Part shown: piece by piece, positions 1 through 64,000 of the stretch
How the letters are laid out: each line of letters opens with the position of its first letter
How positions within the stretch are numbered: position 1 is the first letter of the stretch
NCBI RefSeq assembly: GCF_014695585.1
Contig: NZ_JACJON010000028.1
Span: 62,001-126,000, forward strand
Direction of reading: 5' to 3'
Source of the DNA: Microcoleus sp. FACHB-831
GTDB taxonomy: Bacteria > Cyanobacteriota > Cyanobacteriia > Cyanobacteriales > FACHB-T130
DNA: 64,000 nucleotides
The notes under the pieces: generated by a model
Told to the model about the DNA's origin: nothing
The model's database searches: none
The model's input: the letters and a program-made list of their open reading frames with translations, nothing else
Program-made: the position numbers and the translations under genes

Positions 1-769
1 CTTGTTCGTATAAGTAATAAACAAGGGTAGTAGAACTGTGGGGTTGCGGCCCTCCTTGGGTCATTATGTAAATTTCTTCAAAGACTTTGGTCGCAGAAAT
101 TGCAGAAATTACCGTCACTAGCACTAGATAAGGTAGCATCAACGGTACTGTTATATCCCAGTGCTTGCTTACACCATCAGAGCCATCTATTGCGGCGGCT
201 TCATAAATGTCAGCAGGGATAGATTGCAACCCAGCTAAGTAAATAACCATGTAATATCCCAGTCCTTTCCACACCGTCACCGCCATGACGCTAAATAGCG
301 CCCAGTTTGGATGTGTAAGCCAGAGGATGCCAGTCTTGAAACCTAGTTGATTTAGTAGTTGATTTAGCAGACCGTTTTCTGCGTATATCCATTTCCAAGC
401 AATACCAGCAACTACAATTGATATCACTACAGGTGTATAAAAAGCCGCCCGCAACCAGCGAATACCGCGTAGTTTTTTGTTCGCCAAAATAGCTAGTGCT
501 AGAGGCGCGATAACTAAAATCGGCACTACGACAATAAGATACAGCAGGGTGTTCCAGAGCGCCTGTCGGAATACTCGATCTCCCCACAAACGTTGGAAGT
601 TAGCAAAACCGATCCATTGCGGCGAACCGAGCAAATCGTAATTTGTAAAGGATAAATAGAAGGCTTGTAGAGCTGGCCAAAAGACAGTTAGCCCCAATAG
701 GAATAGAGCTGGGAGCAAAAATAAGTACGGGGTTAGTCTCTGGGTAAGAGCATTTATATTTTTGGGCAT
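1..769 (-). CDS. Sugar ABC transporter permease (MalF/UgpA-like), truncated by window edge
   Basis: Read on the minus strand from an ATG at 769, this frame stays open to the left edge, giving about 256 residues. It is an integral membrane permease of a carbohydrate ABC importer. The N-terminus (MPKNINALTQRLTPYLFLLP) is followed by a hydrophobic first segment and further membrane segments near residues 70-95 and 105-130. The cytoplasmic EAA loop is clear (EAAAIDG, then W, then a VPLMLP end), the site that docks the ATPase. The family is usually about 290-310 residues, so roughly 40-50 C-terminal residues lie outside the window. The partner permease, binding protein and ATPase are not visible. 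It is divergent from the c-di-GMP gene that follows. Family assignment is firm; the substrate is unknown. Confidence 0.88.
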   Translation of the reverse strand, partial: MPKNINALTQRLTPYLFLLPALFLLGLTVFWPALQAFYLSFTNYDLLGSPQWIGFANFQRLWGDRVFRQALWNTLLYLIVVVPILVIAPLALAILANKKLRGIRWLRAAFYTPVVISIVVAGIAWKWIYAENGLLNQLLNQLGFKTGILWLTHPNWALFSVMAVTVWKGLGYYMVIYLAGLQSIPADIYEAAAIDGSDGVSKHWDITVPLMLPYLVLVTVISAISATKVFEEIYIMTQGGPQPHSSTTLVYYLYEQ

Positions 770-1174
770 CTAACTGGACATGGTGAAAAGAATACAATAG
801 CGATCGCCAATAATGTACGTTTGTAGCTTAAACTGAAGCCGCCTTTTGTCAGCGATTTTTGGCTATCGCTCATTAATATCAGAGTGTAGTCGCTTACACT
901 GTTTACTACTCCTTACCGTAGTTTAATTTTCCAAAGGGTACATCGGTGTTTTGCGGCATCAGACGCAGCTCATTTACAAATCTGCATCATTTTTGTTGAC
1001 TTTTTCGCGATCGCTCGCAAAAATCTGTCGAGAGTGATGCGGTTAAAACCAATCGCTCTCACAGTAAATATATTTCAATCCCTAATAGGGATTAACACAA
1101 AACGAGCCGCTTACGAACAACTTTTGCTCCAGCATCGGTAGTAGGTAAATTATACCCCTAGAGCAATTCAATCG
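770..1174. other. Divergent intergenic region with a solitary CRISPR-repeat-like stem
   Basis: This 405-base gap separates the permease from the GGDEF/EAL gene and must carry both promoters. It holds a HIP1-like GCGATCGC at 1007-1014 and, at 1073-1093, a sequence matching 20 of 21 bases of the left part of the CRISPR repeat found at 11.8-12.9 kb. No small gene or clear promoter is seen. Confidence 0.5.
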
Positions 1175-4100
1175 TTGTATTTTATCCTCACGAGAATCCC
1201 TATAACGGTGTTTACAACGAGCTTTGACATCACCAACGTGCCTTGTCTGACTTCGGAGATATCGCGCGAGAGCCAACGTACCCTCGCGACGCTGATGCAA
1301 AACATTCCTGGCATGGCCTACCGCTGTCGCAACGACCGCGCTCGGACGCTAGAGTTCGTTAGCGAGGGCTGCTATAACTTGACCGCATACCACCCACACG
1401 AACTAATTGGTAAGGATAAGGTGTCCTACACAGAAATCATACATCCGCAAGATAGAGAGTTGGTGTGGAAAGAACTGCAAGCAGCTTGCTTCGCAGGGCA
1501 GAACTTCCAATTGGCATACCGCATTACCACAGCCGATCTCGAAGAAAAATGGGTTTGGGAGCAGGGTCGTGGTGTATTCTCAGATGAGGGAGAATTGCTG
1601 GCTCTAGAAGGCTTGATCGTAGACATTACCAGTCGCAAACGGGCTGAAGAAGAAATTAAACTCTTACAAACGCTTACCCAGGCGATCGCTGACGCTGAAG
1701 ATTTTAACGAATCGCTGGGAGTAGCTATACGCAAAGTGTGCGAGACGACAGGCTGGGATTTTGGCGAAGCTTGGATTCCCCACCCAAGCGGTACCGTTTT
1801 AGAATCCACCCCGGCTTGGTACAGCAGCACACAGGCTCTAGAAACATTCCGACGGCAATCAGTTTCGCTTACTTTTGCACCCAACGTTGGACTGCCAGGG
1901 AAAGTGTGGTCATCCCAACAGCCACAATGGATTCCAGATGTTTCCGTTGCAACTAAAGCTTCTTTTTTTCGCTGTGAGATAGCTAAAGATTGCGGACTCA
2001 GAGCTGGGTTTGGCGTGCCGATTGTTACCAAAAATCGCGTACTGGCAGTGTTGACATTCTTCATGTTTGAGTCGCGCCAGAGAGATAAACGACTCGTCGA
2101 GTTGGTTTCTGCGGTAGCCGCGCAGTTAGGAACCGTGTTGCAGCACAAACAAGCCCAAGCTGCACTCCAAGAGAGCCAGCGCCGCCTTTCTTCTTTGATT
2201 GACTCGCTGCCGGGGATTGTCTTCTCCTGTGCCAACGATCCCCAATGGTCGATGACTTACGTTAGCGAAGGTTGCTGGCAGCTGACTGGTTATCATAGCG
2301 AAGAACTCATCGGAAATCGGGCGGGTTCCTATGATGCGATTACGCATCCTGAAGATTTACCAAAGGTTCTAGAAGTTATTGAGACAAGCGTAGCCCGGAA
2401 ACAGCCTTACGTGGTCGAGTATCGGATTCGCACCAAATTTGGCAGCGAGAAATGGGTGTGGGAAAAAGGCAATGGTGTCTTTGATAGTGGCGGGCAGCTA
2501 CGCTGTCTGGAAGGCTTCATTACCGATATCACCGACCTTAAGCGAGCAGAGGAAGAGCGAAGCGAGTTAATCGTATCGCTGCGAGAAGCGGAAGCAAAAT
2601 ATCGCAGCATTTTTGAGAACGCAATCGAGGGAATTTTCCAGACAACTCCCGACGGACACTATATCAGCGCCAATCCCTCGCTGGCTCGTATCTATGGCTA
2701 CGCTTGCCCAGCAGAACTAATGGCGCGTCTGACGGATATTGAGCATCAGCTATATGTGGAGCCGAACCGCCGTGCAGAGTTTATTAGTTTGTTGCAAGAA
2801 CACCATGCAGTGTCGGAGTTTGAGTCGCAAGTGTATCGCCAAGACGGCAGCATAATTTGGATTTCGGAAAACGCCCGTGCTGTCAGGGATGCTACTGGGG
2901 CGCTGCTTTACTACGAAGGTAGGGTGGAAGATATAACCGAACGGAAGCGGGCTAAGGAGCAACTGCTGCACCATGCGTTTTACGATACGCTGACGGGCTT
3001 GCCAAATCGGGCTTTATTCATGGAGCGATTGCAACGGGCGATTGAACGTGCCAAAAGTAGCGATCGCTATTTATTAGCCGTACTTTTTATAGATCTAGAT
3101 CGGTTTAAGGTAGTTAACGATAGCCTGGGGCATTTGGTAGGAGATCAATTGCTAGTGGCGATCGCTCGTCGTTTAGAAGCTTGCGTGCGTTCTCAGGATA
3201 CCGTCGCCCGCTTGGGGGGAGATGAGTTCACTATCCTCCTAGAAAATATTGAAAATATCCACAACGCTACAGCAGTTGCCGAGCGAATTCATGCAGCACT
3301 TGCAGGCTGCATCTATCTGGATGGACACGAAGTTTTTACTGCTGCCAGTATTGGCATCGTCCTTAATGGCAGTAAGGACAATACATCCCCCTCCACGCCA
3401 ACAGCAGGGGGACTGCCCCACGAGCAAAATTCACAACTTTTCTACGATCGCCCGGAAGACCTTTTGCGGGATGCTGACACAGCGCTGTATCGTGCCAAGA
3501 CATTGGGCAGAGGTCGCCATGAAGTTTTCGACATGACCATGCACCAGAGCGCCGTTGCGCTGTTGCAATTAGAAATAGACTTGCGCCACGCCCTTGAGCG
3601 TGGAGAATTCCAGATCCACTATCAGCCCGTTGTCTCCCTCTCAAAAGGCAGTATTACAGGTTTCGAGGCACTCCTGCGCTGGCAGCACCCTATAAAGGGG
3701 TTAATACCTCCCTCGGAATTTATATCAGTAGCTGAAGAAACGGCGCTAATTATTCCTATGGGCTGGTGGATGCTGCGCGAGGCTTGCTGTCAGTTACGCA
3801 GTTGGCAGTTAGCATTTCCCGGACGATGTTTGACTATAACTGTGAATCTTTCTTGCAGACAGTTTTCGCAACCAAACTTGCTAGAGCAAATTGACCAAAT
3901 TTTGCACGAAACTGAGTTAGATGGATGCAGTTTGAAACTAGAAATTAGCGAGACTTGCTTGCTAAAAAATGCCGAAAGAGCAGCGGCTTGTTTGTTGGAA
4001 TTAAAAAAACGTCAAATTGAAGTATGTATTGATGACTTCGGAAGGGGCAATTGTTCTCTTAGCTTCATGCACCAATTGCCTATCAAGGGGTTACAGATTG

Positions 4101-4360
4101 ACCGCTCTTTTGTTAGCCAGATGGGTGTTGATGAGGGCGAAGGACAGCTAGAGGGAGATCTAGCGCTGCAAATTGTGCGAACGATGGTGACGCTGGCTCA
4201 CAATTTGGGTATCGAAGCGATCGCAGAAGGCGTGGAAAATGCCCAACAGCTAAAACAACTGCGATCGCTTGATTGCGAATACGCTCAAGGCTACTTTTTT
4301 TCACATCCTCTAGACGCTATAGCAGCCGAAGCGTTAATGGCTAAAGAAATGCAGTGGTAA
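1175..4360 (+). CDS. PAS-GAF-PAS-PAS-GGDEF-EAL cyclic-di-GMP signalling protein
   Basis: Predicted cytoplasmic sensor that can make and/or break cyclic di-GMP. From the N-terminus: a PAS/PAC module (about 30-155), a GAF domain (about 165-330), a second PAS/PAC (about 345-465), a third PAS (about 485-605), a diguanylate cyclase domain with an intact GGDEF at 681-685, and a phosphodiesterase domain with the EAL triad at 831-833 (context FEALLRWQHP). Other EAL signatures are present: LKLEISE, the DDFG loop and EAIAEGVEN. Both catalytic domains look competent, so the protein may be bifunctional. No membrane segment is seen. The 1175 start is a TTG; GTG codons at 1208 and 1238 or the ATG at 1294 are possible instead, so the first 40 residues are uncertain. 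It stands alone and is convergent with nadE. Confidence 0.93.
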   Translation: MYFILTRIPITVFTTSFDITNVPCLTSEISRESQRTLATLMQNIPGMAYRCRNDRARTLEFVSEGCYNLTAYHPHELIGKDKVSYTEIIHPQDRELVWKELQAACFAGQNFQLAYRITTADLEEKWVWEQGRGVFSDEGELLALEGLIVDITSRKRAEEEIKLLQTLTQAIADAEDFNESLGVAIRKVCETTGWDFGEAWIPHPSGTVLESTPAWYSSTQALETFRRQSVSLTFAPNVGLPGKVWSSQQPQWIPDVSVATKASFFRCEIAKDCGLRAGFGVPIVTKNRVLAVLTFFMFESRQRDKRLVELVSAVAAQLGTVLQHKQAQAALQESQRRLSSLIDSLPGIVFSCANDPQWSMTYVSEGCWQLTGYHSEELIGNRAGSYDAITHPEDLPKVLEVIETSVARKQPYVVEYRIRTKFGSEKWVWEKGNGVFDSGGQLRCLEGFITDITDLKRAEEERSELIVSLREAEAKYRSIFENAIEGIFQTTPDGHYISANPSLARIYGYACPAELMARLTDIEHQLYVEPNRRAEFISLLQEHHAVSEFESQVYRQDGSIIWISENARAVRDATGALLYYEGRVEDITERKRAKEQLLHHAFYDTLTGLPNRALFMERLQRAIERAKSSDRYLLAVLFIDLDRFKVVNDSLGHLVGDQLLVAIARRLEACVRSQDTVARLGGDEFTILLENIENIHNATAVAERIHAALAGCIYLDGHEVFTAASIGIVLNGSKDNTSPSTPTAGGLPHEQNSQLFYDRPEDLLRDADTALYRAKTLGRGRHEVFDMTMHQSAVALLQLEIDLRHALERGEFQIHYQPVVSLSKGSITGFEALLRWQHPIKGLIPPSEFISVAEETALIIPMGWWMLREACCQLRSWQLAFPGRCLTITVNLSCRQFSQPNLLEQIDQILHETELDGCSLKLEISETCLLKNAERAAACLLELKKRQIEVCIDDFGRGNCSLSFMHQLPIKGLQIDRSFVSQMGVDEGEGQLEGDLALQIVRTMVTLAHNLGIEAIAEGVENAQQLKQLRSLDCEYAQGYFFSHPLDAIAAEALMAKEMQW

Positions 4361-4421
4361 AAAGAAAGTCCGGACTTTGAACTCTAGAAAGTAGGATATT
4401 AAACTCAAAACTTACTCGCCA

Positions 4422-6122
4422 TTACTTATTCGCCACTACCCATCGACTTGCAATAGGCATCCGCCAACCAGTACCAAAGGCGCGGTCAGTAATCTTCAAC
4501 CCCGGCGGTGCTTGTCGCCGTTTAAATTCAGCACGCGCTACTAGCTGTACTATGCGGTTAACAATAATTGCATCGTGACCGCCTGCAATAATTTGATCTG
4601 GCGATTGATGGTCGTGAATTAAACGCTGCAAAATGTCGTCCAAAATTTCATAAGGCGGTAGGGAATCTTGATCTACTTGTCCCGGTTTTAGTTCAGCACT
4701 GGGGGCTTTGGTAATGATATTACTGGGGATGATTTCGCCATTGCGATTCAGCCATTCGCACAGGGAATAAACGCGGGTTTTGGGAACATCGGCAATTACT
4801 GCTAACCCACCATTCATATCACCATAAAGAGTGCAGTAACCAACTGACATTTCTGACTTATTACCAGTCGAGAGGAGGAGATAGCCAAATTTGTTGGCGA
4901 TCGCCATCAATAAATTACCCCGAATCCGCGATTGAATATTCTCCTCGGCAAGTCCAAAAGTCGTCCCCGCAAACATATCGGCTAGCGTTTCATCGTAACC
5001 TTTCATCAAATTTCCGATGGCCAATGTTTGGGTAGAAATTCCGATACTTTTTGCTAATTTCCGGGCGTCTGTAACTGAGTGTTCGGAACTGTAGGGAGAA
5101 GGCATAAGAACGCCCAGAACATTTTCTGGATTAAGCGCTGCGGCTGCGATCGCTGCTACTAAAGCGGAATCTACTCCACCACTCAGCCCAAGTACAACTT
5201 TAGAAAATCCGCACTTATATGCATAGTCTCTAACTCCTAATACCAGCGCACGCCAAATTTCTTCATTTTCACTGGCAATTAGAGGAGAAAATTCCCCTAA
5301 ATTCCCTTCTGGTGAGGGCGGGGAATTTAATAAATCTCGCTTTGTTTCATCAAATTCCAGCATCACCAAATCTGTTTCAAAAGCACGGGCGCGACACACA
5401 ACTTCGCCAGTACGATTTAAGGCAAAACTACCACCATCAAATATTAAATCGTCATTTCCTCCCACCTGGTTTGCGTAGATAATGGGTTGATTGAAGCGAG
5501 ATGCACTATGTCGCAACATTTCCTCTCGCAACTTTTGCTTGCCAACTCTGTAAGGCGAAGCTGATAGATTGACAATAAAATCTACGCCCAAATTACTTAA
5601 GTCAGTAATGGGATTAACTTCATAGCTGCGTTTGCCCCAAAATTCCTCATCATTCCACAAGTCTTCGCAGATAGTAACGCCAATGTGAAGATTATCGAGA
5701 TTGAAAGAATTAGGCTGAAGTCCAGGCTCAAAATATCTGTCTTCATCAAACACATCATAAGTAGGCAAAAGGCGCTTGTTAAATATTTGTTGAACTTCAT
5801 GCTGTTCCAACAAAGCCATACTATTGAATAGCGGCTTTTCGCCTGTAGAGTGCGCTTTTGGGTTTGGCGACACTATTCCCACCAAAACTGCAATAGTTCG
5901 CGGCAAATCGCGTGCTAATTTTTGTAGAGTAGTCGCCATCGACTCCACAAAACTGGGATATAGCAACAAATCTCGCGGTGGATAGCCGCATAAAGAAAGT
6001 TCCGGCGTTAGCAACAAACGCACGCCCGAATCAGCAGCTTGTTTGGCGGCTTCTAGAATTTGTTCGGCGTTTCCTGTGAGGTTTCCAATTGTGGGATTGA
6101 GTTGAGCGATCGCAATTTTCAT
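4422..6122 (-). CDS. nadE: Glutamine-dependent NAD+ synthetase
   Basis: Last step of NAD synthesis: ATP-dependent amidation of nicotinate adenine dinucleotide, using ammonia released from glutamine. The 566 residues carry an N-terminal nitrilase-type glutaminase (start MKIAIAQLNPTIGNLTGN; Glu in LTPELSLCGYPPRDLL; Lys in FNKRLLP; catalytic Cys in VTICEDLWND) and a C-terminal synthetase domain with the PP-loop SGGVDSA. The length suits the two-domain form. It is the most downstream member of a minus-strand group with an unknown membrane gene, an NrtR-like regulator, nadD and pncB. The ATG at 6122 gives the natural N-terminus of the family. It is convergent with the c-di-GMP gene. Confidence 0.97.
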   Translation of the reverse strand: MKIAIAQLNPTIGNLTGNAEQILEAAKQAADSGVRLLLTPELSLCGYPPRDLLLYPSFVESMATTLQKLARDLPRTIAVLVGIVSPNPKAHSTGEKPLFNSMALLEQHEVQQIFNKRLLPTYDVFDEDRYFEPGLQPNSFNLDNLHIGVTICEDLWNDEEFWGKRSYEVNPITDLSNLGVDFIVNLSASPYRVGKQKLREEMLRHSASRFNQPIIYANQVGGNDDLIFDGGSFALNRTGEVVCRARAFETDLVMLEFDETKRDLLNSPPSPEGNLGEFSPLIASENEEIWRALVLGVRDYAYKCGFSKVVLGLSGGVDSALVAAIAAAALNPENVLGVLMPSPYSSEHSVTDARKLAKSIGISTQTLAIGNLMKGYDETLADMFAGTTFGLAEENIQSRIRGNLLMAIANKFGYLLLSTGNKSEMSVGYCTLYGDMNGGLAVIADVPKTRVYSLCEWLNRNGEIIPSNIITKAPSAELKPGQVDQDSLPPYEILDDILQRLIHDHQSPDQIIAGGHDAIIVNRIVQLVARAEFKRRQAPPGLKITDRAFGTGWRMPIASRWVVANK

Positions 6123-6167
6123 ATAGTTAGGGTTTGTTACTTATTAACTAGCGATGTAGAAACTAAA

Positions 6168-6962
6168 TTAATGGCGTTTTCTGATAGCACGTTGATACTC
6201 GCCCATCCACTCCGATAAAGGATTCATTTCAAAAAGTGTAGCTTCTATCAAAGCAATAAATATATTTTTTCGCTCAAATATTTCTCTGCGCTTAATCGCA
6301 TTTCTCTCCTGTTGAGTAAAGTAGAATTCCCAAGAAAGATCTGTTAATATAGTAACTTTCAAATTCTCCTGAATCTGCTGGCGACGTTCCCTGTGAGCTT
6401 GCAATAATTTATCTGGCGTTGCAGATGGATGGTAACTCCACAAACTTTTAGGATTGCGCCAAGTATGGGAAAGGCCGTTTGGCTTAAGATTTGTAGTTGA
6501 TAAACTCCAGCCTTGTTCCATAGCACTATGAATAGTACATACCATCGGCATTTGTTTTATATTTGCACGGGAATAGACCTGAAATATATCGGCAAAACAA
6601 TAATGTTGTGAATGAGAAAACAGTCGCGACAATCCGTTTACGGTATCGAGTTGGTAATCTATTATATGAACAAAATTTAGGGATTTTACCCCCTCGGTGT
6701 ATTGAATAAGCAAGCCTAGATCGAGCTGCGGGTACTCTTCAGGATGTGTGGGAGAACAGCGGAATTCAGTCGGTAAATTTTTGAGCAATTTGGATTTCAA
6801 CTCAATCCACCAACTGACATGGAGAAAAGCCTCTAGTAAAAATACAGCGATCGCACCTACCCAACCAAACCACCAAGCGAATAGTATCAGGATCGTAGAA
6901 GCCACTACCAAATACACAATAACTGTTTTCCAAACGTGTAGAAGTGACTGTAGAGCGCTCAT
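6168..6962 (-). CDS. Conserved-type membrane-anchored protein of unknown function
   Basis: A 264-residue protein that I do not recognise. It opens with two closely spaced hydrophobic segments (about residues 13-30 and 33-50, rich in Val, Ile and Trp), followed by a soluble region of about 210 residues ending in a basic tail (AIRKRH). No catalytic motif stands out. There are three scattered Cys and several His. It lies 45 bases upstream of nadE on the same strand, between nadE and the Nudix-type regulator, so it may be co-transcribed with NAD genes. The 203-base gap on its upstream side holds a block of hairpins and could equally separate it from them. Codon use and length support a real gene. 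Confidence 0.72.
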   Translation of the reverse strand: MSALQSLLHVWKTVIVYLVVASTILILFAWWFGWVGAIAVFLLEAFLHVSWWIELKSKLLKNLPTEFRCSPTHPEEYPQLDLGLLIQYTEGVKSLNFVHIIDYQLDTVNGLSRLFSHSQHYCFADIFQVYSRANIKQMPMVCTIHSAMEQGWSLSTTNLKPNGLSHTWRNPKSLWSYHPSATPDKLLQAHRERRQQIQENLKVTILTDLSWEFYFTQQERNAIKRREIFERKNIFIALIEATLFEMNPLSEWMGEYQRAIRKRH

Positions 6963-7019
6963 AAAATTCCGTATAATTTTAGCGTTTTAACGCACAATCA
7001 GCACATATCTCCTTCTCGT

Positions 7020-7140
7020 AAAAAGGGCGAATGTAATTCGCTTCTATACATACTAAACCCGCCTGCGCGGGTTCTAAAAGTCCGCGTAGGCGGACTTTGT
7101 TTGTTTAGCCGCGATTTGTAATCGCCAGGTACATTCGTAT
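7020..7140. repeat. Block of consecutive short palindromes, probable interspersed repeat
   Basis: Three hairpins follow each other: AACCCGC (7056-7062) with GCGGGTT (7067-7073); AGTCCGC (7079-7085) with GCGGACT (7090-7096); and a third stem at about 7112-7126 (GCGATT/AATCGC). Both of the first two have 4-base loops. The arrangement resembles the dispersed palindromic repeats common in filamentous cyanobacteria. Only one copy is seen in this window. Confidence 0.6.
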
Positions 7141-7165
7141 GCATCGGTATGCTTTTTACCACCAA

Positions 7166-7909
7166 CTAAATAAACACCAACGGCCTATCCTTCAAAGGTG
7201 CAAAAGCTGCGGCATCAAACCGATATAAACTAGCTGGACGCCCCGCACCGCGCGAGACTTTTACCCCTGTATCGTATAAAAAACCAAACTTCAGCAAGCG
7301 GGCGCGAAAATTAGAATAATCGGAAAAATTTTCTCCTAAAACAGTAGTATATAGTTGATAAAGATCGCTCAAAGTAAACACCTCCGGCAACACATCAAAA
7401 GCTACTGGACTGTACTCTAACTTATTACGCAGTCGCCGCGTACCTAACTGTAAAATATGATTGTGGTCAAATGCTAACTCTGGCACTTGAGCCAAGGGAT
7501 ACCAAGCAATTCCACTAACACCATCGGCAATTAACTCTGCTTCCTCAAAGCGCACTAAAGCAAAGTAACTAACTGATAGATAACGCACTCCAAATTTATC
7601 CGGTGATTCTCTAGGATCGCGTCCTGGCCCCCCAAAGCTATACAACTGCTCTAAATACAAGTTTTTTACTCTAATCTTTTCTGACAAAATCCTATAGGCT
7701 GCATCTTCTAAAGATTCCCCTTGACGTACCAAAGTACCGGGCAAACACCACTGCCCTAAAAATGGTTCCTCATGCCGCATTACTAATAAAACTAACAGCC
7801 GATTTTGTGCGGTATCAACTGAAAAAATTGCATTATCTACACCGACTTTAAAATCTGCTAAGGTCGGATTTTTTATAGGCTCGATCTGCTTTTGGCGGCG
7901 TCCTGGCAT
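7166..7909 (-). CDS. nrtR: NrtR-like transcriptional regulator (degenerate Nudix domain plus winged helix)
   Basis: A 247-residue protein with a Nudix-fold N-terminal domain (about 20-150) and a C-terminal winged-helix region (about 160-245, including LSDLYQLYTTVLGENFSDYSNF and GRPASLYRF). This is the architecture of NrtR, a repressor that senses NAD-derived nucleotides, described in several bacterial groups including Synechocystis. The Nudix box is damaged: in the stretch LVRQGESLEDAAYRILSEKI the expected RE is RI, the EE pair is EK and the following Gly is Arg. Hydrolase activity is therefore unlikely, as expected for the regulatory branch. Its start overlaps the end of nadD by 37 bases, which indicates translational coupling. 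It would plausibly control the surrounding NAD genes; a candidate operator is annotated upstream of pncB. An ADP-ribose hydrolase is the alternative. Confidence 0.87.
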   Translation of the reverse strand: MPGRRQKQIEPIKNPTLADFKVGVDNAIFSVDTAQNRLLVLLVMRHEEPFLGQWCLPGTLVRQGESLEDAAYRILSEKIRVKNLYLEQLYSFGGPGRDPRESPDKFGVRYLSVSYFALVRFEEAELIADGVSGIAWYPLAQVPELAFDHNHILQLGTRRLRNKLEYSPVAFDVLPEVFTLSDLYQLYTTVLGENFSDYSNFRARLLKFGFLYDTGVKVSRGAGRPASLYRFDAAAFAPLKDRPLVFI

Positions 7910-8532
7910 TCGTATAAATGTTCTTGATGGATATATGCCTCGATGGGAGGCGTCAAGCTGGTTGTATCTCCTTTTTCACGATACGCTGTGGAAGATACTG
8001 CTGGTGCGTTAAAATCGGCGATCGCTACCTCTGTCCCCAGTCCCCTCAAATCGTCCAAATCCTTATCTGACAACGCATAACCCGGTCGAGGTACGACGAG
8101 TAATTTCACTTGTCGCAACAAATCTTCAACTCTGTACCAACTCATTATCGCCAACCCCTTGCGATCTGCTTTCAGCAGCGCTTCGCTATCGCCAGAGTTA
8201 CCCCCAGAAGAACCGCACACCAAATCAGAACCGATTGCTAAAGTAAAATCACCATCAGCCCAAATTTCTTTAGCTCTCTCTAAGGTGACAAGTGTTCGGG
8301 GATGGCTGAGTTCTGGATATAAACTAATATTATGCTGGGGGGCAGCAATCTCTTCAATCAGCAACCCTAGCATTTTTGTGCGGTGTTCCAAGGGCGAAGC
8401 GTGAGACTTAAAAGGATTATCTGAAGCCCAAACCGCCACTAAATCAAAATGTTGGGAAAGCCAAACTAAAATCGCCCTGTGCCCAGCAGTCGGAGGATCG
8501 GCACTCGTACCAAACAAAGCTATTTTGTTCAT
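7873..8532 (-). CDS. nadD: Nicotinate-nucleotide adenylyltransferase
   Basis: Transfers AMP from ATP to nicotinate mononucleotide, giving the substrate of NadE. The 219-residue protein starts with the nucleotidyltransferase signature (MNKIALFGTSADPPTAGH; phosphate-binding Gly-His of the T/HxGH motif) and ends with the ISSTxIR-like element AVSSTAYREKG. It sits between pncB (74 bases upstream) and the NrtR-like gene (37-base overlap), so that nicotinate salvage and the adenylyl step form one transcription unit. The domain is divergent from the enterobacterial enzyme but the context is decisive. An NMN-specific adenylyltransferase is less likely because the neighbours act on the deamido pathway. 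Confidence 0.92.
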   Translation of the reverse strand: MNKIALFGTSADPPTAGHRAILVWLSQHFDLVAVWASDNPFKSHASPLEHRTKMLGLLIEEIAAPQHNISLYPELSHPRTLVTLERAKEIWADGDFTLAIGSDLVCGSSGGNSGDSEALLKADRKGLAIMSWYRVEDLLRQVKLLVVPRPGYALSDKDLDDLRGLGTEVAIADFNAPAVSSTAYREKGDTTSLTPPIEAYIHQEHLYECQDAAKSRSSL

Positions 8533-8606
8533 GGTTCATTGTTGATTGTTCGTTGGAATAATTATGGATGATGAATATGCAATGTTAATTAATTCATCAT
8601 TCCCCA

Positions 8607-10007
8607 TTACCGCTTTTGAGTTTGTTTAATCAAATCTAACAGCGGGTCAGAGATTTCTACTAAGGGCGGAGTGGGAGAATCTAGCTGGCGAGTTTCGGCT
8701 GGTAAACTAGCTACATTTACAGCAACGCGATCGCTTATTTCTGCTATAGTTTCCTTCCACAGTCGCTCACCTTGTTTAAATGCTACCTGTAATAACGGCT
8801 GCTCTCCTATAGGACATTCAGTTACTAATCCCAAACGGTCTTTCTTAAGCAAACTTCCTTCAAAAGAGCGGAAAATCTGCTTGCGACCAGGATAAGTTAT
8901 TTTACCGCTTGCCTCCTTCATCACTGGGATGCCGTCAATATCCACGAGTTTATACACTCCATTGACTGGTTTGCCAGTAACGAGTCGCGTACCCAATCCG
9001 TAGCCGTCGATGCAAGCACCGCTAGCTTTGAGGCGGGCAATTTCCCACTCGTCTAAGTCGCCCGAAGCAAAGATGGGGACGCCTGGTAATAGCGATCGCA
9101 CTTTTTGCGACAATTCCACTAAATCCCCAGAATCCAGCCGCACTCCAGCTAATTCCAAACTACCTGCCTGCACTTTATCTGCCAACATCTGAGCCGCCGC
9201 TACTGTATCGTAAGTGTCAATCAACAACGGCGCACCCGGAAAATATCGGTGAAATGCTGTAAAAGCCTCCCCCTCACTTCCTTCTTTTGCTGCTAAAGCC
9301 ATGACAAGCGCATGCGCCATCGTACCGGTAGGCTTGCGCCCCAACTTAAGCGCCGCCAGCACGTTGCTCGTCGCATCCAAACCCGCCGCCAAAGCAGCCC
9401 TCGCCGCCCACAAGGAGCCTTGGGGACTAAATGCCCGTCGCGTGCCAAATTCCAGCAGGGTCGCCTGCGGCCCCGCTACATCCCGCATCCGCGCTGCTTT
9501 TGTGGCTATTAAAGTCTGATAGTTGATGGTGTTCAGCAGGTAAGTTTCCACCAGTTGGGCTTGCCACAACGGTGCTTCCACTCGCAGCATCGGTTCGTTG
9601 GCAAAAACCGCCGTCCCCTCTGGAACTGCCCAAACATCGCCAGTGAAGCGGGCTGTCTCTAGTAGCGACCAAAATCGCCCCGGTGCGTTGTCAAAAATTC
9701 CCGTAGCCTGCAAAGCCGCTATTTGCTTGGGGCTAAAACGGAATTTTTCTAGGTAGTCCAACGCTTGCGCCAGCCCCATTGCAATAAGGTAGCCAAAACC
9801 TTCTGGTAATCGCCGCGCAAATAACTCAAAGCTTGCGGTTTGCTGCTCTAACCCTTCTCCTGTGTAGCAGCTTGCCATTGTGAGTTGATAGAGGTCGGTT
9901 AACAGGCTGTAATCTTCAGGGGCTATGCTGAGTTCTTGGTCTTCTGTGTTTTCTTGTTCCTGAAGAGCATAAGGCTGCAAATATGGGCGATCTAGGGAAA
10001 TCGTCAT
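8607..10007 (-). CDS. pncB: Nicotinate phosphoribosyltransferase
   Basis: Salvage enzyme joining nicotinate to PRPP to give nicotinate mononucleotide. Recognised by YSLLTDLYQLTMASCY near the N-terminus, then FELFARRLPEGFGYL, the LLEFGTRRAFSP motif and the IDTYDT and VRLDSGDL elements of the type II phosphoribosyltransferase barrel. I chose the ATG at 10007 (MTISLDRPYL), with AGGA 12 bases upstream. An in-frame TTG at 10025 would add six residues. The product is about 466 residues, normal for the family. It is the first gene of the NAD block and has a palindromic operator candidate 33-55 bases upstream of this ATG. Confidence 0.96.
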   Translation of the reverse strand: MTISLDRPYLQPYALQEQENTEDQELSIAPEDYSLLTDLYQLTMASCYTGEGLEQQTASFELFARRLPEGFGYLIAMGLAQALDYLEKFRFSPKQIAALQATGIFDNAPGRFWSLLETARFTGDVWAVPEGTAVFANEPMLRVEAPLWQAQLVETYLLNTINYQTLIATKAARMRDVAGPQATLLEFGTRRAFSPQGSLWAARAALAAGLDATSNVLAALKLGRKPTGTMAHALVMALAAKEGSEGEAFTAFHRYFPGAPLLIDTYDTVAAAQMLADKVQAGSLELAGVRLDSGDLVELSQKVRSLLPGVPIFASGDLDEWEIARLKASGACIDGYGLGTRLVTGKPVNGVYKLVDIDGIPVMKEASGKITYPGRKQIFRSFEGSLLKKDRLGLVTECPIGEQPLLQVAFKQGERLWKETIAEISDRVAVNVASLPAETRQLDSPTPPLVEISDPLLDLIKQTQKR

Positions 10008-10039
10008 TGCTGGGGTTCCTAGCAAGGCTGGTTTTTTAA

Positions 10040-10062
10040 ATTATAGTAAATTTCACCATAAT
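10040..10062. promoter_or_regulatory. Candidate NrtR operator upstream of pncB
   Basis: Inverted repeat ATTATAGT - 7 bases - ACCATAAT, with 8-base arms and one mismatch (ATTATAGT versus ATTATGGT). It lies 33-55 bases before the chosen pncB ATG, where a repressor would block the promoter. NrtR operators are known to be palindromes of about this size. Assigning this one to NrtR is inference from position only. Confidence 0.4.
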
Positions 10063-10213
10063 AATGTCAAGGGTTTGGATAACTAACTCAAAATTTCCGT
10101 GCTTTGGTTAGATTTTTAGCTCTATGTAACAAAATGTACTGAAAATAAAATGGTAGTTTTATATAAAATAGCGGGGATGCCAAGCAGGGGAGAACGTTTG
10201 GGGTAGAAGGCGA

Positions 10214-10244
10214 GATCCCCGACTTCTTAAAAAAGTCGGGGATC
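10214..10244. repeat. Dispersed hairpin element, copy A (hairpin only)
   Basis: Perfect stem GATCCCCGACTT (10214-10225) and AAGTCGGGGATC (10233-10244) with a 7-base loop. It shares the stem core CCCGACTTCTT...AAGTCGGG with copies at 11.7, 11.9 and 63.0 kb, but lacks their conserved downstream tail. Confidence 0.7.
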
Positions 10245-10443
10245 TGAAATTAACTAAGGTCAATATAAATGACGTAGTTTTACAAAAATGTATAATTTCG
10301 ACTTAAAACAAGACAAGTTAATCAGATATAAGCAAAGTATTGCAAAAACAATCAAACAATTATTGCTTTTCCCCTCAAACTAGGGGGAGTTATCGATAAT
10401 TAGAAGTAGATAAATAAAATAAGTTTCGCGGGAGAGCAGTGTT

Positions 10444-10596
10444 ATGGGTATTTCCAAAATGATGGACAGCCTCATTCAGTATTTCTCTGAAGCGATCGCC
10501 CGTATCTTTGGGCCAAGTGACGATGCGTATCCTCTGAGTGGCGTGCAACCATTTTCAGGAGATCCTTCCAAAGATTCGCATAGATCAAATTGGTAA
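10444..10596 (+). CDS. Small protein of unknown function (50 residues)
   Basis: An ATG at 10444 preceded by a strong GGGAGA ribosome-binding stretch opens a 50-codon frame ending at 10596. The product starts MGISKMMDSLIQYFSEAIAR, an amphipathic helix, and continues through IFGPSDDAYPLSGVQPFSGD to a polar tail ending in SNW. Support for a real gene: the ribosome-binding site, a transcription terminator 45 bases after the stop, and an isolated position with no competing longer frame. The PSDDAYP...GVQPF core resembles small conserved cyanobacterial proteins I have seen, but I cannot name a function. No Cys and no membrane segment. Confidence 0.62.
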   Translation: MGISKMMDSLIQYFSEAIARIFGPSDDAYPLSGVQPFSGDPSKDSHRSNW

Positions 10597-10640
10597 TTAT
10601 ACTTAAAGTTTTTGTCAGGTTTGATGGGTTCATTAGTAGA

Positions 10641-10676
10641 AAAAGCGGTGGAGAGAAAAGTATCTCCACCGCTTTT
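10641..10676. terminator. Bidirectional intrinsic terminator
   Basis: Perfect 14-base stem AAAAGCGGTGGAGA / TCTCCACCGCTTTT with an 8-base loop. A T-run on each strand (A-run on the left arm) lets it serve both the 50-residue gene (+) and the polyprenol kinase family gene (-), which converge here. Confidence 0.85.
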
Positions 10677-10693
10677 CTTGTGGATAGAAGGCT

Positions 10694-11395
10694 TTAAAGT
10701 AGTAGCTGAGTTAAGAAGAAGGCGACAGCCGCACTACCCAAGGGAACGGTGATGTTATCGATACCAAATTTGGAGAAGGCTTCTAAGGTAGTGGCGACTA
10801 AACCAACAGCGATCGCTACTACCCAAGTTTGCCAGATATTCCCCTGAATGCTTAATAGAATAAGGGAGGCGATCGCATAGCTAACCGCGAACATCGTCCC
10901 AGAACCTTCCCAACTTTTTTTTATTCCCCATATTTGGTAGGGATGCCTGCCAATGCGTTGACCGATAAGGGCTGCAAGTCCATCCCCCCAAGTCATTACC
11001 AAAATTCCCATTGCGGCATATTGGGGTTGGTGGATGGGCCAAAACCAAGCAATTAATACGCCAATGCTGACAGCGTAGAAAAATGTTCCAAAGCTTTTGC
11101 GTCCAACACTGTTGATTCCCGGAAGGATGGGGAATTTGTAGGACAAAAGCGCAACGGTACTGGCTAAGATCGAAGCAGTGATGCCTACCCAAGCGGGAAT
11201 TTCCAGCCACCAGGCAAGTAAAATTACATTACCCGTACCGATATGGACGACTTTCCGCACTCTTTCCGGGTCTAGGGAGTTAGTGCGGTGCAGCGATTCT
11301 GCTAAAAGTACAATTACGCCCAAACATACTCCAACAAGAGCAATTTGGAACCATACAGCCGGGATTGATTCTAACCAAGGCAAAGTTTTTAACAA
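10694..11395 (-). CDS. Phytol/dolichol kinase family membrane protein
   Basis: A 233-residue polytopic membrane protein of the CTP-dependent polyprenol kinase family (SEC59/VTE5-like). Signatures are [10 protein letters not shown] near residue 47, then [16 protein letters not shown] and the [11 protein letters not shown] motif, the usual nucleotide-binding elements, and a C-terminal [20 protein letters not shown]. About seven hydrophobic segments are seen. In cyanobacteria and plants such enzymes phosphorylate phytol released from chlorophyll for tocopherol or chlorophyll recycling. Which prenol this one uses cannot be told from sequence. It is divergent from yidD with 57 bases between the starts. 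Confidence 0.82.
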
Positions 11396-11452
11396 GGACT
11401 TAATAAAAGTGCAAATACTCTCTTTTCCACTTTATTAGATATCGGCGACACG

Positions 11453-11689
11453 ATGAAAATTGTATTGATTTGGTTAATTCGCGGTTATCGGGTGCTGATT
11501 TCTCCTTTGTTTCCCCCAGTGTGTCGATTTCATCCGACTTGTTCGCAATACGCAATGGAAGCGGTAGACCGATTTGGTGCTTGGCGCGGTGGGTGGATGG
11601 CGATAAAGCGCATTTTGCGGTGTCATCCTTTGCATCCCGGCGGTTACGATCCCGTCCCACCCTTAGAGTCTACGAAGGAAGAAAAATGA
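11453..11689 (+). CDS. yidD: Membrane protein insertion efficiency factor YidD
   Basis: A 78-residue protein that assists YidC-dependent insertion of inner-membrane proteins. The family signature is complete: [20 protein letters not shown], then [18 protein letters not shown], then [17 protein letters not shown]. The three conserved Cys (PVCRF, TCSQY, LRCHP) are present. Usual length is 70-90 residues. It starts at an ATG just after the divergent polyprenol kinase gene. Its stop lies immediately before copy B of the dispersed hairpin element. Confidence 0.95.
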
Positions 11690-11800
11690 GCGGTGGTTCG
11701 CCCTGCGAGATACCCGACTTCTTAGAGAAGTCGGGTATCTGAAACTCTGACATCTCACAATTCAAATATTATTGCTATAAGAATTTTGCTTAATTCTAAG
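11690..11800 (+). repeat. Dispersed hairpin element, copy B, with a degenerate CRISPR half-repeat at its end
   Basis: Begins right after the yidD stop. The stem is GATACCCGACTTCT (11709-11722) / AGAAGTCGGGTATC (11726-11739) with a 3-base loop. The tail TCTGACATCTCACAATT (11746-11762) and ATTGCTATA (11771-11779) follow. It is joined directly to GAATTTTGCTTAATTCTAAG (11781-11800), a decayed right half of the CRISPR repeat, which runs without a spacer into the first full repeat. Confidence 0.75.
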
Positions 11801-12909
11801 TTTCAATCCCTGATAGAGATTTTGGGTAATTGTAAGGCGTGATGCCAGCATCAAAACCGAGGTTAAAGAAGTTTCAATCCCTGATAGAGCAGTCGTAAAT
11901 GATTCGCCCTGCAAGCTCTCCGACTTCTTTAAGAAGTCGCGGATCTGAACCTCTGACATCTCACAATTCTGCATAGGATTGCTATAGGAATTTTGGTTAA
12001 TTGTAAGTTTCAATTCCTGATAGGGATTTTGGGTAATTGTAAGTTGTCTGGATTTGCTGACTCGCGCAGTTGGGTAGAAATGTTTCAATCCCTGATAGGG
12101 ATTTTGGGTAATTGTAAGTCGCCAAACAAGACTTTTACCAACTTCTGAATCGTTTCAATCCCTGATAGGGATTTTGGGTAATTGTAAGCACAACTTGTCA
12201 TGTTCTGTTTCCTGATACTTCTCTGTTTCAATCCCTGATAGGGATTTTGGGTAATTGTAAGGCCATACATACCCCATTAAGTAACAATTACTTTTGTTTC
12301 AATCCCTGATAGGGATTTTGGGTAATTGTAAGGATTCGGCCCCATGCGTAATGCTTTCTTCATGGTGGTAGCGTTTCAATCCCTGATAGGGATTTTGGGT
12401 AATTGTAAGTAGGCAATTCCTGGCTGAGATTGAAGAAGTCCTGGTTTCAATCCCTGATAGGGATTTTGGGTAATTGTAAGTCACTAGGGCGGCAGCCTGA
12501 TAAAAGCCAGAATCTGTTTCAATCCCTGATAGGGATTTTGGGTAATTGTAAGCGCAGGCGCAGATTGCCTTTGAATAGCTCAATAGAGTTTCAATCCCTG
12601 ATAGGGATTTTGGGTAATTGTAAGAACCAATGACGAGCCAATACAAGGAGCCTTAGAGTTTCAATCCCTGATAGGGATTTTGGGTAATTGTAAGATTCTT
12701 TCTTGAATGAAGCCTCTAAAGCTGCTGAGTTTCAATCCCTGATAGGGATTTTGGGTAATTGTAAGTTTTAGCGTGCGATAAGCTGCGGCATAAAAGTCCA
12801 GGTTTCAATCCCTGATAGGGATTTTGGGTAATTGTAAGAATTTGATACCAATCACGCCAATTGAATTGGCAAGTTTCAATCCCTGATAGGGATTTTGGGT
12901 AATTGTAAG
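11800..12909 (-). CRISPR. CRISPR array: 15 repeats of 37 bases (one interrupted) and 13 spacers
   Basis: On the plus strand the repeat starts GTTTCAATCCCTGATAGGG and ends ATTTTGGGTAATTGTAAG. Twelve identical copies begin at 12082, 12152, 12225, 12296, 12373, 12444, 12516, 12588, 12658, 12729, 12802 and 12873. Variants lie at 11800 (one mismatch), 11871 (split by an insertion) and 12007 (one mismatch). Spacers are 33-40 bases. Read on the minus strand the repeat ends in ATTGAAAC, the usual 8-base crRNA handle of class 1 systems (types I and III). The array is therefore probably transcribed right to left, with its leader beyond 12909. The degenerate copies all sit at the left, the expected old end. 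No cas gene lies in the window, so subtype cannot be assigned. Confidence 0.97.
11888..11986 (+). mobile_element. Dispersed hairpin element, copy C, inserted inside a CRISPR repeat
   Basis: About 99 bases separate the left 17 bases of a CRISPR repeat (11871-11887) from its slightly decayed right half (11987-12007). The insert carries TCGCCCTGCAAG, the stem CGACTTCTT (11921-11929) / AAGAAGTCG (11931-11939), and the tail TCTGACATCTCACAATT and ATTGCTATA. It is homologous along its length to copy B at 11690-11780. No coding capacity; a MITE-like or REP-like element moved in trans is the simplest description. Confidence 0.7.
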
Positions 12910-13169
12910 ACCAGCCGTCTAGAAACCAGCGTATATTTGGTTTTCGAGGTGCGGTTGCGCGTAACACTGAACAAAATACCATTGCCGACGCTAACTTGTA
13001 AAGTACCCATTCGGAATTTTTGCCCCAAAGCCAGCGTTAACAAAGGTTGAAGAAATTGCGCGAGTCCGGTTTGGGGCGCGATCGCCTCAAACACCCGTAA
13101 ATTAAACAATCCAGCCGCTAACTTCTTATCCCCTAAAAAAACAGCTACCCATCCGCGCCAGACAGCCAT
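12876..13169 (-). CDS. Possible truncated gene running into the leader-side end of the CRISPR array
   Basis: An ATG at 13169 opens a 97-codon frame whose first 85 or so residues look protein-like (MAVWRGWVAVFLGDKKLAAG, then LFNLRVFEAIAPQTGLAQFL). The last residues (QLPKIPIRD) are simply translated CRISPR repeat. A TAG stop lies eight codons upstream of the ATG, so this is the true beginning of the frame. I do not recognise the family. It may be the 5' remnant of a gene cut by the array, or a chance frame inside the CRISPR leader. Low confidence. Confidence 0.3.
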   Translation of the reverse strand: MAVWRGWVAVFLGDKKLAAGLFNLRVFEAIAPQTGLAQFLQPLLTLALGQKFRMGTLQVSVGNGILFSVTRNRTSKTKYTLVSRRLVLQLPKIPIRD

Positions 13170-13360
13170 AAAACCCGATGGGCGAAATCCTATTTTACAC
13201 TCGTGCGATCGCCAGTCTTTATGCTTATCAAAAAAGCAGGCGATCGCGCAATAGTTGAGTAACCAAGGGAGAGGGGCGATCGCGTCTTAAATCTTAACAC
13301 CTTCCTTAATTGGCGTCAGCCTATATTTCAGCGCAAAATAGAAAATAAAGCGCTAAAAAA
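12910..13360. other. Region between the CRISPR array and the kinase-cyclase gene; probable CRISPR leader
   Basis: If the array is read right to left, its leader lies at about 12910-13150. The stretch is not notably A/T-rich and overlaps the weak frame at 12876-13169. The part from 13190 to 13300 contains three HIP1-like octamers (13205, 13251, 13277) and nothing coding. The promoter of the following plus-strand kinase gene should be at its right end. Confidence 0.4.
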
Positions 13361-16300
13361 ATGCCTACCAAAGTATCTATCCAGCCTAAACGCAAATTTA
13401 ATAAAAAATTTCATCTGTGGACCGCGTTAATTATTCCTTTTATTGTAGAAATTGGAGCTGCTGTCGGTTTAGTCGGTTATCTATCCTTCCGCAACGGGCA
13501 AAAAGCCATCAACGACCTTGCCAATCAGCTATTAACCGAAGTCAATTCGCGAATTGAAGGACAAGTTGATAATTACCTAGAAAATCCCAAACGAGTGCTA
13601 GAAATGGACGTGCGTGCCATAAAAGCAGGAAACCTCAGCATTCAAGTCAAAGATTTTGATACCACAGGAAAAATTTTCTGGAATCAAGTTCAAACCTACA
13701 AACTATCCTATATCAGCTACGCAACTCCAGACGGAAATTACATTGGTGCAGGTTATGAAAAAGAAATAGCAACAATTGCCAAAGTCATTAAACCAAATAT
13801 TAATGATTACATCGTCTATAGCCCCGATGAATTCGGTAATAACCCCACAAAAAAAGTGTTACTAGAAAAAGGAGCCGCAGTCGGACTTCTTAAAGAAGTT
13901 TGGTTTATAGATACCATTGCCGCCGGAAAAACAATTTGGAATTCTATCTACAGCTGGACTGTAGCACCAGAGCATCTGGGAATTGGTATCAACACACCCT
14001 TGTACGACAAGGCAAAAAAAATTCAAGGAGTTATTAGCATTGAGTTCAGCCTCGATCAGTTGAATGAATTTATGCGAAAGCTGAAAATTGGTCAAACCGG
14101 AAAAGCTTTCATCATGGAACGTTCCGGCAAATTAGTTGCTACCTCCAGCACCAAACCTTCTTATCGAATTATCAAAGGCAAAGCCGAGCAATTACCAGCG
14201 ATGGAAAGTCCCGATCCGCTCATCCAATCTGCCGCTGACTTTCTCGTTAATAAATTTAGCAATTTAAACAATATTCGTGATAACCAACAACTAACTTTTA
14301 CACAACAAGGGAAGAAAAATTTTCTATTGCTCGATTCCTATAAAGATGAATTTGGCCTAGACTGGCTGATAGTCATCGTAGTTCCCGAAGCGGATTTTAT
14401 GACACAAATTTATGCCAATACGCAACGCACCATCTTGTTATGCATTTTAGCATTGCTGTTGACAATTATCATTGGTATTCTCACCGCTCGCTGGATTACC
14501 CGCCCCGTTCTACAAGTTTCTCAAGCATCCGCAGAAATTGCCGCAGGTAATTTAGAACAGCATATTGCACCTAGTAATATCATCGAAATTGAAAAATTGG
14601 CAAACTCATTCAACAGCATGGCAAGACAACTGCAAGAATCTTTTACCACGCTAGAGAAGCAAAATGAAGAATTAAAACATCTTGACCAACTCAAAAATGA
14701 ATTTCTTGCTAATACCTCCCACGAACTCCGCACCCCGCTTAACGGCATTATCGGTATCGCTGAATCGCTTATAGATGGCGCAACTGGAGAACTAACCCAA
14801 AATACTAGAGCTAACCTAACATTAATTGCTGTCAGCGGTCGCCGTCTGGCCAACTTAGTTAACGATATTCTAGACTTCTCTAAACTGAGGCACAAAAATT
14901 TAGAATTGCAACTCAAACCCGTAGATTTGCGAGCAGTCACCGATGTAGTTTTAGCTCTCAGCCAACCTTTAGCTGCTCCCAAAAATTTGCAACTGCTCGA
15001 CAATATTTCTACGGAACTTCCCCTCGCAGAAGCAGACGAAGATAGATTGCAGCAAATTTTGCATAACCTTGTAGGTAATGCTATTAAATTTACCCCTTCT
15101 GGAAGGATAGAAATCTCAGCAGAATTGGTCGCTGAGGAAGAGGTATCAGCGATCGCTGACCAATCCCAAATCCAAAATCCACAATTCAAAATTTCCATCA
15201 CCGTCTCAGACACGGGAATTGGTATCCCACAAGATAAATTTGACAGCATCTTTGAATCCTTTGAACAAGCAGAAGGCTCTACTGCTAGAGAATATGGTGG
15301 GACAGGACTAGGACTAGCAGTAACCAAGCAACTTGTTGAATTGCACGGGGGCAAAATTAGCGTTAAATCTAAAGTTGGGGAAGGTTCGCAATTTACTTTT
15401 ACTTTACCCATATTTCAAGGCGTTGTTGAACCAACTCAACAGGTTGCTACTATTAAAGACAGCATAACTCTAGAGTTAGCAATCCCAACAACAAGCCCCA
15501 ACTTTCAACTTACAAATATTAACGAAAAACAGTTTAAAGTTTTGATTGTCGATGACGAACAAGTGAATCGTCAGGTACTTGTTAACAATCTCTCGCTGTA
15601 CAATTACGCTCTTACTGAAGCGAGTAACGGACAAGAAGCCTTAACAGTAATGGAAAATGGTTTTATTCCCGATTTGATCTTACTCGACCTGATGATGCCG
15701 CGCATGACGGGTTATGAAGTTTGCAAAAAAATACGCGATCGCTTTCCAGCATACGAACTTCCTATTGTTATGCTTACGGCAAAAAATCAAGTTTCAGACA
15801 TAGTAGAAGGCTTTGAGTCAGGAGCTAATGATTATTTATGCAAGCCAATTCAAAAACAAGAAATGCTTGCCCGAATTAAAACTCATCTTTATCTCGCAAA
15901 GCTAACTTTATCCTACGGGAGATTTGTCCCGCGCAATTTCCTGCGTTTCTTAGATAAAGAAAGCATTATTGATGTTCAATTAGGCGACCAAGTACAGAAA
16001 GAAATGACAATATTGTTTTCTGACATCCGTTCGTTTACAACTTTGTCAGAAGCAATGACACCCCAAGAGAATTTTAATTTTATCAATTCTTATCTTAGCC
16101 AAGTCAGCCCAGTCATTCGCCAGCATAATGGCTTTATTGATAAATATATTGGCGATGCGATCATGGCTTTATTTCCTGACTCAGCCGATGATTCCGTACA
16201 AGCAGCGATCGCGATGCAAAAACAAGTAACTATCTACAATCAACATCGGCAACAAAAAGGCGAAGTTCCTATCTCTATAGGGATTGGTTTACATACAGGC

Positions 16301-16771
16301 AATTTAATGTTAGGAACGGTTGGCGAATCAGAACGTATGGATACAACAGTAATTGCTGATGCTGTTAACTTAGCCTCGCGTTTGGAAGGATTAACGAAAC
16401 TGTATGGAGCGGGAATTTTAATCAGCGATCGCACTCTATCTCGCCTGGAAAACTTAGATAAATATACCTATAGATTTCTCGATCGCGTTAGAGTGAAAGG
16501 CAAAAATCAACCTATTTCTATCTATGAAGTCTATGATGAAGAACTCGATTTATCCAATCAGTTAAAGACGCAAATGCAACCAAAATTCGAGGAAGCCGCC
16601 CTAGCTTATAGCAATCAAAAGTTTGCGATCGCGCAAGAAATATTCCAAGAAATAATAGATAAAAATCCTCAAGATCGAGCAGCCTTAGTTTATATAAAGC
16701 GCTGTCAGCAACATCAACAATATGGTGTAGCGCCGGAATGGGAAGGCGTAACAGATTTTGATTCCAAGTAA
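13361..16771 (+). CDS. Cache-HAMP histidine kinase - receiver - class III nucleotidyl cyclase
   Basis: A 1136-residue membrane receptor joining two-component and cyclic-nucleotide signalling. Order: N-terminal membrane segment (about 20-43), periplasmic Cache-type sensor (about 45-340), second membrane segment (about 347-370), HAMP (about 372-424), coiled coil, HisKA with phospho-acceptor H454 (SHELRTPLNG), HATPase (N box LVGNAIKF; G boxes DTGIGIP and GGTGLGLA), receiver with D776 (LLDLMMP), and a cyclase homology domain with both metal aspartates (D888 in FSDIRSFT, D932 in YIGDAIMALF) and the GIGLHTGNLMLGTVG loop. A short helical tail follows. All catalytic residues seen are intact. Whether it makes cAMP or cGMP is not decided here. 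The ATG at 13361 precedes a basic stretch and the first membrane helix, as expected. Confidence 0.95.
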   Translation: MPTKVSIQPKRKFNKKFHLWTALIIPFIVEIGAAVGLVGYLSFRNGQKAINDLANQLLTEVNSRIEGQVDNYLENPKRVLEMDVRAIKAGNLSIQVKDFDTTGKIFWNQVQTYKLSYISYATPDGNYIGAGYEKEIATIAKVIKPNINDYIVYSPDEFGNNPTKKVLLEKGAAVGLLKEVWFIDTIAAGKTIWNSIYSWTVAPEHLGIGINTPLYDKAKKIQGVISIEFSLDQLNEFMRKLKIGQTGKAFIMERSGKLVATSSTKPSYRIIKGKAEQLPAMESPDPLIQSAADFLVNKFSNLNNIRDNQQLTFTQQGKKNFLLLDSYKDEFGLDWLIVIVVPEADFMTQIYANTQRTILLCILALLLTIIIGILTARWITRPVLQVSQASAEIAAGNLEQHIAPSNIIEIEKLANSFNSMARQLQESFTTLEKQNEELKHLDQLKNEFLANTSHELRTPLNGIIGIAESLIDGATGELTQNTRANLTLIAVSGRRLANLVNDILDFSKLRHKNLELQLKPVDLRAVTDVVLALSQPLAAPKNLQLLDNISTELPLAEADEDRLQQILHNLVGNAIKFTPSGRIEISAELVAEEEVSAIADQSQIQNPQFKISITVSDTGIGIPQDKFDSIFESFEQAEGSTAREYGGTGLGLAVTKQLVELHGGKISVKSKVGEGSQFTFTLPIFQGVVEPTQQVATIKDSITLELAIPTTSPNFQLTNINEKQFKVLIVDDEQVNRQVLVNNLSLYNYALTEASNGQEALTVMENGFIPDLILLDLMMPRMTGYEVCKKIRDRFPAYELPIVMLTAKNQVSDIVEGFESGANDYLCKPIQKQEMLARIKTHLYLAKLTLSYGRFVPRNFLRFLDKESIIDVQLGDQVQKEMTILFSDIRSFTTLSEAMTPQENFNFINSYLSQVSPVIRQHNGFIDKYIGDAIMALFPDSADDSVQAAIAMQKQVTIYNQHRQQKGEVPISIGIGLHTGNLMLGTVGESERMDTTVIADAVNLASRLEGLTKLYGAGILISDRTLSRLENLDKYTYRFLDRVRVKGKNQPISIYEVYDEELDLSNQLKTQMQPKFEEAALAYSNQKFAIAQEIFQEIIDKNPQDRAALVYIKRCQQHQQYGVAPEWEGVTDFDSK

Positions 16772-16849
16772 TTATCTTTCTGCGCTAAATTGCCTGGCTA
16801 TTTGAATATAATTTGTCAGAATTGTTTCTATCCTGCAAGCAATAAAACC

Positions 16850-17557
16850 ATGAAACCTTATCAGCTAATTCCTATTTTGGAGTGTGGCGAATCGCTCGTC
16901 CCCATACCATTAGAAAACTTTGCCGTCGCTTCTCCCCATCCTTATCAAATATTAGGTGCTAATTATGGAGAGCGATCGCCTTATTATCTCCGCCAAAGCG
17001 TCCTCGATAGCCTCAAGTTAGCCCAAGCTAATTTGCAAAAGCACCATCCAGGCTGGCGCATTCAGATTTTTGATGCCTATCGACCCGTTGAAGTCCAACA
17101 ATTCATGGTAGATTACACCTTTGCCCAACTTGTTCAAGAGCAAAATTTGAACCTAGCTGAATTAACAGAAACTCAGAAGCAAAAAATTTGGGAGCAGGTT
17201 TATGAATTTTGGGCTGTACCCAACCTTAACCCAACTACGCCTCCCCCTCACAGCACTGGTGCTGCTGTCGATGTAACCCTAACTTTAGATACAGGCAAAA
17301 TTGTTGATATGGGGGGCGAAATTGATGAAATATCACAGCGATCGCATCCCAACTACTACGCCAACAGCACCAGCCCACTCCAATACCAGTATCATTTCCA
17401 TCGCCAACTGTTGTACGATGTCATGCGCGAGGCTGGTTTCCAACGTCATCTCAACGAATGGTGGCATTTCTCCTTGGGCGATCAGATGTGGGCGTGGCTG
17501 TGCAATCTAGAAAATCCCGATAAACCTAGTGCAGCACGTTACGGAAGAGTCGCTTAA
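16850..17557 (+). CDS. D-alanyl-D-alanine dipeptidase (VanX/DdpX family)
   Basis: Zinc peptidase of family M15 that cleaves free D-Ala-D-Ala during peptidoglycan recycling. It has the arginine motif IFDAYRPVEVQQFM, the zinc-binding HSTGAAVDVTL (His and Asp ligands) and the EWWHFSLGD motif (catalytic Glu, third zinc His). I start it at the ATG at 16850 (MKPYQLIPIL), giving 235 residues, the usual family size. A TTG at 16790 would add a Cys-rich 20-residue extension with no family support. No signal peptide with the short start, so it is probably cytoplasmic. It lies upstream of DUF3110 and murQ on the same strand; murQ is also a wall-recycling enzyme. Confidence 0.9.
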   Translation: MKPYQLIPILECGESLVPIPLENFAVASPHPYQILGANYGERSPYYLRQSVLDSLKLAQANLQKHHPGWRIQIFDAYRPVEVQQFMVDYTFAQLVQEQNLNLAELTETQKQKIWEQVYEFWAVPNLNPTTPPPHSTGAAVDVTLTLDTGKIVDMGGEIDEISQRSHPNYYANSTSPLQYQYHFHRQLLYDVMREAGFQRHLNEWWHFSLGDQMWAWLCNLENPDKPSAARYGRVA

Positions 17558-17654
17558 GCCGCCGCCCTGACGCAATCATCTATCCATTGAGTCTTTTGAG
17601 TCCCCAGAGTCAGATATTCTAATTTAAAGATAATTACGAAATTCTTGGCTACTC

Positions 17655-18008
17655 ATGTACGTTTACATTCTTTTATTCAATGCCCGCACAGAAAACGAAG
17701 GAATTCACAGCATAAGAATAGGCGATCGCAACACGGTGTTAATGTTTGAGTCGGAAGACGACGCCACCCGCTTTGCGGGGATGCTGGAGGCGCAAGATTT
17801 TCCCTCTCCTACTGTGGAAGCCATAGATAAACAGGAAATAGAGGAATTTTGTCAAAGTGCCGACTACGACTCGCAATTTATTGAGGAAGGTATGTTGGCA
17901 CTGCCGCCGGAGAATAGCGTCGAGGAAATGGACTGGCAACCAGAAGCCAAGGAACCAGATGTATCTGACTTGGATAGAATCCGCCGTCAGCTAGAAGGAC
18001 TGTTGTGA
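17655..18008 (+). CDS. DUF3110 family protein
   Basis: A 117-residue acidic protein starting MYVYILLFNARTENEGIHSI, with the family's N-terminal domain (VLMFESEDDATRFAGMLEAQDFPSPTVE) and an acidic, helix-ending tail. The family is confined largely to cyanobacteria and plastid lineages and has no established function. It lies between the dipeptidase and murQ, 97 and 57 bases from them, all on the plus strand. Assignment to family is confident, role unknown. Confidence 0.85.
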   Translation: MYVYILLFNARTENEGIHSIRIGDRNTVLMFESEDDATRFAGMLEAQDFPSPTVEAIDKQEIEEFCQSADYDSQFIEEGMLALPPENSVEEMDWQPEAKEPDVSDLDRIRRQLEGLL

Positions 18009-18065
18009 TCTGGTATGACGCCTATTTTCTCACTTCACGCTCATCAGAAGCACAAAGGATAACAG

Positions 18066-18989
18066 ATGAAAAATCTAGAGGAGCGCGGACATCTTTTAAC
18101 CGAACAGGTTAACCCCAACAGCCAAAACTTAGATCAGCTAAGTTCTTTGGAGTTGGTGGATTTGTTCAATCGCGAGGATGCTCAAACCTTAGCCGCGATC
18201 GCCGCCGCCCGTACCCAGTTAGCCGAAGCAATCGACGCCGCAGCCGAGGCTTTACGTCAAGGCGGACGGTTATTTTATATAGGAGCTGGAACCAGCGGGC
18301 GTTTGGGCGTCTTGGATGCGGCTGAGTGTCCCCCCACGTTCTGCACGCCGCCGGAGATGGTACAGGGCATTATTGCTGGTGGTGCTGGGGCATTAATCCG
18401 CAGTTCGGAAGATTTGGAAGACAAAGATGAAGATGGAGCCGCCGCGATCGCTCAACGTCAGATTAATCATCTGGATATCGTTGTAGGCATTACTGCTGGG
18501 GGAACTACGCCTTTTGTACACGGTGCAATCCAGGCAGCTAAACAGCGGGGTGCTACTACAATATTGATTGCCTGCGTGCCCGCCGAACAAGTTACTATCG
18601 ATGCGAATATAGACATTCGCCTGATAGTTGGCCCGGAAGTCGTGGCAGGTTCGACGCGACTTAAGGCAGGAACCGTCACCAAGATGGCTTTAAATATTTT
18701 ATCGACGAGCGTGATGGTGAAGTTGGGGAAAGTTTACGGCAATCGCATGGTAGATGTCGCCGTTACTAACAATAAACTGCGCGATCGCGCTTTACGAATG
18801 TTGCAAGACTTGACAAGTTTAAGCCGCGAAGACGCGGGATATTTGTTAGAGGAAAGCGGGCGATCTGTTAAGTTAGCTTTAGTGATGCACTGGACGGGGT
18901 TAAACCGACAAGAGAGCGATCGCTTGCTTGCCGAACATAAAGGTAATCTCCGACAAGCTGTTTTAAGTTACCAGAAGCCCGGTTTGTAG
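18066..18989 (+). CDS. murQ: N-acetylmuramic acid 6-phosphate etherase
   Basis: Cleaves the lactyl ether of MurNAc-6-phosphate, giving GlcNAc-6-phosphate and D-lactate in peptidoglycan recycling. The 307 residues carry the SIS sugar-isomerase fold: RGHLLTEQVNPNSQNLD at the N-terminus, YIGAGTSGRLGVLDAAECPP (sugar-phosphate loop), GIIAGGAGAL, the second loop ITAGGTTPFV and EVVAGSTRLKAGTVTKMALN. Length is normal. Start ATG at 18066. Together with the D-Ala-D-Ala dipeptidase upstream it suggests a small wall-recycling locus. Confidence 0.96.
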   Translation: MKNLEERGHLLTEQVNPNSQNLDQLSSLELVDLFNREDAQTLAAIAAARTQLAEAIDAAAEALRQGGRLFYIGAGTSGRLGVLDAAECPPTFCTPPEMVQGIIAGGAGALIRSSEDLEDKDEDGAAAIAQRQINHLDIVVGITAGGTTPFVHGAIQAAKQRGATTILIACVPAEQVTIDANIDIRLIVGPEVVAGSTRLKAGTVTKMALNILSTSVMVKLGKVYGNRMVDVAVTNNKLRDRALRMLQDLTSLSREDAGYLLEESGRSVKLALVMHWTGLNRQESDRLLAEHKGNLRQAVLSYQKPGL

Positions 18990-19022
18990 AAACAGTTTGT
19001 AAACGTCAGTCAAGAACAATTG

Positions 19023-19096
19023 TAGGTTGGGTTTTTGTTTTTAACCTAACTGAATTGTATTGATTTAAATGGTGCGTTACGCTGCGTTAACGCACC
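19023..19096. repeat. Two consecutive inverted repeats after murQ
   Basis: TAGGTT (19023-19028) with AACCTA (19043-19048), then GGTGCGTT (19071-19078) with AACGCACC (19089-19096). They lie between convergent murQ (+) and the WG-repeat gene (-) and match a type of palindromic repeat scattered through cyanobacterial genomes. They may help end transcription, but there is no clear U-tract. Confidence 0.5.
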
Positions 19097-19127
19097 TACA
19101 CCATCAAATCTAAAATCTTCCCCAGCC

Positions 19128-20171
19128 TTATTTTTTGATATAACCCCACTTACCCTGATATTTTACCGCTGCTAGCCCATAAGAAAATTGATTGGCATCA
19201 TCAAACTGCGGCTGAATGACAATATTGCCAGTCTTATCTATATAGCCATAATTGCCGTCAATTTTTACCGCCGCCACACCTTGAGAAAACTTACCAGCAT
19301 TATCAAATTGTGGCTTAATGACAACATTGCCCTTGGAATCAATATAGCCGTATTTATCCTTAATCCTTACTGCTGCCAACCCTTCTGAAAATTCGCCAGC
19401 AACACTAAATTGCGGCTGAATAACTATTTTACCTAATTTATCTATGTAGCCATATTTATTATCAATTTGTACTGCTGCGAACCCTTGAGAAAAGTTACCA
19501 GCACTATCAAATTTTTGTTCAATTACTATCTTGCCTGTTTTATCTATATAACCATAGCCTGCCAGCAAAGCTCCCTCGTTCTCAAAATCACCCTTAGCCC
19601 AATATGCGGCTGGTGCCAGTCCTTCAGAGAAGGTGGAAGCATAAGACAATTCTAGCTTAATAACTACGTTTCCTCTCTTATCAATATAACCCCAATCGTT
19701 TTGAATTCCTGCTGGTCTACCTACTGCCGCCAGTCCTTCTGAAAAATTTTGAGCATCTGGAAATTCAACCTTAATCGCCATGTTACCAGTAGTGTCTATA
19801 TAGCCATATCCATCGCTAATTTTTACTAGCGCCAATCCATCGGCAAAAATATTAGCTTCTTCAAACTGAGGTTCTATAACCGTTTTGCCAGCTTTATCTA
19901 TATAGCCATATTTTTCACCAATTTTTACCGCTGCTAATCCTTGAGAAAAAGGCAAAGCATCATCATACTGCGGGGTGATGACAAAAGAAGGAAGTTGGTC
20001 TTTTTGTATATTTTTTGATGAAGAAGTGGAATTATTGGGTAGCGCCGAAGTGGAAGTTAAATTACATCCCGTAAGCGTAGATTGTATGGCAACAACAGAA
20101 GCGATCGCTATTATCCCGCTTCTGATTAAGTTACCCAAGTTTTCTTTGCTCAATTTTCTAAATAACCCCAA
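19128..20171 (-). CDS. WG-repeat lipoprotein
   Basis: A 347-residue exported protein with a lipobox-type signal (hydrophobic stretch at 17-35 ending LTGC) followed by a Ser/Asn-rich spacer and about seven repeats of roughly 36-40 residues. Each repeat has the form FSQGLAAVKI..KYGYIDKTGKIVI.PQFD, the WG beta-leucine-rich type found as a binding scaffold in bacteria. Codons and repeats are regular and there is no break. Probably anchored to a membrane facing outside the cytoplasm; ligand unknown. It ends convergent with murQ. Confidence 0.9.
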   Translation of the reverse strand: MGLFRKLSKENLGNLIRSGIIAIASVVAIQSTLTGCNLTSTSALPNNSTSSSKNIQKDQLPSFVITPQYDDALPFSQGLAAVKIGEKYGYIDKAGKTVIEPQFEEANIFADGLALVKISDGYGYIDTTGNMAIKVEFPDAQNFSEGLAAVGRPAGIQNDWGYIDKRGNVVIKLELSYASTFSEGLAPAAYWAKGDFENEGALLAGYGYIDKTGKIVIEQKFDSAGNFSQGFAAVQIDNKYGYIDKLGKIVIQPQFSVAGEFSEGLAAVRIKDKYGYIDSKGNVVIKPQFDNAGKFSQGVAAVKIDGNYGYIDKTGNIVIQPQFDDANQFSYGLAAVKYQGKWGYIKK

Positions 20172-20343
20172 TTTTGGGTAGTAATTATTAGTATTAATAA
20201 TAAATCTCTTTGAACTAAACGAGATTTATGGTTAATAATACAGTCGGCTTTGCCCCACAAAAATGAAATCCCTACTAGAAACGGCAAATCCGGGAGGGAA
20301 ATGATTTATTATTAGCTCTAGCTGCTAAGGTTCCTAATCAAAA

Positions 20344-21876
20344 ATGTTTAATGCATCGGAGACTGCTGCAACGGGTTTAATTGTGCTGATTGCTCTAGGC
20401 ATCCTGGGCTGGGGGTTCTACCGCGCCAAGCCGTTCGGCAAACTGGGAATCTTAGCCTGGTTGCAGTCAGTAGTGTTGATGACTCCCTGGCTGCTGTTCT
20501 TTGGGTTGTTCGCAGCTGGTATTTACATCAACTTGGTCGGAATTCTGTTTTTGATAGTGGCGTCAGCTGGATTATACATCTTCCTGGGCAAACGCCTGCG
20601 AACCGCTGCTAAGGATGCAGAGGTGATGAACTCGCTGCGTACCAGAGTGGCGCAGATAATGGAGGAATCAGACTCCACAGAAAAAATAACTGCATCAGAC
20701 GCCTCGCCCGCCTCAAGCGTGCCAACACCGGAGGTAGTCAAAGCTATTGAGGTGGTTCCCATCCCCGATGAGGACCTGAAAACCATCAAGAATATTTTTG
20801 GCATTGATACGTTCTTTGCTACGGAAACAATCCCGTATCAAGAAGGCGTTATCTTTAAGGGCAATTTGCGGGGAGAGCCTGATGCAGTTCATTCGCGGTT
20901 GTCTGCTAGTTTGCAAGAAAGATTGGGCGATCGCTATCGGCTATTCTTAGTCGAAAACCCAGAAGCCAAGCCCGTCGTCATTATTCTCCCCAGCAGCAAT
21001 GACCCGCAAACCACCACTCTCCCCCAAAAAATCCTGGCTCTAAGTCTTTTAGTCGCCACCATTGCCTCAAGTTTAGAAACAGGCGGGCTTTTCCTGGGCT
21101 TCGATTTCTTCAACAACCCAAGCCGATACAGGGAAGTGCTGCCCATTACTGCGGGAATCTGGGCAGTTTTAGCATCTCATGAACTTGGCCACCGCTGGAT
21201 GGCGCGTCGCTATAACGTCCGCCTCAGTCTTCCTTTCTTCATCCCCTCGTGGGAAATAGGCTCCTTTGGCGCGATTACTCGCTTTGAGTCGCTATTGCCC
21301 AACCGCACGGTCTTGTTTGATATTTCCTTAGCCGGGCCTGCCACCAGTGGCATTATCTCGCTATTGATGCTGCTAACTGGCTTGCTGCTTTCCCATGATG
21401 GCAGCCTGTTTAAAGTGCCGTCGCAGTTTTTCCAGGGGTCGATTTTGGTGGGAACGCTCTCCAAGGTTGTCCTCGGTTCTGCCCTACAAAAGACTCTTGT
21501 TGATGTACACCCGCTGACGATTATCGGCTGGCTGGGCTTGGTGCTGACGGCGTTAAATTTGATGCCTGCTGGTCTTTTAGATGGGGGCCGAATGGTTCAG
21601 GCAATTTACGGACGTAAAATCGCACGGGCAACTACAGTAGCCACTTTAGTTGTGCTGGGGATAATATGTCTGGTTAATCCTGGAAATCCGGTGCTTTTCT
21701 ATTGGGCAATCGTGATTTTGTTCTTGCAGCGGGGTTCAGAGCGCCCCAGCTTGAACGAAATAACAGAACCCGATGATGCGCGAGCTGCTTTGGCTTTGTT
21801 GGCTCTGTTTTTGATGGTGGCAACACTGATTCCGTTAGCTCCAGGTTTAGCAGGGCGTTTGGGCATTGGTGGCTAA
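20344..21876 (+). CDS. Site-2 protease family zinc metalloprotease (M50, EGY-like)
   Basis: Intramembrane protease of the cyanobacterial/plastid EGY type. The 510-residue protein has two N-terminal membrane segments, a soluble region with the EGY-type pair EVVPIPDEDLKTIKNIFGID and IFKGNLRGEPD, then a polytopic core. The zinc site is intact: H279-E280-L-G-H283 (SHELGHRW). The third ligand lies in NLMPAGLLDGGRM. The C-terminus is strongly hydrophobic. Such proteases cut membrane-bound regulators or affect thylakoid development in plants; the substrate here is unknown. A paralogue with a damaged zinc motif lies at 44248-45792. Confidence 0.92.
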   Translation: MFNASETAATGLIVLIALGILGWGFYRAKPFGKLGILAWLQSVVLMTPWLLFFGLFAAGIYINLVGILFLIVASAGLYIFLGKRLRTAAKDAEVMNSLRTRVAQIMEESDSTEKITASDASPASSVPTPEVVKAIEVVPIPDEDLKTIKNIFGIDTFFATETIPYQEGVIFKGNLRGEPDAVHSRLSASLQERLGDRYRLFLVENPEAKPVVIILPSSNDPQTTTLPQKILALSLLVATIASSLETGGLFLGFDFFNNPSRYREVLPITAGIWAVLASHELGHRWMARRYNVRLSLPFFIPSWEIGSFGAITRFESLLPNRTVLFDISLAGPATSGIISLLMLLTGLLLSHDGSLFKVPSQFFQGSILVGTLSKVVLGSALQKTLVDVHPLTIIGWLGLVLTALNLMPAGLLDGGRMVQAIYGRKIARATTVATLVVLGIICLVNPGNPVLFYWAIVILFLQRGSERPSLNEITEPDDARAALALLALFLMVATLIPLAPGLAGRLGIGG

Positions 21877-21998
21877 AAATCCATTTTTGATGGGTTGATG
21901 TATAGATTTCATCTGGCTAGCCAAATCCATCGAATGTTGGATTTGGACTAGCAAGCTGCAATCTATAGTTAAAGTCTAAGCCCCAAATCCTTGCCGCC

Positions 21999-22829
21999 AT
22001 GGATACACCTCCTCCGATCGTAGTTCTTCTAGACCTCAGCGCTATCTTGGCTGGGACCAGCCGGGAATGGCAGGGGTATGCGCGGCTAGGAAAGTGTTTT
22101 CTGCCTCAAGTTGTCTATGAGGAGCTGGAATTTCTCTGCAAGCGGGCACCTGAACCTAGCCAGGAGAAAACTGCTAGAGAGTTCATCAACTTTTATCCGA
22201 ATAGTGGCTGGCAACTGACAAGCGCTGATGCCAATCACCTGTCAGTCACGGTTCCGGCTGGTAAAGCTATGAGCAAACAAGCGCGACTGACTGTAGCAAC
22301 TGTCCGCTGTGCTTATGGTTTGTCTAAAGAGCAGGAACGCAAGCTGGTAGTTTTTGTAGGTAATGGCCACTCGCTGTTGCAAAAAATTCAAGCTTTGAGA
22401 GCTAGTAATTTATGCGGCATTACCGCTACGCAATTGTTGCAGTGGAGTCGCACGCGGCAGCGCCCAGAGGCAGTTACCGAGCATATGCAGATGATGATGA
22501 GGGCAGGATCGGAGCCTATCTTAACAGGAATGGTGCATGCTAGCCCTACGACGGCACGCCCGACGACTAGAACGAGGCCGTCTGTGCAACCAAATCAAGC
22601 AGTGCAACGGTCATACACGCGATCGCCCTTGCCAAAGGCTTCTAGCCCTAGTGGGAGCTTTCTTAAACAGATTTCGGGTTTTTTAACAATAGGCGCTCTA
22701 GCGATCGCTGGCTTATTTGTCTGGCAAACCGTTCAACCTGCTTCGTTCAAAAAAACTTGGAAGCAGCTAGGTTTACCCACATTGTCTGGAAATACTCCAC
22801 CGCCACCTAAAAAGCCAATTAAAAAATAA
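21999..22829 (+). CDS. PIN-domain protein with C-terminal membrane anchor
   Basis: A 276-residue protein. Residues 1-150 form a PIN-like nuclease fold (VVLLDLSAILAGTSREWQ with the first acidic residue; VVYEELEFL; a third acidic position is less clear, the usual D being replaced in FVGNGHSLLQK). Residues 185-225 are a Pro/Ser/Arg linker. A single hydrophobic helix at about 227-246 (LTIGALAIAGLFVW) precedes a Pro/Lys tail. It is probably membrane-tethered with the PIN domain in the cytoplasm. No antitoxin gene is adjacent, so a toxin-antitoxin role is not supported. Confidence 0.78.
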   Translation: MDTPPPIVVLLDLSAILAGTSREWQGYARLGKCFLPQVVYEELEFLCKRAPEPSQEKTAREFINFYPNSGWQLTSADANHLSVTVPAGKAMSKQARLTVATVRCAYGLSKEQERKLVVFVGNGHSLLQKIQALRASNLCGITATQLLQWSRTRQRPEAVTEHMQMMMRAGSEPILTGMVHASPTTARPTTRTRPSVQPNQAVQRSYTRSPLPKASSPSGSFLKQISGFLTIGALAIAGLFVWQTVQPASFKKTWKQLGLPTLSGNTPPPPKKPIKK

Positions 22830-22852
22830 CTTTATATTCTTATTCTGTTGCA

Positions 22853-22899
22853 TTGGTCGCGGTTGTGTTATAGGCATTCGCTAGCACTATCGCGACCAA
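22853..22899. repeat. Long-loop inverted repeat between convergent genes
   Basis: TTGGTCGCG (22853-22861) and CGCGACCAA (22891-22899), perfect 9-base arms separated by 29 bases. It lies between the PIN gene (+) and a small minus-strand gene. It lacks a T-run, so a terminator role is uncertain. Confidence 0.4.
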
Positions 22900-22945
22900 C
22901 GCTATATAACTTATATTTCCTTTGTAAACTAACTAGGCGAGCAAA

Positions 22946-23134
22946 CTATGGCCCCGATTCCGGGAAAGTGCGCCTAAACTCATCAATCAGATCGTCTAAC
23001 TCTTCAAGAGCCTGATTTACATCAATTCGCAGAGTTCCCAGGTTGGGTTGCTCCAATAGCTCTACCAGGGACTCGCGCTTGCTCTCGATCAGGGCAATTC
23101 GTTCTTTTATTAGCTGTGGTTCCATTGTCTGCAA
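22946..23134 (-). CDS. Small helical protein of unknown function (62 residues)
   Basis: A short acidic protein, predicted almost entirely helical (MEPQLIKERIALIESKRESL, then DVNQALEELDDLIDEFRRTF). The second Met (MEPQLI) is an alternative start three codons in. No motif or membrane segment. The clear amphipathic pattern, clean codon use and position just downstream of another small minus-strand gene suggest a real gene, perhaps a two-gene unit with it. Confidence 0.6.
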   Translation of the reverse strand: MQTMEPQLIKERIALIESKRESLVELLEQPNLGTLRIDVNQALEELDDLIDEFRRTFPESGP

Positions 23135-23168
23135 TATTACCTACACTTATCATCTAGCATAGACAACT

Positions 23169-23429
23169 TTAACGCAGGAACGGAGGGCGTTTTGGGTCAA
23201 CAGGCTTATTTTTAATCACTTCGGCGATAAACCGCTTCATCGCTTTTTCCCTATTTGTCATAAAAGCAGACCAAAACCCTGGTTGAAATTCATCCATAGT
23301 TTTAGCTAAAGCCCAAACATCTACAGCGAGTATGTTATATAGGGTTTCATCCTCTCGCTTCAGCGTATTGAGCTGCTCTAGAATAGCACTACTTTTTTTT
23401 GTAGCTGGCTGACTATCTTCTTTAATCAT
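23169..23429 (-). CDS. Small conserved-type protein of unknown function (86 residues)
   Basis: An 86-residue soluble protein with a polar N-terminus and a helical core (LKREDETLYNILAVDVWALA, then FQPGFWSAFMTNREKAMKRF) ending in a Pro/Lys-rich tail (PKRPPFLR). I do not recognise a named family. It lies 34 bases upstream of the 62-residue gene on the same strand, so the two are probably co-transcribed. Confidence 0.65.
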   Translation of the reverse strand: MIKEDSQPATKKSSAILEQLNTLKREDETLYNILAVDVWALAKTMDEFQPGFWSAFMTNREKAMKRFIAEVIKNKPVDPKRPPFLR

Positions 23430-23736
23430 CTTAATTACTCGGGTTATAGCGTAGATGGCGAAAGATACTGATGGCTTATATAGATCGTAGAGTTTATCCT
23501 TACGACTGGGCTGATAATTAGTAGTTCCTACCAGCTTAAGGCACTACAAAATTAGACTTTGCAGCGTTCTCGAACAGTTAAACCTGCAACTATTGCCGTC
23601 AAAGCCTAATTTGTGATTTGTAACATGGGGATGCGATCGCCTGCGTTACAGACTTCCTTATATCTATAAATGAATATGTTACCCAGGACAACGATAATAA
23701 TGCTGAAGTAATTATCTGTAGGATGGCCTCATTAAA
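23430..23736. other. Divergent intergenic region without recognised features
   Basis: The 307 bases between the divergent 86-residue gene (-) and the DUF2854 gene (+) contain one HIP1-type GCGATCGC and A/T-rich sequence next to the plus-strand start. No RNA gene or repeat seen. Confidence 0.4.
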
Positions 23737-24294
23737 ATGTTACCTAAAACTTCTCTGGGAACGTTGGGTCTGGTTATTGGTAGCATCCTTACCTTTGTGG
23801 GATTTGTGGCCTATGCACAGGGAAATGCCACGCTGAACCTAGCGGGCTTCTTCTACGGAATTCCCCTGCTGCTGGGAGGTCTAGCCCTCAAAGCCTCCGA
23901 ACTAAAACCAGTGCCCTTTAGTCAACCAACTCCGCCCGCTATACTGACACTGCGGGAGCAGCAAGCGACAACCACCCAAAACCAGATACGAAAAGACATC
24001 ACCCGATATCGCTACGGTCAAGACGCCCATCTTGATAGTTCCCTCAGCCACCTGGGTATGAGTCCGACAGATGAGGAAAGGCCAGTCATCAAAGGTTTGC
24101 GGGAAACATCTGTCGATGGTGCTTACACTTTAATTCTGGAATTTGATTCGCCCTTGATTCCTTTTGAGGTTTGGCAACAAAAGCGGCAAAAAATGGAAAC
24201 TTTCTTTGGCCCTGGGTTGCGAGTTGAGGTGAATCAACCTGCTTTAGATAAAGGCGTTGAAGTATCCCTGATTGCTACACCCAGCGCTAGCTGA
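23737..24294 (+). CDS. DUF2854 family membrane protein
   Basis: A 185-residue protein with two N-terminal membrane helices (about 8-27 and 32-50, LGTLGLVIGSILTFVGFVAY and the GIPLLLGGLALKASELKP hairpin) and a soluble C-terminal domain containing RYRYGQDAHLDSSLSHLGMS. This matches the DUF2854 family of cyanobacteria and plant plastids, of unknown function. Start ATG at 23737; length normal. It converges on the CRR7 homologue, with only two bases between stops. Confidence 0.88.
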   Translation: MLPKTSLGTLGLVIGSILTFVGFVAYAQGNATLNLAGFFYGIPLLLGGLALKASELKPVPFSQPTPPAILTLREQQATTTQNQIRKDITRYRYGQDAHLDSSLSHLGMSPTDEERPVIKGLRETSVDGAYTLILEFDSPLIPFEVWQQKRQKMETFFGPGLRVEVNQPALDKGVEVSLIATPSAS

Positions 24295-24296
24295 GT

Positions 24297-24554
24297 TTAT
24301 TTTTCCAGACGCACGGCGTACCACTGCAAATACTGCCCCGGCCCTACATCAAATTCGCATGATGTATTAAGCAGGTATTTAGCCTGCTCCTCCAGGTCGG
24401 TAAATTTTTGCAAATCTCTCGGCAGGTCATCCTGCCGAGTTGCCAAAATTGCCTTGAGTTTTTCTAAAAGCTCTATTGGTGTCAAAAATATCTCTGGTTG
24501 GTTGGGTTCTAGCAAAACGAAGGTATCTTCACTGTACATTAAGGAGTCAGGCAT
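24297..24554 (-). CDS. CRR7-like protein (chlororespiratory reduction 7 family)
   Basis: An 85-residue soluble protein whose sequence (DTFVLLEPNQPEIFLTPIEL, DDLPRDLQKFTDLEEQAKYL, CEFDVGPGQYLQWYAVRLEK) matches the family of Arabidopsis CRR7, an assembly factor for the chloroplast NDH complex. The cyanobacterial members are of the same length and are presumed to work with NDH-1, though this is inference. Start ATG at 24554. It is convergent with DUF2854. Confidence 0.85.
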   Translation of the reverse strand: MPDSLMYSEDTFVLLEPNQPEIFLTPIELLEKLKAILATRQDDLPRDLQKFTDLEEQAKYLLNTSCEFDVGPGQYLQWYAVRLEK

Positions 24555-24904
24555 TTTTGGTTCTCTATGGTAGCGACGTTAGGCTTTAGTTTAATGGTAA
24601 TGTTTGGGTCATTGATAGGCGCGATCGCTCAACGCAACCCATAAAACTTTGCCCTACATAGCTAAGTAGTACCTGGAAAATTCCCTCTATCCTATCTACT
24701 ACCTACTACCTCCTCATTTCATTCCGCAGATGGGTGGCTTTAATCCTACATTCGCTAGGGTAAGCAAATAGGCGGCTTTAATAAACCGCTCCCTAGTCTA
24801 TATCGCTGTTAACTCGTCCCCCCAAGCGGCCAACACTCAACAGCCATAACGCGGGTTTACTTTAATTTGACGCATCTGCTTATAAGCATCCCCAACCTTA
24901 CCTA
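24555..24904. other. Intergenic region upstream of selO
   Basis: About 350 bases between divergent CRR7-like (-) and selO (+). It contains one GCGATCGC and short imperfect repeats (a GTGGCTTTAAT-like and a GGCGGCTTTAAT motif about 45 bases apart). No gene seen. Confidence 0.4.
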
Positions 24905-26344
24905 ATGATTAATACAGCCTCTTCTAACCCTTTACTCACCCTCAATTACGAACCAGCCCTAGAGTCCTTGGGCAACGACTATTTTGATGAAGTTGCAGCA
25001 GCTCAATTTCCACAACATCTCCTACGTTTTCGCAACGACGAACTGCTCACCCTGCTAGGGCTAGACCCTAATACCGTCAAAGACGGCCATTTCATCGAAG
25101 CCTTTGGCGAATTTCAAGGCGTGCGGCCTTTTTTAGCCTTGCGCTATCACGGCTATCAATTCGGCCAATACAACCCATTTTTAGGCGATGGCAGAGGCTT
25201 TCTCTACGGCCAAGTTCGCGGTACTGACGGCGAACTTTATGACTTTGGAACCAAAGGTTCTGGAACTACCCCATATTCGAGAAATGCCGATGGCAGACTA
25301 ACGCTTAAAGGTGGCGTGCGGGAAGTTTTGGCCGCTGAAGCCCTATATCAGATGGGCGTTCGCACCAGTCGCTGTTTCTCGCTAATTGAAACTGGCGACC
25401 AGTTGTGGCGGGGGGATGAACCTTCGCCCACGCGGTCGTCTGTGATGGTGCGTTTTAGTCGTTCTCACATCCGTTTTGGCACGTTTGAGCGGTTGCACTA
25501 TTTCGATCGCGCTGATTTAAGTAAAAAGCTTCTAGACCACGTTATTGAGCAGTATTATCCTGCTTTGCAAAACGAAGCGGAACGCTATGCACTATTTTAC
25601 GCAGAATTAGTGCAACGGGTGGCATCTCTTGTTGCTCAATGGATGGCTGCTGGCTTTTGTCATGCTGTTTTGAATACAGATAATATGTCTATTACTGGAG
25701 AAAGCTTTGATTATGGCCCTTATGCTTTTATCCCCACTTACGAGCCAAATTTTACAGCCGCTTATTTTGACTATGGCGGACGCTACTGTTATGCCAATCA
25801 GCCAGGGATTTGTAAATTGAATTTACAGATGCTTCAGGCTCCTTTAGGGGCGATTATTTCCCAACAAGATCTGGATGCTGGGTTGGCTAAATTTGATGAG
25901 CGTTGTCGCGAAACTTACCGAGATTTAATGCTGAAAAAGTTGGGGGTTGAACATATTTCTGGGGATGATGCTGAAGAATTGCTAAGGCTAACTTTTGTAT
26001 TTTTACAAGATAGCCAAATAGGTTATCATGCTTTCTTTTCTTCACTAGCAGAGAATTTTTCCCCTAGCTGGCGAGAGGATGCTAATTCTATTATCCGCTT
26101 GCCTGATGTAGTTAACTCAGATGCCATAGCAGAATGCTGGGAACTTTGGCGAAATTTATACCAGCGGATTTTGAGCAATTTGCCGATTTCTGAGATGGAT
26201 AATATTGCCAAAAATATGCGGCGGAATAATCCAAAAACGGTTTTATTGCGTCCGGTGATAGAAGGAATTTGGCAGCCAATCGTTGAGGAGGATAATTGGG
26301 AGCCTTTTTATGAGCTATTGAGGCGGATAAAAACGAATTCTTGA
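24905..26344 (+). CDS. selO: Protein adenylyltransferase SelO (YdiU/UPF0061 family)
   Basis: Pseudokinase-fold enzyme that transfers AMP from ATP to protein Ser/Thr/Tyr, linked to redox stress in other organisms. The 479 residues show the family signatures in order: [18 protein letters not shown], the Lys-containing [50 protein letters not shown] and FIPTYEPN. Bacterial members often end in a selenocysteine or Cys; this one ends KTNS with no terminal Cys. Start ATG at 24905 and length are normal. A strong terminator-like palindrome follows. Confidence 0.95.
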
Positions 26345-26387
26345 TTTTACAAAGACGCTAAGAGTTAGCCGATAAAAAAATCCGTGA

Positions 26388-26433
26388 GGGGAAAGAGGTG
26401 GGCGATCGCCCACCTCTTTCCCCTAAAACTTTT
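26388..26433 (+). terminator. 36-base perfect palindrome with HIP1 at the apex, then a T-run; selO terminator
   Basis: GGGGAAAGAGGTGGGCGA (26388-26405) is exactly mirrored by 26406-26423. The centre GGCGATCGCC is a HIP1 site. TAAAACTTTTTT follows, so on RNA this is a long stem with a U-tract 43 bases after the selO stop. It can act as an intrinsic terminator. Confidence 0.75.
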
Positions 26434-26767
26434 TTGGCCAAAACCAACAAAGCTAAATTTCCTAAAATTGCCTGGTTTTTGACCTATAAAAATGGCTCTA
26501 TTGCCGTCGTGTTAAGCATTGTATCCCTCTCTACCCAACCTTGAACGCGATCGCCTCCTACCATTGGGCTTAAAATTTTGGGTTTGAAGTTCTGAAACTA
26601 GCTACTGGCAAAGCTTCCCAGCTCCAGCATCGAAAATAGTATCAACCAAGCAGCATGAAAGATAGCTATAAAACCCTTAGCAGAGGTACTAAGAGGAATC
26701 ATGAGAAACATCACGTATTTTTAAATTTTAGATATAAAAATACGATGAAGCGACTATAAAGTTTTGC

Positions 26768-27631
26768 TCAGGTAATCACCCGTCGATCTCTACCCATACC
26801 TACGTGGATCGCCGCCGCCACAAGGGGTGAATTGAAACTAAAGCGAGATCTGAGCGATCGCGCAGCCCTGGTTTCAGCAGATCGCATTGCTGTAGAGGGG
26901 GGAACAATAGCAACTTCTTCGACCAAACCAATCTTCTGAAGGCGAAAAGCAATCTGCTGGACAATTTCTAAAGAGAAGTCGAGTTGGTGCGCGATCGCCT
27001 CAATACTCACCTTCCCGTCAGCCAACTGCCACACTTGCCGTTCGCGATAGTCTAGCTTCAATTCCGGCTTAACCCAACCGCGCATAACCAGCGCCTTAGT
27101 CGGGTGAGGTAGTTTATCAGCTAAAGATTTCCAGTCGCGTCGCAACCGCAAACCCCACAAAATTGCTTCCGTCGCGCTTATCGATAAACCCGTCATCTCT
27201 TCTTTTGGCAAAGTCGCCATACTATCAAACACAAACTTCCCTTCTTGAAGCCTTAACAACGAACACAAGGGTCGCAGCACTTGGATATGGAAAAGCAATT
27301 TTAATTGCTCGGCTTGCAAAACCCCTTTCGTCTTTAGCAACAAGCCAGTGGGAATGTTTCCAGCCTGATGGCGAAGCTTAAATACTTGATAAATTTCCTC
27401 ATGGCTGACCCAGCCTCTTTGACTGATTAAACCAATTAAGCCTTTACCGTCAAGGGTGCAGGCAGCCGCTACAATGCGCCCTTGAACGAGCCACAGATAA
27501 TGTGCTTTTTGATTGTGCGCTACATTGCTAGCGGCTGGATGAATCGAAAGTAAGCCAGTTCCCTGCTGTGTTTCGAGGAATCGAAAGATGTCGGCCAAAG
27601 CAAATTCTGCTAAGTTCCCTGCAATCGGCAT
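26768..27631 (-). CDS. DUF4388 (PATAN-like) protein, paralogue 1 of 3
   Basis: A 287-residue soluble protein. Residues 1-110 are a DUF4388 domain (IAGNLAEFALADIFRFLETQ, QGTGLLSIH, YLWLVQGRIVAA, LISQRGW). The middle holds a second conserved block (LLFHIQVLRPLCSLLRLQEG KFVFDS) and the 200-245 region a helix-turn-helix-like segment (GKVSIEAIAHQLDFSLEIVQ). DUF4388 proteins usually relay two-component signals, often as fusions to receivers; this one has no receiver. It is the most downstream of three related minus-strand genes separated by 340-680-base gaps, so each probably has its own promoter. Confidence 0.88.
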   Translation of the reverse strand: MPIAGNLAEFALADIFRFLETQQGTGLLSIHPAASNVAHNQKAHYLWLVQGRIVAAACTLDGKGLIGLISQRGWVSHEEIYQVFKLRHQAGNIPTGLLLKTKGVLQAEQLKLLFHIQVLRPLCSLLRLQEGKFVFDSMATLPKEEMTGLSISATEAILWGLRLRRDWKSLADKLPHPTKALVMRGWVKPELKLDYRERQVWQLADGKVSIEAIAHQLDFSLEIVQQIAFRLQKIGLVEEVAIVPPSTAMRSAETRAARSLRSRFSFNSPLVAAAIHVGMGRDRRVIT

Positions 27632-28308
27632 GATGTTCCCCTGATGACTAGATTTAATTTTGCCACTCAGCTATGTACTGACGCCTTTCGAGCCGCCCCA
27701 GACGGATAAATAGCGAGTAGCGGGCGCAGCCTCGCGCCAACAAACGTTTATGGTAGGTTTCTACTCAAATCTTGCACCATTCTTGCCTGGAACTGGTTTT
27801 ACCAGCTCAATCCAACAAGAAAAATCAATTTTCCGTCATTCCAGCCTCTTGCCCGTCATCTCAGCCATGCAATATCTGAGTTTTTACTTAGATTTTGCAT
27901 GGAGAATTAGCTGGCAGTAGGTCATGGATCGTGGGGCAATTTGTCAATGATATTTAACCGATTGCCAGTGAATTATTGGTGCTGATGTGATGTTATACCG
28001 AAAAACTTAGCAGAGCTAAGAGATGGAAGCCATAGGAAATATTACGGATGTGGCTTTCACAGATGCAAAAATATCAAATATCAACTATGGCAATACTTAA
28101 TTATTTGATAGCTCTCTCTTCCACTCTTTCCTCTAGCCCTATCGGGCATGGCTATAGCCCTATCGGGCATGGCTTCGCTAACGCTAACGCTAACGCTAAC
28201 GGATATCGCCTTGGCAGCTTCTAAGATCGGTCCTCTCACAAATACGCATAGGAGTGCTATATAATATTTGGCTATTGTTGAAGCTGTCGGCGCTCTACAT
28301 TCTTACTT
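27632..28308. other. Intergenic region between DUF4388 paralogues 1 and 2
   Basis: 677 bases without a gene. Near its right end it has two tandem copies of TAGCCCTATCGGGCATGGCT (from 28135 and 28155) and then GCTAAC repeated four times (28177-28200). The rest shows no hairpin or coding signal. Confidence 0.5.
28135..28200. repeat. Tandem repeats: two 20-base units then (GCTAAC)x4
   Basis: TAGCCCTATCGGGCATGGCT occurs at 28135 and 28155, followed by four perfect GCTAAC hexamers at 28177, 28183, 28189 and 28195. Each 20-base unit also contains an internal inverted GCCC..GGGC. Confidence 0.85.
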
Positions 28309-29226
28309 TTAGGCAAATTTTTGCAGGCGGTATAAAACCGCACTACTTTGATTAGCATTAGTTGTATCTTGGACGGGTTTTCTGTTCTGGAATAAACCTA
28401 TAAAACTTTGAACAAAAGTGTTACCGCTTGCTTCTTTAGCCGATACTACTTGCTGTAAAGCACGAGTTTCTGCCAATGGCACTGTTAAAACAGGGGCAAT
28501 GTTGGAAACTTCTTCGACCAAACCAACCATTTGCAGGCGGAATACAATCTGCTGAACCGTTTTTAGAGGAAGTTGGAGTTGGTGAGCGATCGCCTCAAGG
28601 CTTATCTTCCCACTTGCTAACTTCCAAACTTGCCCCTCGCACGAGTCTAGTTTTAAGTAAGGCTTGCTATAACCAGTTTTGGTCAGAACTAAGTTTGGGT
28701 TGGGTAGCTTGTCAGCCAAAAATGTCCAATCTCGCAGCACCCGCAACCCCAATAGAGTGGCTTTGGTTGCTGATAGGCTCATTCCCGTCATCTCAACGGT
28801 TGGCATAACAGCCATGCTATCAAACACAAACTGCCCAGTTTGTAGTTTAAATAAGGCACACACTGGTAGTAGAACTTGGACGTAGAATAGCAGGCTTAGC
28901 TGCTGTGAACTTAGCGCTTCTTTCTTTTTTAAGCAGACACCGAGGCTAGAGTCTCCACTGATAAGGCAGCTTTTAGCCACCCCATGAATCTCTTCAGGCT
29001 TGAGCCAGCCCCTTTGACTGATGAGGCAGGTTAAGCCTTGATTGTCAAGGGTGTTGGCAAAGGCTACAATGCGTCCTTCGTGTAGCCAGAGATAGCTTTC
29101 TCTCTTTTTCTGGGTTTCACACTCAGACGCTGCATGAATCGAAAGCAAGCCTGTGCCCTGCTGTGTCTCCAAAAATTGAAAAATTTCTGGCAAGGAAAAT
29201 TCTTCGAGGTTCCCTGCGATCGCCAT
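28309..29226 (-). CDS. DUF4388 (PATAN-like) protein, paralogue 2 of 3
   Basis: A 305-residue protein collinear with the genes on either side. The DUF4388 domain begins MAIAGNLEEFSLPEIFQFLE and contains QGTGLLSIH, SYLWLHEGRIVAF and LISQRGWLKPEEI. The middle block (LLFYVQVLLPVCALFKLQTG QFVFDSMAV MPTVEMTG) and the helix-turn-helix-like segment (GKISLEAIAHQLQLPLKTVQ) are also conserved. The C-terminal 45 residues are variable and polar. Cytoplasmic by prediction. The similarity to paralogues 1 and 3 indicates local gene duplication. Confidence 0.88.
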   Translation of the reverse strand: MAIAGNLEEFSLPEIFQFLETQQGTGLLSIHAASECETQKKRESYLWLHEGRIVAFANTLDNQGLTCLISQRGWLKPEEIHGVAKSCLISGDSSLGVCLKKKEALSSQQLSLLFYVQVLLPVCALFKLQTGQFVFDSMAVMPTVEMTGMSLSATKATLLGLRVLRDWTFLADKLPNPNLVLTKTGYSKPYLKLDSCEGQVWKLASGKISLEAIAHQLQLPLKTVQQIVFRLQMVGLVEEVSNIAPVLTVPLAETRALQQVVSAKEASGNTFVQSFIGLFQNRKPVQDTTNANQSSAVLYRLQKFA

Positions 29227-29566
29227 GCTTTTCCTCTGTTTGGTAGGTTCAATTTCAAAGCGTCGCTTTTAATTCACCCTGAGATGGTAGCCGCGACAGT
29301 CATTTCCTCAGTTTAAGGCAAAATTTTGTATCTGTAAGAAGTTCCATCTAGTACTAACTGCTAGCGATTTTAATCTGTTCGCTAAAAAAAATCAATAACG
29401 AGTAAATAATTTTAGCGGTTGTTAAAGCATAATTACCTTGACGGAGCTTAATCGCAATCATTTCCATCTGAGAAGTAGAATAACTGAATTAAGCACTATC
29501 ATCTTCTAGGTTGAAGTGAGGGACGAAACCCCTCCAACCAATAATTAAGTCCCTGCCATAGGGATT
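29227..29566. other. Intergenic region between DUF4388 paralogues 2 and 3
   Basis: 340 bases, A/T-rich, presumably carrying the promoter of paralogue 2. A chance CCCTGCCATAGGGATT palindrome lies at about 29551-29566, at the end of paralogue 3. No gene seen. Confidence 0.4.
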
Positions 29567-30445
29567 TTATGGTGTAGCTGCATTTTCGACAAATTTTCTG
29601 TTGCGGAACAATCCCATCAGGCTATCGACAAACGATTGACCAAAACGGAAGTTTTTAGTAAATCCTAACCCAATAGTCTTGTCAACTAAAGCCCTTGGCA
29701 TTGTTATGGAAGAACCACCGTTGGGAGACTCTTCGACCAAACCAACCATCTGAAGGCGGCAGGCAATCTGCTGAACTGTTTCGATGGGGAGGTCAAGTTG
29801 CACGGCGATCGCTTGTAAAGACAGCACGCCGTCTATCAACTCCCAAACTTGCCACTCTTGCGAATCTAGCTTTAAGTGGGGGTAGCCGCAAACAGCCTTA
29901 CGAAGAACCAAGCTAGCAACAGGCAGTTTGGCACTTAATGGCGTCCAGTCGCGAAGTACCCGCAAACCCAAAAGCGTTGCTTCCGTTGCCTTTAATGAGA
30001 AACCCGTCATCTCTTTTGAGGGCGTAGCAGCCAGCGTGTCAAATACAAAGACACCTTCTTTAAGCTTAAATAAAGCACAAGCTGGCAGCAGCACTTGCAC
30101 GTAAAATAGCAGTTTCAACTGTTCTTTGGCGATCGCGCCCGACGAGTGCAACCACAACCCCAACGGAGTGTCCGAAGGATGCGGGCACAGTTGAGCCAAT
30201 TCAAGAATCTCCTCAGACTTGAGCCAACCCCTTTGGCTGATGAGCCTAGTCAAGCCTTGATTGTCAAGGGCGTGACCAACAGCTACAATTTGTCCTTTTT
30301 TCAGCCAAACATAAGTCGTTTTTGCCTCCTCTGTGGCGTCGCATCCTGGCACGTGAATTGACAGCAATCCACTACCCTGATGATGATCGAGGAATTGAAA
30401 AATCTCTGCTAAGGAATATTCTACTAGGTTTCCTGTAATCGCCAT
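29567..30445 (-). CDS. DUF4388 (PATAN-like) protein, paralogue 3 of 3
   Basis: A 292-residue protein, first of the three in transcription order. It starts MAITGNLVEYSLAEIFQFLD and carries QGSGLLSIHVPG, YVWLKKGQIVAV and LISQRGWLKSEEI. The conserved middle block is LLFYVQVLLPACALFKLKEG VFVFD, and the helix-turn-helix-like segment is GVLSLQAIAVQLDLPIETVQ. The C-terminus ends in a short divergent stretch. Function is inferred only from the domain: probably a signal-relay or regulatory protein without enzymatic residues. Confidence 0.88.
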   Translation of the reverse strand: MAITGNLVEYSLAEIFQFLDHHQGSGLLSIHVPGCDATEEAKTTYVWLKKGQIVAVGHALDNQGLTRLISQRGWLKSEEILELAQLCPHPSDTPLGLWLHSSGAIAKEQLKLLFYVQVLLPACALFKLKEGVFVFDTLAATPSKEMTGFSLKATEATLLGLRVLRDWTPLSAKLPVASLVLRKAVCGYPHLKLDSQEWQVWELIDGVLSLQAIAVQLDLPIETVQQIACRLQMVGLVEESPNGGSSITMPRALVDKTIGLGFTKNFRFGQSFVDSLMGLFRNRKFVENAATP

Positions 30446-30784
30446 ACCTTCTCGGTTTCTATTCTATAGCCAAGGAATTTTACTGTTATATCGACCTTGT
30501 GTCGATCCACCTTTCCAGGAAAAAAATGTATCAATTCCTGTGATAAAAGTATTGCCTCCAGCAATATATCTTTTTCTAATTTAAGGTTAAAAACTTAGTC
30601 AAAGTAACAGATTTCATTACTAAAAATATTATTCTTTTGCATCTTACCTATGTTCTACCGTCAAATCAGCAAAAATCCATGTATTTAAAGACATAATTTT
30701 TGCCGTTGGCAATTATAAAAAATAATTATAAATTATGGTTCTTAGAAGAATCCATAATTTATAATTGCACCCGCTGTGGCTGGA
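30446..30784. other. Intergenic region with a long A/T stem
   Basis: 339 bases between the Ser/Thr kinase end and the start of DUF4388 paralogue 3. It is strongly A/T-rich and contains a perfect 15-base stem AATTATAAATTATGG (30724-30738) / CCATAATTTATAATT (30752-30766) with a 13-base loop, just past the kinase stop on the minus strand. The stem may end kinase transcription, though there is no T-run. No gene seen. Confidence 0.5.
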
Positions 30785-32692
30785 CTAAGGACGAGGGGGA
30801 CTCTGCTGAAGCCTGCCGATCTGGTATTGTGCATCTTTATAGCAGCTCAACTTTCCTTGGTCGAGACAGAGTTTAGCCGATTGCTGAAAATCTTTAATAG
30901 CTCCCTGCTTATCCCCCACAGAGGCTCGTACTAAACCGCGATCGTAGTAGACAAGAGCGTGGTTGGTATTGCGGGCAATTGCTTGATTGAAATCTTCAAT
31001 AGCTCCCTGCTTATCCCCCAACTCAGAGCGGGATATACCCCTGTTGTAGTAAGGATCTGCATCTTGGGGGTCGATCTGAATTGCCACGTTGAAATCCTCA
31101 ATAGCTCCCTGCACATCTCCCAAGCGGCGACGCGCCAAGCCTCGGTTTTGGTAGGCGAAAGCATAATTAGGTTTTAGTTGAATCGCTTGGGTACAATCCT
31201 CAACGGCTTGCTGCTGTTCGCCAATGTTGGAGTGAGAAAGGCATCGGTTAAGGTAGGTTTTGGGTTCTTTGGGATCTAGCTGAATTGCTTTGTTGTAATC
31301 CTCAATCGCTTGCTGCTCGTTGCCAAGTCCAGCGCGGACATTTCCTCGACCAACATAGGCAGAGGCCAGTTTAGGATCGAGCTGAATGGCTTGGTTAAAA
31401 TCCTTGAGGGAACCTTGGTCGTCGCCGACATCAAAGCGGGCTTTTCCTCGGTGGTTATAAGCTTCAGCGTACTGGGGATTGATTTGAATCGCTTGGGTAA
31501 AATCATCAAGTGCTTGCTGTCGCTGTCCTTGGCTATAGTAAGCCGCACCCCGATGGTAGTAGGCGGCGCTATTGTCGGGTTTTACCTTCAGCGCTTGGTT
31601 GTAATCGGCGATCGCTCCTTGATAATTGCCCGCCTTCCCCTTATCCACTCCCTGACTTATCAACTTTTGAGCCATCAGCGTATCTGGGAAACGGCTATAC
31701 AAGGCAAAAGCTAGTCCGCCCGCGATCAACAGAGCCGCTGTTCCTCCCAAAACTAGCCAATTTACCCCACGCCGACGTACTGGCTCTACTTTCTGCTTAG
31801 CAGAAACGATTGATTGCAGAGGAGATGGAATTCCAAACTTGACACCTACCTGCACTAGACCGTTAAGGACTTCTATGGCTGACTGGTAGCGATGCCCAAA
31901 GTAAGAACACACCATTTTGTCAATTATTTCTGCTAGCTCCGGGCTGACATTAGCGCGGTGCTGCCAAACTACTTTACCAGCGTTATCATTTGGGGAATCT
32001 TGCGGTTTCTGATTTTGTAATTTTGGCAAGTCGCCAGCAGGTAAGCCAGTTAGAGCTTGGATAGCGATCATGCCCACCGCATAGATATCGCTACTAAATT
32101 GGGGATGACCTTGGAATTGTTCCATCGGCATATAGGCAGGAGTGCCAGTGGCGATTGTCCGAGGCATTTGTCCCTGAGAATTAAGTATTTGAGTGCTGAC
32201 TTCTTTGACCGAGCCAAAGTCGATCAAAACCAACTTGCCGTCTGTCTGGCGTCTGATGATGTTGGATGGGTTAACGTCCCGGTGAATCACACCTTGCCCA
32301 TGCACAAACACCAAAATTTCTAGTACATCTAGCAACAGGCGAATTGCAGCCGCCTCGGTTAGGGGTTGACCAGCTACAATCTCTTGAGTTAGAGGATGAC
32401 CGGGAACAAATTCTTCGACTAGATAAAATTGCTTGCTATCTTCAAAATAAGCTAAGAGTTGGGGAATTTGGTCGTGTTTTCCTAACTTTTCTAGGGTTTC
32501 TGCCTCTCGTTTAAATAAACGGAGAGCAGTTTTGAAAAGTTGAGGATTGTCATGAGGAGGCTGTAGTTGCTTGACCACGCATTGCGGTTGCCCGGGGCGG
32601 CGAGTATCTGCTGCCAGATAGGTTCGCCCAAATGCGCCCGATCCTAATACTTCAACAATTCGGTAACGTCCATCCAAAAGTCGGCCAATCAT
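30785..32692 (-). CDS. Ser/Thr protein kinase with C-terminal TPR repeats
   Basis: Eukaryotic-like kinase (Hanks type) of about 635 residues. The kinase domain (about 1-280) has the Gly loop LGSGAFGRTYLA, the Lys in CVVKQL, the catalytic HRDVNPSN, the metal-binding DFGS and the GTPAYMPMEQ substrate lobe. The usual HRDxKxxN Lys is Asn here (HRDVNPSN), as in many cyanobacterial members. One membrane helix (about 320-340, WLVLGGTAALLIAGGLAFAL) precedes eight TPR repeats in the extracytoplasmic or lumenal part. I place the start at the ATG at 32692 (MIGRLLDGRYRIVEVLG). The frame stays open upstream only through a minisatellite and is not kinase-like there. A role in protein phosphorylation signalling is certain; partners are unknown. 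Confidence 0.92.
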   Translation of the reverse strand: MIGRLLDGRYRIVEVLGSGAFGRTYLAADTRRPGQPQCVVKQLQPPHDNPQLFKTALRLFKREAETLEKLGKHDQIPQLLAYFEDSKQFYLVEEFVPGHPLTQEIVAGQPLTEAAAIRLLLDVLEILVFVHGQGVIHRDVNPSNIIRRQTDGKLVLIDFGSVKEVSTQILNSQGQMPRTIATGTPAYMPMEQFQGHPQFSSDIYAVGMIAIQALTGLPAGDLPKLQNQKPQDSPNDNAGKVVWQHRANVSPELAEIIDKMVCSYFGHRYQSAIEVLNGLVQVGVKFGIPSPLQSIVSAKQKVEPVRRRGVNWLVLGGTAALLIAGGLAFALYSRFPDTLMAQKLISQGVDKGKAGNYQGAIADYNQALKVKPDNSAAYYHRGAAYYSQGQRQQALDDFTQAIQINPQYAEAYNHRGKARFDVGDDQGSLKDFNQAIQLDPKLASAYVGRGNVRAGLGNEQQAIEDYNKAIQLDPKEPKTYLNRCLSHSNIGEQQQAVEDCTQAIQLKPNYAFAYQNRGLARRRLGDVQGAIEDFNVAIQIDPQDADPYYNRGISRSELGDKQGAIEDFNQAIARNTNHALVYYDRGLVRASVGDKQGAIKDFQQSAKLCLDQGKLSCYKDAQYQIGRLQQSPPRP

Positions 32693-32916
32693 GGTGGCAC
32701 CAAAGCCTGTTACAAAACTCCGCCCGGACAAGCCCCTCTTACGCGCGAGGATTGGGATGACTTGCGGTGCAAACTGCGATCGCCTAGTGTATGCGCGTAC
32801 TCGCGCTACTCGCCATCTTAATTTAATGTTGTTCTCAAAAAGCACCCAGAAGCTCGAAAGCACTACCAGTCTAGCGAGTTGATGGCTCCTATGGGCAACC
32901 GACGATGTTGTATCCT

Positions 32917-33018
32917 CTCGCGCCAGTAAAACTAATAGCAGGGGGAATGCTGCGCCATCTCGCGCCAACAAAATTAACCGCAGGGGGAATGTTGGGGGGT
33001 CTCGCGCTAACAAACTGG
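32917..33018. repeat. 42-base minisatellite upstream of the Ser/Thr kinase
   Basis: Two diverged 42-base units (32917-32958 and 32959-33000) starting CTCGCGCCA, each containing GCAGGGGGAATG, and a partial third (33001-33018, CTCGCGCTAACAAACTGG). It lies in the kinase 5' region. The resulting peptide repeats (LLAR..) in the open frame are not evidence of protein. Confidence 0.8.
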
Positions 33019-33153
33019 AATAATGTTGTGGATGGTCTTTAGTATGGTAGGGCACTGTTAAAGTTAAAAGTTAAAAGTAAAAAGAGAAGAGAAAAGAACA
33101 GATATTTTTTTGCCTTTTGTGAATATTGCCTCGGTTGAGAATGTTTTTGCCCC

Positions 33154-34260
33154 CTAGACGCGATCGCCTGGTCTATAAACCTTACCTAAAGAATGGTCTG
33201 GATTAATCTCGATTGCTAGCTCCACAAAGCGCGGATTTGTGGTAAATGGTTTGATAAATAAATCCGGGTGCAGCGCCTTCCAAAAATACTCGACAAATTC
33301 ATCAACCATTGCATCCGTCATACCCGACAACCCTGTAGCAATCATCTGTTGTTCTGCCTGCCGCCGCCACTGCTTGCTGAGCCGATAATCAACTGGATAT
33401 AGGATAGTTAACCTATCTAGGCGTTCCCACAAAGGTAAATAATCCTGCAATCGACCATTCATATCGCGTGCAAAAGAGCGATCTGCTTCAGTTAGAATTG
33501 GCGGCGGTGCATCGTCAAATAAATTTGGGTTGATGGGGCGGACGCCAACAAACCACCCTTCAAACAGTACGATATCAACATTTTCGACAACTTCAGGCGA
33601 TCGCCTGTCACCCGCACCACCCCAAGCAGATTTATCAAAACGAGGTACTTTAATCTGTAATCCAGGCTTATGCTGGCGCAGTTGGTCTAAAACCTCTATA
33701 CCCATACCGATATCGTGGGTTCCTGGCGGACCTCGCCAAATCAGGCGCGGGTCTTGCTCTTTTAAGGCAAGACGTTCGCTATAAGTTTTATAGAGGTCAT
33801 CTAATGACAAGCTGAGGGCGCGATATCCCAAGTGGCTTAAGATTACGGTCACGATAGCCGCTAGCGTGGTTTTGCCAGTTCCCTGTCCCCCTAAAATTCC
33901 CTGGACGAGGGGGCGTCCCAGCTTTTTTCTGGACTCTGCCAGCTGCATTGCCAAAGGAAGCCAGAGTTTCCAGAGGGTTTCTAATGCAAGGGGGGAGTAG
34001 CTTTGAGGAATAGTTGAATTTTCAACTGGAACTGAGCAGACATATTGCAAAAGGCGCGAACCGCCCATAAGAGCAGCATACGCAAGCGATCGCGCTTTGA
34101 CTACCTCTGCCACATTTTCTGGTGTAATGCCAAATGCGATCGCCCGCCTTCTATCTTCTAGCTCCCAAAAAGCCATCTGTTCTAGCTGGGCTGATGTAGG
34201 TTGCTGTTTGTCCGCCCAGTCTCCTAAAATTTGGCTCAGGCTTTTACTTGATTGCGACAT
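33154..34260 (-). CDS. glyK: D-glycerate 3-kinase (plant/cyanobacterial GLYK family)
   Basis: Last step of photorespiration: phosphorylates D-glycerate to 3-phosphoglycerate, returning carbon to the Calvin cycle. The 368-residue protein has the P-loop GGQGTGKTT (about residues 124-132), then SLSLDDLYKTYSERL and RGPPGTHDIGMGIEVLDQL, which are typical of this family, and the acidic VLFEGWFVGVRP region. It is unrelated to the GarK/GlxK glycerate kinases. Cytoplasmic. It starts four bases after the stop of ycf20 on the same strand, so the two are likely one transcript. Confidence 0.93.
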   Translation of the reverse strand: MSQSSKSLSQILGDWADKQQPTSAQLEQMAFWELEDRRRAIAFGITPENVAEVVKARSLAYAALMGGSRLLQYVCSVPVENSTIPQSYSPLALETLWKLWLPLAMQLAESRKKLGRPLVQGILGGQGTGKTTLAAIVTVILSHLGYRALSLSLDDLYKTYSERLALKEQDPRLIWRGPPGTHDIGMGIEVLDQLRQHKPGLQIKVPRFDKSAWGGAGDRRSPEVVENVDIVLFEGWFVGVRPINPNLFDDAPPPILTEADRSFARDMNGRLQDYLPLWERLDRLTILYPVDYRLSKQWRRQAEQQMIATGLSGMTDAMVDEFVEYFWKALHPDLFIKPFTTNPRFVELAIEINPDHSLGKVYRPGDRV

Positions 34261-34264
34261 AGCA

Positions 34265-34621
34265 TCACGAGCCTAGTTTGAAAGCTTCAACGAACAAACT
34301 GTAAGTCAGGCCAATTTTAAGAGCATTCAACATTTCTGCCAAGAACGAACGCACTGGAACGCCCGTTTCGGCTGCTGGCGCTTGTCTGTTCTTGCGATAA
34401 ACCAACCAAGACGAAGCTTCGGTAAACACAACCAAGAAAAATGCGCCACTCACATCCCACCCCGCTGTTTGTCCGGCGGTGGTGGGAACGGCTGTTCCGA
34501 GAAATGTGCCAAGCAGGAAGCTAATAACCAAAACCGATAGGCGCCGCCAAGGATTGATAAACCATCGCCTTAGCTGCCCAATTACAACATCGATAAGAGT
34601 ATTGAGACGGGTGTTTTGCAT
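34265..34621 (-). CDS. ycf20: Ycf20-like (DUF565) membrane protein
   Basis: A small membrane protein conserved in cyanobacteria and plastids; in algae and plants Ycf20 homologues affect photoprotective quenching. I start it at the ATG at 34621 (MQNTRLNTLIDVVIGQLRRW), giving 118 residues, the family length. An upstream in-frame start would add 17 Pro-rich residues. The core RRLSVLVISFLLGTFLGTAV, DVSGAFFLVVFTEASSWLVY and the C-terminal LNALKIGLTYSLFVEAFKLGS are typical, with about three hydrophobic segments. It precedes glyK by four bases. Confidence 0.88.
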   Translation of the reverse strand: MQNTRLNTLIDVVIGQLRRWFINPWRRLSVLVISFLLGTFLGTAVPTTAGQTAGWDVSGAFFLVVFTEASSWLVYRKNRQAPAAETGVPVRSFLAEMLNALKIGLTYSLFVEAFKLGS

Positions 34622-34937
34622 TAAATTTACAGGTCTGAGGCTGAAAGGTTTAGGCGGCGGAACTAAGAGCAAAACTTTGCTTGCACTTGATAATGGCTTG
34701 TTTGAATTGTAATAGGCGGTTGCTCTAAGTTATATAGGTTGGCTGGGATGCTTGCTAGCGGAACTCTCTAGCGTTGTCAGAGTCAAGAAATGCGGTGATA
34801 GTTTTAGCCCCCAGGCGCTAGCTCGTATCAAACCGCAACGCTTACGCCCCGTGCGTGCGATCGCATTTCCAGCTAGATTAAGGTCTGGAACACCGCCATT
34901 TCGGTTGGCTATTAATGGACGGACTGTTTGGAGTTGC

Positions 34938-36839
34938 ATGAAAGATAGGTTGGATCGCGCAAGTACACCCATGAAGCTTTCCACAGAAGCAACAAAAGCC
35001 TGGTTACTTTCGATTCTGTGGTTGCTCTTGATTAGCTGGCTGGCTTTTTTGTGGAATTTAGGCAATATCGGCCTTGTAGATGAAACTGAGCCGCTTTTTG
35101 CTGAAGCCGCCCGCCAGATGACGGTGACTGGCGACTGGATTACGCCGTATTTTAATACTGAAACTCGTTTTGATAAGCCAGTGTTGATTTACTGGCTGAT
35201 GGCTCTAGCCTATAAAACCATTGGCGTCAATGAATGGGCGGTGCGACTACCTTCTGCTTTAAGCGCGATCGCTCTAACTGTGTTTGGCTTCTACACGCTA
35301 CGCTATTTTGGCTTTCCCAGTCCTGGTGCGATCGCTAAAGGTGAAAGTCAGAATCATGCCAACAACTCAAAAGTCTTGTGGCTGTCAGCCCTAATTGGTT
35401 CAGCCGCGATCGCCCTGAATCCTGAAACTATTGCTTGGGGAAGGACGGGCGTCTCAGATATGCTGCTTAGTGGCTGTATGGGTTGTGCATTATTGGCCTT
35501 TTTTGTGGGATATGCGGGAAAAGAAAAAGCCAAAAGTCAACAGGTAGAAGAAAAAGAAAATAATCTTTTGCCTTCAGGATGGTATCTGGCTTTTTATATT
35601 TTGATTGCTTTAGCTGTTCTCACTAAAGGGCCAGTGGGAATTGTCTTACCGTGTCTGATTGTGGGGGCTTTTCTGTTTTATCTGGGTAACTTTAGGGAAG
35701 TCTTGCGCGAGATGCGACCCTTACTAGGCGGGTTACTCGTTCTGGCCATAACTTTGCCCTGGTATGTTTTAGTTACCTTGGCCAATGGTGACGCTTTTAT
35801 TAACTCCTTTTTTGGATATCACAACCTAGAACGCTTCACGGGGGTCGTCAATCACCACGATGCACCCTGGTATTTTTACTTTTTAGTGGTGCTGGTTGGC
35901 TTTGCGCCTTGGTCGGCTTACTTGCCCGCCGCGATCGCTCGTTTGCGCTTTTGGCAGCGCGATCGCTGGCGTGATTCTCCCCGTTCGACTCAGCTTGGTT
36001 TGTTTGCCCTGTTTTGGTTTGCAGGTGTGTTTGGCTTCTTCACAATTGCCGTTACCAAACTGCCCAGCTACGTGCTGCCATTAATGCCCGCTGCGGGTAT
36101 TCTGGTGGCACTGCTTTTTAGTTCTGAATTTCAAACAAAGGCTGGCTTCTCGTTCCCAAGTGTCGCGGGGATGTCAGAAGAGGTGGCAAAACCAGCACAG
36201 ACGACTCAAAACCGAAAGCTCTTTTTCAGCGGGCTGTTTAACTTGGTGTTTTTGTTAGTTCTTGCTGGTGCTTCTTTTTACAGCCCGCAACTACTGGGAT
36301 ACGATCCGGCTGCACCCAACTTGAAGGAACTACTGCAAGCGTCAGGGTTGCCAGTGTGGGCAGGAACGATCTGGGGGACAACGGCGGTAATCTTGGGTTG
36401 TTTGTTGATAAAACGCCAGTGGCGCTGGCTTTGGAGCGTCAATATGGTGGGGTTTTTGGCTTTTATCATTTTTGTAGTGACGCCTGCATTCTTCTTGATG
36501 GATGATATGCGCCAGTCACCGCTGCGACAAATGAGCGCGATCGCCACCCAGGTAAGGCAACCCGGTGAAGAATTGATCATGATTGGCTTCAAGAAACCCA
36601 GTGTAGTATTTTATACGCAGCGACCAGTCAATTACTTCTCCAAATCGCCCAAGGCAATGTTGTACCTTGAAGAACAAGCCGCCCGCGATGACAATCCCTA
36701 TTCAGTCCTCATCCTGGCTAGACCTAAAGAAATAGCGGAAACCAAACTAACTCCACAACAATACCAGGAGCTAGGCAAGGCTGGCGTTTATGAGTTGATT
36801 CGCGTGTCGAAACAAGTCGTTGCCCAAAACAGTTTCTAG
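34938..36839 (+). CDS. Glycosyltransferase family 39 protein (ArnT/PMT-like)
   Basis: Polytopic membrane glycosyltransferase using a polyprenyl-phosphate sugar donor on the outer face. The first extracytoplasmic loop has the acidic motif GLVDETEPLFAEAARQM, expected for GT39/GT83 enzymes, followed by WITPYFNTETRFDKPVLIYW. About 11-12 hydrophobic segments are seen. The start is chosen at the ATG at 34938, preceded by GGAG; the ATG at 34971 is an alternative, and the frame before them lacks family character. Product about 633 residues. The acceptor (lipid, glycan or protein) is unknown. It is divergent from ycf20-glyK. Confidence 0.87.
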   Translation: MKDRLDRASTPMKLSTEATKAWLLSILWLLLISWLAFLWNLGNIGLVDETEPLFAEAARQMTVTGDWITPYFNTETRFDKPVLIYWLMALAYKTIGVNEWAVRLPSALSAIALTVFGFYTLRYFGFPSPGAIAKGESQNHANNSKVLWLSALIGSAAIALNPETIAWGRTGVSDMLLSGCMGCALLAFFVGYAGKEKAKSQQVEEKENNLLPSGWYLAFYILIALAVLTKGPVGIVLPCLIVGAFLFYLGNFREVLREMRPLLGGLLVLAITLPWYVLVTLANGDAFINSFFGYHNLERFTGVVNHHDAPWYFYFLVVLVGFAPWSAYLPAAIARLRFWQRDRWRDSPRSTQLGLFALFWFAGVFGFFTIAVTKLPSYVLPLMPAAGILVALLFSSEFQTKAGFSFPSVAGMSEEVAKPAQTTQNRKLFFSGLFNLVFLLVLAGASFYSPQLLGYDPAAPNLKELLQASGLPVWAGTIWGTTAVILGCLLIKRQWRWLWSVNMVGFLAFIIFVVTPAFFLMDDMRQSPLRQMSAIATQVRQPGEELIMIGFKKPSVVFYTQRPVNYFSKSPKAMLYLEEQAARDDNPYSVLILARPKEIAETKLTPQQYQELGKAGVYELIRVSKQVVAQNSF

Positions 36840-36921
36840 TTGTTGACGGTCATTAGTTTGGAAAAACTTAGTAAGTAAAAATTAGGAGTTATTAACTTAA
36901 AAAGTATAACTTTCTATTACT

Positions 36922-39900
36922 TTATAAGTCTTCCATCGCCCATTCGCGATCGCTTAACAACTGATTGATGTGGTCTAATAGGTCTGGCATAGATTGGGGA
37001 GATTGCCTTAAAATGCGGGTAGCAACCGCGCCCAATGCTGCTTCAATATCGTTTGACGAGTTTGGCTGTAGTGCCGCCTTTCCACTTACAACTTCAGCGT
37101 TCTCTCGATGATCTAGAACCAAAATCGGCGGTTTTCCAGACATTCTCTCCAGCGATGTCAGCGCTTCAAATAATGCAGGTTGAGGAGGTAAAACATCTCC
37201 TAAATGAAGCAAAACTAAATCAACGCTTTGGTGTTCAACTTGTCGGCATACTTCTCCCCAAGAGCGCGAGAGCAAACTTCTAAATCCAGCTGTTTGCAGG
37301 TACTGAATTAGCGCTTGGAGCCATTCCTGAGAAGGAGGAAGGATAAAAGATGAAGGATGAATTTCACTTTTTTCTTCTGATTTTTCTTGAGGTATTGCCT
37401 GTAACGTTTCTAGGTTTTCTTTTGATTTTTCTCGAATAATATTACTTTGATTTTGCCCCTCCTTAGAGGCATTGCACAAATCGGGCAGGGTTGTAAGGTC
37501 TGCAACTAAAATTCCCGGCTGGCATTTCATTCCGGCGGCAACCTGAATAACCTGGGATAAGGCAGCAGTAAGCTGGTTGCGCTCTGGTGTTAAACACGGA
37601 AACACAGACAGTCCACTTACTTGATTCGCCGCTTGAGTGGTTTGGCGATCGAGAGTTACTAGGGGTAAAGATGCCAAGGATCTACACTCGCTGAACTGAT
37701 GGAGGTAAGCAAGCGGGTCTTCTAAGCTGCCACCATCTAGCAAGACAACATCAGGATGCCAGACCCTAGCCAAGAGGTCTGCCTGCTCTAAATCATCGGC
37801 TTCTAGAACCCGATATTTCACTGCTCGTTCCGACGACGACCCAAGTAAGTCATCATCTTCGGAATGAGTTAATTCCCAGGGTGGAACGAGTCGTAAAATT
37901 GTGACAGCATCGCAGTTATTTCGCTGCTGCTGGCGATATAAATTTAGGCTCTGTCGTAATGCTTGCTGTTGTACGGGGGTAGTTAAAAAGCCATCGGCTC
38001 GGTTTTTTAAGGCAGTTGCTTTTTCTGCCTGTGTTGCTGTCACCAATACCGGGATGTCTTTGGTTTGGGGATCTGATTTGAGGATAGTTAGCACATCCCA
38101 ACCTGAAAGCAGCGGTACTAAGGGATTGAGTAATACGGCGAGTGGCTGGAGCCGACGAGACTTTTCTATCGCCTCTGTACCGTTACGAGCGATCGCGACC
38201 TGATAACCTAAATCTGCTAACTGAACGCTCACCTGTTCTATGTACTGGGGTACAGCTTCGACAATTAACACCAAAGACGGCGACCTAGAAAGGGATTGTG
38301 GATAAGGATTTCTCCTCATCTCCTCATCTCCCTCTGTGTCACTCTCCCCTAACTCCCGACTGCGGACTGCGGCGGAATTATCTGGAGGGTTGGGAGGTAG
38401 TAGTAGGGTAAACTGGCTACCTTCACCTGGTTTAGAGATAAACGAAACATCCCCACCGTGTAGGCGAGCAAGGCGTTGGGTGAGGACGAGTCCCAGACCT
38501 GCACCGTCAAACTTGCGGGTAAGAGGATTTTCCAGTTGTTGAAATTTTTGAAATATTAAATGCTGCTTGGCGTCGGGGATGCCTATTCCAGTATCCCAGA
38601 CGTTAAAGGCAATCCATCCATCCCACCGTCGCACTCTCAGGCCAATTTCCCCTTCTGCTTCGGTAAATTTGAGGGCGTTGGAAAGCAGGTGTACTAGCAT
38701 CTGGCGCAGACGCAATTCATCTGCGACAAATGTTTCTAAACCCGATTCAATATCAAACGTGTAGCGAGTTTGGGGTAGCGATTGCTCCAAGCCGTTTTCT
38801 TTTACTTGCTGGAGTTGCTGTGCCTGCAAATAGGCGCGATCGCACACGGCTGAAATATTCACAAGTTCCAGCGTCAGTTCCATCTGACGTGTTTCGATGC
38901 GCGTCAAATCTAAAATATCATTAACAACTGTCATCAAAGAGCGCCCGTTCTGATGTATCAGTTGGGCATAGCGTAGTTGTCTTTCATTCAGACCACCCAC
39001 TAATTGGTCTTTCAACAGACTCGACAAACCTAAAACAGCCGTAAGCGGTGTTTTTAGTTCGTGGCTAATACAGGCAAGAAATTCATCTTTAAATCGATTT
39101 AATTGCACTAAATCTGCATTTTTCGCCACCAGTTCCTGGGCAAAAAGTTGCTGATCTGTGACATCTTGAGCCATTACTAGCCATAGTTGAGTTAAATTTG
39201 TCTGCTGATTATTCAACGCTCCCCGCTCAAGATTGCGGCTTTGGTGTAGGGGGATTTTGACAAACTCCCAGACGCGCTCTTGACCATTTTCTGTAGCGGC
39301 AATTGGTAGCGTTTGTTCTAACGGGACAGCAAATGTTTCCTCCTCATCAGAGGGTGCTTTTATCTCTCCTTCTCCACACAACATAACTGTACTTTGTAGA
39401 GGCGTTTTTTTTCGCGCATTTACATCTACTGCGGAGTAGTTTGCAGCCTGTGAGTAGCTGGGTCGATCTGGTTCTTCATTATCAGAATTCCGGCTAAAGG
39501 CGTCTGTGTTTTGTAAAACCCCAATTAATGGCGTCTCTACTATTGCATTCTCAATTGTGTCTGTATCCCCAATCTGAGTCCGCCAGGTCAGATTTTGGCT
39601 CACAACAAGTCCATCCCCTGTTTGCAACCGCAACGGTAATGGCAGTTGTTCTATCAATTCCATTAAGGGTTTGAGGGCTATTATTAGAGGCTGGGGATTA
39701 AGTGTGGGAATTCCAGCCGACTCCAATTCCTGACTTGTAATTTCGGGAGGAGCGTTGGTCTTGGCGATCGCTTCGCTGATGGGATAGTGTTGTGGATGTG
39801 CTATCGATTCGGCGGTATCTTTTACAGGGGATTCTGTAAGTAGGAATTTTAACAGGCGCAGGCTATCGAGCATTCCCAAAAATTTTCCATCGGGATCTAC

Positions 39901-40278
39901 TAGGGCTACTTCCCGGCCAGTTCCTTCGCTCAAAGTTTCTTGAAGCTGCGGCCAAAATTGGCTCGGGCTAAAATGACCAGCTATAGTAGTTACTGGCTCA
40001 ATTAGGGGCAGGTCTATATGAGATAGCGGTTGCTGTAAATCGAAGCCTATGCCTGTAAATAGACAATTCCCTTTGTGTAAGTTATTTTTTATGATGATAT
40101 GAGGCATCAAGGTGCGGAGTCGTAATACTCCCACTGGGAATTCGTTTTTATCGACCACCACGAGGCGATCGCAATTACCAAAGCTAAAAATTTTTAATAC
40201 TGTCGCCAGCCCCGCTGTCTCGTTACAAACGGGAACTGGTTCCATAAATTCCTTGAGACTGCGAGTTGGCATGGACAT
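36922..40278 (-). CDS. CBS-domain hybrid histidine kinase with receiver-like domains
   Basis: A 1118-residue soluble kinase. The N-terminus carries a pair of CBS-like repeats (SLKEFMEPVPVCNET, then GNCDRLVVVDKNEFPVGVLR, and the GREVALVDPDGKFLGMLDSL half). A weak PAS-like region follows (about 195-385), then HisKA with H406 (SHELKTPLTAVLGL) and HATPase (LLSNALKF, DTGIGIP, GAGLGLV). The C-terminal part has three receiver-like modules. In the first the phospho-acceptor Asp is Asn (VLLNPLVP), the second keeps an Asp (VVLLDGGS), and the third has His (VLLHLGD). No membrane segment. It is divergent from kaiA, so a link to the clock is possible but only positional. It is not SasA: there is no KaiB-like sensor. 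Confidence 0.9.
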   Translation of the reverse strand: MSMPTRSLKEFMEPVPVCNETAGLATVLKIFSFGNCDRLVVVDKNEFPVGVLRLRTLMPHIIIKNNLHKGNCLFTGIGFDLQQPLSHIDLPLIEPVTTIAGHFSPSQFWPQLQETLSEGTGREVALVDPDGKFLGMLDSLRLLKFLLTESPVKDTAESIAHPQHYPISEAIAKTNAPPEITSQELESAGIPTLNPQPLIIALKPLMELIEQLPLPLRLQTGDGLVVSQNLTWRTQIGDTDTIENAIVETPLIGVLQNTDAFSRNSDNEEPDRPSYSQAANYSAVDVNARKKTPLQSTVMLCGEGEIKAPSDEEETFAVPLEQTLPIAATENGQERVWEFVKIPLHQSRNLERGALNNQQTNLTQLWLVMAQDVTDQQLFAQELVAKNADLVQLNRFKDEFLACISHELKTPLTAVLGLSSLLKDQLVGGLNERQLRYAQLIHQNGRSLMTVVNDILDLTRIETRQMELTLELVNISAVCDRAYLQAQQLQQVKENGLEQSLPQTRYTFDIESGLETFVADELRLRQMLVHLLSNALKFTEAEGEIGLRVRRWDGWIAFNVWDTGIGIPDAKQHLIFQKFQQLENPLTRKFDGAGLGLVLTQRLARLHGGDVSFISKPGEGSQFTLLLPPNPPDNSAAVRSRELGESDTEGDEEMRRNPYPQSLSRSPSLVLIVEAVPQYIEQVSVQLADLGYQVAIARNGTEAIEKSRRLQPLAVLLNPLVPLLSGWDVLTILKSDPQTKDIPVLVTATQAEKATALKNRADGFLTTPVQQQALRQSLNLYRQQQRNNCDAVTILRLVPPWELTHSEDDDLLGSSSERAVKYRVLEADDLEQADLLARVWHPDVVLLDGGSLEDPLAYLHQFSECRSLASLPLVTLDRQTTQAANQVSGLSVFPCLTPERNQLTAALSQVIQVAAGMKCQPGILVADLTTLPDLCNASKEGQNQSNIIREKSKENLETLQAIPQEKSEEKSEIHPSSFILPPSQEWLQALIQYLQTAGFRSLLSRSWGEVCRQVEHQSVDLVLLHLGDVLPPQPALFEALTSLERMSGKPPILVLDHRENAEVVSGKAALQPNSSNDIEAALGAVATRILRQSPQSMPDLLDHINQLLSDREWAMEDL

Positions 40279-40847
40279 GAGAAACCTGACTGGGGAGAGT
40301 TTGAATTTTTAGAGGTTTTTAAGTTTGTAGGGTTTTGAGCGTTGTTGGTAAGGGGGATATACCCTGCGCCTGCGCCAGCCAATGCTACAAAGTTTCCTGG
40401 GCTTATGGATGGATTTTAGGCTGGTTTTGGTTAGGTCTTGTTCCCCCCCGGACAGCTTTTTCTCTAATTGCTGGTCGGCGCGGTTCCCGATGCGTCATAC
40501 TTTCGGCTAACCTACAAATACAATGACTAACCCTTACCTACTAACGCTTGCAAAGAGCTACCCCACCGTGCAGCTTGCGCTCCCCTCCCAGCAGCGCCGT
40601 TAAAAACTCAAAAAGCTGTTGATAATAGCGAGCGACGTGCAGTTACTTTCTTAGCCTCTAACGAGAACTACAGCTTAATTATTGCTCTTAACAGGGGATA
40701 CCAATAGCCTGGAAATTACAATAAATTACAATTACTTTAATGTTTAAATTAATGTTAAGTAGGTTTGTAGTGCATCTAGCTCTATATCCTCCTTGCGGCT
40801 GATGCGGCATTGCGAACAAAAATTTGATTTCTTAATGGTCTAGCCTT
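40279..40847. promoter_or_regulatory. Divergent intergenic region upstream of kaiA
   Basis: 569 bases between the CBS kinase (-) and kaiA (+) that must include the promoters of both. A/T-rich near 40680-40760. No open frame with coding character and no strong hairpin was found. I cannot place a promoter with confidence. Confidence 0.4.
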
Positions 40848-41813
40848 TTGCATCCCCAACTCTCTATCTGTACGTTTGTTCTTTCCTCCTCTCTGGCTCA
40901 GTCTTTGAGGCAGTTTTTGCAGAGCGATCGCTATAATTTGACCCAGCTAACTACACAGAGCGAATTCTTCGACTTTATTGAAGAACACAAGCAGCAGATC
41001 GATTGTTTGATCTTACAATCACATCGGTCGTTGCTGCCCTTAGTTAACCGATTGTACGAACAAGGAACGCTATTACCAGTTGCAATTATATTTCCGCAAG
41101 CAGAAACCGCCGACGAGCAAACGGCAGTTTCCCATCTGGCTGAAATAGGTGCCATTAGCGTAGATGAGTTGCAGCCTATACATTTACCAATTAGCGAACA
41201 GGCTGGGGGCGATCGCCCCTTACCGTTGGCAACAATTCTTTACCACACGGCTGAAGTTCACTTATCGTTTAGTCAACTCGATCAAATTGCGAGTTTTATT
41301 GAGCGGGCGATCGCTCAGTTTATCAATCTGGCTCCCACATACCCCCTACAATCCCAGTCTACAACTCTCGATTTGACAACCGAGCTAACTGCTCAGAATT
41401 TCTTAATGCTTCAGCAGCGTCGGCTAGCTGAAAAACTCAAAGAACGCCTCGGATACCTTGGTGTGTACTACAAACGAAATCCCCATTATTTCTTGCGGAA
41501 TTTGTCCGCAACTGACAAGCAAGAGCTTTTAATCAATCTAAGATCTGATTATCGTCAGATTATTCTGAATTACTTCTCAAATGACACGGGACTGAATCAA
41601 AAAATTGACAACTTTGTTAATACAGTTTTTTTTGCTGATATGTCTGTGTCTCAAATTGTGGAAATTCATATGGAATTAATGGATAAATTTGCCAAGCAAC
41701 TAAAATTAGAAGGCCGCAATGAGGAAGTCTTGCTTGACTACCGCCTGACATTAATTGATATAATTGCTCACTTGTGCGAAATGTATCGTCGGTCTATTCC
41801 CCGAGAGGTGTGA
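40848..41813 (+). CDS. kaiA: Circadian clock protein KaiA
   Basis: Stimulates KaiC autophosphorylation. The 321-residue product is the long form, with an N-terminal pseudo-receiver (LSICTFVLSSSLAQSLRQFL, CLILQSHRSLLPLVNRL) and the C-terminal four-helix KaiC-binding domain (KERLGYLGVYYKRNPHYFLRN, NYFSNDTGLNQKIDNFVNTV, EIHMELMDKFAKQLKLEGR, YRLTLIDIIAHLCEMYRRSIP). The start is a TTG at 40848; its product aligns in length and register with other full-length KaiA N-termini and no nearby ATG does. The pseudo-receiver means this is not the short KaiA of some Nostocales. First gene of kaiABC, 81 bases before kaiB. Confidence 0.97.
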   Translation: MHPQLSICTFVLSSSLAQSLRQFLQSDRYNLTQLTTQSEFFDFIEEHKQQIDCLILQSHRSLLPLVNRLYEQGTLLPVAIIFPQAETADEQTAVSHLAEIGAISVDELQPIHLPISEQAGGDRPLPLATILYHTAEVHLSFSQLDQIASFIERAIAQFINLAPTYPLQSQSTTLDLTTELTAQNFLMLQQRRLAEKLKERLGYLGVYYKRNPHYFLRNLSATDKQELLINLRSDYRQIILNYFSNDTGLNQKIDNFVNTVFFADMSVSQIVEIHMELMDKFAKQLKLEGRNEEVLLDYRLTLIDIIAHLCEMYRRSIPREV

Positions 41814-41894
41814 TTTGTAAACTATGAATTATGAATTAATAACATCATTTCTGTTCTTTAATGCCTCCTTCCTCCCCCGCCTACTAGCTAAAAT

Positions 41895-42209
41895 ATGCCT
41901 GCTATGAAAAAAACCTACGTTCTCAAGCTTTATGTTGCTGGGAACACTGCTAATTCTGTACGGGCTTTGAAAATGCTCAAGGATATCCTGGAACAAGAAT
42001 TTCAAGGCGTTTATGCCCTTAAGGTAATTGATGTACTCAAAAACCCGCAACTGGCTGAGGAAGATAAAATATTAGCAACGCCTACTTTAGCAAAAGTATT
42101 GCCACCTCCAGTCCGCAAAATTATTGGCGATCTGTCGGATAGAGAAAAAGTATTGATTGGTCTAGATCTGCTTTATGAAGAACTCCGGGAAGGCGACTCT
42201 GATTTGTAA
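41895..42209 (+). CDS. kaiB: Circadian clock protein KaiB
   Basis: Fold-switching clock protein that binds phosphorylated KaiC and sequesters KaiA. The 104 residues are nearly invariant relative to other cyanobacteria: [79 protein letters not shown]. The acidic tail is typical. The ATG at 41895 is used; the ATG at 41904 would remove three residues. Spacing to kaiC is 80 bases. Confidence 0.98.
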
Positions 42210-42289
42210 AATTTAGGCTTAAGACTACTTCATATTCATAGGCTCGAATCTTTTTTGGCGACTAAATTCCATTTTTTCTAAGCGAAGCA

Positions 42290-43849
42290 ATGAATCAAAT
42301 TAATCCAACTGAGCAACAGCAGGATAAAACGATACCTGTAAGCGTTCAAAAAATTCGCACGATGATTGAAGGCTTCGACGATATCAGTCATGGCGGAATG
42401 CCGATTGGTAGAACTACTCTCATCAGCGGAACTTCTGGTACAGGTAAGACGCTGTTTGCTGTTCAGTTTCTATATAACGGTATTAGAGATTTTGATGAGG
42501 CTGGCGTCTTTGTTACATTTGAAGAATCACCCAGCGATATCATCAAGAATGCTTGTAGTTTTGGCTGGGATTTACAAAAATTAATTAATGAAGGCAAGCT
42601 ATTTATTCTAGATGCTTCCCCCGACCCAGAGGGACAGGAAGTTGTCGGAAATTTTGATTTATCTGCCTTAATCGAGCGCATTCAATACGCCATTCGCAAA
42701 TACAAAGCCAAGCGAGTTTCTATCGACTCTGTAACAGCAGTATTTCAACAGTATGATGCTGCAAGTGTGGTGAGGCGGGAAATTTTTCGCTTGGTAGCTC
42801 GTCTTAAACAGATTGGCGTAACAACTATAATGACAACCGAGCGGGTTGAGGAATATGGCCCTGTAGCGCGGTTCGGGGTGGAAGAGTTTGTGTCGGATAA
42901 TGTTGTGATTTCCCGTAACGTTTTGGAAGGAGAGCGTCGCCGCCGCACGATGGAAATTCTCAAGCTACGCGGCACAACACATATGAAAGGGGAGTACCCT
43001 TTTACTATCACCTCTGGGGGTATTAACATTTTCCCCCTCGGAGCTATGCGACTAACGCAGCGTTCTTCCAACATAAGAGTTTCTTCTGGTGTCAAAACGT
43101 TGGATGAAATGTGCGGCGGTGGTTTTTTCAAAGATTCAATTATCTTAGCTACTGGTGCTACAGGTACAGGAAAAACTCTTTTAGTTAGCAAGTTCATCCA
43201 AGACGCTTGCTTGCGGGGCGATCGCTCTATGCTATTTGCTTATGAAGAGTCGCGAGCGCAACTGTCCCGCAATGCTTACTCTTGGGGTATTGATTTTGAG
43301 GAACTCGAACAAAAAGGCTTGTTAAAGATCCTCTGTACTTATCCGGAATCCGCTGGTTTGGAAGATCATTTACAAATTATCAAGTCAGAAATTGCAGATT
43401 TTAAACCGTCGCGGATTGCTATTGACTCGCTTTCAGCGTTAGCTAGAGGTGTCAGCAACAACGCTTTCCGGCAATTTGTAATTGGCGTAACTGGCTACGC
43501 TAAACAAGAAGAAATTACGGGTTTCTTCACTAATACTTCCGATCAATTTATGGGTTCTAATTCAATTACAGATTCCCATATTTCCACAATTACAGACACC
43601 ATTTTAATGTTGCAGTATGTGGAAATTCGCGGTGAAATGTCTCGTGCAATTAACGTGTTTAAGATGCGGGGTTCTTGGCATGATAAAGGCATCCGCGAAT
43701 ACACTATTAGTCAGGATGGAGCTGAGATTCGAGATTCTTTCCGCAATTACGAAGGAATTATCAGCGGTTCCCCCAGTCGCATTGCTGTTGACGAAAAGAG
43801 CGAACTATCTCGGATCGTGCAGGGAATACGAGATATCCCCGACGAATAG
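42290..43849 (+). CDS. kaiC: Circadian clock ATPase/autokinase KaiC
   Basis: Core of the clock: a double-domain RecA/DnaB-like ATPase forming hexamers with autokinase and autophosphatase activity. The 519 residues contain Walker A motifs at 47-54 (GTSGTGKT) and 289-296 (GATGTGKT), catalytic Glu pairs in VTFEESPSD and FAYEESRAQ, and the phosphorylation sites S432 and T433 (DSHISTITD), equivalent to S431/T432 of Synechococcus elongatus. The C-terminal A-loop region (ISGSPSRIAVDEKSELSRIV) that KaiA binds is present. It ends the kaiABC operon and is followed by a very strong terminator. Confidence 0.98.
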   Translation: MNQINPTEQQQDKTIPVSVQKIRTMIEGFDDISHGGMPIGRTTLISGTSGTGKTLFAVQFLYNGIRDFDEAGVFVTFEESPSDIIKNACSFGWDLQKLINEGKLFILDASPDPEGQEVVGNFDLSALIERIQYAIRKYKAKRVSIDSVTAVFQQYDAASVVRREIFRLVARLKQIGVTTIMTTERVEEYGPVARFGVEEFVSDNVVISRNVLEGERRRRTMEILKLRGTTHMKGEYPFTITSGGINIFPLGAMRLTQRSSNIRVSSGVKTLDEMCGGGFFKDSIILATGATGTGKTLLVSKFIQDACLRGDRSMLFAYEESRAQLSRNAYSWGIDFEELEQKGLLKILCTYPESAGLEDHLQIIKSEIADFKPSRIAIDSLSALARGVSNNAFRQFVIGVTGYAKQEEITGFFTNTSDQFMGSNSITDSHISTITDTILMLQYVEIRGEMSRAINVFKMRGSWHDKGIREYTISQDGAEIRDSFRNYEGIISGSPSRIAVDEKSELSRIVQGIRDIPDE

Positions 43850-43904
43850 AAAGTAAAAAATAAAGGCAATAGAAAATCCTTCTATTGCCTTTATTTTTTA
43901 CTTT
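43850..43904 (+). terminator. Strong intrinsic terminator of kaiABC
   Basis: A 25-base perfect stem, beginning AAAGTAAAAAATAAAGGCA (43850 on) and closed by a mirror arm at 43880-43904, with the loop AATCC. The right arm contains TTTATTTTTT. It begins immediately after the kaiC stop. Confidence 0.92.
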
Positions 43905-43916
43905 TAGCTTTATAAA

Positions 43917-43989
43917 CGAGCGCGGAGGGATTTGAACCCCCGACCCACAGAACCGGAATCTGTTGCTCTATCCACTGAGCCACGCGCCC
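43917..43989 (-). tRNA. tRNA-Arg (anticodon CCG)
   Basis: On the minus strand a full cloverleaf starts GGGCGCGTGGCTCAGTGG at 43989. The acceptor stem GGGCGCG pairs with CGCGCTC (one G-U), and the anticodon arm is ACAGA-TTCCGGT-TCTGT, so the anticodon is CCG, reading CGG. The T arm has GGTTCAAATCC. The discriminator base is G, and CCA is not encoded. No intron. It lies between the kai terminator and the degenerate site-2 protease gene. Confidence 0.96.
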
Positions 43990-44163
43990 TTATATGTTTT
44001 TTCATTATAGCACATCAGAGCGAATGGGGGCGATCGCCAACAGAATTACTGGCTAGCCTTTAGTTGCTTGTCGGGCGGCGGTTCTTTCCTCTCTTGGCGG
44101 ACGCCAGCCTTGATGCAAAGCCGGGATGAATCCAGATTCAGGGTAGCGTCGCATTCGGTTGAT

Positions 44164-44195
44164 AGATAGCATGGGGCGATCGCCCCATGCTATCT
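44164..44195. repeat. 32-base perfect palindrome centred on a HIP1 site
   Basis: AGATAGCATGGGGCGA (44164-44179) is exactly mirrored by 44180-44195; the centre is GGCGATCGCC. It lies past the 3' end of the degenerate site-2 protease gene. The architecture matches the palindrome at 26388-26423. Confidence 0.85.
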
Positions 44196-44247
44196 GCTAA
44201 GTGAGATACCCTTTTGCAAGCGAAAATTAGTGGATTTAGAAAAATTT

Positions 44248-45792
44248 TCAAATATGCAGGAGGGTAGTAAGAATTGCGGGGGCTGGCAAAACAATACTAA
44301 CTAGCAGAGCAAGGATTGCTAAGCCGCAAAAGTCACGCCTGTTATCAAGTTCTGACACATCGTTGAGAGCTGGTTCATCCACTATGGGCATAAATAGAAA
44401 GAAAATCGTAATAAACCAGAGCAAAGAGTCGGACTGCTTGTTTACGAAAGAGTTTATCAAACACAGAGCCAACAGCAACAACTGAACAACTTGACCAATG
44501 CCAGCACCAGTGCGTTGTCCAAACATGGCGTGGACGATGTGACCGCCATCAAGTCTGCCTATAGGCATCAACTTGAAAGCTGTCCACACCAAACCGATGC
44601 AACCAGCTACCGCTACGGGATGGAGGTTAATGCCATAGTTGGGTGCAAATTGACTACCCAGTGCCAATTTGCTCAGAAGGGTTAGCAAAAGGGAAAACCT
44701 GGGGTTAAGCGATTGAAAATTGAATATTGCGGACTTGTCGGATAATTTAACTACATCTGAGTGAGCCAAACCCCAAAGCAGAATAGGTATTGCGATCGCA
44801 AAGCCTGCTACAGAAGCAACAATAGCGATGTCAAATAAAGCTTTACGGTGAGGAACGGGCGATCGCATCTGCATAAACGCCCCAAACGTACCTGGGAAAA
44901 AAGGCACGGGCAGAAAGTAAGGCAGCGTCGTGCGAATCTTGTAGAAGACAGCACACAGGTAGCGAGCAAATTCGTGGATACCTAGAATGGCGATCAGCGA
45001 AATGGCAAAGGGCAATCCTGTAATTAATAAATTTGCATTAGATACCACCTGGCTACTCGGAATAGGCTTATCGGCGGCAATACTGGCTCCAATCAGCGTA
45101 CTGGTAAACAAAGTGACGCATAGTAAACCTAACGCTACCACTGGTCGCGTTACAGTCTCAGTGTTAGCTGTAGCATCTGAAGTTAGGCGGTGGGGGTTGG
45201 GAACTAAGGCGAAGAAAGGTTTTCCCGTAAGACTTTCTTGAAAAAGGACGAAGAAGCGATCGCCAAATAATCCCTGAACATTCTCCTGAATCGTCTTGTA
45301 AGCCTCCTCTGGATTGGTGCGTAGCTTACCGCGTATTAGGACAGTTTGAGGACGGTACTCAATGTCTTCCAAATAGTAGATAGACCAAGGAAAACACTTC
45401 CGCAAACTGGTTTCTTCTGCTTGACTAATGGGACGCACCGTTGACTGTTCGCCAGCGAGAGGGTTTGTCTCGGTTCCCGCGGAATTCTTGTTTTGAGAAT
45501 CAGAGACTACGGGTTCATTTTGGGAAGCATGAGGATCTTTATTTTTGGGACGACCCGACTCAACCAACAGCCAATAGACAACCGGACAGATCGCAAAAGG
45601 AGCGATCGCCAGCACAATTGGCATAGGCGTCTTTTCACCGTTAACCAAAACCCAGCCAGTCCAAATCAGCGCTGGTGTCATCATCACCAACCACAAAATC
45701 CAGATCGGCGTCCGCGTAATGCCTGTCACACTGCGCTTTACGATGAAGTAGGTGAACAGACCCAATAGTATTAGGAGCAACCAGAGTTCCAT
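44248..45792 (-). CDS. Site-2 protease paralogue with degenerate zinc motif (probable pseudoprotease)
   Basis: A 514-residue polytopic protein of the EGY-like M50 family, with the same layout as the gene at 20344-21876: N-terminal membrane segments, a soluble region (SLRKCFPWSIYYLEDIEYRP, TVLIRGKLRTNPEEAYKTIQ) and a hydrophobic core. The zinc motif is broken: residues 273-277 read H-E-F-A-R instead of HExxH, the second His being Arg (CGC codon, one transition from CAC). The later acidic element is kept (LMPIGRLDGGHIVHAMFG). The frame is otherwise clean, so the gene is probably maintained. It may act as a non-catalytic partner, as proposed for plant EGY3, which also lacks the zinc site; that is inference. 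Confidence 0.9.
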   Translation of the reverse strand: MELWLLLILLGLFTYFIVKRSVTGITRTPIWILWLVMMTPALIWTGWVLVNGEKTPMPIVLAIAPFAICPVVYWLLVESGRPKNKDPHASQNEPVVSDSQNKNSAGTETNPLAGEQSTVRPISQAEETSLRKCFPWSIYYLEDIEYRPQTVLIRGKLRTNPEEAYKTIQENVQGLFGDRFFVLFQESLTGKPFFALVPNPHRLTSDATANTETVTRPVVALGLLCVTLFTSTLIGASIAADKPIPSSQVVSNANLLITGLPFAISLIAILGIHEFARYLCAVFYKIRTTLPYFLPVPFFPGTFGAFMQMRSPVPHRKALFDIAIVASVAGFAIAIPILLWGLAHSDVVKLSDKSAIFNFQSLNPRFSLLLTLLSKLALGSQFAPNYGINLHPVAVAGCIGLVWTAFKLMPIGRLDGGHIVHAMFGQRTGAGIGQVVQLLLLALCLINSFVNKQSDSLLWFITIFFLFMPIVDEPALNDVSELDNRRDFCGLAILALLVSIVLPAPAILTTLLHI

Positions 45793-45911
45793 GCTAAAAA
45801 TTTGAATTGGTCATTGGTTAGTTGGTAGCGGATAGTCGCTAACAGATAGTAGCTAGTGACAATATCAACTAATAACTAACAACTAAAAAATAAAAACGGA
45901 CAACAGCCAAA

Positions 45912-46643
45912 GTGCAACCCAACTCCCCAGAACACGAATCCATCATTCAAGCTGACAACCCAAATGCGATAAACACTCCATCTCTCTCACTAAAACCGCC
46001 ACGTCCTGTTTTTGACAACATCTTTGCCTTTCCGCCCAATCGAGACACGTTGGGTGGTACCGCCTATCTCATTGTAGAAAATCAGGGAAATATCCTGATC
46101 GATTGTCCGGCGTGGGATGAGGCAAACCAAAAATTTCTTCAAGACAAAGGAGGTGTGCAGTGGCTGTTTATCACCCATCGGGGTGGGATTGGCGCATCGA
46201 AAGAAATTCAGCAAGCTACCCAGTGCGAGATATCGATCCAAGAGCAGGAAGCTTATCTCTTACCGGGACTTAAGATAACGCCATTTCAGAAAGAATGTAC
46301 CCTTACTTCCAGCACATATGTCATTTGGACGCCTGGGCATTCTCCAGGTTCATCCTGCCTATATTACACTGGTCTCGATGGAGTATTGTTCTCCGGGCGT
46401 CATTTGCTGCCCAACCAACAAGGGCAAATCATGCCGTTGCGGACATCTAAAACCTTTCACTGGCGGCGACAAATCGACGGCGTTAAGTTACTGCTGGAGC
46501 GGTTTACACCAGAAACTTTGAACTATATTTGTCCGGGGGCGAATACCGGGTTTTTGCGCGGAAAGTTGACAGTACAACAGGCTTACCAGCAGTTATCTCA
46601 ACTAGATTTAGCTTCTTGTTTGCAGTCGCAACCATTAGTTTGA
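45912..46643 (+). CDS. Metallo-beta-lactamase-fold protein lacking the HxHxDH motif
   Basis: A 243-residue soluble protein with the MBL fold (GGTAYLIVENQGNILIDCPA at the N-terminus, then VIWTPGHSPGSSCLYY and the final PGANTGF region). The zinc motif normally reading HxHxDH is ITHRGGIGAS, with only the first His kept, and the later metal Asp in the FSGRHLL strand is Arg. Metal hydrolase activity is doubtful. The start is a GTG at 45912. Its 3' end overlaps the end of the convergent giant kinase gene by 46 bases. Confidence 0.83.
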   Translation: MQPNSPEHESIIQADNPNAINTPSLSLKPPRPVFDNIFAFPPNRDTLGGTAYLIVENQGNILIDCPAWDEANQKFLQDKGGVQWLFITHRGGIGASKEIQQATQCEISIQEQEAYLLPGLKITPFQKECTLTSSTYVIWTPGHSPGSSCLYYTGLDGVLFSGRHLLPNQQGQIMPLRTSKTFHWRRQIDGVKLLLERFTPETLNYICPGANTGFLRGKLTVQQAYQQLSQLDLASCLQSQPLV

Positions 46644-49600
46644 ACTGCTGTTTCTTCACCTTTTGGCAAAGCGACAGAATGGCTGGAGACATTCAATTTT
46701 GTGAATTTCACAGATTGGGAATTTCCCACCTCAGAGCATTCAACGTCCTCGGTGGCTGTATCCAGTTGGGGCGGTTGAGCTTGCAGATAAACCGCGAACA
46801 CCGTCCCCACACCCACAGTAGACTTAAACTCAATCTTGCCGCCGTGCATCTCAACTAACTGGCGAGTCAAAGCCAGTCCCAAACCCGTGCCTTGATGCTG
46901 GCGAGAAAGGTAGCTATCAATTTGTTGAAAAGCTTGAAACAAAAGATGCTGTTGTTCCGGAGGAATACCAATGCCAGTATCTGCAACCTCAATTTTGACA
47001 GCGTGGCCGTCATAGTATATACACAAGCGAACCATCCCCCCAGCAGGCGTGAACTTGACGGCATTCGAGAGCAGGTTTAGCAGAATTTGCTTGACTCGCC
47101 GTTCATCGCCATAGAAGTTATCGTTTAGTGGCAGTCCTTCTAAGTCAGCAACCAGTTTAACTTTTTGTACTTGGGCTTTTTCCCGCAGCAGTGCCATGCT
47201 GACTTCGGCAACGTCACGCAAGGAGAACTGGTCGATAGACAAAGAAGCTTTACCCGCTTCAATCTTAGACAAATCGAGAATGTCATTAATCAGCTGCAAC
47301 AAGTGTTGTCCGCTGTTATGAATAATTTGGATATATTCTGACTGCTTGGGGTTGAGCGAGCCAAAGTACTGCTTTAGTAGAGCCGAGGACATACCAATCA
47401 CAGCGGTTAGGGGCGTTCTTAACTCGTGGCTCATACTGGCTAGAAACTCGCTTTTAGCCTGAGAAGCGGATCGCGTGTCGATTAAGGCTTGCTGGAGTTG
47501 ATCGGTTAAATCGGATAGAGCCTGCTTGGTCTGAACTAGCTCTGTAATATCGCGTGAAGTCCCTAAACAGGCATAAACTTCGCCGTTGGGGTGTTTGAGG
47601 GGTACTCTGAAGGTGTCGAAGTGGTGGATGCCATCAGCGAGATGCAGGGTTTCTTGCTCGTGTAGAGTCTGACCAGATTCAAAAACGCGCAGATTTTGTT
47701 TGGCAAAGGAATTGGCTAACAAGCCCGACTTGCACTCAAGGATAGATCTGCCTTGAACTGAGTGGCAATTTTCCAAACCAAGACTGTGGGCAAAGGCATG
47801 GTTGCAAAAGCGAAGGCGCAGGTCTTGGCGCTCGACTACAAAAATGCTATCTGGATGGGCGTCAAAGAAACTTTCCAGTTCAGCCGTGCGAGCTAAGACT
47901 AAGGCTTCCAAGGTTTGATTTTGCTGCTGAATCTGTTGGTATAGCGTAGCTTGGTGGATGGCGAGCGCTAGCTGGTCGGCAACGGCAATCAGAAAATTTA
48001 GCTCCGAATGGTGCCAGTAGCGGGTACATCGATCTTGATTAAATGCTAGGCAACCCCAAATTTTTTCTTGGCGGTGAATCGGCACCATCAGCCAAGCCCC
48101 TGGATACTTTTCCGCCAGAAACTGATTAAATGGGTCTTCTAGCACCCGCGTATCGCTGACCTCAACAACGTGTAAGTTGTGCAGTTGCGATATTACTGGG
48201 TTATTTTGATCGGGAACTATCAGATTAATGGCGGTGGGGATATCGTTATGGGCGCGATACTCAGTAATCGGCTGCCAACTTTGTGGCTCTTCTAAATACT
48301 GCAAAATTGAACAACGATCTGCCACTAGCAGTTGTCCCAGTTCGCTGGTGACGGTTTCAAATATCTTAGGCAATTCTAGGGAAGCCCTGATCTGCTCAAC
48401 GAGACGATTCAACAGTGCCGCGTGGTTTGCCCGTTCTTGAGCTTTCTGGTAAAGATCTGCTTCTTCTAGGCTCTGGTGTACTTGGTGAAGCGCCAGATGA
48501 AGCAATTGCTTTTCCCAGGTTTGCCAGACTCGATCTTGCTCCCATTGCTCAACTAGCAGCAGCCCGCATGATGGGGCTTGGGTTTGGGATGAATTTTTGG
48601 CGCGCTCGCCTCCTGGCACAAACCAACTTAAAAATAGCGATTTAGCGGCAGGAGTTGCAAAAATTGGATCGATAGCGCGATCGCTTTCTTGGGGTTCGGT
48701 TGCCCAAGATTTATCTGGATAATGTTGTTGAATGTGTTGTTCGATGGCGTGCCAATCGGGGTAGTTATTTTGTCGCTGTGTCAATGGTATTTCTTGTGCA
48801 AAGGCGATCGCGCCCGATATTCGCGATGCATTTTTCCCACTGTAGAACGCGATTAAACATCGGCTTACTCCCAATGTTTCTTGAATTACTGTTGCCGAAC
48901 GCTGTAATATTGCCTGCGCTCCCATAGGCGAACGGTTAACGCGCAGTAATTGGTGCAGCAACTTTTCTTGCAACAACAATTGTTGTTGCGATCGCGGGTA
49001 AACATCCTCACTTGTAGAGCCGCGATTTTTCCCCTCTTTGTTTTGATTTGTCTTTGCGGATCTAATTGGCAATTCTGAGATCGGCCATACATTCTTTATC
49101 AACCCGCCTTCTACTGTTTTTGAGTTCTTACCTTCTTGTTTTAATTCGTGTACGGGCTTTAGCGAAGCATTAAGAAGCAAAGCACTAGGGTCTAAATTTG
49201 AATTTTCCTGCCCTGAGCAATCGTCCGCATCGTTGTCCATAGCGTCCAGTGCTGCTAGCAGGTGCAAAGTAAATTCGCTCTGCAAGGCTGGCAGATTGGG
49301 TTGAGCAGACCATCCATCAGTGGCTTTGATAAATGCAGCAAGAATTTCTGGTTTCTCTTGCACAGATCGTTCGATCTCTGTAGAAATTGTGGCTGCAATA
49401 GCTGGCTCGAAGACTAAATTTAATTGATAAGGGTTAGCCGGGTTGTGCTGTTGCCCAACATCATTAATTGCAGTAGCTTGCAACAAAACATTAAAGCGAT
49501 CGCCTAGTCCCCAAATTACTATTTTGTTTTGCTGCCTATTTGCCTGGTTTGCTATTGACTTGTTACCGTTTAAGATTTTTGTCTCAAAAAATTCCTCTAA

Positions 49601-50128
49601 ATTTAAATTGTAGGGGAACCAAGGCCCAGTTCCCTTTGCTTCTAGAAAATCTTCTGGCAGTGTATGAGGCTCTCTAGATAACCTATGACCGTTCTGATTT
49701 GGCAAGCTACCTGCCAACTTCAAATAACAGTTATTCACCGCCGAGAGGGCGCGTCCTTCGGCTGGAGAACCTTCAGTAAAAGCATATTTCCACCATTCTG
49801 AATACCCCTCGGTTTCTCCGGAGTTTTTTCCTCTAGGTGGTACGAGTCGGGAGGAGCATATGGTAGCGGCTGCGGCTAGTGTGTCGGCGCCAAGCTCTGC
49901 ATCTATTTCCACCAGCGATCGCGATAGTATGCCGTTGGCAAGCAAGCGATCTTGCTTCTCCAGTTGTGAGCCAAAAACGACTTGGGCACTAAAGCTTGGA
50001 TCGCTAGAGCCAATTACTACTACTCTGGTATCTGGAAGGGAGGTTAGTAATTTTACTATCGCTTGAGATACAGCCAAAAGAGATGACTGTTTAAGAGAGT
50101 ATTTTGCAGCACTAGGGAAGAAGAACAT
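46598..50128 (-). CDS. Very large GAF/PAS sensor histidine kinase
   Basis: A 1176-residue kinase with no membrane segment. Residues 1-300 are an N-terminal region I cannot assign (it contains VVVIGSSDPSFSAQVVFGSQ). Then come a GAF-like domain (about 395-565), a second, phytochrome-type GAF (about 590-750; FETVTSELGQLLVADRCSIL, LHNLHVVEVSDTRVLED), a PAS (about 770-880), HisKA with H901 (SHELRTPLTAVIGM) and HATPase (LLSNAVKF, DTGIGIP, GTGLGLALTRQL). The second GAF has no obvious chromophore Cys near the usual site, so bilin binding is unproven. There is no receiver, so its response regulator lies elsewhere. The ATG at 50128 is used. Confidence 0.9.
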   Translation of the reverse strand: MFFFPSAAKYSLKQSSLLAVSQAIVKLLTSLPDTRVVVIGSSDPSFSAQVVFGSQLEKQDRLLANGILSRSLVEIDAELGADTLAAAATICSSRLVPPRGKNSGETEGYSEWWKYAFTEGSPAEGRALSAVNNCYLKLAGSLPNQNGHRLSREPHTLPEDFLEAKGTGPWFPYNLNLEEFFETKILNGNKSIANQANRQQNKIVIWGLGDRFNVLLQATAINDVGQQHNPANPYQLNLVFEPAIAATISTEIERSVQEKPEILAAFIKATDGWSAQPNLPALQSEFTLHLLAALDAMDNDADDCSGQENSNLDPSALLLNASLKPVHELKQEGKNSKTVEGGLIKNVWPISELPIRSAKTNQNKEGKNRGSTSEDVYPRSQQQLLLQEKLLHQLLRVNRSPMGAQAILQRSATVIQETLGVSRCLIAFYSGKNASRISGAIAFAQEIPLTQRQNNYPDWHAIEQHIQQHYPDKSWATEPQESDRAIDPIFATPAAKSLFLSWFVPGGERAKNSSQTQAPSCGLLLVEQWEQDRVWQTWEKQLLHLALHQVHQSLEEADLYQKAQERANHAALLNRLVEQIRASLELPKIFETVTSELGQLLVADRCSILQYLEEPQSWQPITEYRAHNDIPTAINLIVPDQNNPVISQLHNLHVVEVSDTRVLEDPFNQFLAEKYPGAWLMVPIHRQEKIWGCLAFNQDRCTRYWHHSELNFLIAVADQLALAIHQATLYQQIQQQNQTLEALVLARTAELESFFDAHPDSIFVVERQDLRLRFCNHAFAHSLGLENCHSVQGRSILECKSGLLANSFAKQNLRVFESGQTLHEQETLHLADGIHHFDTFRVPLKHPNGEVYACLGTSRDITELVQTKQALSDLTDQLQQALIDTRSASQAKSEFLASMSHELRTPLTAVIGMSSALLKQYFGSLNPKQSEYIQIIHNSGQHLLQLINDILDLSKIEAGKASLSIDQFSLRDVAEVSMALLREKAQVQKVKLVADLEGLPLNDNFYGDERRVKQILLNLLSNAVKFTPAGGMVRLCIYYDGHAVKIEVADTGIGIPPEQQHLLFQAFQQIDSYLSRQHQGTGLGLALTRQLVEMHGGKIEFKSTVGVGTVFAVYLQAQPPQLDTATEDVECSEVGNSQSVKFTKLNVSSHSVALPKGEETAVQTNGCDCKQEAKSS

Positions 50129-50636
50129 GACCCCGACGGCTCTATTTTTGTATATAAGCGCTGGACGGCAACTAGCTTTTAACTAAACGCTTAGTGCTAA
50201 TTACAGGTCTAGCAATGAACATTTGTCATTGCGATCGCATATAGTCAATAATTTCTGGTGGTGATTCCCATCTTTTATTCACTAACGCGATCGGTACTTA
50301 ACATTTTTGCTTACTGAGTGTTTATTCTTACTCCTCTCCGGCAACTATGTGAGTGGCGATTACTCACTCTTACCGATAAAGTTATTGACAAACCTGGATT
50401 AATTCCTAATTTACACTCATATTTTAATTTGAATTTAATCTCTGTCAAAGCAAAGCAAAGTAAATATAAAGTTTTTGTAAAGAAATTGCCCTTTAGCAAA
50501 AAATAGAGAGTAAAAGCTTGCCAAGTAGAAATTTCCGAACGTGGATATTGCTGGTTATTGCGTGAGATGTCAGCAAAATATTAGTCGTGCGCGGGCGAAC
50601 CGCGCACGTTGCGGAAGACAGCGCTGTGGGCTGTAT
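50129..50636. other. Intergenic region between giant kinase and ctp gene
   Basis: 508 bases. A 9-base stem CGTGCGCGG (50586-50594) / CCGCGCACG (50600-50608) lies 29 bases past the ctp stop on the minus strand and may terminate it, although no long T-run follows. The stretch around 50300-50506 is open in one frame but has no ribosome-binding site or coding character. Confidence 0.45.
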
Positions 50637-51872
50637 TTAAGCAGCACCAGCCAGAACAGAGCTGGATGTTAATACCTCTATAGCAGCCTGATATTGGCCA
50701 TCTGCCGCCGTACCCACTTGGTCGAGCGAGATTGGTTCTAGGGGAACTACCTTGTCTGGGCTGATACCCAGTTTATGAATATCTCGGTGATTTGGCGTCT
50801 CATACTTGGCGACGGTGACAGCCAAGCCCGAGCCATCCGAGAGGTCAAACAAAGATTGAATTAAGCCTTTACCAAAAGTTTTCTCACCCACTAAGGTGGC
50901 GCGATGGTTATCCTGTAGGGCACCAGCAAGAATTTCACTTGCACTGGCACTACCCTGATTGACTAAAACAACTAGGGGTGAATCAGTGAGCGCCCCTCCA
51001 TCTGCGTCAAAGCTGCCAAGAATACCTTGGCGGTTAACAGTGTAGACAATTGTGCCCGTATCCAACCAGATGCGGGCAATTTCAATGCCTGCCTGCAACA
51101 GACCGCCAGGATTGTTACGCAGATCGAGAATGTAGGCTTGTGCCCCTTGTGACTTCAAACGACTAACAGCGCGGCTTACCTCAGTGGGTGCGTTGGCGCT
51201 GAACTGGGAGAGGCGAATATAACCGATGGGAACGTTGCCAGACTGAGAATCCAATGATGCATAGACAGGGTTAAGAGCAATGCGCGATCGCACTAGCTGT
51301 ATTTCAGTTGGCTCTACACCTGATTGTTGAACAGTAAGCGTAACGGCGGTACCCGCTGGGCCACGCATCCGCGCCGCTGCGTCATCGATAGTCAGCGACG
51401 GTGTGGGAACGCCATCAATTTTAAGAATGCGATCGCGCGATCTGATTCCAGCCTGCTCCGCAGGAGAACCAGCAATTGGCGCGATCACCACCAGTTCCCC
51501 AGTCTCCCCATCCAGGGCAATTTGCAATCCCACCCCCGTTAATTCCCCCGAAGTGTTCACCTGCAAGCTACGATACTGCACTGGTTTTAAAAGCCGCGTA
51601 AAGGGATCGTCGAGTTTCCCCAGTACGTCCTGAATGGCAGAGTACGTCTCCTCCCGGTTTTCCAGTGGCTGTTTCAAAGCTTGTTGACGCAGCATCGACC
51701 AATTCTGATGATTGAACGTATCATCCAGGTAAGATCGATTCACAATTCGCCAAGCTTCCTGAAAAAGTTGCTGTTCAGAAGTAAAAGCAGCAGCAGGCGA
51801 TGCCCACCAGCCAAACGTTACAATAGTTTGTAAGATCAGTACGAATACGGCTTTTACAAATCGTTTGTGCAT
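50637..51872 (-). CDS. ctpA: Carboxyl-terminal processing protease (S41, CtpA-like)
   Basis: Exported serine protease; CtpA in cyanobacteria removes the C-terminal extension of the D1 protein of photosystem II. The 411-residue precursor has a signal peptide (about 1-29, ending SPAAA), a PDZ domain (about 95-180; ELTGVGLQIALDG) and the S41 catalytic domain with Ser310 (GSASASEI) and Lys335 (GEKTFGKG), exactly 25 residues apart as in known CtpA. Cyanobacteria carry several Ctp paralogues, so CtpA rather than CtpB/C rests on length and on the divergent petBD neighbours, an arrangement known from other cyanobacteria. Confidence 0.85.
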   Translation of the reverse strand: MHKRFVKAVFVLILQTIVTFGWWASPAAAFTSEQQLFQEAWRIVNRSYLDDTFNHQNWSMLRQQALKQPLENREETYSAIQDVLGKLDDPFTRLLKPVQYRSLQVNTSGELTGVGLQIALDGETGELVVIAPIAGSPAEQAGIRSRDRILKIDGVPTPSLTIDDAAARMRGPAGTAVTLTVQQSGVEPTEIQLVRSRIALNPVYASLDSQSGNVPIGYIRLSQFSANAPTEVSRAVSRLKSQGAQAYILDLRNNPGGLLQAGIEIARIWLDTGTIVYTVNRQGILGSFDADGGALTDSPLVVLVNQGSASASEILAGALQDNHRATLVGEKTFGKGLIQSLFDLSDGSGLAVTVAKYETPNHRDIHKLGISPDKVVPLEPISLDQVGTAADGQYQAAIEVLTSSSVLAGAA

Positions 51873-52222
51873 GACAAAGAATCTCCCTTTCGGGCTATGT
51901 TACATTTTTTTATAGAGGCTGCGCTATGCCCAAATGTACCAACCAAGTGTTCTGGCCATCAGCTCGCTTAGTTACGAGTCTCTAGCTTGAGTGTCTCTCT
52001 TGCTAGAAGGCTTTTAGACAGCAGCCTTCGTTGGTTGTATCTTAAGAACTGACAACTGACGTTGGAAAGTTAGCCCTACGTGCTAACCTACCCTTGACCC
52101 AAAGCTCCAAGGCTCGCCCTAACTCAAAACCGGAGGCGTAAGACTCTGAACTTTTGTGCAGCACGGCCAACGGGTTTAAGCGTGAAAAAAACAGCAATCG
52201 ATTTTTAGGAAATCTTGTCTAT
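51873..52222. promoter_or_regulatory. Divergent promoter region ctpA / petBD
   Basis: 350 bases between divergent genes that must carry both promoters. The petB-proximal part (52085-52222) is open in frame with petB but codes an unlikely leader. AAGGGAGATTCTTTG precedes ctpA on the minus strand as a ribosome-binding site. No further signal could be placed. Confidence 0.4.
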
Positions 52223-52870
52223 ATGGCCAACGTGTACGACTGGTTTGAGGAACGCCTAGAGATTCAGGCGCTTGCCGATGACGTTACCAGCAAGTATGTA
52301 CCTCCCCACGTTAATATTTTTTACTGCTTGGGTGGGATTACCTTGACTTGCTTTTTAGTCCAGTTTGCTACTGGATTTGCAATGACCTTTTACTACAAGC
52401 CGACGGTTACAGAGGCCTTTACTTCAGTCCAGTACCTGATGACAGATGTCAACTTCGGCTGGCTCATCCGCTCCATCCACCGCTGGTCTGCCAGCATGAT
52501 GGTGCTGATGATGATTTTGCACACTTTCCGGGTCTACCTTACAGGTGGTTTCAAAAAGCCCCGCGAACTAACCTGGGTGACAGGTGTGATTCTAGCCGTA
52601 ATTACAGTTTCCTTTGGCGTCACAGGCTATTCGCTGCCTTGGGATCAGATTGGTTACTGGGCTGTCAAAATTGTATCCGGCGTACCCGCAGCTATACCCG
52701 TTGTTGGCGATCAAATCGTCGAACTAATGCGCGGTGGTGAAAGTGTTGGCCAAGCAACGCTGACTCGCTTCTACAGCCTGCACACCTTTGTTCTGCCCTG
52801 GCTGATTGCAGTTTTCATGCTGATACACTTCTTGATGATTCGCAAGCAGGGCATTTCTGGCCCATTGTAA
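52223..52870 (+). CDS. petB: Cytochrome b6
   Basis: Membrane subunit of the cytochrome b6f complex linking photosystem II to photosystem I. The start at ATG 52223 ([20 protein letters not shown]) gives exactly 215 residues, the invariant size. Earlier in-frame starts are not PetB-like. Cys35 (NIFYCLGG) binds the extra heme c covalently; H86 and H100 are b-heme ligands on helix II ([19 protein letters not shown]). The partner histidines lie in [11 protein letters not shown] and [12 protein letters not shown]. Four membrane helices. petD follows after 119 bases. Confidence 0.98.
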
Positions 52871-52989
52871 GCACTGATGAGCTTTGAGTGATGAGAGTGA
52901 GTTAGAATTTTTAATTTAAAACTCATCACTCAAAATGCGATTAGGCTTCCAATAGCTCAAAATTTTTAGACTTGTAAGGAGAACAAAAA

Positions 52990-53472
52990 ATGGCAACACT
53001 CAAAAAGCCCAACCTAGCCGATCCAGCTTTGCGTGCCAAGCTAGCCAAAGGTATGGGTCATAACTATTATGGCGAACCAGCTTGGCCAAACGACCTGCTG
53101 TATATCTTCCCCGTTGTGATTATGGGGTCGATAGCCCTGTGCATCGGCTTGGCTGTGCTTGACCCAGCAGTGGTCGGCGAACCAGCCAATCCCTTTGCTA
53201 CTCCGTTGGAAATTCTGCCGGAATGGTACTTGTGGCCTGTTTTCCAGATTTTGCGAATTCTACCTAGTAAATTGCTGGGTATCGCCTGTATGTCTGGTAT
53301 TCCCTTGGCGTTGATGCTTATTCCCTTTATTGAGAACGTCAACAAGTTCCAAAACCCGTTCCGCCGTCCAGTTGCTACAACATTGTTCCTGTTTGGCACT
53401 CTGTTTACAATCTGGCTGGGTATCGGTGCTACTTTCCCAATTGACAAATCCCTAACGCTTGGCTTGTTCTAA
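52990..53472 (+). CDS. petD: Cytochrome b6f complex subunit IV
   Basis: Subunit IV, which completes the quinol-oxidising site together with PetB. The 160 residues carry the family signature ([58 protein letters not shown]; the PEWY loop is intact) and three membrane helices. The ATG is preceded by AAGGAGAAC, an excellent ribosome-binding site. Second gene of petBD. A short stem CTGGGGG/CCCCCAG at 53506-53522 follows 34 bases after the stop but has an A-run rather than a T-run downstream. Confidence 0.98.
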
Positions 53473-53721
53473 GAGGGCAAGTTCGCAATCTCAAAAGTGG
53501 GGATGCTGGGGGTTTCCCCCAGTGAAAAAAAGTTTAATATCTTAAGATTTGACGCCTGTGAGTTTGTTAGCCGTGCGAATGTGCTGCCAGTAAACTTAGC
53601 AGGCGTCGATTTTATGGCATAGGTTTATGTTCGGGGGTAAGCGACAGCTATGCGATGCCAAGAGGCTCAATATGCAGCTAACTGAGGTAAGGTAGGGGCA
53701 GGTGAGGGACGAGCGGGAGAT

Positions 53722-54144
53722 ATGTTGAAGCACGACCGTCTGACGCTAAAGAGCGATTTGAACCTCCTGAACCAGGTGCTGGATTGGTTTGAGCAATTCA
53801 GCCTTCTACATATCTGCTCCGACGACTGGTCGGACAGACAAGTCTATGCTCTTAAACTGGCAATGGCTGAAGGATTTAGTAACGCCGTCCGCCACGCGCA
53901 TCACAAATTACCGCCTGAAACTCCAATTGAGCTTGAGCTAGAGTTGTGGGATGACCGCATGGAAATCAGGATTTGGGATTGGGGAAACCCTTTTAATCCA
54001 GATTTACTTAAGGAGCCGGAGCCGGGAACGCTACAAGAAGGCGGGTTCGGGTGGTTCCTGTTGCGTCGGTTATCCGATCGGGTTGTTTACGATCGCCTTC
54101 CGGATAATAGAAACTGCCTGCTGATTGTCAAGTCCCGAAAATAA
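53722..54144 (+). CDS. Anti-sigma-factor-type (RsbW-like) ATP-binding regulator
   Basis: A 140-residue GHKL-fold protein of the anti-sigma/serine kinase family. N box EGFSNAVRHAHH (about 53-64), G1-type motif IWDWGNPFNPD and G2-type GGFGWFLLRRLSD are present. Such proteins bind an anti-anti-sigma or sigma partner and phosphorylate it. No STAS-domain partner or PP2C phosphatase is adjacent in the window, so its target is unknown. ATG at 53722, cytoplasmic. Confidence 0.85.
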   Translation: MLKHDRLTLKSDLNLLNQVLDWFEQFSLLHICSDDWSDRQVYALKLAMAEGFSNAVRHAHHKLPPETPIELELELWDDRMEIRIWDWGNPFNPDLLKEPEPGTLQEGGFGWFLLRRLSDRVVYDRLPDNRNCLLIVKSRK

Positions 54145-54577
54145 TAGTTGGTTGGTGATTCTGGGAAACGTATGTGCCGAATGTTGCAAACACCATCGTA
54201 AAAAAATACAATCATCCCGAAATGTGGGAAGATTAGTGGCAATTGCATCGTTACTGTCTAGGGCTGGATGGGATGCAAAGGGCGATCGCTAAGTAAGTTA
54301 AAAGGCAAAAAAAACAACAGCTATGCGCTTCAATAGTTTGAACAATTGCCCCTAGTTAAATTAAATTTGTAACACTTTGCTACGGAATTTGCATTGAATC
54401 TGTCGGCACTTTAACATCAGTTTTTAGCCTCGTTACACGAGTTTTTCACGTCCCCATTTCAGGGCAGCTACTAATTTATTGGGGGAGTGGGGAAATTAAG
54501 GTATATCTAAGCTTATATTAAGCAAAATTACTGATTCATCGCGCCCTCAAGGTTTTCTAAGATCCTGGGAGAGTCAT
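54145..54577. other. Intergenic region before the GT4 gene
   Basis: 433 bases with one GCGATCGC, otherwise A/T-rich. The ribosome-binding GGGAGAG for the next gene lies at its right end. No gene or stable hairpin seen. Confidence 0.4.
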
Positions 54578-55744
54578 GTGGGAGAAAACACACAAGTGGG
54601 TCAGACAGATAACTCCGCTGCCAACTATGTATTTGTTTTCTTAGAAATTTTTGAGTCCGAAGGTGGCATTCAATCTTATGTCAAAGACATTTTGAACGCT
54701 TATCTATCACTACCAGATCGGCCAAGAGCGGAAGTATTTTTACTACGCGATCGCCCTGGATGTCAAAATCCTTTTGAGAAAACCCGCACTAGCAAAAAAA
54801 ATAGCAGGCTGGGTTTTCATTATATGAAAACCCAGCCTCGCCAGCTGGGTAGATGCCGCTTGGCGGCGGGGCTATTACTTTTTCTGTTGCAACGACGCCC
54901 ACAACACGTTTTTTGCGGTCACATTCATCTAGCACCCCTCGTTCAGATGCTCTGTCAGCCGCTGGGTATTCCCTACACAGTTCTTACTTACGGCAAGGAA
55001 GTTTGGGAACCCTTACCCGAACCAGAGAGAAAGGCGCTTCAGCAGGCAGATGAAATTTGGACTATAAGCAAATTTAGCCGCGACAAGGCTTGTGCTGCCA
55101 ATAAGCTAAACCCTAAGCAAGTTCATATGTTACCGTGCGCTATCGATGGTAAAGCCTTCACCCCAGGCTCCAAGCCAGAAGCCTTAATCGAGCGATATAA
55201 TCTTGCAGGCGCGAAAGTATTAATGACAGTAGCGCGTTTGTGGTCTGGCGATATCTACAAGGGCGTTGATGTGACAATTCGCGCTTTGCCAGAGATATTA
55301 CAAGTTTTTCCAGAAGTCAAATATTTAGTAATCGGTCGCGGCGACGACCAACCCAGACTAGCTCAACTAGCCCAAGATTTGGGCGTCGCCGACCGCGTTG
55401 TGTTTGCTGGCTTTGTCCCCACAGAAGAGTTAGTAGAGCATTACCGTGTCGCCGATGCCTACATCATGCCTTCCCAGGAAGGCTTTGGTATTGTTTATTT
55501 AGAGGCGATGGCCTGCGGGCTGCCAGTCCTTTCAGGCGACAACGATGGGTCAGCAGACCCCTTGCAGGATGGACTTTTGGGCTGGCGAGTCCCCCACCGG
55601 AAGCCAGATGCAGTAGCAAAGGCTTGTATTGAAATGCTCAAGGGAGGCGATCGCCGCTGTGATGGTCGCTGGTTGCGAGAACAAACCTTAGCTAAATTTG
55701 GTAAAGATGCTTTAGCTTCTCGATTAAACGAACTTCTTAAATAA
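54578..55744 (+). CDS. Glycosyltransferase family 4 protein
   Basis: A 388-residue GT-B transferase. The N-terminal half opens YVFVFLEIFESEGGIQSYVK, the usual acceptor loop with GG. The C-terminal half has the donor-binding VARLWSGDIYKGVDVTIRAL, YLVIGRGDDQPRLAQLAQDL and the E-x7-E element PSQEGFGIVYLEAMACGLPV. It starts at a GTG (54578) preceded by GGGAGAG. Soluble or membrane-associated in the cytoplasm; it probably adds a sugar during exopolysaccharide or cell-surface glycan synthesis. It stands alone here, so the sugar and acceptor are unknown. Confidence 0.9.
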   Translation: MGENTQVGQTDNSAANYVFVFLEIFESEGGIQSYVKDILNAYLSLPDRPRAEVFLLRDRPGCQNPFEKTRTSKKNSRLGFHYMKTQPRQLGRCRLAAGLLLFLLQRRPQHVFCGHIHLAPLVQMLCQPLGIPYTVLTYGKEVWEPLPEPERKALQQADEIWTISKFSRDKACAANKLNPKQVHMLPCAIDGKAFTPGSKPEALIERYNLAGAKVLMTVARLWSGDIYKGVDVTIRALPEILQVFPEVKYLVIGRGDDQPRLAQLAQDLGVADRVVFAGFVPTEELVEHYRVADAYIMPSQEGFGIVYLEAMACGLPVLSGDNDGSADPLQDGLLGWRVPHRKPDAVAKACIEMLKGGDRRCDGRWLREQTLAKFGKDALASRLNELLK

Positions 55745-56041
55745 CTACTTCCCCTTAGATGTATAAGAGAAAATGTTGACGGGAACGCAAACAAATAAGG
55801 TTATATCGTACTTGTGGTGGCCAAACCCTTTTTTAGGCATAGGGCATGAGGGATAGGAGATAGGCAATTGATTAGCCAGCAAGCATTTGAGCGAATTAAT
55901 CAGTTCTAATCATCACCATAAGTACTAGAGAGCAACCAATAACTAATAGCGATCGCTAATAAAAAATATTACAGTTAAGCAACATTTGTCTTCAGTTTTC
56001 GTCTAGCAAATTTGGAGTTTATCAAGATCGGGAGAGCAGTG

Positions 56042-56452
56042 ATGAAAGGCGGGTTGCTAGTAAGTTTAATGATGGGTTGTACGTTGATGACCGTTGCATC
56101 TTCATCGGTCTTAGCCCAATCTGGACAAAATCTTCAAAGTCTTCCCAATGGCGATTACTTTTTTGGGGAAGCATCATCTCCTGCCGAAGCTGGAGCGGGA
56201 TACGTGGTTTTTCGCAAAACAGGTGGCAAAATTGCAGGTCTTTTCTACCAACAAGGTGAACAAAATATCAAGTTTTGCTTCGCGGGTACAGATAAGGTCA
56301 CCGGTAATAAGGATGTTAGTCAAGAAAAGCCTGCTTCTATGAATGGGGAACCATCGCTAGCTGAATCTCTCGGCTTGGAAGGATTATTTAAACTACGCTT
56401 TGACCAACTACCTGATGCTGCCGCCAAAAGTTTTCAAGAATGCGTGAAGTAA
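56042..56452 (+). CDS. Exported protein of unknown function (136 residues)
   Basis: A secreted or lumenal protein. I use the ATG at 56042, preceded by GGGAGAGCAGTG, over the in-frame ATG at 56012. The signal peptide (MKGGLLVSLMMGCTLMTVAS, cleavage near VLAQ/SG) is followed by about 110 residues containing LPNGDYFFGEASSPAEAGAG, YVVFRKTGGKIAGLFYQQGE and a single later Cys pair (KFCFAG and FQECVK) that could form a disulfide. It resembles small exported proteins common in cyanobacteria, but I cannot name a family. Confidence 0.72.
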   Translation: MKGGLLVSLMMGCTLMTVASSSVLAQSGQNLQSLPNGDYFFGEASSPAEAGAGYVVFRKTGGKIAGLFYQQGEQNIKFCFAGTDKVTGNKDVSQEKPASMNGEPSLAESLGLEGLFKLRFDQLPDAAAKSFQECVK

Positions 56453-56868
56453 CTAGGTGCTAGAGCAGACTGTAGTAGATATCGCGATCGCCTGATATTT
56501 TGGTTAAATTGGCGATCGCGCTATTATAGTTATCTACAAATTTTCAACTCTGTCTCAAGGAAGAGTAACGCTGCGATTAACCGCGTGTTTTTTACCACCA
56601 TCTGATACCATTTCACAAATTGCCTGCAATAGAGCCAACCCTCCACATTCCCAGGCTCTGCGTGGGAACGATGGGGCAAACAGTAAATCACAAGTGTAGC
56701 GATAAAGTGAATTGGTATTAATTAAATGTGTAAGTAAATATCATCACATTCAGCCTTAGCAATTAACTAGAATTTAAATTCTAGCTGTTGAAAAAAATAC
56801 ATATATGTGATAAGTCAGCTAAAGGCGTAAATTTAATAAAACGCAGTACGTCACCAACAAAATTATCG
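56453..56868. other. Intergenic region before trpD
   Basis: About 416 bases. It contains a stem TTCCCA..TGGGAA (56648-56668) of the type repeated after trpD, and HIP1 octamers near 56483 and 56513. No gene is supported here; the in-frame extension of trpD from 56788 is considered untranslated. Confidence 0.45.
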
Positions 56869-57981
56869 ATGGCAATACCCGATTCATCAGTATTAAAAGA
56901 CGCGCAGCCCGACGGAAACGAAGCGCAAGACTGGCCAAGCTATCTACAAGAACTGCTAATGGGGCGATCGCTCTCCCTAGAACAATCGGCTTCTTTAATG
57001 CATGGATGGTTAAGCGAGGAAATTCCGCCAGTCTTATCGGGCGCAATTTTAGCAGCGCTTCAAGCCAAAGGCGTTGGTGCTGACGAACTGGCTGGTATGG
57101 CTCAAGTTTTGCAGGCTCAATCTAGTAAAGACGGCGATTTATCGCGCCTCCCCACAACCTTGATAGATACGTGTGGCACTGGGGGGGATGGCGCATCAAC
57201 CTTTAACATCTCGACGGCAGTTGCCTTTGTCGCTGCTGCTGCTGGCGTGCCAGTTGCCAAGCACGGCAATCGTTCTGCTTCTAGTCGGGTGGGTTCGGCT
57301 GATGTGTTGGAAGCGCTGGGAATCAACCTCAACGCCACTGGTGAGAAAGTGCAGGCGGCACTATCAGAAGTTGGCATAACTTTTTTGTTTGCCCCCGGTT
57401 GGCATCCAGCATTGAAGGTGGTTGCACCGCTACGGAAAACGCTGAAAGTACGGACGGTGTTTAATTTACTAGGGCCGTTAGTTAATCCACTGCGACCAAC
57501 TGGGCAAGTGATTGGCGTCTTCGATCCAAATTTGGTGGGGACAGTTGCTCATGCCTTGAGGCAATTGGGTACTAAACAGGCGATTGTTCTGCACGGGCGT
57601 GAAAAGCTGGATGAGGCGGGGTTAGCCGATAGTACGGATTTAGCTATACTGTCGGCGGGTGAGGTGCAAGTAGCAACACTGCATCCGCAAGAGCTAGGTT
57701 TGGCGCCAGCAACTACAGGGGCAATACGGGGCGGGGACGTAGAGGAAAATGCGGAAATTCTGCGGAACGTCCTGCAAGGTAAGGGGACTCAAGCACAACA
57801 GGAAGTGGTGGCGTTGAACGCGGCGCTGGCGATCTTGGTGGGCGGGACAATACCGACGGGAGATTATGAGACAGCGATCGCACCAGCGTTGCAAAGCAAT
57901 ATCGCGCTTGCTTTTGATATCCTGCACAGCGGCGCTGCTTGGTCAAAGCTAGAACAGTTAGTGCAATTTCTGCGCGATTAA
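56869..57981 (+). CDS. trpD: Anthranilate phosphoribosyltransferase
   Basis: Second step of tryptophan synthesis: joins anthranilate to PRPP. I use the ATG at 56869 ([10 protein letters not shown]), giving 370 residues; a TTG at 56788 would add 27 residues without family support. Motifs: [18 protein letters not shown] (PRPP loop), [20 protein letters not shown] (metal and anthranilate site), [19 protein letters not shown], then [12 protein letters not shown]. Length is normal for a standalone enzyme. No other trp gene is adjacent, usual for cyanobacteria. Confidence 0.97.
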
Positions 57982-57990
57982 AGCAAATGG

Positions 57991-58015
57991 CGTTCCCAGC
58001 CTGCGCCTGGGAACG
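57991..58015. repeat. Palindromic repeat after trpD
   Basis: CGTTCCCAG (57991-57999) and CTGGGAACG (58007-58015), a perfect 9-base stem with 7-base loop. A related, shorter copy lies upstream of trpD at 56648-56668 (TTCCCA/TGGGAA, with CTCTGCG in the loop). This belongs to a dispersed cyanobacterial palindromic repeat type. Confidence 0.65.
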
Positions 58016-58036
58016 AGGCGATTTATTTTTTACTTT

Positions 58037-59173
58037 TTAAGATCGCGCCTGAAATTCAATAACATCGCGTTTGATGGTGATGTCATAGTTGCCAAAAAAG
58101 TCATGCCCTAGCAGTCCCGTATCCAAATCTGGCCCCGCGATCGCTACCGATACATCCTTAGCCACGACACCCGCGACGGCAATTGACTTGATTTTCCCTA
58201 CGCGAAATTTTACCCCTTTGGCGCTGGCTGTATCGGCTGTCACCTCGCTGTCCGCTACAACGCTGAGTTTTTCCGCCATAGCTTGAGTAATGAAAGTTCC
58301 GCTAGCACCAGTATCCACAATCATTTCAAACGTAGACGTGCCATTGAAGGTGACATCAATTACTGGTGTCAGTCCGGCTCTGCGTTTGATTGGGGTGCGA
58401 AATACTGCTTGGCTTGTCGTTGGCGATGGCGATGGGGAGGCGGATGAGTTTGTCGTTGGGGATGGTGAAGCAGACGGACTTGCAGTTGGGGATGGGGACA
58501 ACGGTGGGAGCAGGTTTGTCCTTGGGGATAGAACGACTGGCGTGGGTTGGGTGGCGATCGAAGAGGGGGGCAGTTGCGGACGCCTAGTTGCGGTAGAGGA
58601 GACTGGGGGAACGGGAGCCGGAGAGAGGCGGCGATTTATAGTGTTTTGGAGGCTGGGAGCAGGGTTAGTAGCTGAATTAGGGACTCTGGGGGGCGCGATC
58701 GCTATTATGCGTGCTGGCTTGGGGGTGGGTTTAGGGCGAGTTAGTTGAGCTTGAGCGTAGTTAAGCTGACGCTGATATTCAGAGAGTTTGGTTTTGGCGG
58801 CGTCGGAGTTGGGATTAGAGGAGGGGACGGCTTTTAGAAGCGCGATCGCTTCCCCCCAGCGGTTTACGACTAAGTTCCAATCATCTATCGACTGGGCAGA
58901 TTGACTGATACTAGAGGCACTTTGAGCAGCATCGAGCGCCCTTTCGTAGGCGTTGGCTATAACGGGAGATGGCTGAGGCACTGGTGTGGCAGCCTGCTTA
59001 CGTTTAGCAAGCTGCTTGGGGGCGGGAGGGGCAGCCGGAGAGGCTGAGACAATAGGCTTTGAGGGTTCGGCGGGGGGTGTAGCAGTATCTTCGCTGCTAC
59101 AGGCAAGACTGACAAAAGCTAAAGTGCCGTATAGGACAATTAGCGCACCGCGATAGCGAGAAGTTTTCCACAT
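58037..59173 (-). CDS. Retropepsin-like aspartic protease lipoprotein
   Basis: A 378-residue exported protein. A signal with lipobox-like FVSLACSS (Cys about 25) is followed by a Pro/Ala/Ser-rich linker of about 220 residues with repeated SPSP units. The C-terminal 125 residues are a single-domain aspartic protease fold: FEMIVDTGASGTFITQAMAE (active DTGAS) and GLLGHDFFGNYDITI. Such domains work as homodimers. The linker suggests the protease is held away from the membrane. Substrate unknown. It is convergent with trpD. Confidence 0.88.
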   Translation of the reverse strand: MWKTSRYRGALIVLYGTLAFVSLACSSEDTATPPAEPSKPIVSASPAAPPAPKQLAKRKQAATPVPQPSPVIANAYERALDAAQSASSISQSAQSIDDWNLVVNRWGEAIALLKAVPSSNPNSDAAKTKLSEYQRQLNYAQAQLTRPKPTPKPARIIAIAPPRVPNSATNPAPSLQNTINRRLSPAPVPPVSSTATRRPQLPPSSIATQPTPVVLSPRTNLLPPLSPSPTASPSASPSPTTNSSASPSPSPTTSQAVFRTPIKRRAGLTPVIDVTFNGTSTFEMIVDTGASGTFITQAMAEKLSVVADSEVTADTASAKGVKFRVGKIKSIAVAGVVAKDVSVAIAGPDLDTGLLGHDFFGNYDITIKRDVIEFQARS

Positions 59174-59898
59174 GGGCGAAAGGGCGATCGCAACGATAAG
59201 CCCGAGTCTGCGATTGTTACTAAGAATAAGCTAAATATTAGCCTACAGATGAGGTCAATTAGGGGGAGCGCGATCGCGCAGATAATACCAGGCTCAACAA
59301 ACCCGCGCCCCATTTTATCTGTTTATAGCAGCAAATTGCAGCGATGTAAAAGGCTATAGCATCGTTTAGCTACCTTGATTTTTAGTAAGCGATCGCTCTA
59401 ATAATTTTGCGGCGGGGTATTACAGCAAATTTTTAAGTATTTGATATCCGCCGATATTATATTCCCAGATTTGGGCGGTGAAGTTCTTTAGTAAATATCG
59501 CAATTTGTTTAATTTAAGTCTTGTAGGGATAATTCATCGATTACCTATGCGATCGCGGCGGTTTCTTATCTCATCTTGGGTATAAATTGGGCTAATAATT
59601 TAAAGTGAGATTGCTGCATTATCTGGAGTAATACAGTTCGCTTAGACCTAAAAATACAAAACTTGCGTAGATTTGGTTGAGGAAGGAAACCGAACTATCA
59701 TAAGCCTTTTTGGGTTGCAATGTCATTTCACCCAACCTACAGCTATTTTTATATTGTCCTCTGTTTCGGGTTTGTTATCGGAGAGTATGCAGCATAATAG
59801 CGATCGCTCATTAGCCCGCACAGGAATACTTTGTTTCTCTAGCCGACAATTCCATTCGCACGGTTTAATATAAAGAAGTATTACTAGGCGATCGCTTC
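59174..59898. other. Long intergenic region before the DUF1350 gene
   Basis: 725 bases with five HIP1-like octamers and an A/T-rich core (59340-59620). A 66-codon frame at 59673-59873 lacks a ribosome-binding site and family likeness. The divergent promoters of the retropepsin gene and DUF1350 should lie here. No repeat or RNA recognised. Confidence 0.4.
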
Positions 59899-60675
59899 AT
59901 GGACTGGCAAGAAATCTCTGGCAGTTGGGTACTAATTCCGCAACATCCTATTGGCATAGTACATTTTCTGGGGGGCGCATTCGTTGCCGCCGCACCCCAA
60001 CTAACTTACCGTTGGTTGCTAGAGCAGGTAGCAAAACAAGGTTATGCTGTAGTTGCCACGCCCTTTGTAAATACCCTGGATCACAGCGCGATCGCAGGTA
60101 ACGTACTTCTCAGCTTCAATGGCGTCCTCGACGAATTACGCCAAAAAGCTATACTGCGCCGCCGCTATCTCCCCATCTACGGACTCGGACATAGTATGGG
60201 CTGCAAGCTACATCTACTCATTGGTAGTCTTTTTCAAGTCGAACGTGCTGGCAATATTCTTATTTCCTTCAACAACTACGCAGCACGCGATGCCATTCCT
60301 TTTGTGGGGCAGTTCAATTTCAGTCCTGCTTTTAATGTTGAGTTTACCCCTTCGCCTGTTGAAACTAACAACATCATTGCTCAAAAATACAACGTTGCCC
60401 GCAATTTATTAGTTAGATTTACTAACGACACTATCGACCAAACAACAGGCTTAAGCGAGTTATTGCAAAAACGCTTTCCTAACATGGTAGCGATGCAGAT
60501 TCTAGCAGGAACTCATGTCACGCCTTTGGGTCAAGATATTAGCTGGCAAGCGGGAAAAGAATTCACAGCATTTGATGCAGTTGGGCAATGGGTAAAGCAA
60601 GAAATTTTGTACCGCGAACTAAATCTGCTAAGGCGAGAAATTCTCCGCTGGTTAGATCCAATGTCCCCTGCCTAA
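59899..60675 (+). CDS. DUF1350 family alpha/beta-hydrolase-like protein
   Basis: A 258-residue protein of a family shared by cyanobacteria and plant plastids. The start MDWQEISGSWVLIPQHPIGI and GIVHFLGGAFVAAAPQLTYR are typical. An alpha/beta-hydrolase nucleophile elbow is visible (GHSMGCKLH, Ser about 98), and a late His in LAGTHVTPLG could complete a triad. Activity and substrate are not known. ATG at 59899. It is not obviously in an operon. Confidence 0.87.
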   Translation: MDWQEISGSWVLIPQHPIGIVHFLGGAFVAAAPQLTYRWLLEQVAKQGYAVVATPFVNTLDHSAIAGNVLLSFNGVLDELRQKAILRRRYLPIYGLGHSMGCKLHLLIGSLFQVERAGNILISFNNYAARDAIPFVGQFNFSPAFNVEFTPSPVETNNIIAQKYNVARNLLVRFTNDTIDQTTGLSELLQKRFPNMVAMQILAGTHVTPLGQDISWQAGKEFTAFDAVGQWVKQEILYRELNLLRREILRWLDPMSPA

Positions 60676-60993
60676 TAAGCAAGTTAAAAATATTCCCAAC
60701 CAGAGTTATGGGAATGAGGGCTGTCATGCAAAAGAAAGAAAAGCTATGTATTTAAGAGTTTTTGCCAGTGCCTAGAGGCAAATTAAATAAACATCTGATG
60801 TAGGTTGGGGAGCCACAAGAAAAGCGGGGGTTCCCCGTTAAGCGATGTGGGCTTTGAGGCACGAAATCCAACATTGACAATGGTTCGATGGGGTCTGCTT
60901 ACGCCGTTATTAAAACCCTACTTTTACCCATACCTCATGCCCAATTCCGCTAGACTGGGGAGACGGGAAATTTTTTAGAGTCAATTGCAAAAA
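60676..60993. other. Intergenic region before the Cys-cluster gene
   Basis: 318 bases; only a short GGGGTTCCCC palindrome near 60829 and general A/T-rich sequence. No gene or RNA recognised. Confidence 0.4.
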
Positions 60994-61344
60994 ATGGCAA
61001 CTTGGCGGTGTGTTAAGCAATGCGGAGCCTGCTGTCATCTAGATCCAGCCGAGCGTCCGGACTTGGATGAGTATCTCTCCTTTGAAGAGTTGCAGCTTTA
61101 TTTAAGTATGGTTGGTCAAGACGGCTGGTGCGTAAATTTCGATCGCGACAGCCGCGAATGCCGGATTTACGCCGATAGACCGCGATTTTGCCGGGTTCTG
61201 CCGGATGTGTTCGAGGAATTGTACGGTGTTGAGTCACCAGAGTTGAACGACTTTGCGATTGAGTGTTGTCGCCAGCAGATTGAGGGGGTTTATGGCGATC
61301 GCAGTTTAGAAATGATCCGCTTTGATAGAGAAGTTGGTATCTGA
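60994..61344 (+). CDS. YkgJ family cysteine-cluster protein
   Basis: A 116-residue soluble protein likely to bind zinc or an iron-sulfur centre. The Cys set is CVKQCGACCHLDPAE near the N-terminus, then WCVNF, ECRIYADRPRFCR and a late ECCRQQ. The start is the ATG at 60994 (MATWRCVKQC); a TTG at 60985 adds three residues. The family has no agreed function. It ends in a good intrinsic terminator, so it is not co-transcribed with the GDT1-type genes that follow. Confidence 0.87.
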   Translation: MATWRCVKQCGACCHLDPAERPDLDEYLSFEELQLYLSMVGQDGWCVNFDRDSRECRIYADRPRFCRVLPDVFEELYGVESPELNDFAIECCRQQIEGVYGDRSLEMIRFDREVGI

Positions 61345-61366
61345 TCTTATAATTATCAAATTTTTC

Positions 61367-61396
61367 AACCCGTTTTCTTGTGGAAAACGGGTTTTT
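61367..61396 (+). terminator. Intrinsic terminator of the Cys-cluster gene
   Basis: Stem AACCCGTTTTC (61367-61377) / GAAAACGGGTT (61383-61393) with loop TTGTG and a T-run to 61396, 22 bases after the stop. Confidence 0.9.
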
Positions 61397-61450
61397 AATG
61401 AGAAAATGAAAAGAATATGAAAAATACACAGCGTTAAGCAAAACACCAGA

Positions 61451-61846
61451 GTGAAAACTTCCGCTTTGCCTCCTACCCTCACTACCTTAGAGCCTCCCTG
61501 CGACACTGCACCTCAAGTTAAACCAGCTACACCTAGAGCGATGGCTCAACCAGGAAGTTTTAAGCAAGGCTTCTGGGGAGTGTTCGGCTCTACGTTCTTA
61601 ACCATCTTTCTGGCAGAAATGGGCGACAAAACCCAGGTGGCAACTCTGCTGATGAGCGCCCAATCCCAATCACCTGCGATCGTTTTTGCTGGTGCGGCGA
61701 CGGCACTTATAGCTACCAGCTTAGTTGGGGTACTTTTAGGGCGATGGTTGGCAACTCGGATTTCTCCTAAAACGCTGAACTCGGCGGCTGCGGTAAGTTT
61801 GCTGTTTATTGCCGCATCGCTATTCTGGGAAATATTGCAATTTTAG
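61451..61846 (+). CDS. GDT1/TMEM165 (UPF0016) half-protein, first of two
   Basis: A 131-residue membrane protein with one copy of the UPF0016 repeat: FLTIFLAEMGDKTQVATLLM (the E-x-G-D-K-T cation motif), two further membrane helices and a final WEILQF. It starts at a GTG (61451); the 40-residue N-terminus is Pro/Thr-rich and unlike the family. Single-chain members carry two repeats and export Mn2+ in cyanobacteria. Here the repeats are on separate genes, as in the two-gene 'hemi' exchangers described for Anabaena. It probably pairs with the next product in the thylakoid or plasma membrane. Confidence 0.88.
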   Translation: MKTSALPPTLTTLEPPCDTAPQVKPATPRAMAQPGSFKQGFWGVFGSTFLTIFLAEMGDKTQVATLLMSAQSQSPAIVFAGAATALIATSLVGVLLGRWLATRISPKTLNSAAAVSLLFIAASLFWEILQF

Positions 61847-61855
61847 TTTGAGTAA

Positions 61856-61880
61856 TTTCAATCCATATTGGGGATTTTGA
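61856..61880 (+). repeat. CRISPR-repeat-like solitary sequence between the two GDT1 half genes
   Basis: TTTCAATCC at 61856 and GGGATTTTG from 61871 match the corresponding parts of the CRISPR repeat at 11.8-12.9 kb with the same internal spacing; the six bases between them differ at four positions (about 20 of 26 overall). No second unit or spacer is seen. Confidence 0.35.
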
Positions 61881-61919
61881 CCCCCCGCCCAATTTAATTT
61901 CTACACAAAGCACTAAGTT

Positions 61920-62222
61920 ATGAACTGGCAGCTTCTAGGAATCAGTTTCATCACAGTATTTTTAGCCGAAATTGGAGATAAAAGCAGTCTGGCAGCGATC
62001 GCCCTCGGTGGTAGCTCCAAATTTCCTCGCGCTGTGTTTCTCGGCTCTGTGACAGCACTGATTCTGGCTAGCTTGTTGGGAGTTTTGGCGGGGGAAGGAG
62101 CAGCAGAGTTATTGCCTGCGCGTCTGGTGAAAGCGATCGCCGCTATTGGCTTTACTGTAATGGCGGTGCGGCTGCTGTGGCCTTCTGCCGAAGTGCCCGA
62201 AGAACTGGAAGAAACGCCCTAA
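61920..62222 (+). CDS. GDT1/TMEM165 (UPF0016) half-protein, second of two
   Basis: A 100-residue membrane protein with the second UPF0016 repeat: GISFITVFLAEIGDKSSLAA (E-x-G-D-K-S), AVFLGSVTALILASLLGVLA and a C-terminal helix (IAAIGFTVMAVRLLWPS). It starts at an ATG 73 bases after the first half-gene, on the same strand; the two are presumably co-transcribed and form a heteromer. The family moves Mn2+ or Ca2+ against protons. Its 3' end runs into a duplicated hairpin. Confidence 0.9.
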   Translation: MNWQLLGISFITVFLAEIGDKSSLAAIALGGSSKFPRAVFLGSVTALILASLLGVLAGEGAAELLPARLVKAIAAIGFTVMAVRLLWPSAEVPEELEETP

Positions 62223-62230
62223 AAAAATAA

Positions 62231-62288
62231 GGTGGGCATTGCCCACCCTACTTTAATACTTAAAAAAATAAGGTGGGCATTGCCCACC
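62231..62288. terminator. Duplicated hairpin between convergent genes
   Basis: GGTGGGC-ATT-GCCCACC occurs at 62231-62247 and again at 62272-62288, period 41, each preceded by an A-run. The pair separates the GDT1 half gene (+) from the DUF4149 gene (-) and probably ends both. Confidence 0.75.
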
Positions 62289-62297
62289 CTAAAAATC

Positions 62298-62801
62298 TTA
62301 ATTAAAATTAAACTTGCGGTAGCACCAGCCTAGAAGCGTGCCGCATCCTATCAGCTTCAGCGCTTCTAATATCCAGTAGCTTCCGTGCATGGTCGTCATT
62401 GCCGCAGGTGTAGCAGTTGGCTCGAACAGATTTAACTGCATCCCCATAGCACTCATTTGAGGGGTTAAAAAGTAGGTATAGATGATTGCGATCGCCAGAA
62501 GCAGCAGGGATAATAAAACCGACCTGCGGCCTTCTTGACTAGAAGTATTTTGATTATGTTTCAGAACCAATAAACCTGTCAACACCAAGGCTGCACACAG
62601 TAGCTCGATGCGATTAAAAATCCAGAAAATTGCATATGCTGCTGTTGCGAACCCTGCTCCGCTCATCATGCCCGTAGCGTAAAGAGTGGGCATGATCACT
62701 AAGTCTAAAACCAGACTGCCACTCAGCCAGAAGCCCAGGGCAAGCATGACGGTATTTTGCCATGCTGGTCGCTTTAATTCAATGCCAGAGATAGCGGCCA
62801 T
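62298..62801 (-). CDS. DUF4149-type four-helix membrane protein
   Basis: A 167-residue membrane protein with four hydrophobic segments (about 15-38, 55-78, 90-112 and 138-160). The conserved core includes FWLSGSLVLDLVIMPTLYAT, a buried IELLCAALVLTGLL and HGSYWILEALKLIGCGTLL. It resembles DUF4149/TMEM205-type proteins of unknown function. ATG at 62801, preceded by AGGAGAGGAAA. Convergent with the GDT1 half gene; no operon partner. Confidence 0.7.
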   Translation of the reverse strand: MAAISGIELKRPAWQNTVMLALGFWLSGSLVLDLVIMPTLYATGMMSGAGFATAAYAIFWIFNRIELLCAALVLTGLLVLKHNQNTSSQEGRRSVLLSLLLLAIAIIYTYFLTPQMSAMGMQLNLFEPTATPAAMTTMHGSYWILEALKLIGCGTLLGWCYRKFNFN

Positions 62802-62987
62802 AGCTTTTCCTCTCCTTTTTGTCTTACTTTCAGCTTAGCGAATTATTTTTCCTTTAAATGTGAACTATTTTTACAATTTAATATCAAATAAAAGCATATA
62901 TTTTTAGTAATTTACACCTATTTCTATTACTAAGAATTGTTAACAAGTCTTTAAAAGAAGGCTAATAAGTGAGTCGTGCTTATGTTT

Positions 62988-63065
62988 ACCAGCTCCCCGA
63001 CTTCTCCAAGAATTCGGGGAGCTGTAAGGTCTGACATCTCACAATTGTGCATAAAATTGCTATAG
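62988..63065 (+). repeat. Dispersed hairpin element, copy D
   Basis: Stem AGCTCCCCGA (62991-63000) / TCGGGGAGCT (63014-63023), then the conserved tail TCTGACATCTCACAATT (63030-63046) and ATTGCTATA (63056-63064). The tail is identical in these two blocks to copies B and C in the CRISPR region. It lies 50 bases before the DUF2808 start. Confidence 0.75.
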
Positions 63066-63115
63066 CCAAAGCTACAAGTGGTTTACAACTAAATTAAAGA
63101 AATTTGTATCAATCC

Positions 63116-63682
63116 ATGCGTGGCTCAACCATATTCGCAGCGACCCTAGCAGTAACCGCAGGTCTTTGGGGGGTATCTACCCCACCAACAAGGGCAATTC
63201 AGCTCGCAGATGGAACAGTCCACTTTGAGAAGGCTCCTGAATTAGTTGCAGCCACAACCACGTTTAACAGCGTTGATGTGTGGGGTGCGACGTACTTTTT
63301 TACCATCGCTGTGCCTTTCAATGCAGGCGAACCGTTGCAACGAGTGACAATCGCGCAAATCGAAGGATTAGATAATATCCGATATAACCTGAAAGACAGC
63401 TACGCCTTTGAGGGGAAGCGATCGCGTGAAGGGAAGAAAGTAAAACTAGGAGAAGTAAGCATAGATCGCGACAAGCGCACGGTTTCGGTCAACTTTGACC
63501 CGCCAGTGCCACCAGGTAAAACCGTTACGATCGCGCTTCGTCCCGTCCGCAACCCGTTTTCCAGTGGCGTGTATCTTTTTGGCGTCACGGCTTTTCCGGC
63601 TGGTGAGAAAGCCTACGGTTTATATTTGGGTGTCGGACGCATGCACTTCTACCGACGAGGGGGCTTTTTTGGTTTTTATTAA
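63116..63682 (+). CDS. DUF2808 exported protein
   Basis: A 188-residue secreted protein of a family widespread in cyanobacteria, often found next to surface or envelope genes. The signal peptide (MRGSTIFAATLAVTAGLWGV, cleavage near TRA/IQ) leads to a beta-rich domain with YFFTIAVPFNAGEPLQRVTI, then VSVNFDPPVPPGKTVTIALR and the typical C-terminal YLFGVTAFPAGEKAYGLYLG, where the family's GxxRFHF-like end reads GVGRMHFY. I use the ATG at 63116; a TTG at 63104 is less likely. Function is not known. Confidence 0.9.
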   Translation: MRGSTIFAATLAVTAGLWGVSTPPTRAIQLADGTVHFEKAPELVAATTTFNSVDVWGATYFFTIAVPFNAGEPLQRVTIAQIEGLDNIRYNLKDSYAFEGKRSREGKKVKLGEVSIDRDKRTVSVNFDPPVPPGKTVTIALRPVRNPFSSGVYLFGVTAFPAGEKAYGLYLGVGRMHFYRRGGFFGFY

Positions 63683-63692
63683 GTATGTAAAT

Positions 63693-63724
63693 AAAAAGCG
63701 CTCTCCAAGAAGGGGGCGCTTTTT
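63693..63724 (+). terminator. Intrinsic terminator of the DUF2808 gene
   Basis: Stem AAAAAGCGC (63693-63701) / GCGCTTTTT (63716-63724), extended inward by further GC pairs, 10 bases after the DUF2808 stop. The T-run is the right arm. Confidence 0.87.
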
Positions 63725-63744
63725 GCTTTGGGTTATATATTTGC

Positions 63745-63972
63745 ATGGCTAGGAAAGTACCGAAGAAATACGGAAAGGTTTTTAAGGAACAATTTGGTAA
63801 AAGTATTCATAATGATAGATATTTTAAAAATATAAATGTAATATGTCCAGATTGTTCGATGCTCCATCGCCAACCCAGGTATGTATGCTTCAAACTGAGC
63901 CATGGATCGGTAGGATTTTTAACGAAATACAACAAGTGGTGCGATCGCTGGACGCTACTAGCTATGAATTAA
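63745..63972 (+). CDS. Small basic protein with CxxC (75 residues)
   Basis: A basic protein (MARKVPKKYGKVFKEQFGKS) with a CPDC pair followed by two more Cys (RYVCFKL and KWCDRW), which could form a four-Cys metal site. Start ATG 20 bases after the terminator of DUF2808. There is no strong ribosome-binding site, and the composition is more A/T-rich than its neighbours. I do not recognise a family. It may be a real small zinc-ribbon-like protein or a decayed gene. It ends 28 bases before the window edge. Confidence 0.5.
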   Translation: MARKVPKKYGKVFKEQFGKSIHNDRYFKNINVICPDCSMLHRQPRYVCFKLSHGSVGFLTKYNKWCDRWTLLAMN

Positions 63973-64000
63973 TTTACGTTAATTCAGCAGTCGAGAAGAT

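Follow-up and report, generated by a model that had tools for sequence, protein, structure and literature searches.

A TA-flanked MITE inside a leader-distal CRISPR repeat of a Microcoleus array

Introduction

In Microcoleus sp. FACHB-831, one repeat of a CRISPR array is broken in its middle by a hairpin of 98 bases. The questions raised by this locus are what the hairpin is, how it came to lie there, and whether the array attracts such an element or tolerates it. The array was studied within a stretch of 64,000 nucleotides of contig NZ_JACJON010000028.1 (positions 62,001 to 126,000), hereafter called the window.

Miniature inverted-repeat elements (MITEs) inside CRISPR repeats are already in print. 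A 2016 paper (PMC4852346) describes 59 CRISPRs with transposon-struck repeats, including a 180-bp MITE in a repeat of Microcystis aeruginosa NIES-843, for which a flanking duplication CTATT is reported. Other sources describe a spacer of Haloquadratum walsbyi HBSQ001 that contains the MITE HqIRS37 (PMC3119063), cite MITEs in Microcystis CRISPR sequences (PMC11448079), or deal with IS and MITEs in cas genes (PMC10359306). Among the papers listed by the literature searches, none was seen on the present MITE in this CRISPR position. What is new here is thus another instance.

The array, its leader and the cas genes

The CRISPR array occupies 11800-12909 on the minus strand and has 14 whole repeats of 37 nt besides the split one. 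Twelve of the whole repeats are identical and two carry one change, and there are 12 ordinary spacers of 33-40 nt. The crRNA sense is that of the minus strand, on which the repeat ends in ATTGAAAC. The leader lies at 12910-12999 (minus strand) and can be aligned with the sequence before six other arrays, which belong to the genomes G341, G382 and G036, to G018 (two arrays) and to contig C42 of the Microcoleus genome itself. The local alignment score of the window leader with that of C42 was 25; the highest of 1000 shuffles reached 15. An open frame of 97 amino acids runs over the leader and the first repeat (12876-13169, minus strand); as it has no Pfam match, it is probably not a gene.

The C42 array comprises 64 repeats and is accompanied by a type I-D set with genes for Cas3d, Cas10d, Cas7d, Cas5d, Cas6d, Cas4d, Cas1 and Cas2d. 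Its repeats are identical to those of the window over the last 25 bases, toward the crRNA handle. Since no Cas family was found among the ten ORFs neighbouring the window array, and the sole cas1 of the genome is on C42, the window array is a second, distant array. With the leader at its right end, the hairpin (element B) and a second copy of it (element A) lie at the leader-distal, oldest end. Element B sits in the second or third of 15 or 16 repeats, depending on how the remnant beside element A is counted.

Sequences related to the repeat also occur outside these arrays. Two repeat cores, 75 bases apart, are present at C42:6443-6539 (L245:2444-2540) on the strand opposite to the operon. They start right after the Cas3d stop codon, in the interval that separates cas3d from cas10d in the type I-D operon, and might encode a crRNA-like regulator. 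The 22-nt palindromic core of the repeat (TTTCAATCCCTGATAGGGATTT, 0-2 changes) recurs at eleven places of the genome (C32:14694, C36:165844, C45:34909, C46:14974, C48:11433, C58:6651 and 6776, C62:2506, C67:332333 and 362179, and C81:19247), with no regular array within the 0.6-1.4 kb read around each. Further, nine pieces of Nostoc phage N1 (KU234532.1, about 16777-17014) match the window array at 78.8% identity, possibly as a phage-borne array.

Anatomy of the split repeat

A sequence-only reading of this DNA had proposed that a 99-base hairpin element splits one repeat, that the right half is decayed, and that this half abuts the next repeat without a spacer. The split is real, and its limits can now be placed at 11871-11886 for the left half, 11887-11984 for the insert and 11987-12007 for the right half. 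The left half (minus strand, 16 bases, GTTTCAATCCCTGATA) is intact, lies on the handle side and ends in TA; in crRNA sense it is the 3' half, TATCAGGGATTGAAAC. Element B, the 98-bp MITE at 11887-11984 on the minus strand, is bordered by a TA at 11885-11886 and by another at 11985-11986. The intact repeat has TA once, at the insertion point, and here both sides of the insert have it, so that the flanks join into the repeat of the array (GTTTCAATCCCTGA-TA-GGGATTTTGG...).

The decay of the right half (minus strand) amounts to two substitutions relative to the intact repeat, and 11985-12007, that is, the right TA with the remaining repeat, reads TAGGAATTTTGGTTAATTGTAAG. The spacer is indeed missing, as the right half and the next repeat have the last G, base 12007, in common. 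The insert itself begins with TAGCAATCC on the minus strand (at 11984) and has GACTGCTC at 11887, one base different from GACTGCTA; the core of its palindrome is at 11922-11938. In the arrays of relatives that were read, the 98 bases were never seen as ordinary spacer-repeat sequence.

A dispersed family of TA-flanked elements

The hairpin was also described as a small mobile palindrome with further copies near 11.7 and 63.0 kb, and the genome bears this out through dispersed, sharp-ended copies, inverted termini and the duplication of TA. A search of the genome with the window copy (11888-12006) as the query returned 41 matches at E<=10, of which 27, at 26 places and some of them partial, had E<0.01. 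Several of these matches stop exactly at the limits of the insert, and the whole element serves well as an anchor. The conserved 17-mer occurs exactly three times in the window, against 0.15 expected. As the suggested genome-wide anchor it did poorly: when up to 3 mismatches were allowed, it matched 28 places and its reversed control 21; it is too short and too variable for counting.

A consensus of 102 columns, covering the element and the TA at each side, gave 45-70 matches per genome at E<=1e-5 across six genomes, with 59 in the Microcoleus genome. These are not copy counts, since the palindrome can match on both strands and only part of the candidates was scored. Among the matches listed for the own genome and its relatives, more than 25 span consensus columns 1-102. 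Complete copies carry the terminal inverted repeats TAGCAATCCTA ... TAGGACTGCTA.

Target sites were sampled from 53 matches with flanks, which gave 49 distinct sites after four same-site entries had been dropped; the insertions of the window and of G341 are included. Of the 38 left ends scored, 29 were next to TA, as were 26 of the 38 right ends scored, the background being 7.1% per end. Both ends had it at 16 of the 28 two-ended sites; a cruder de-duplication had given 12 of 22. At the other 12, at least one side was without TA, which comes from decay or from misplaced ends. The element is thus short, has inverted ends but no transposase gene, and occurs in dispersed copies with the same ends and a target-site duplication, as a MITE does.

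In addition to elements A and B, the window has a third copy at 62991-63062 (minus strand), which is intergenic, with one end decayed and a TA at 63063-63064. The hairpin part of a further, partial copy gives a weak match (E 1e-4) at 10213-10245 on the plus strand. In phage and plasmid collections, six cyanophage records showed partial matches at 60-80% identity, and a Calothrix plasmid showed a single match of 34 bases. Short, non-coding and dispersed elements are also represented in cyanobacteria by the MITE Nezha (cited in PMC10969869) and in Anabaena sp. 90, for which 147 MITEs are reported (PMC3542288); the likeness is one of general description.

A possible source of the transposase

Elements of the IS630/Tc1-mariner type are expected to duplicate a TA target site, and the present MITE is flanked by such a duplication. 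Full-length elements with a DDE_3 transposase (Pfam PF13358) and inverted ends TATAGC... are present in the Microcoleus genome and in its relatives. One of 1033 bp, with ends TATAGCAATTCTC and a reading frame broken into two or three pieces, occurs in G001 and G004; the own genome has one of 1024 bp, and G004 also has one of 950 bp. We take both these elements and the 98-bp MITE to be of the IS630/Tc1-mariner type.

The MITE resembles the insertion sequences of this type, such as the 950-1033-bp elements seen here, in its TA duplication and TATAGC ends. It differs from them in having no transposase, and its termini share 11 of 13 bases with those of the closest full-length element. Exact MITE ends were not found on a full-length element among the DDE_3 loci, and the reading frame of the best end-matching element is broken into two or three pieces.

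One insertion and a duplication, or two insertions

Element A (11697-11777, minus strand) is the same MITE, which has lost its outer end beside yidD (11453-11689, plus strand). On its other side, a TA and a decayed half-repeat (11778-11800, minus strand) abut a repeat without a spacer. Thus, A and B are followed by the same decayed half-repeat and spacerless repeat at an offset of 206-207, and the two half-repeats have 2 substitutions in common. Within the MITE, A and B differ from the consensus in six common states, and four of these are found in no more than 2 of 37 others; A has 7 private changes and B has 9.

The shared mutations, the decayed half-repeat and the spacerless joint together favour one insertion followed by a duplication of about 207 bp. 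Judged from the sequences, this fits best and is probably what happened, rather than two insertions. The alternative is that A and B entered independently at the same TA of repeats that were already duplicated and decayed. It draws on the identity of the two copies, which is only 84% over 81 columns, and on the fact that each is nearer to some other copies: A to L151 (0.92) and L121 (0.91), and B to L119 (0.86). The same TA was also struck independently in G341. Moreover, another copy of the own genome (L157, contig C61) has a stretch with three of the four rare states shared by A and B, so that these three are not independent of each other but form one short stretch.

A free tree search left A and B unjoined; the best tree with the two constrained together was 11.5 log units above the free-search tree, and the AU test (p 0.73) did not demonstrate a clade of A and B. 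The better likelihood with A and B held together, the MITE states they share, and the common changes of the half-repeats with their spacerless joint speak against two insertions, which we regard as unlikely. A single insertion with a later duplication is therefore kept as the preferred course of events.

The neighbourhood of yidD was compared in other genomes as well. With up to 1.5 kb taken on each side, 27 of 29 related yidD loci were without an array by a spaced 16-mer test. The two with an array are those of G018 and G036, which show no MITE trace between the gene and the array; their arrays are different ones, so these are not strict empty alleles. In G036, the array lies downstream of yidD at a distance of about 450 bp and has the orientation seen in the window. 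In G018 (L340, C10:12500-19500, about 1905-2147), the terminal repeat forms the 3' end of yidD, providing its last codons (...PPKESVSIPDRD) and the stop.

Split repeats in other genomes

Junction patterns, which varied slightly between searches and were anchored at the central TA of the repeat, were run against 388 genomes of the order, 217 of family f33, 61 of family f2 and 388 of the class, or 860 distinct genomes in total. Beyond the own genome, split CRISPR repeats were found in three, namely G341, G112 and G382. The order search gave 13 places, 10 of them without a CRISPR array and the others being the own locus, G341 and G382. The class search gave 10, of which 8 had no array, leaving the own locus and G112. 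Family f33 gave 47 places; among the 30 checked, 29 were without an array and the exception was G341. None of the 13 places in family f2 had an array. A contig scan, whose set possibly left out the own genome, gave four matches, all in non-cyanobacterial records and without an array.

The three cases are not alike. In G341, the same MITE family lies in the terminal repeat of 20, with cas1 beyond the other end of the array. In G112, another TA-flanked element occupies repeat 17, counted from the distal end, of an array of at least 107 repeats, the direction of this array being read from the repeat sequence alone. A third element, with a 10-bp duplication (CCCTATCAGG), lies in the penultimate of 10 repeats in G382. 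All four insertions, including that of the window, are in the leader-distal fifth of their arrays, which is a small sample. In G018, an array of 24 repeats has an apparently disrupted MITE copy close by, which ends about 20 bp past the terminal repeat. As for the array of G112 (contig C274, L299 and L307, from position 154), its repeats show the variant CCCTAATAGGGC at the old end and, among the repeats listed, the variant CCCTAGTAGGGT from about base 1846.

Tolerance rather than attraction

The sequence-only reading left it between using and tolerating a CRISPR repeat as a target. Tolerance is what the data support; a use of, or preference for, repeats was not borne out. A palindromic context of the target was absent in the 16 complete TA-flanked sites, the window and G341 included (p=0.53), and chance suffices to explain the insertion. 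The repeats of the two main arrays of the genome offer 173 TA sites. For 26 or 59 copies, the expected number of insertions in repeats comes to 0.011 to 0.026 when every TA site is counted as usable, and to 0.057 to 0.13 on the assumption that one in five is. At such expectations, one insertion in a genome is unsurprising in a survey of many genomes.

It can still be argued that the palindromic centre of the repeat is a preferred landing site. Four separate repeat insertions (own, G341, G112 and G382) lie at that position, and PMC4852346 adds to the Microcystis MITE with its CTATT duplication an IS in a Thermoanaerobacter repeat with the duplication ATAG. The common site is, however, no evidence of preference, because the search patterns were anchored at the central TA and the coincidence was built in. 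A single insertion in a genome is within the range of chance, 4 of the 860 genomes had one (with 30 of the 47 places of family f33 checked), and the 16 genomic sites have no palindromic flanks. A preference of this kind is therefore considered quite improbable, and the array is taken to tolerate the element.

Other possible roles of the hairpin

Elements A and B each stand directly before a repeat, and the half-repeat resembles the end of a leader. This could suggest that the unit is part of an array leader, or a regulatory element, and not a transposon. As a leader the hairpin is ruled out by the alignable leader at the opposite end. Many copies are also away from arrays, with an array nearby at 3 of the 70 MITE loci checked (own, G341 and G018). 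The RNA fold of element B was no stronger than that of its shuffles (z -0.33); with the repeat halves added, z was -1.84 and 9 of 200 shuffles were equally good. A leader or regulatory role is thus scarcely credible.

A different proposal is that the MITE, once inserted, was kept for a service to the array, for example as a transcript end or a barrier at the leader-distal end. The leader-distal position of all four repeat insertions would agree with this, as would the disrupted MITE just past the terminal repeat in G018. However, age and lack of renewal account for the position, the direction of the G112 array comes from its repeat sequence only, both A and B have changed, and the element alone has no unusual RNA stability. 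Such a service is very unlikely. In a broader form, TA-seeking MITEs would repeatedly enter the palindrome loop of cyanobacterial CRISPR repeats, survive only at the leader-distal side, mark or freeze the ends of arrays, perhaps act there, and serve to date the arrays. This generalization is doubtful and is offered only as a speculation.

Proposed history and its consequences

The account that we hold with high confidence is as follows. A 98-bp MITE of the IS630/Tc1-mariner type would have been mobilised by a transposase acting in trans. It inserted at the central TA of a repeat palindrome, in the leader-distal end of a second array that this type I-D genome possesses. As the flanks still show, the insertion duplicated the TA and divided the repeat. 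Later, a unit of about 207 bp (repeat, half-repeat, MITE, half-repeat and spacer) was probably duplicated, most simply by unequal exchange between repeats. The outer copy, element A, would then have lost its end beside yidD; the changes shared by the two copies point to both of these steps. The MITE may have persisted because the old repeats far from the leader are of least importance and undergo no renewal.

The split repeat is expected to have lost its folding as a Cas6 substrate, and the spacer at 11837-11870 is for this reason predicted to give no processed crRNA. The rest of the array would be unaffected.

The event is real, its mechanism is ordinary, and its kind has been described before. 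The MITE of NIES-843 (PMC4852346) likewise lies inside a CRISPR repeat with a flanking duplication, but it is reported to measure 180 bp with 5 bp (CTATT) duplicated, whereas here the element has 98 bp, the duplication is TA, and the unit was probably duplicated later. HqIRS37 (PMC3119063) is similarly a MITE within a CRISPR array; it sits in a spacer of a strain without cas genes, in contrast to the present element, which sits in a repeat of a genome with a type I-D set.

The locus offers a clear example of a transposon that entered a CRISPR repeat and whose history of insertion, probable duplication and decay can still be read. It also cautions that half-repeats beside short palindromes can pass for leaders or odd spacers. 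The general picture of CRISPR or of MITEs is left unchanged by it. Such insertions recur in unrelated cyanobacterial arrays, and the four cases seen are all near the old end.
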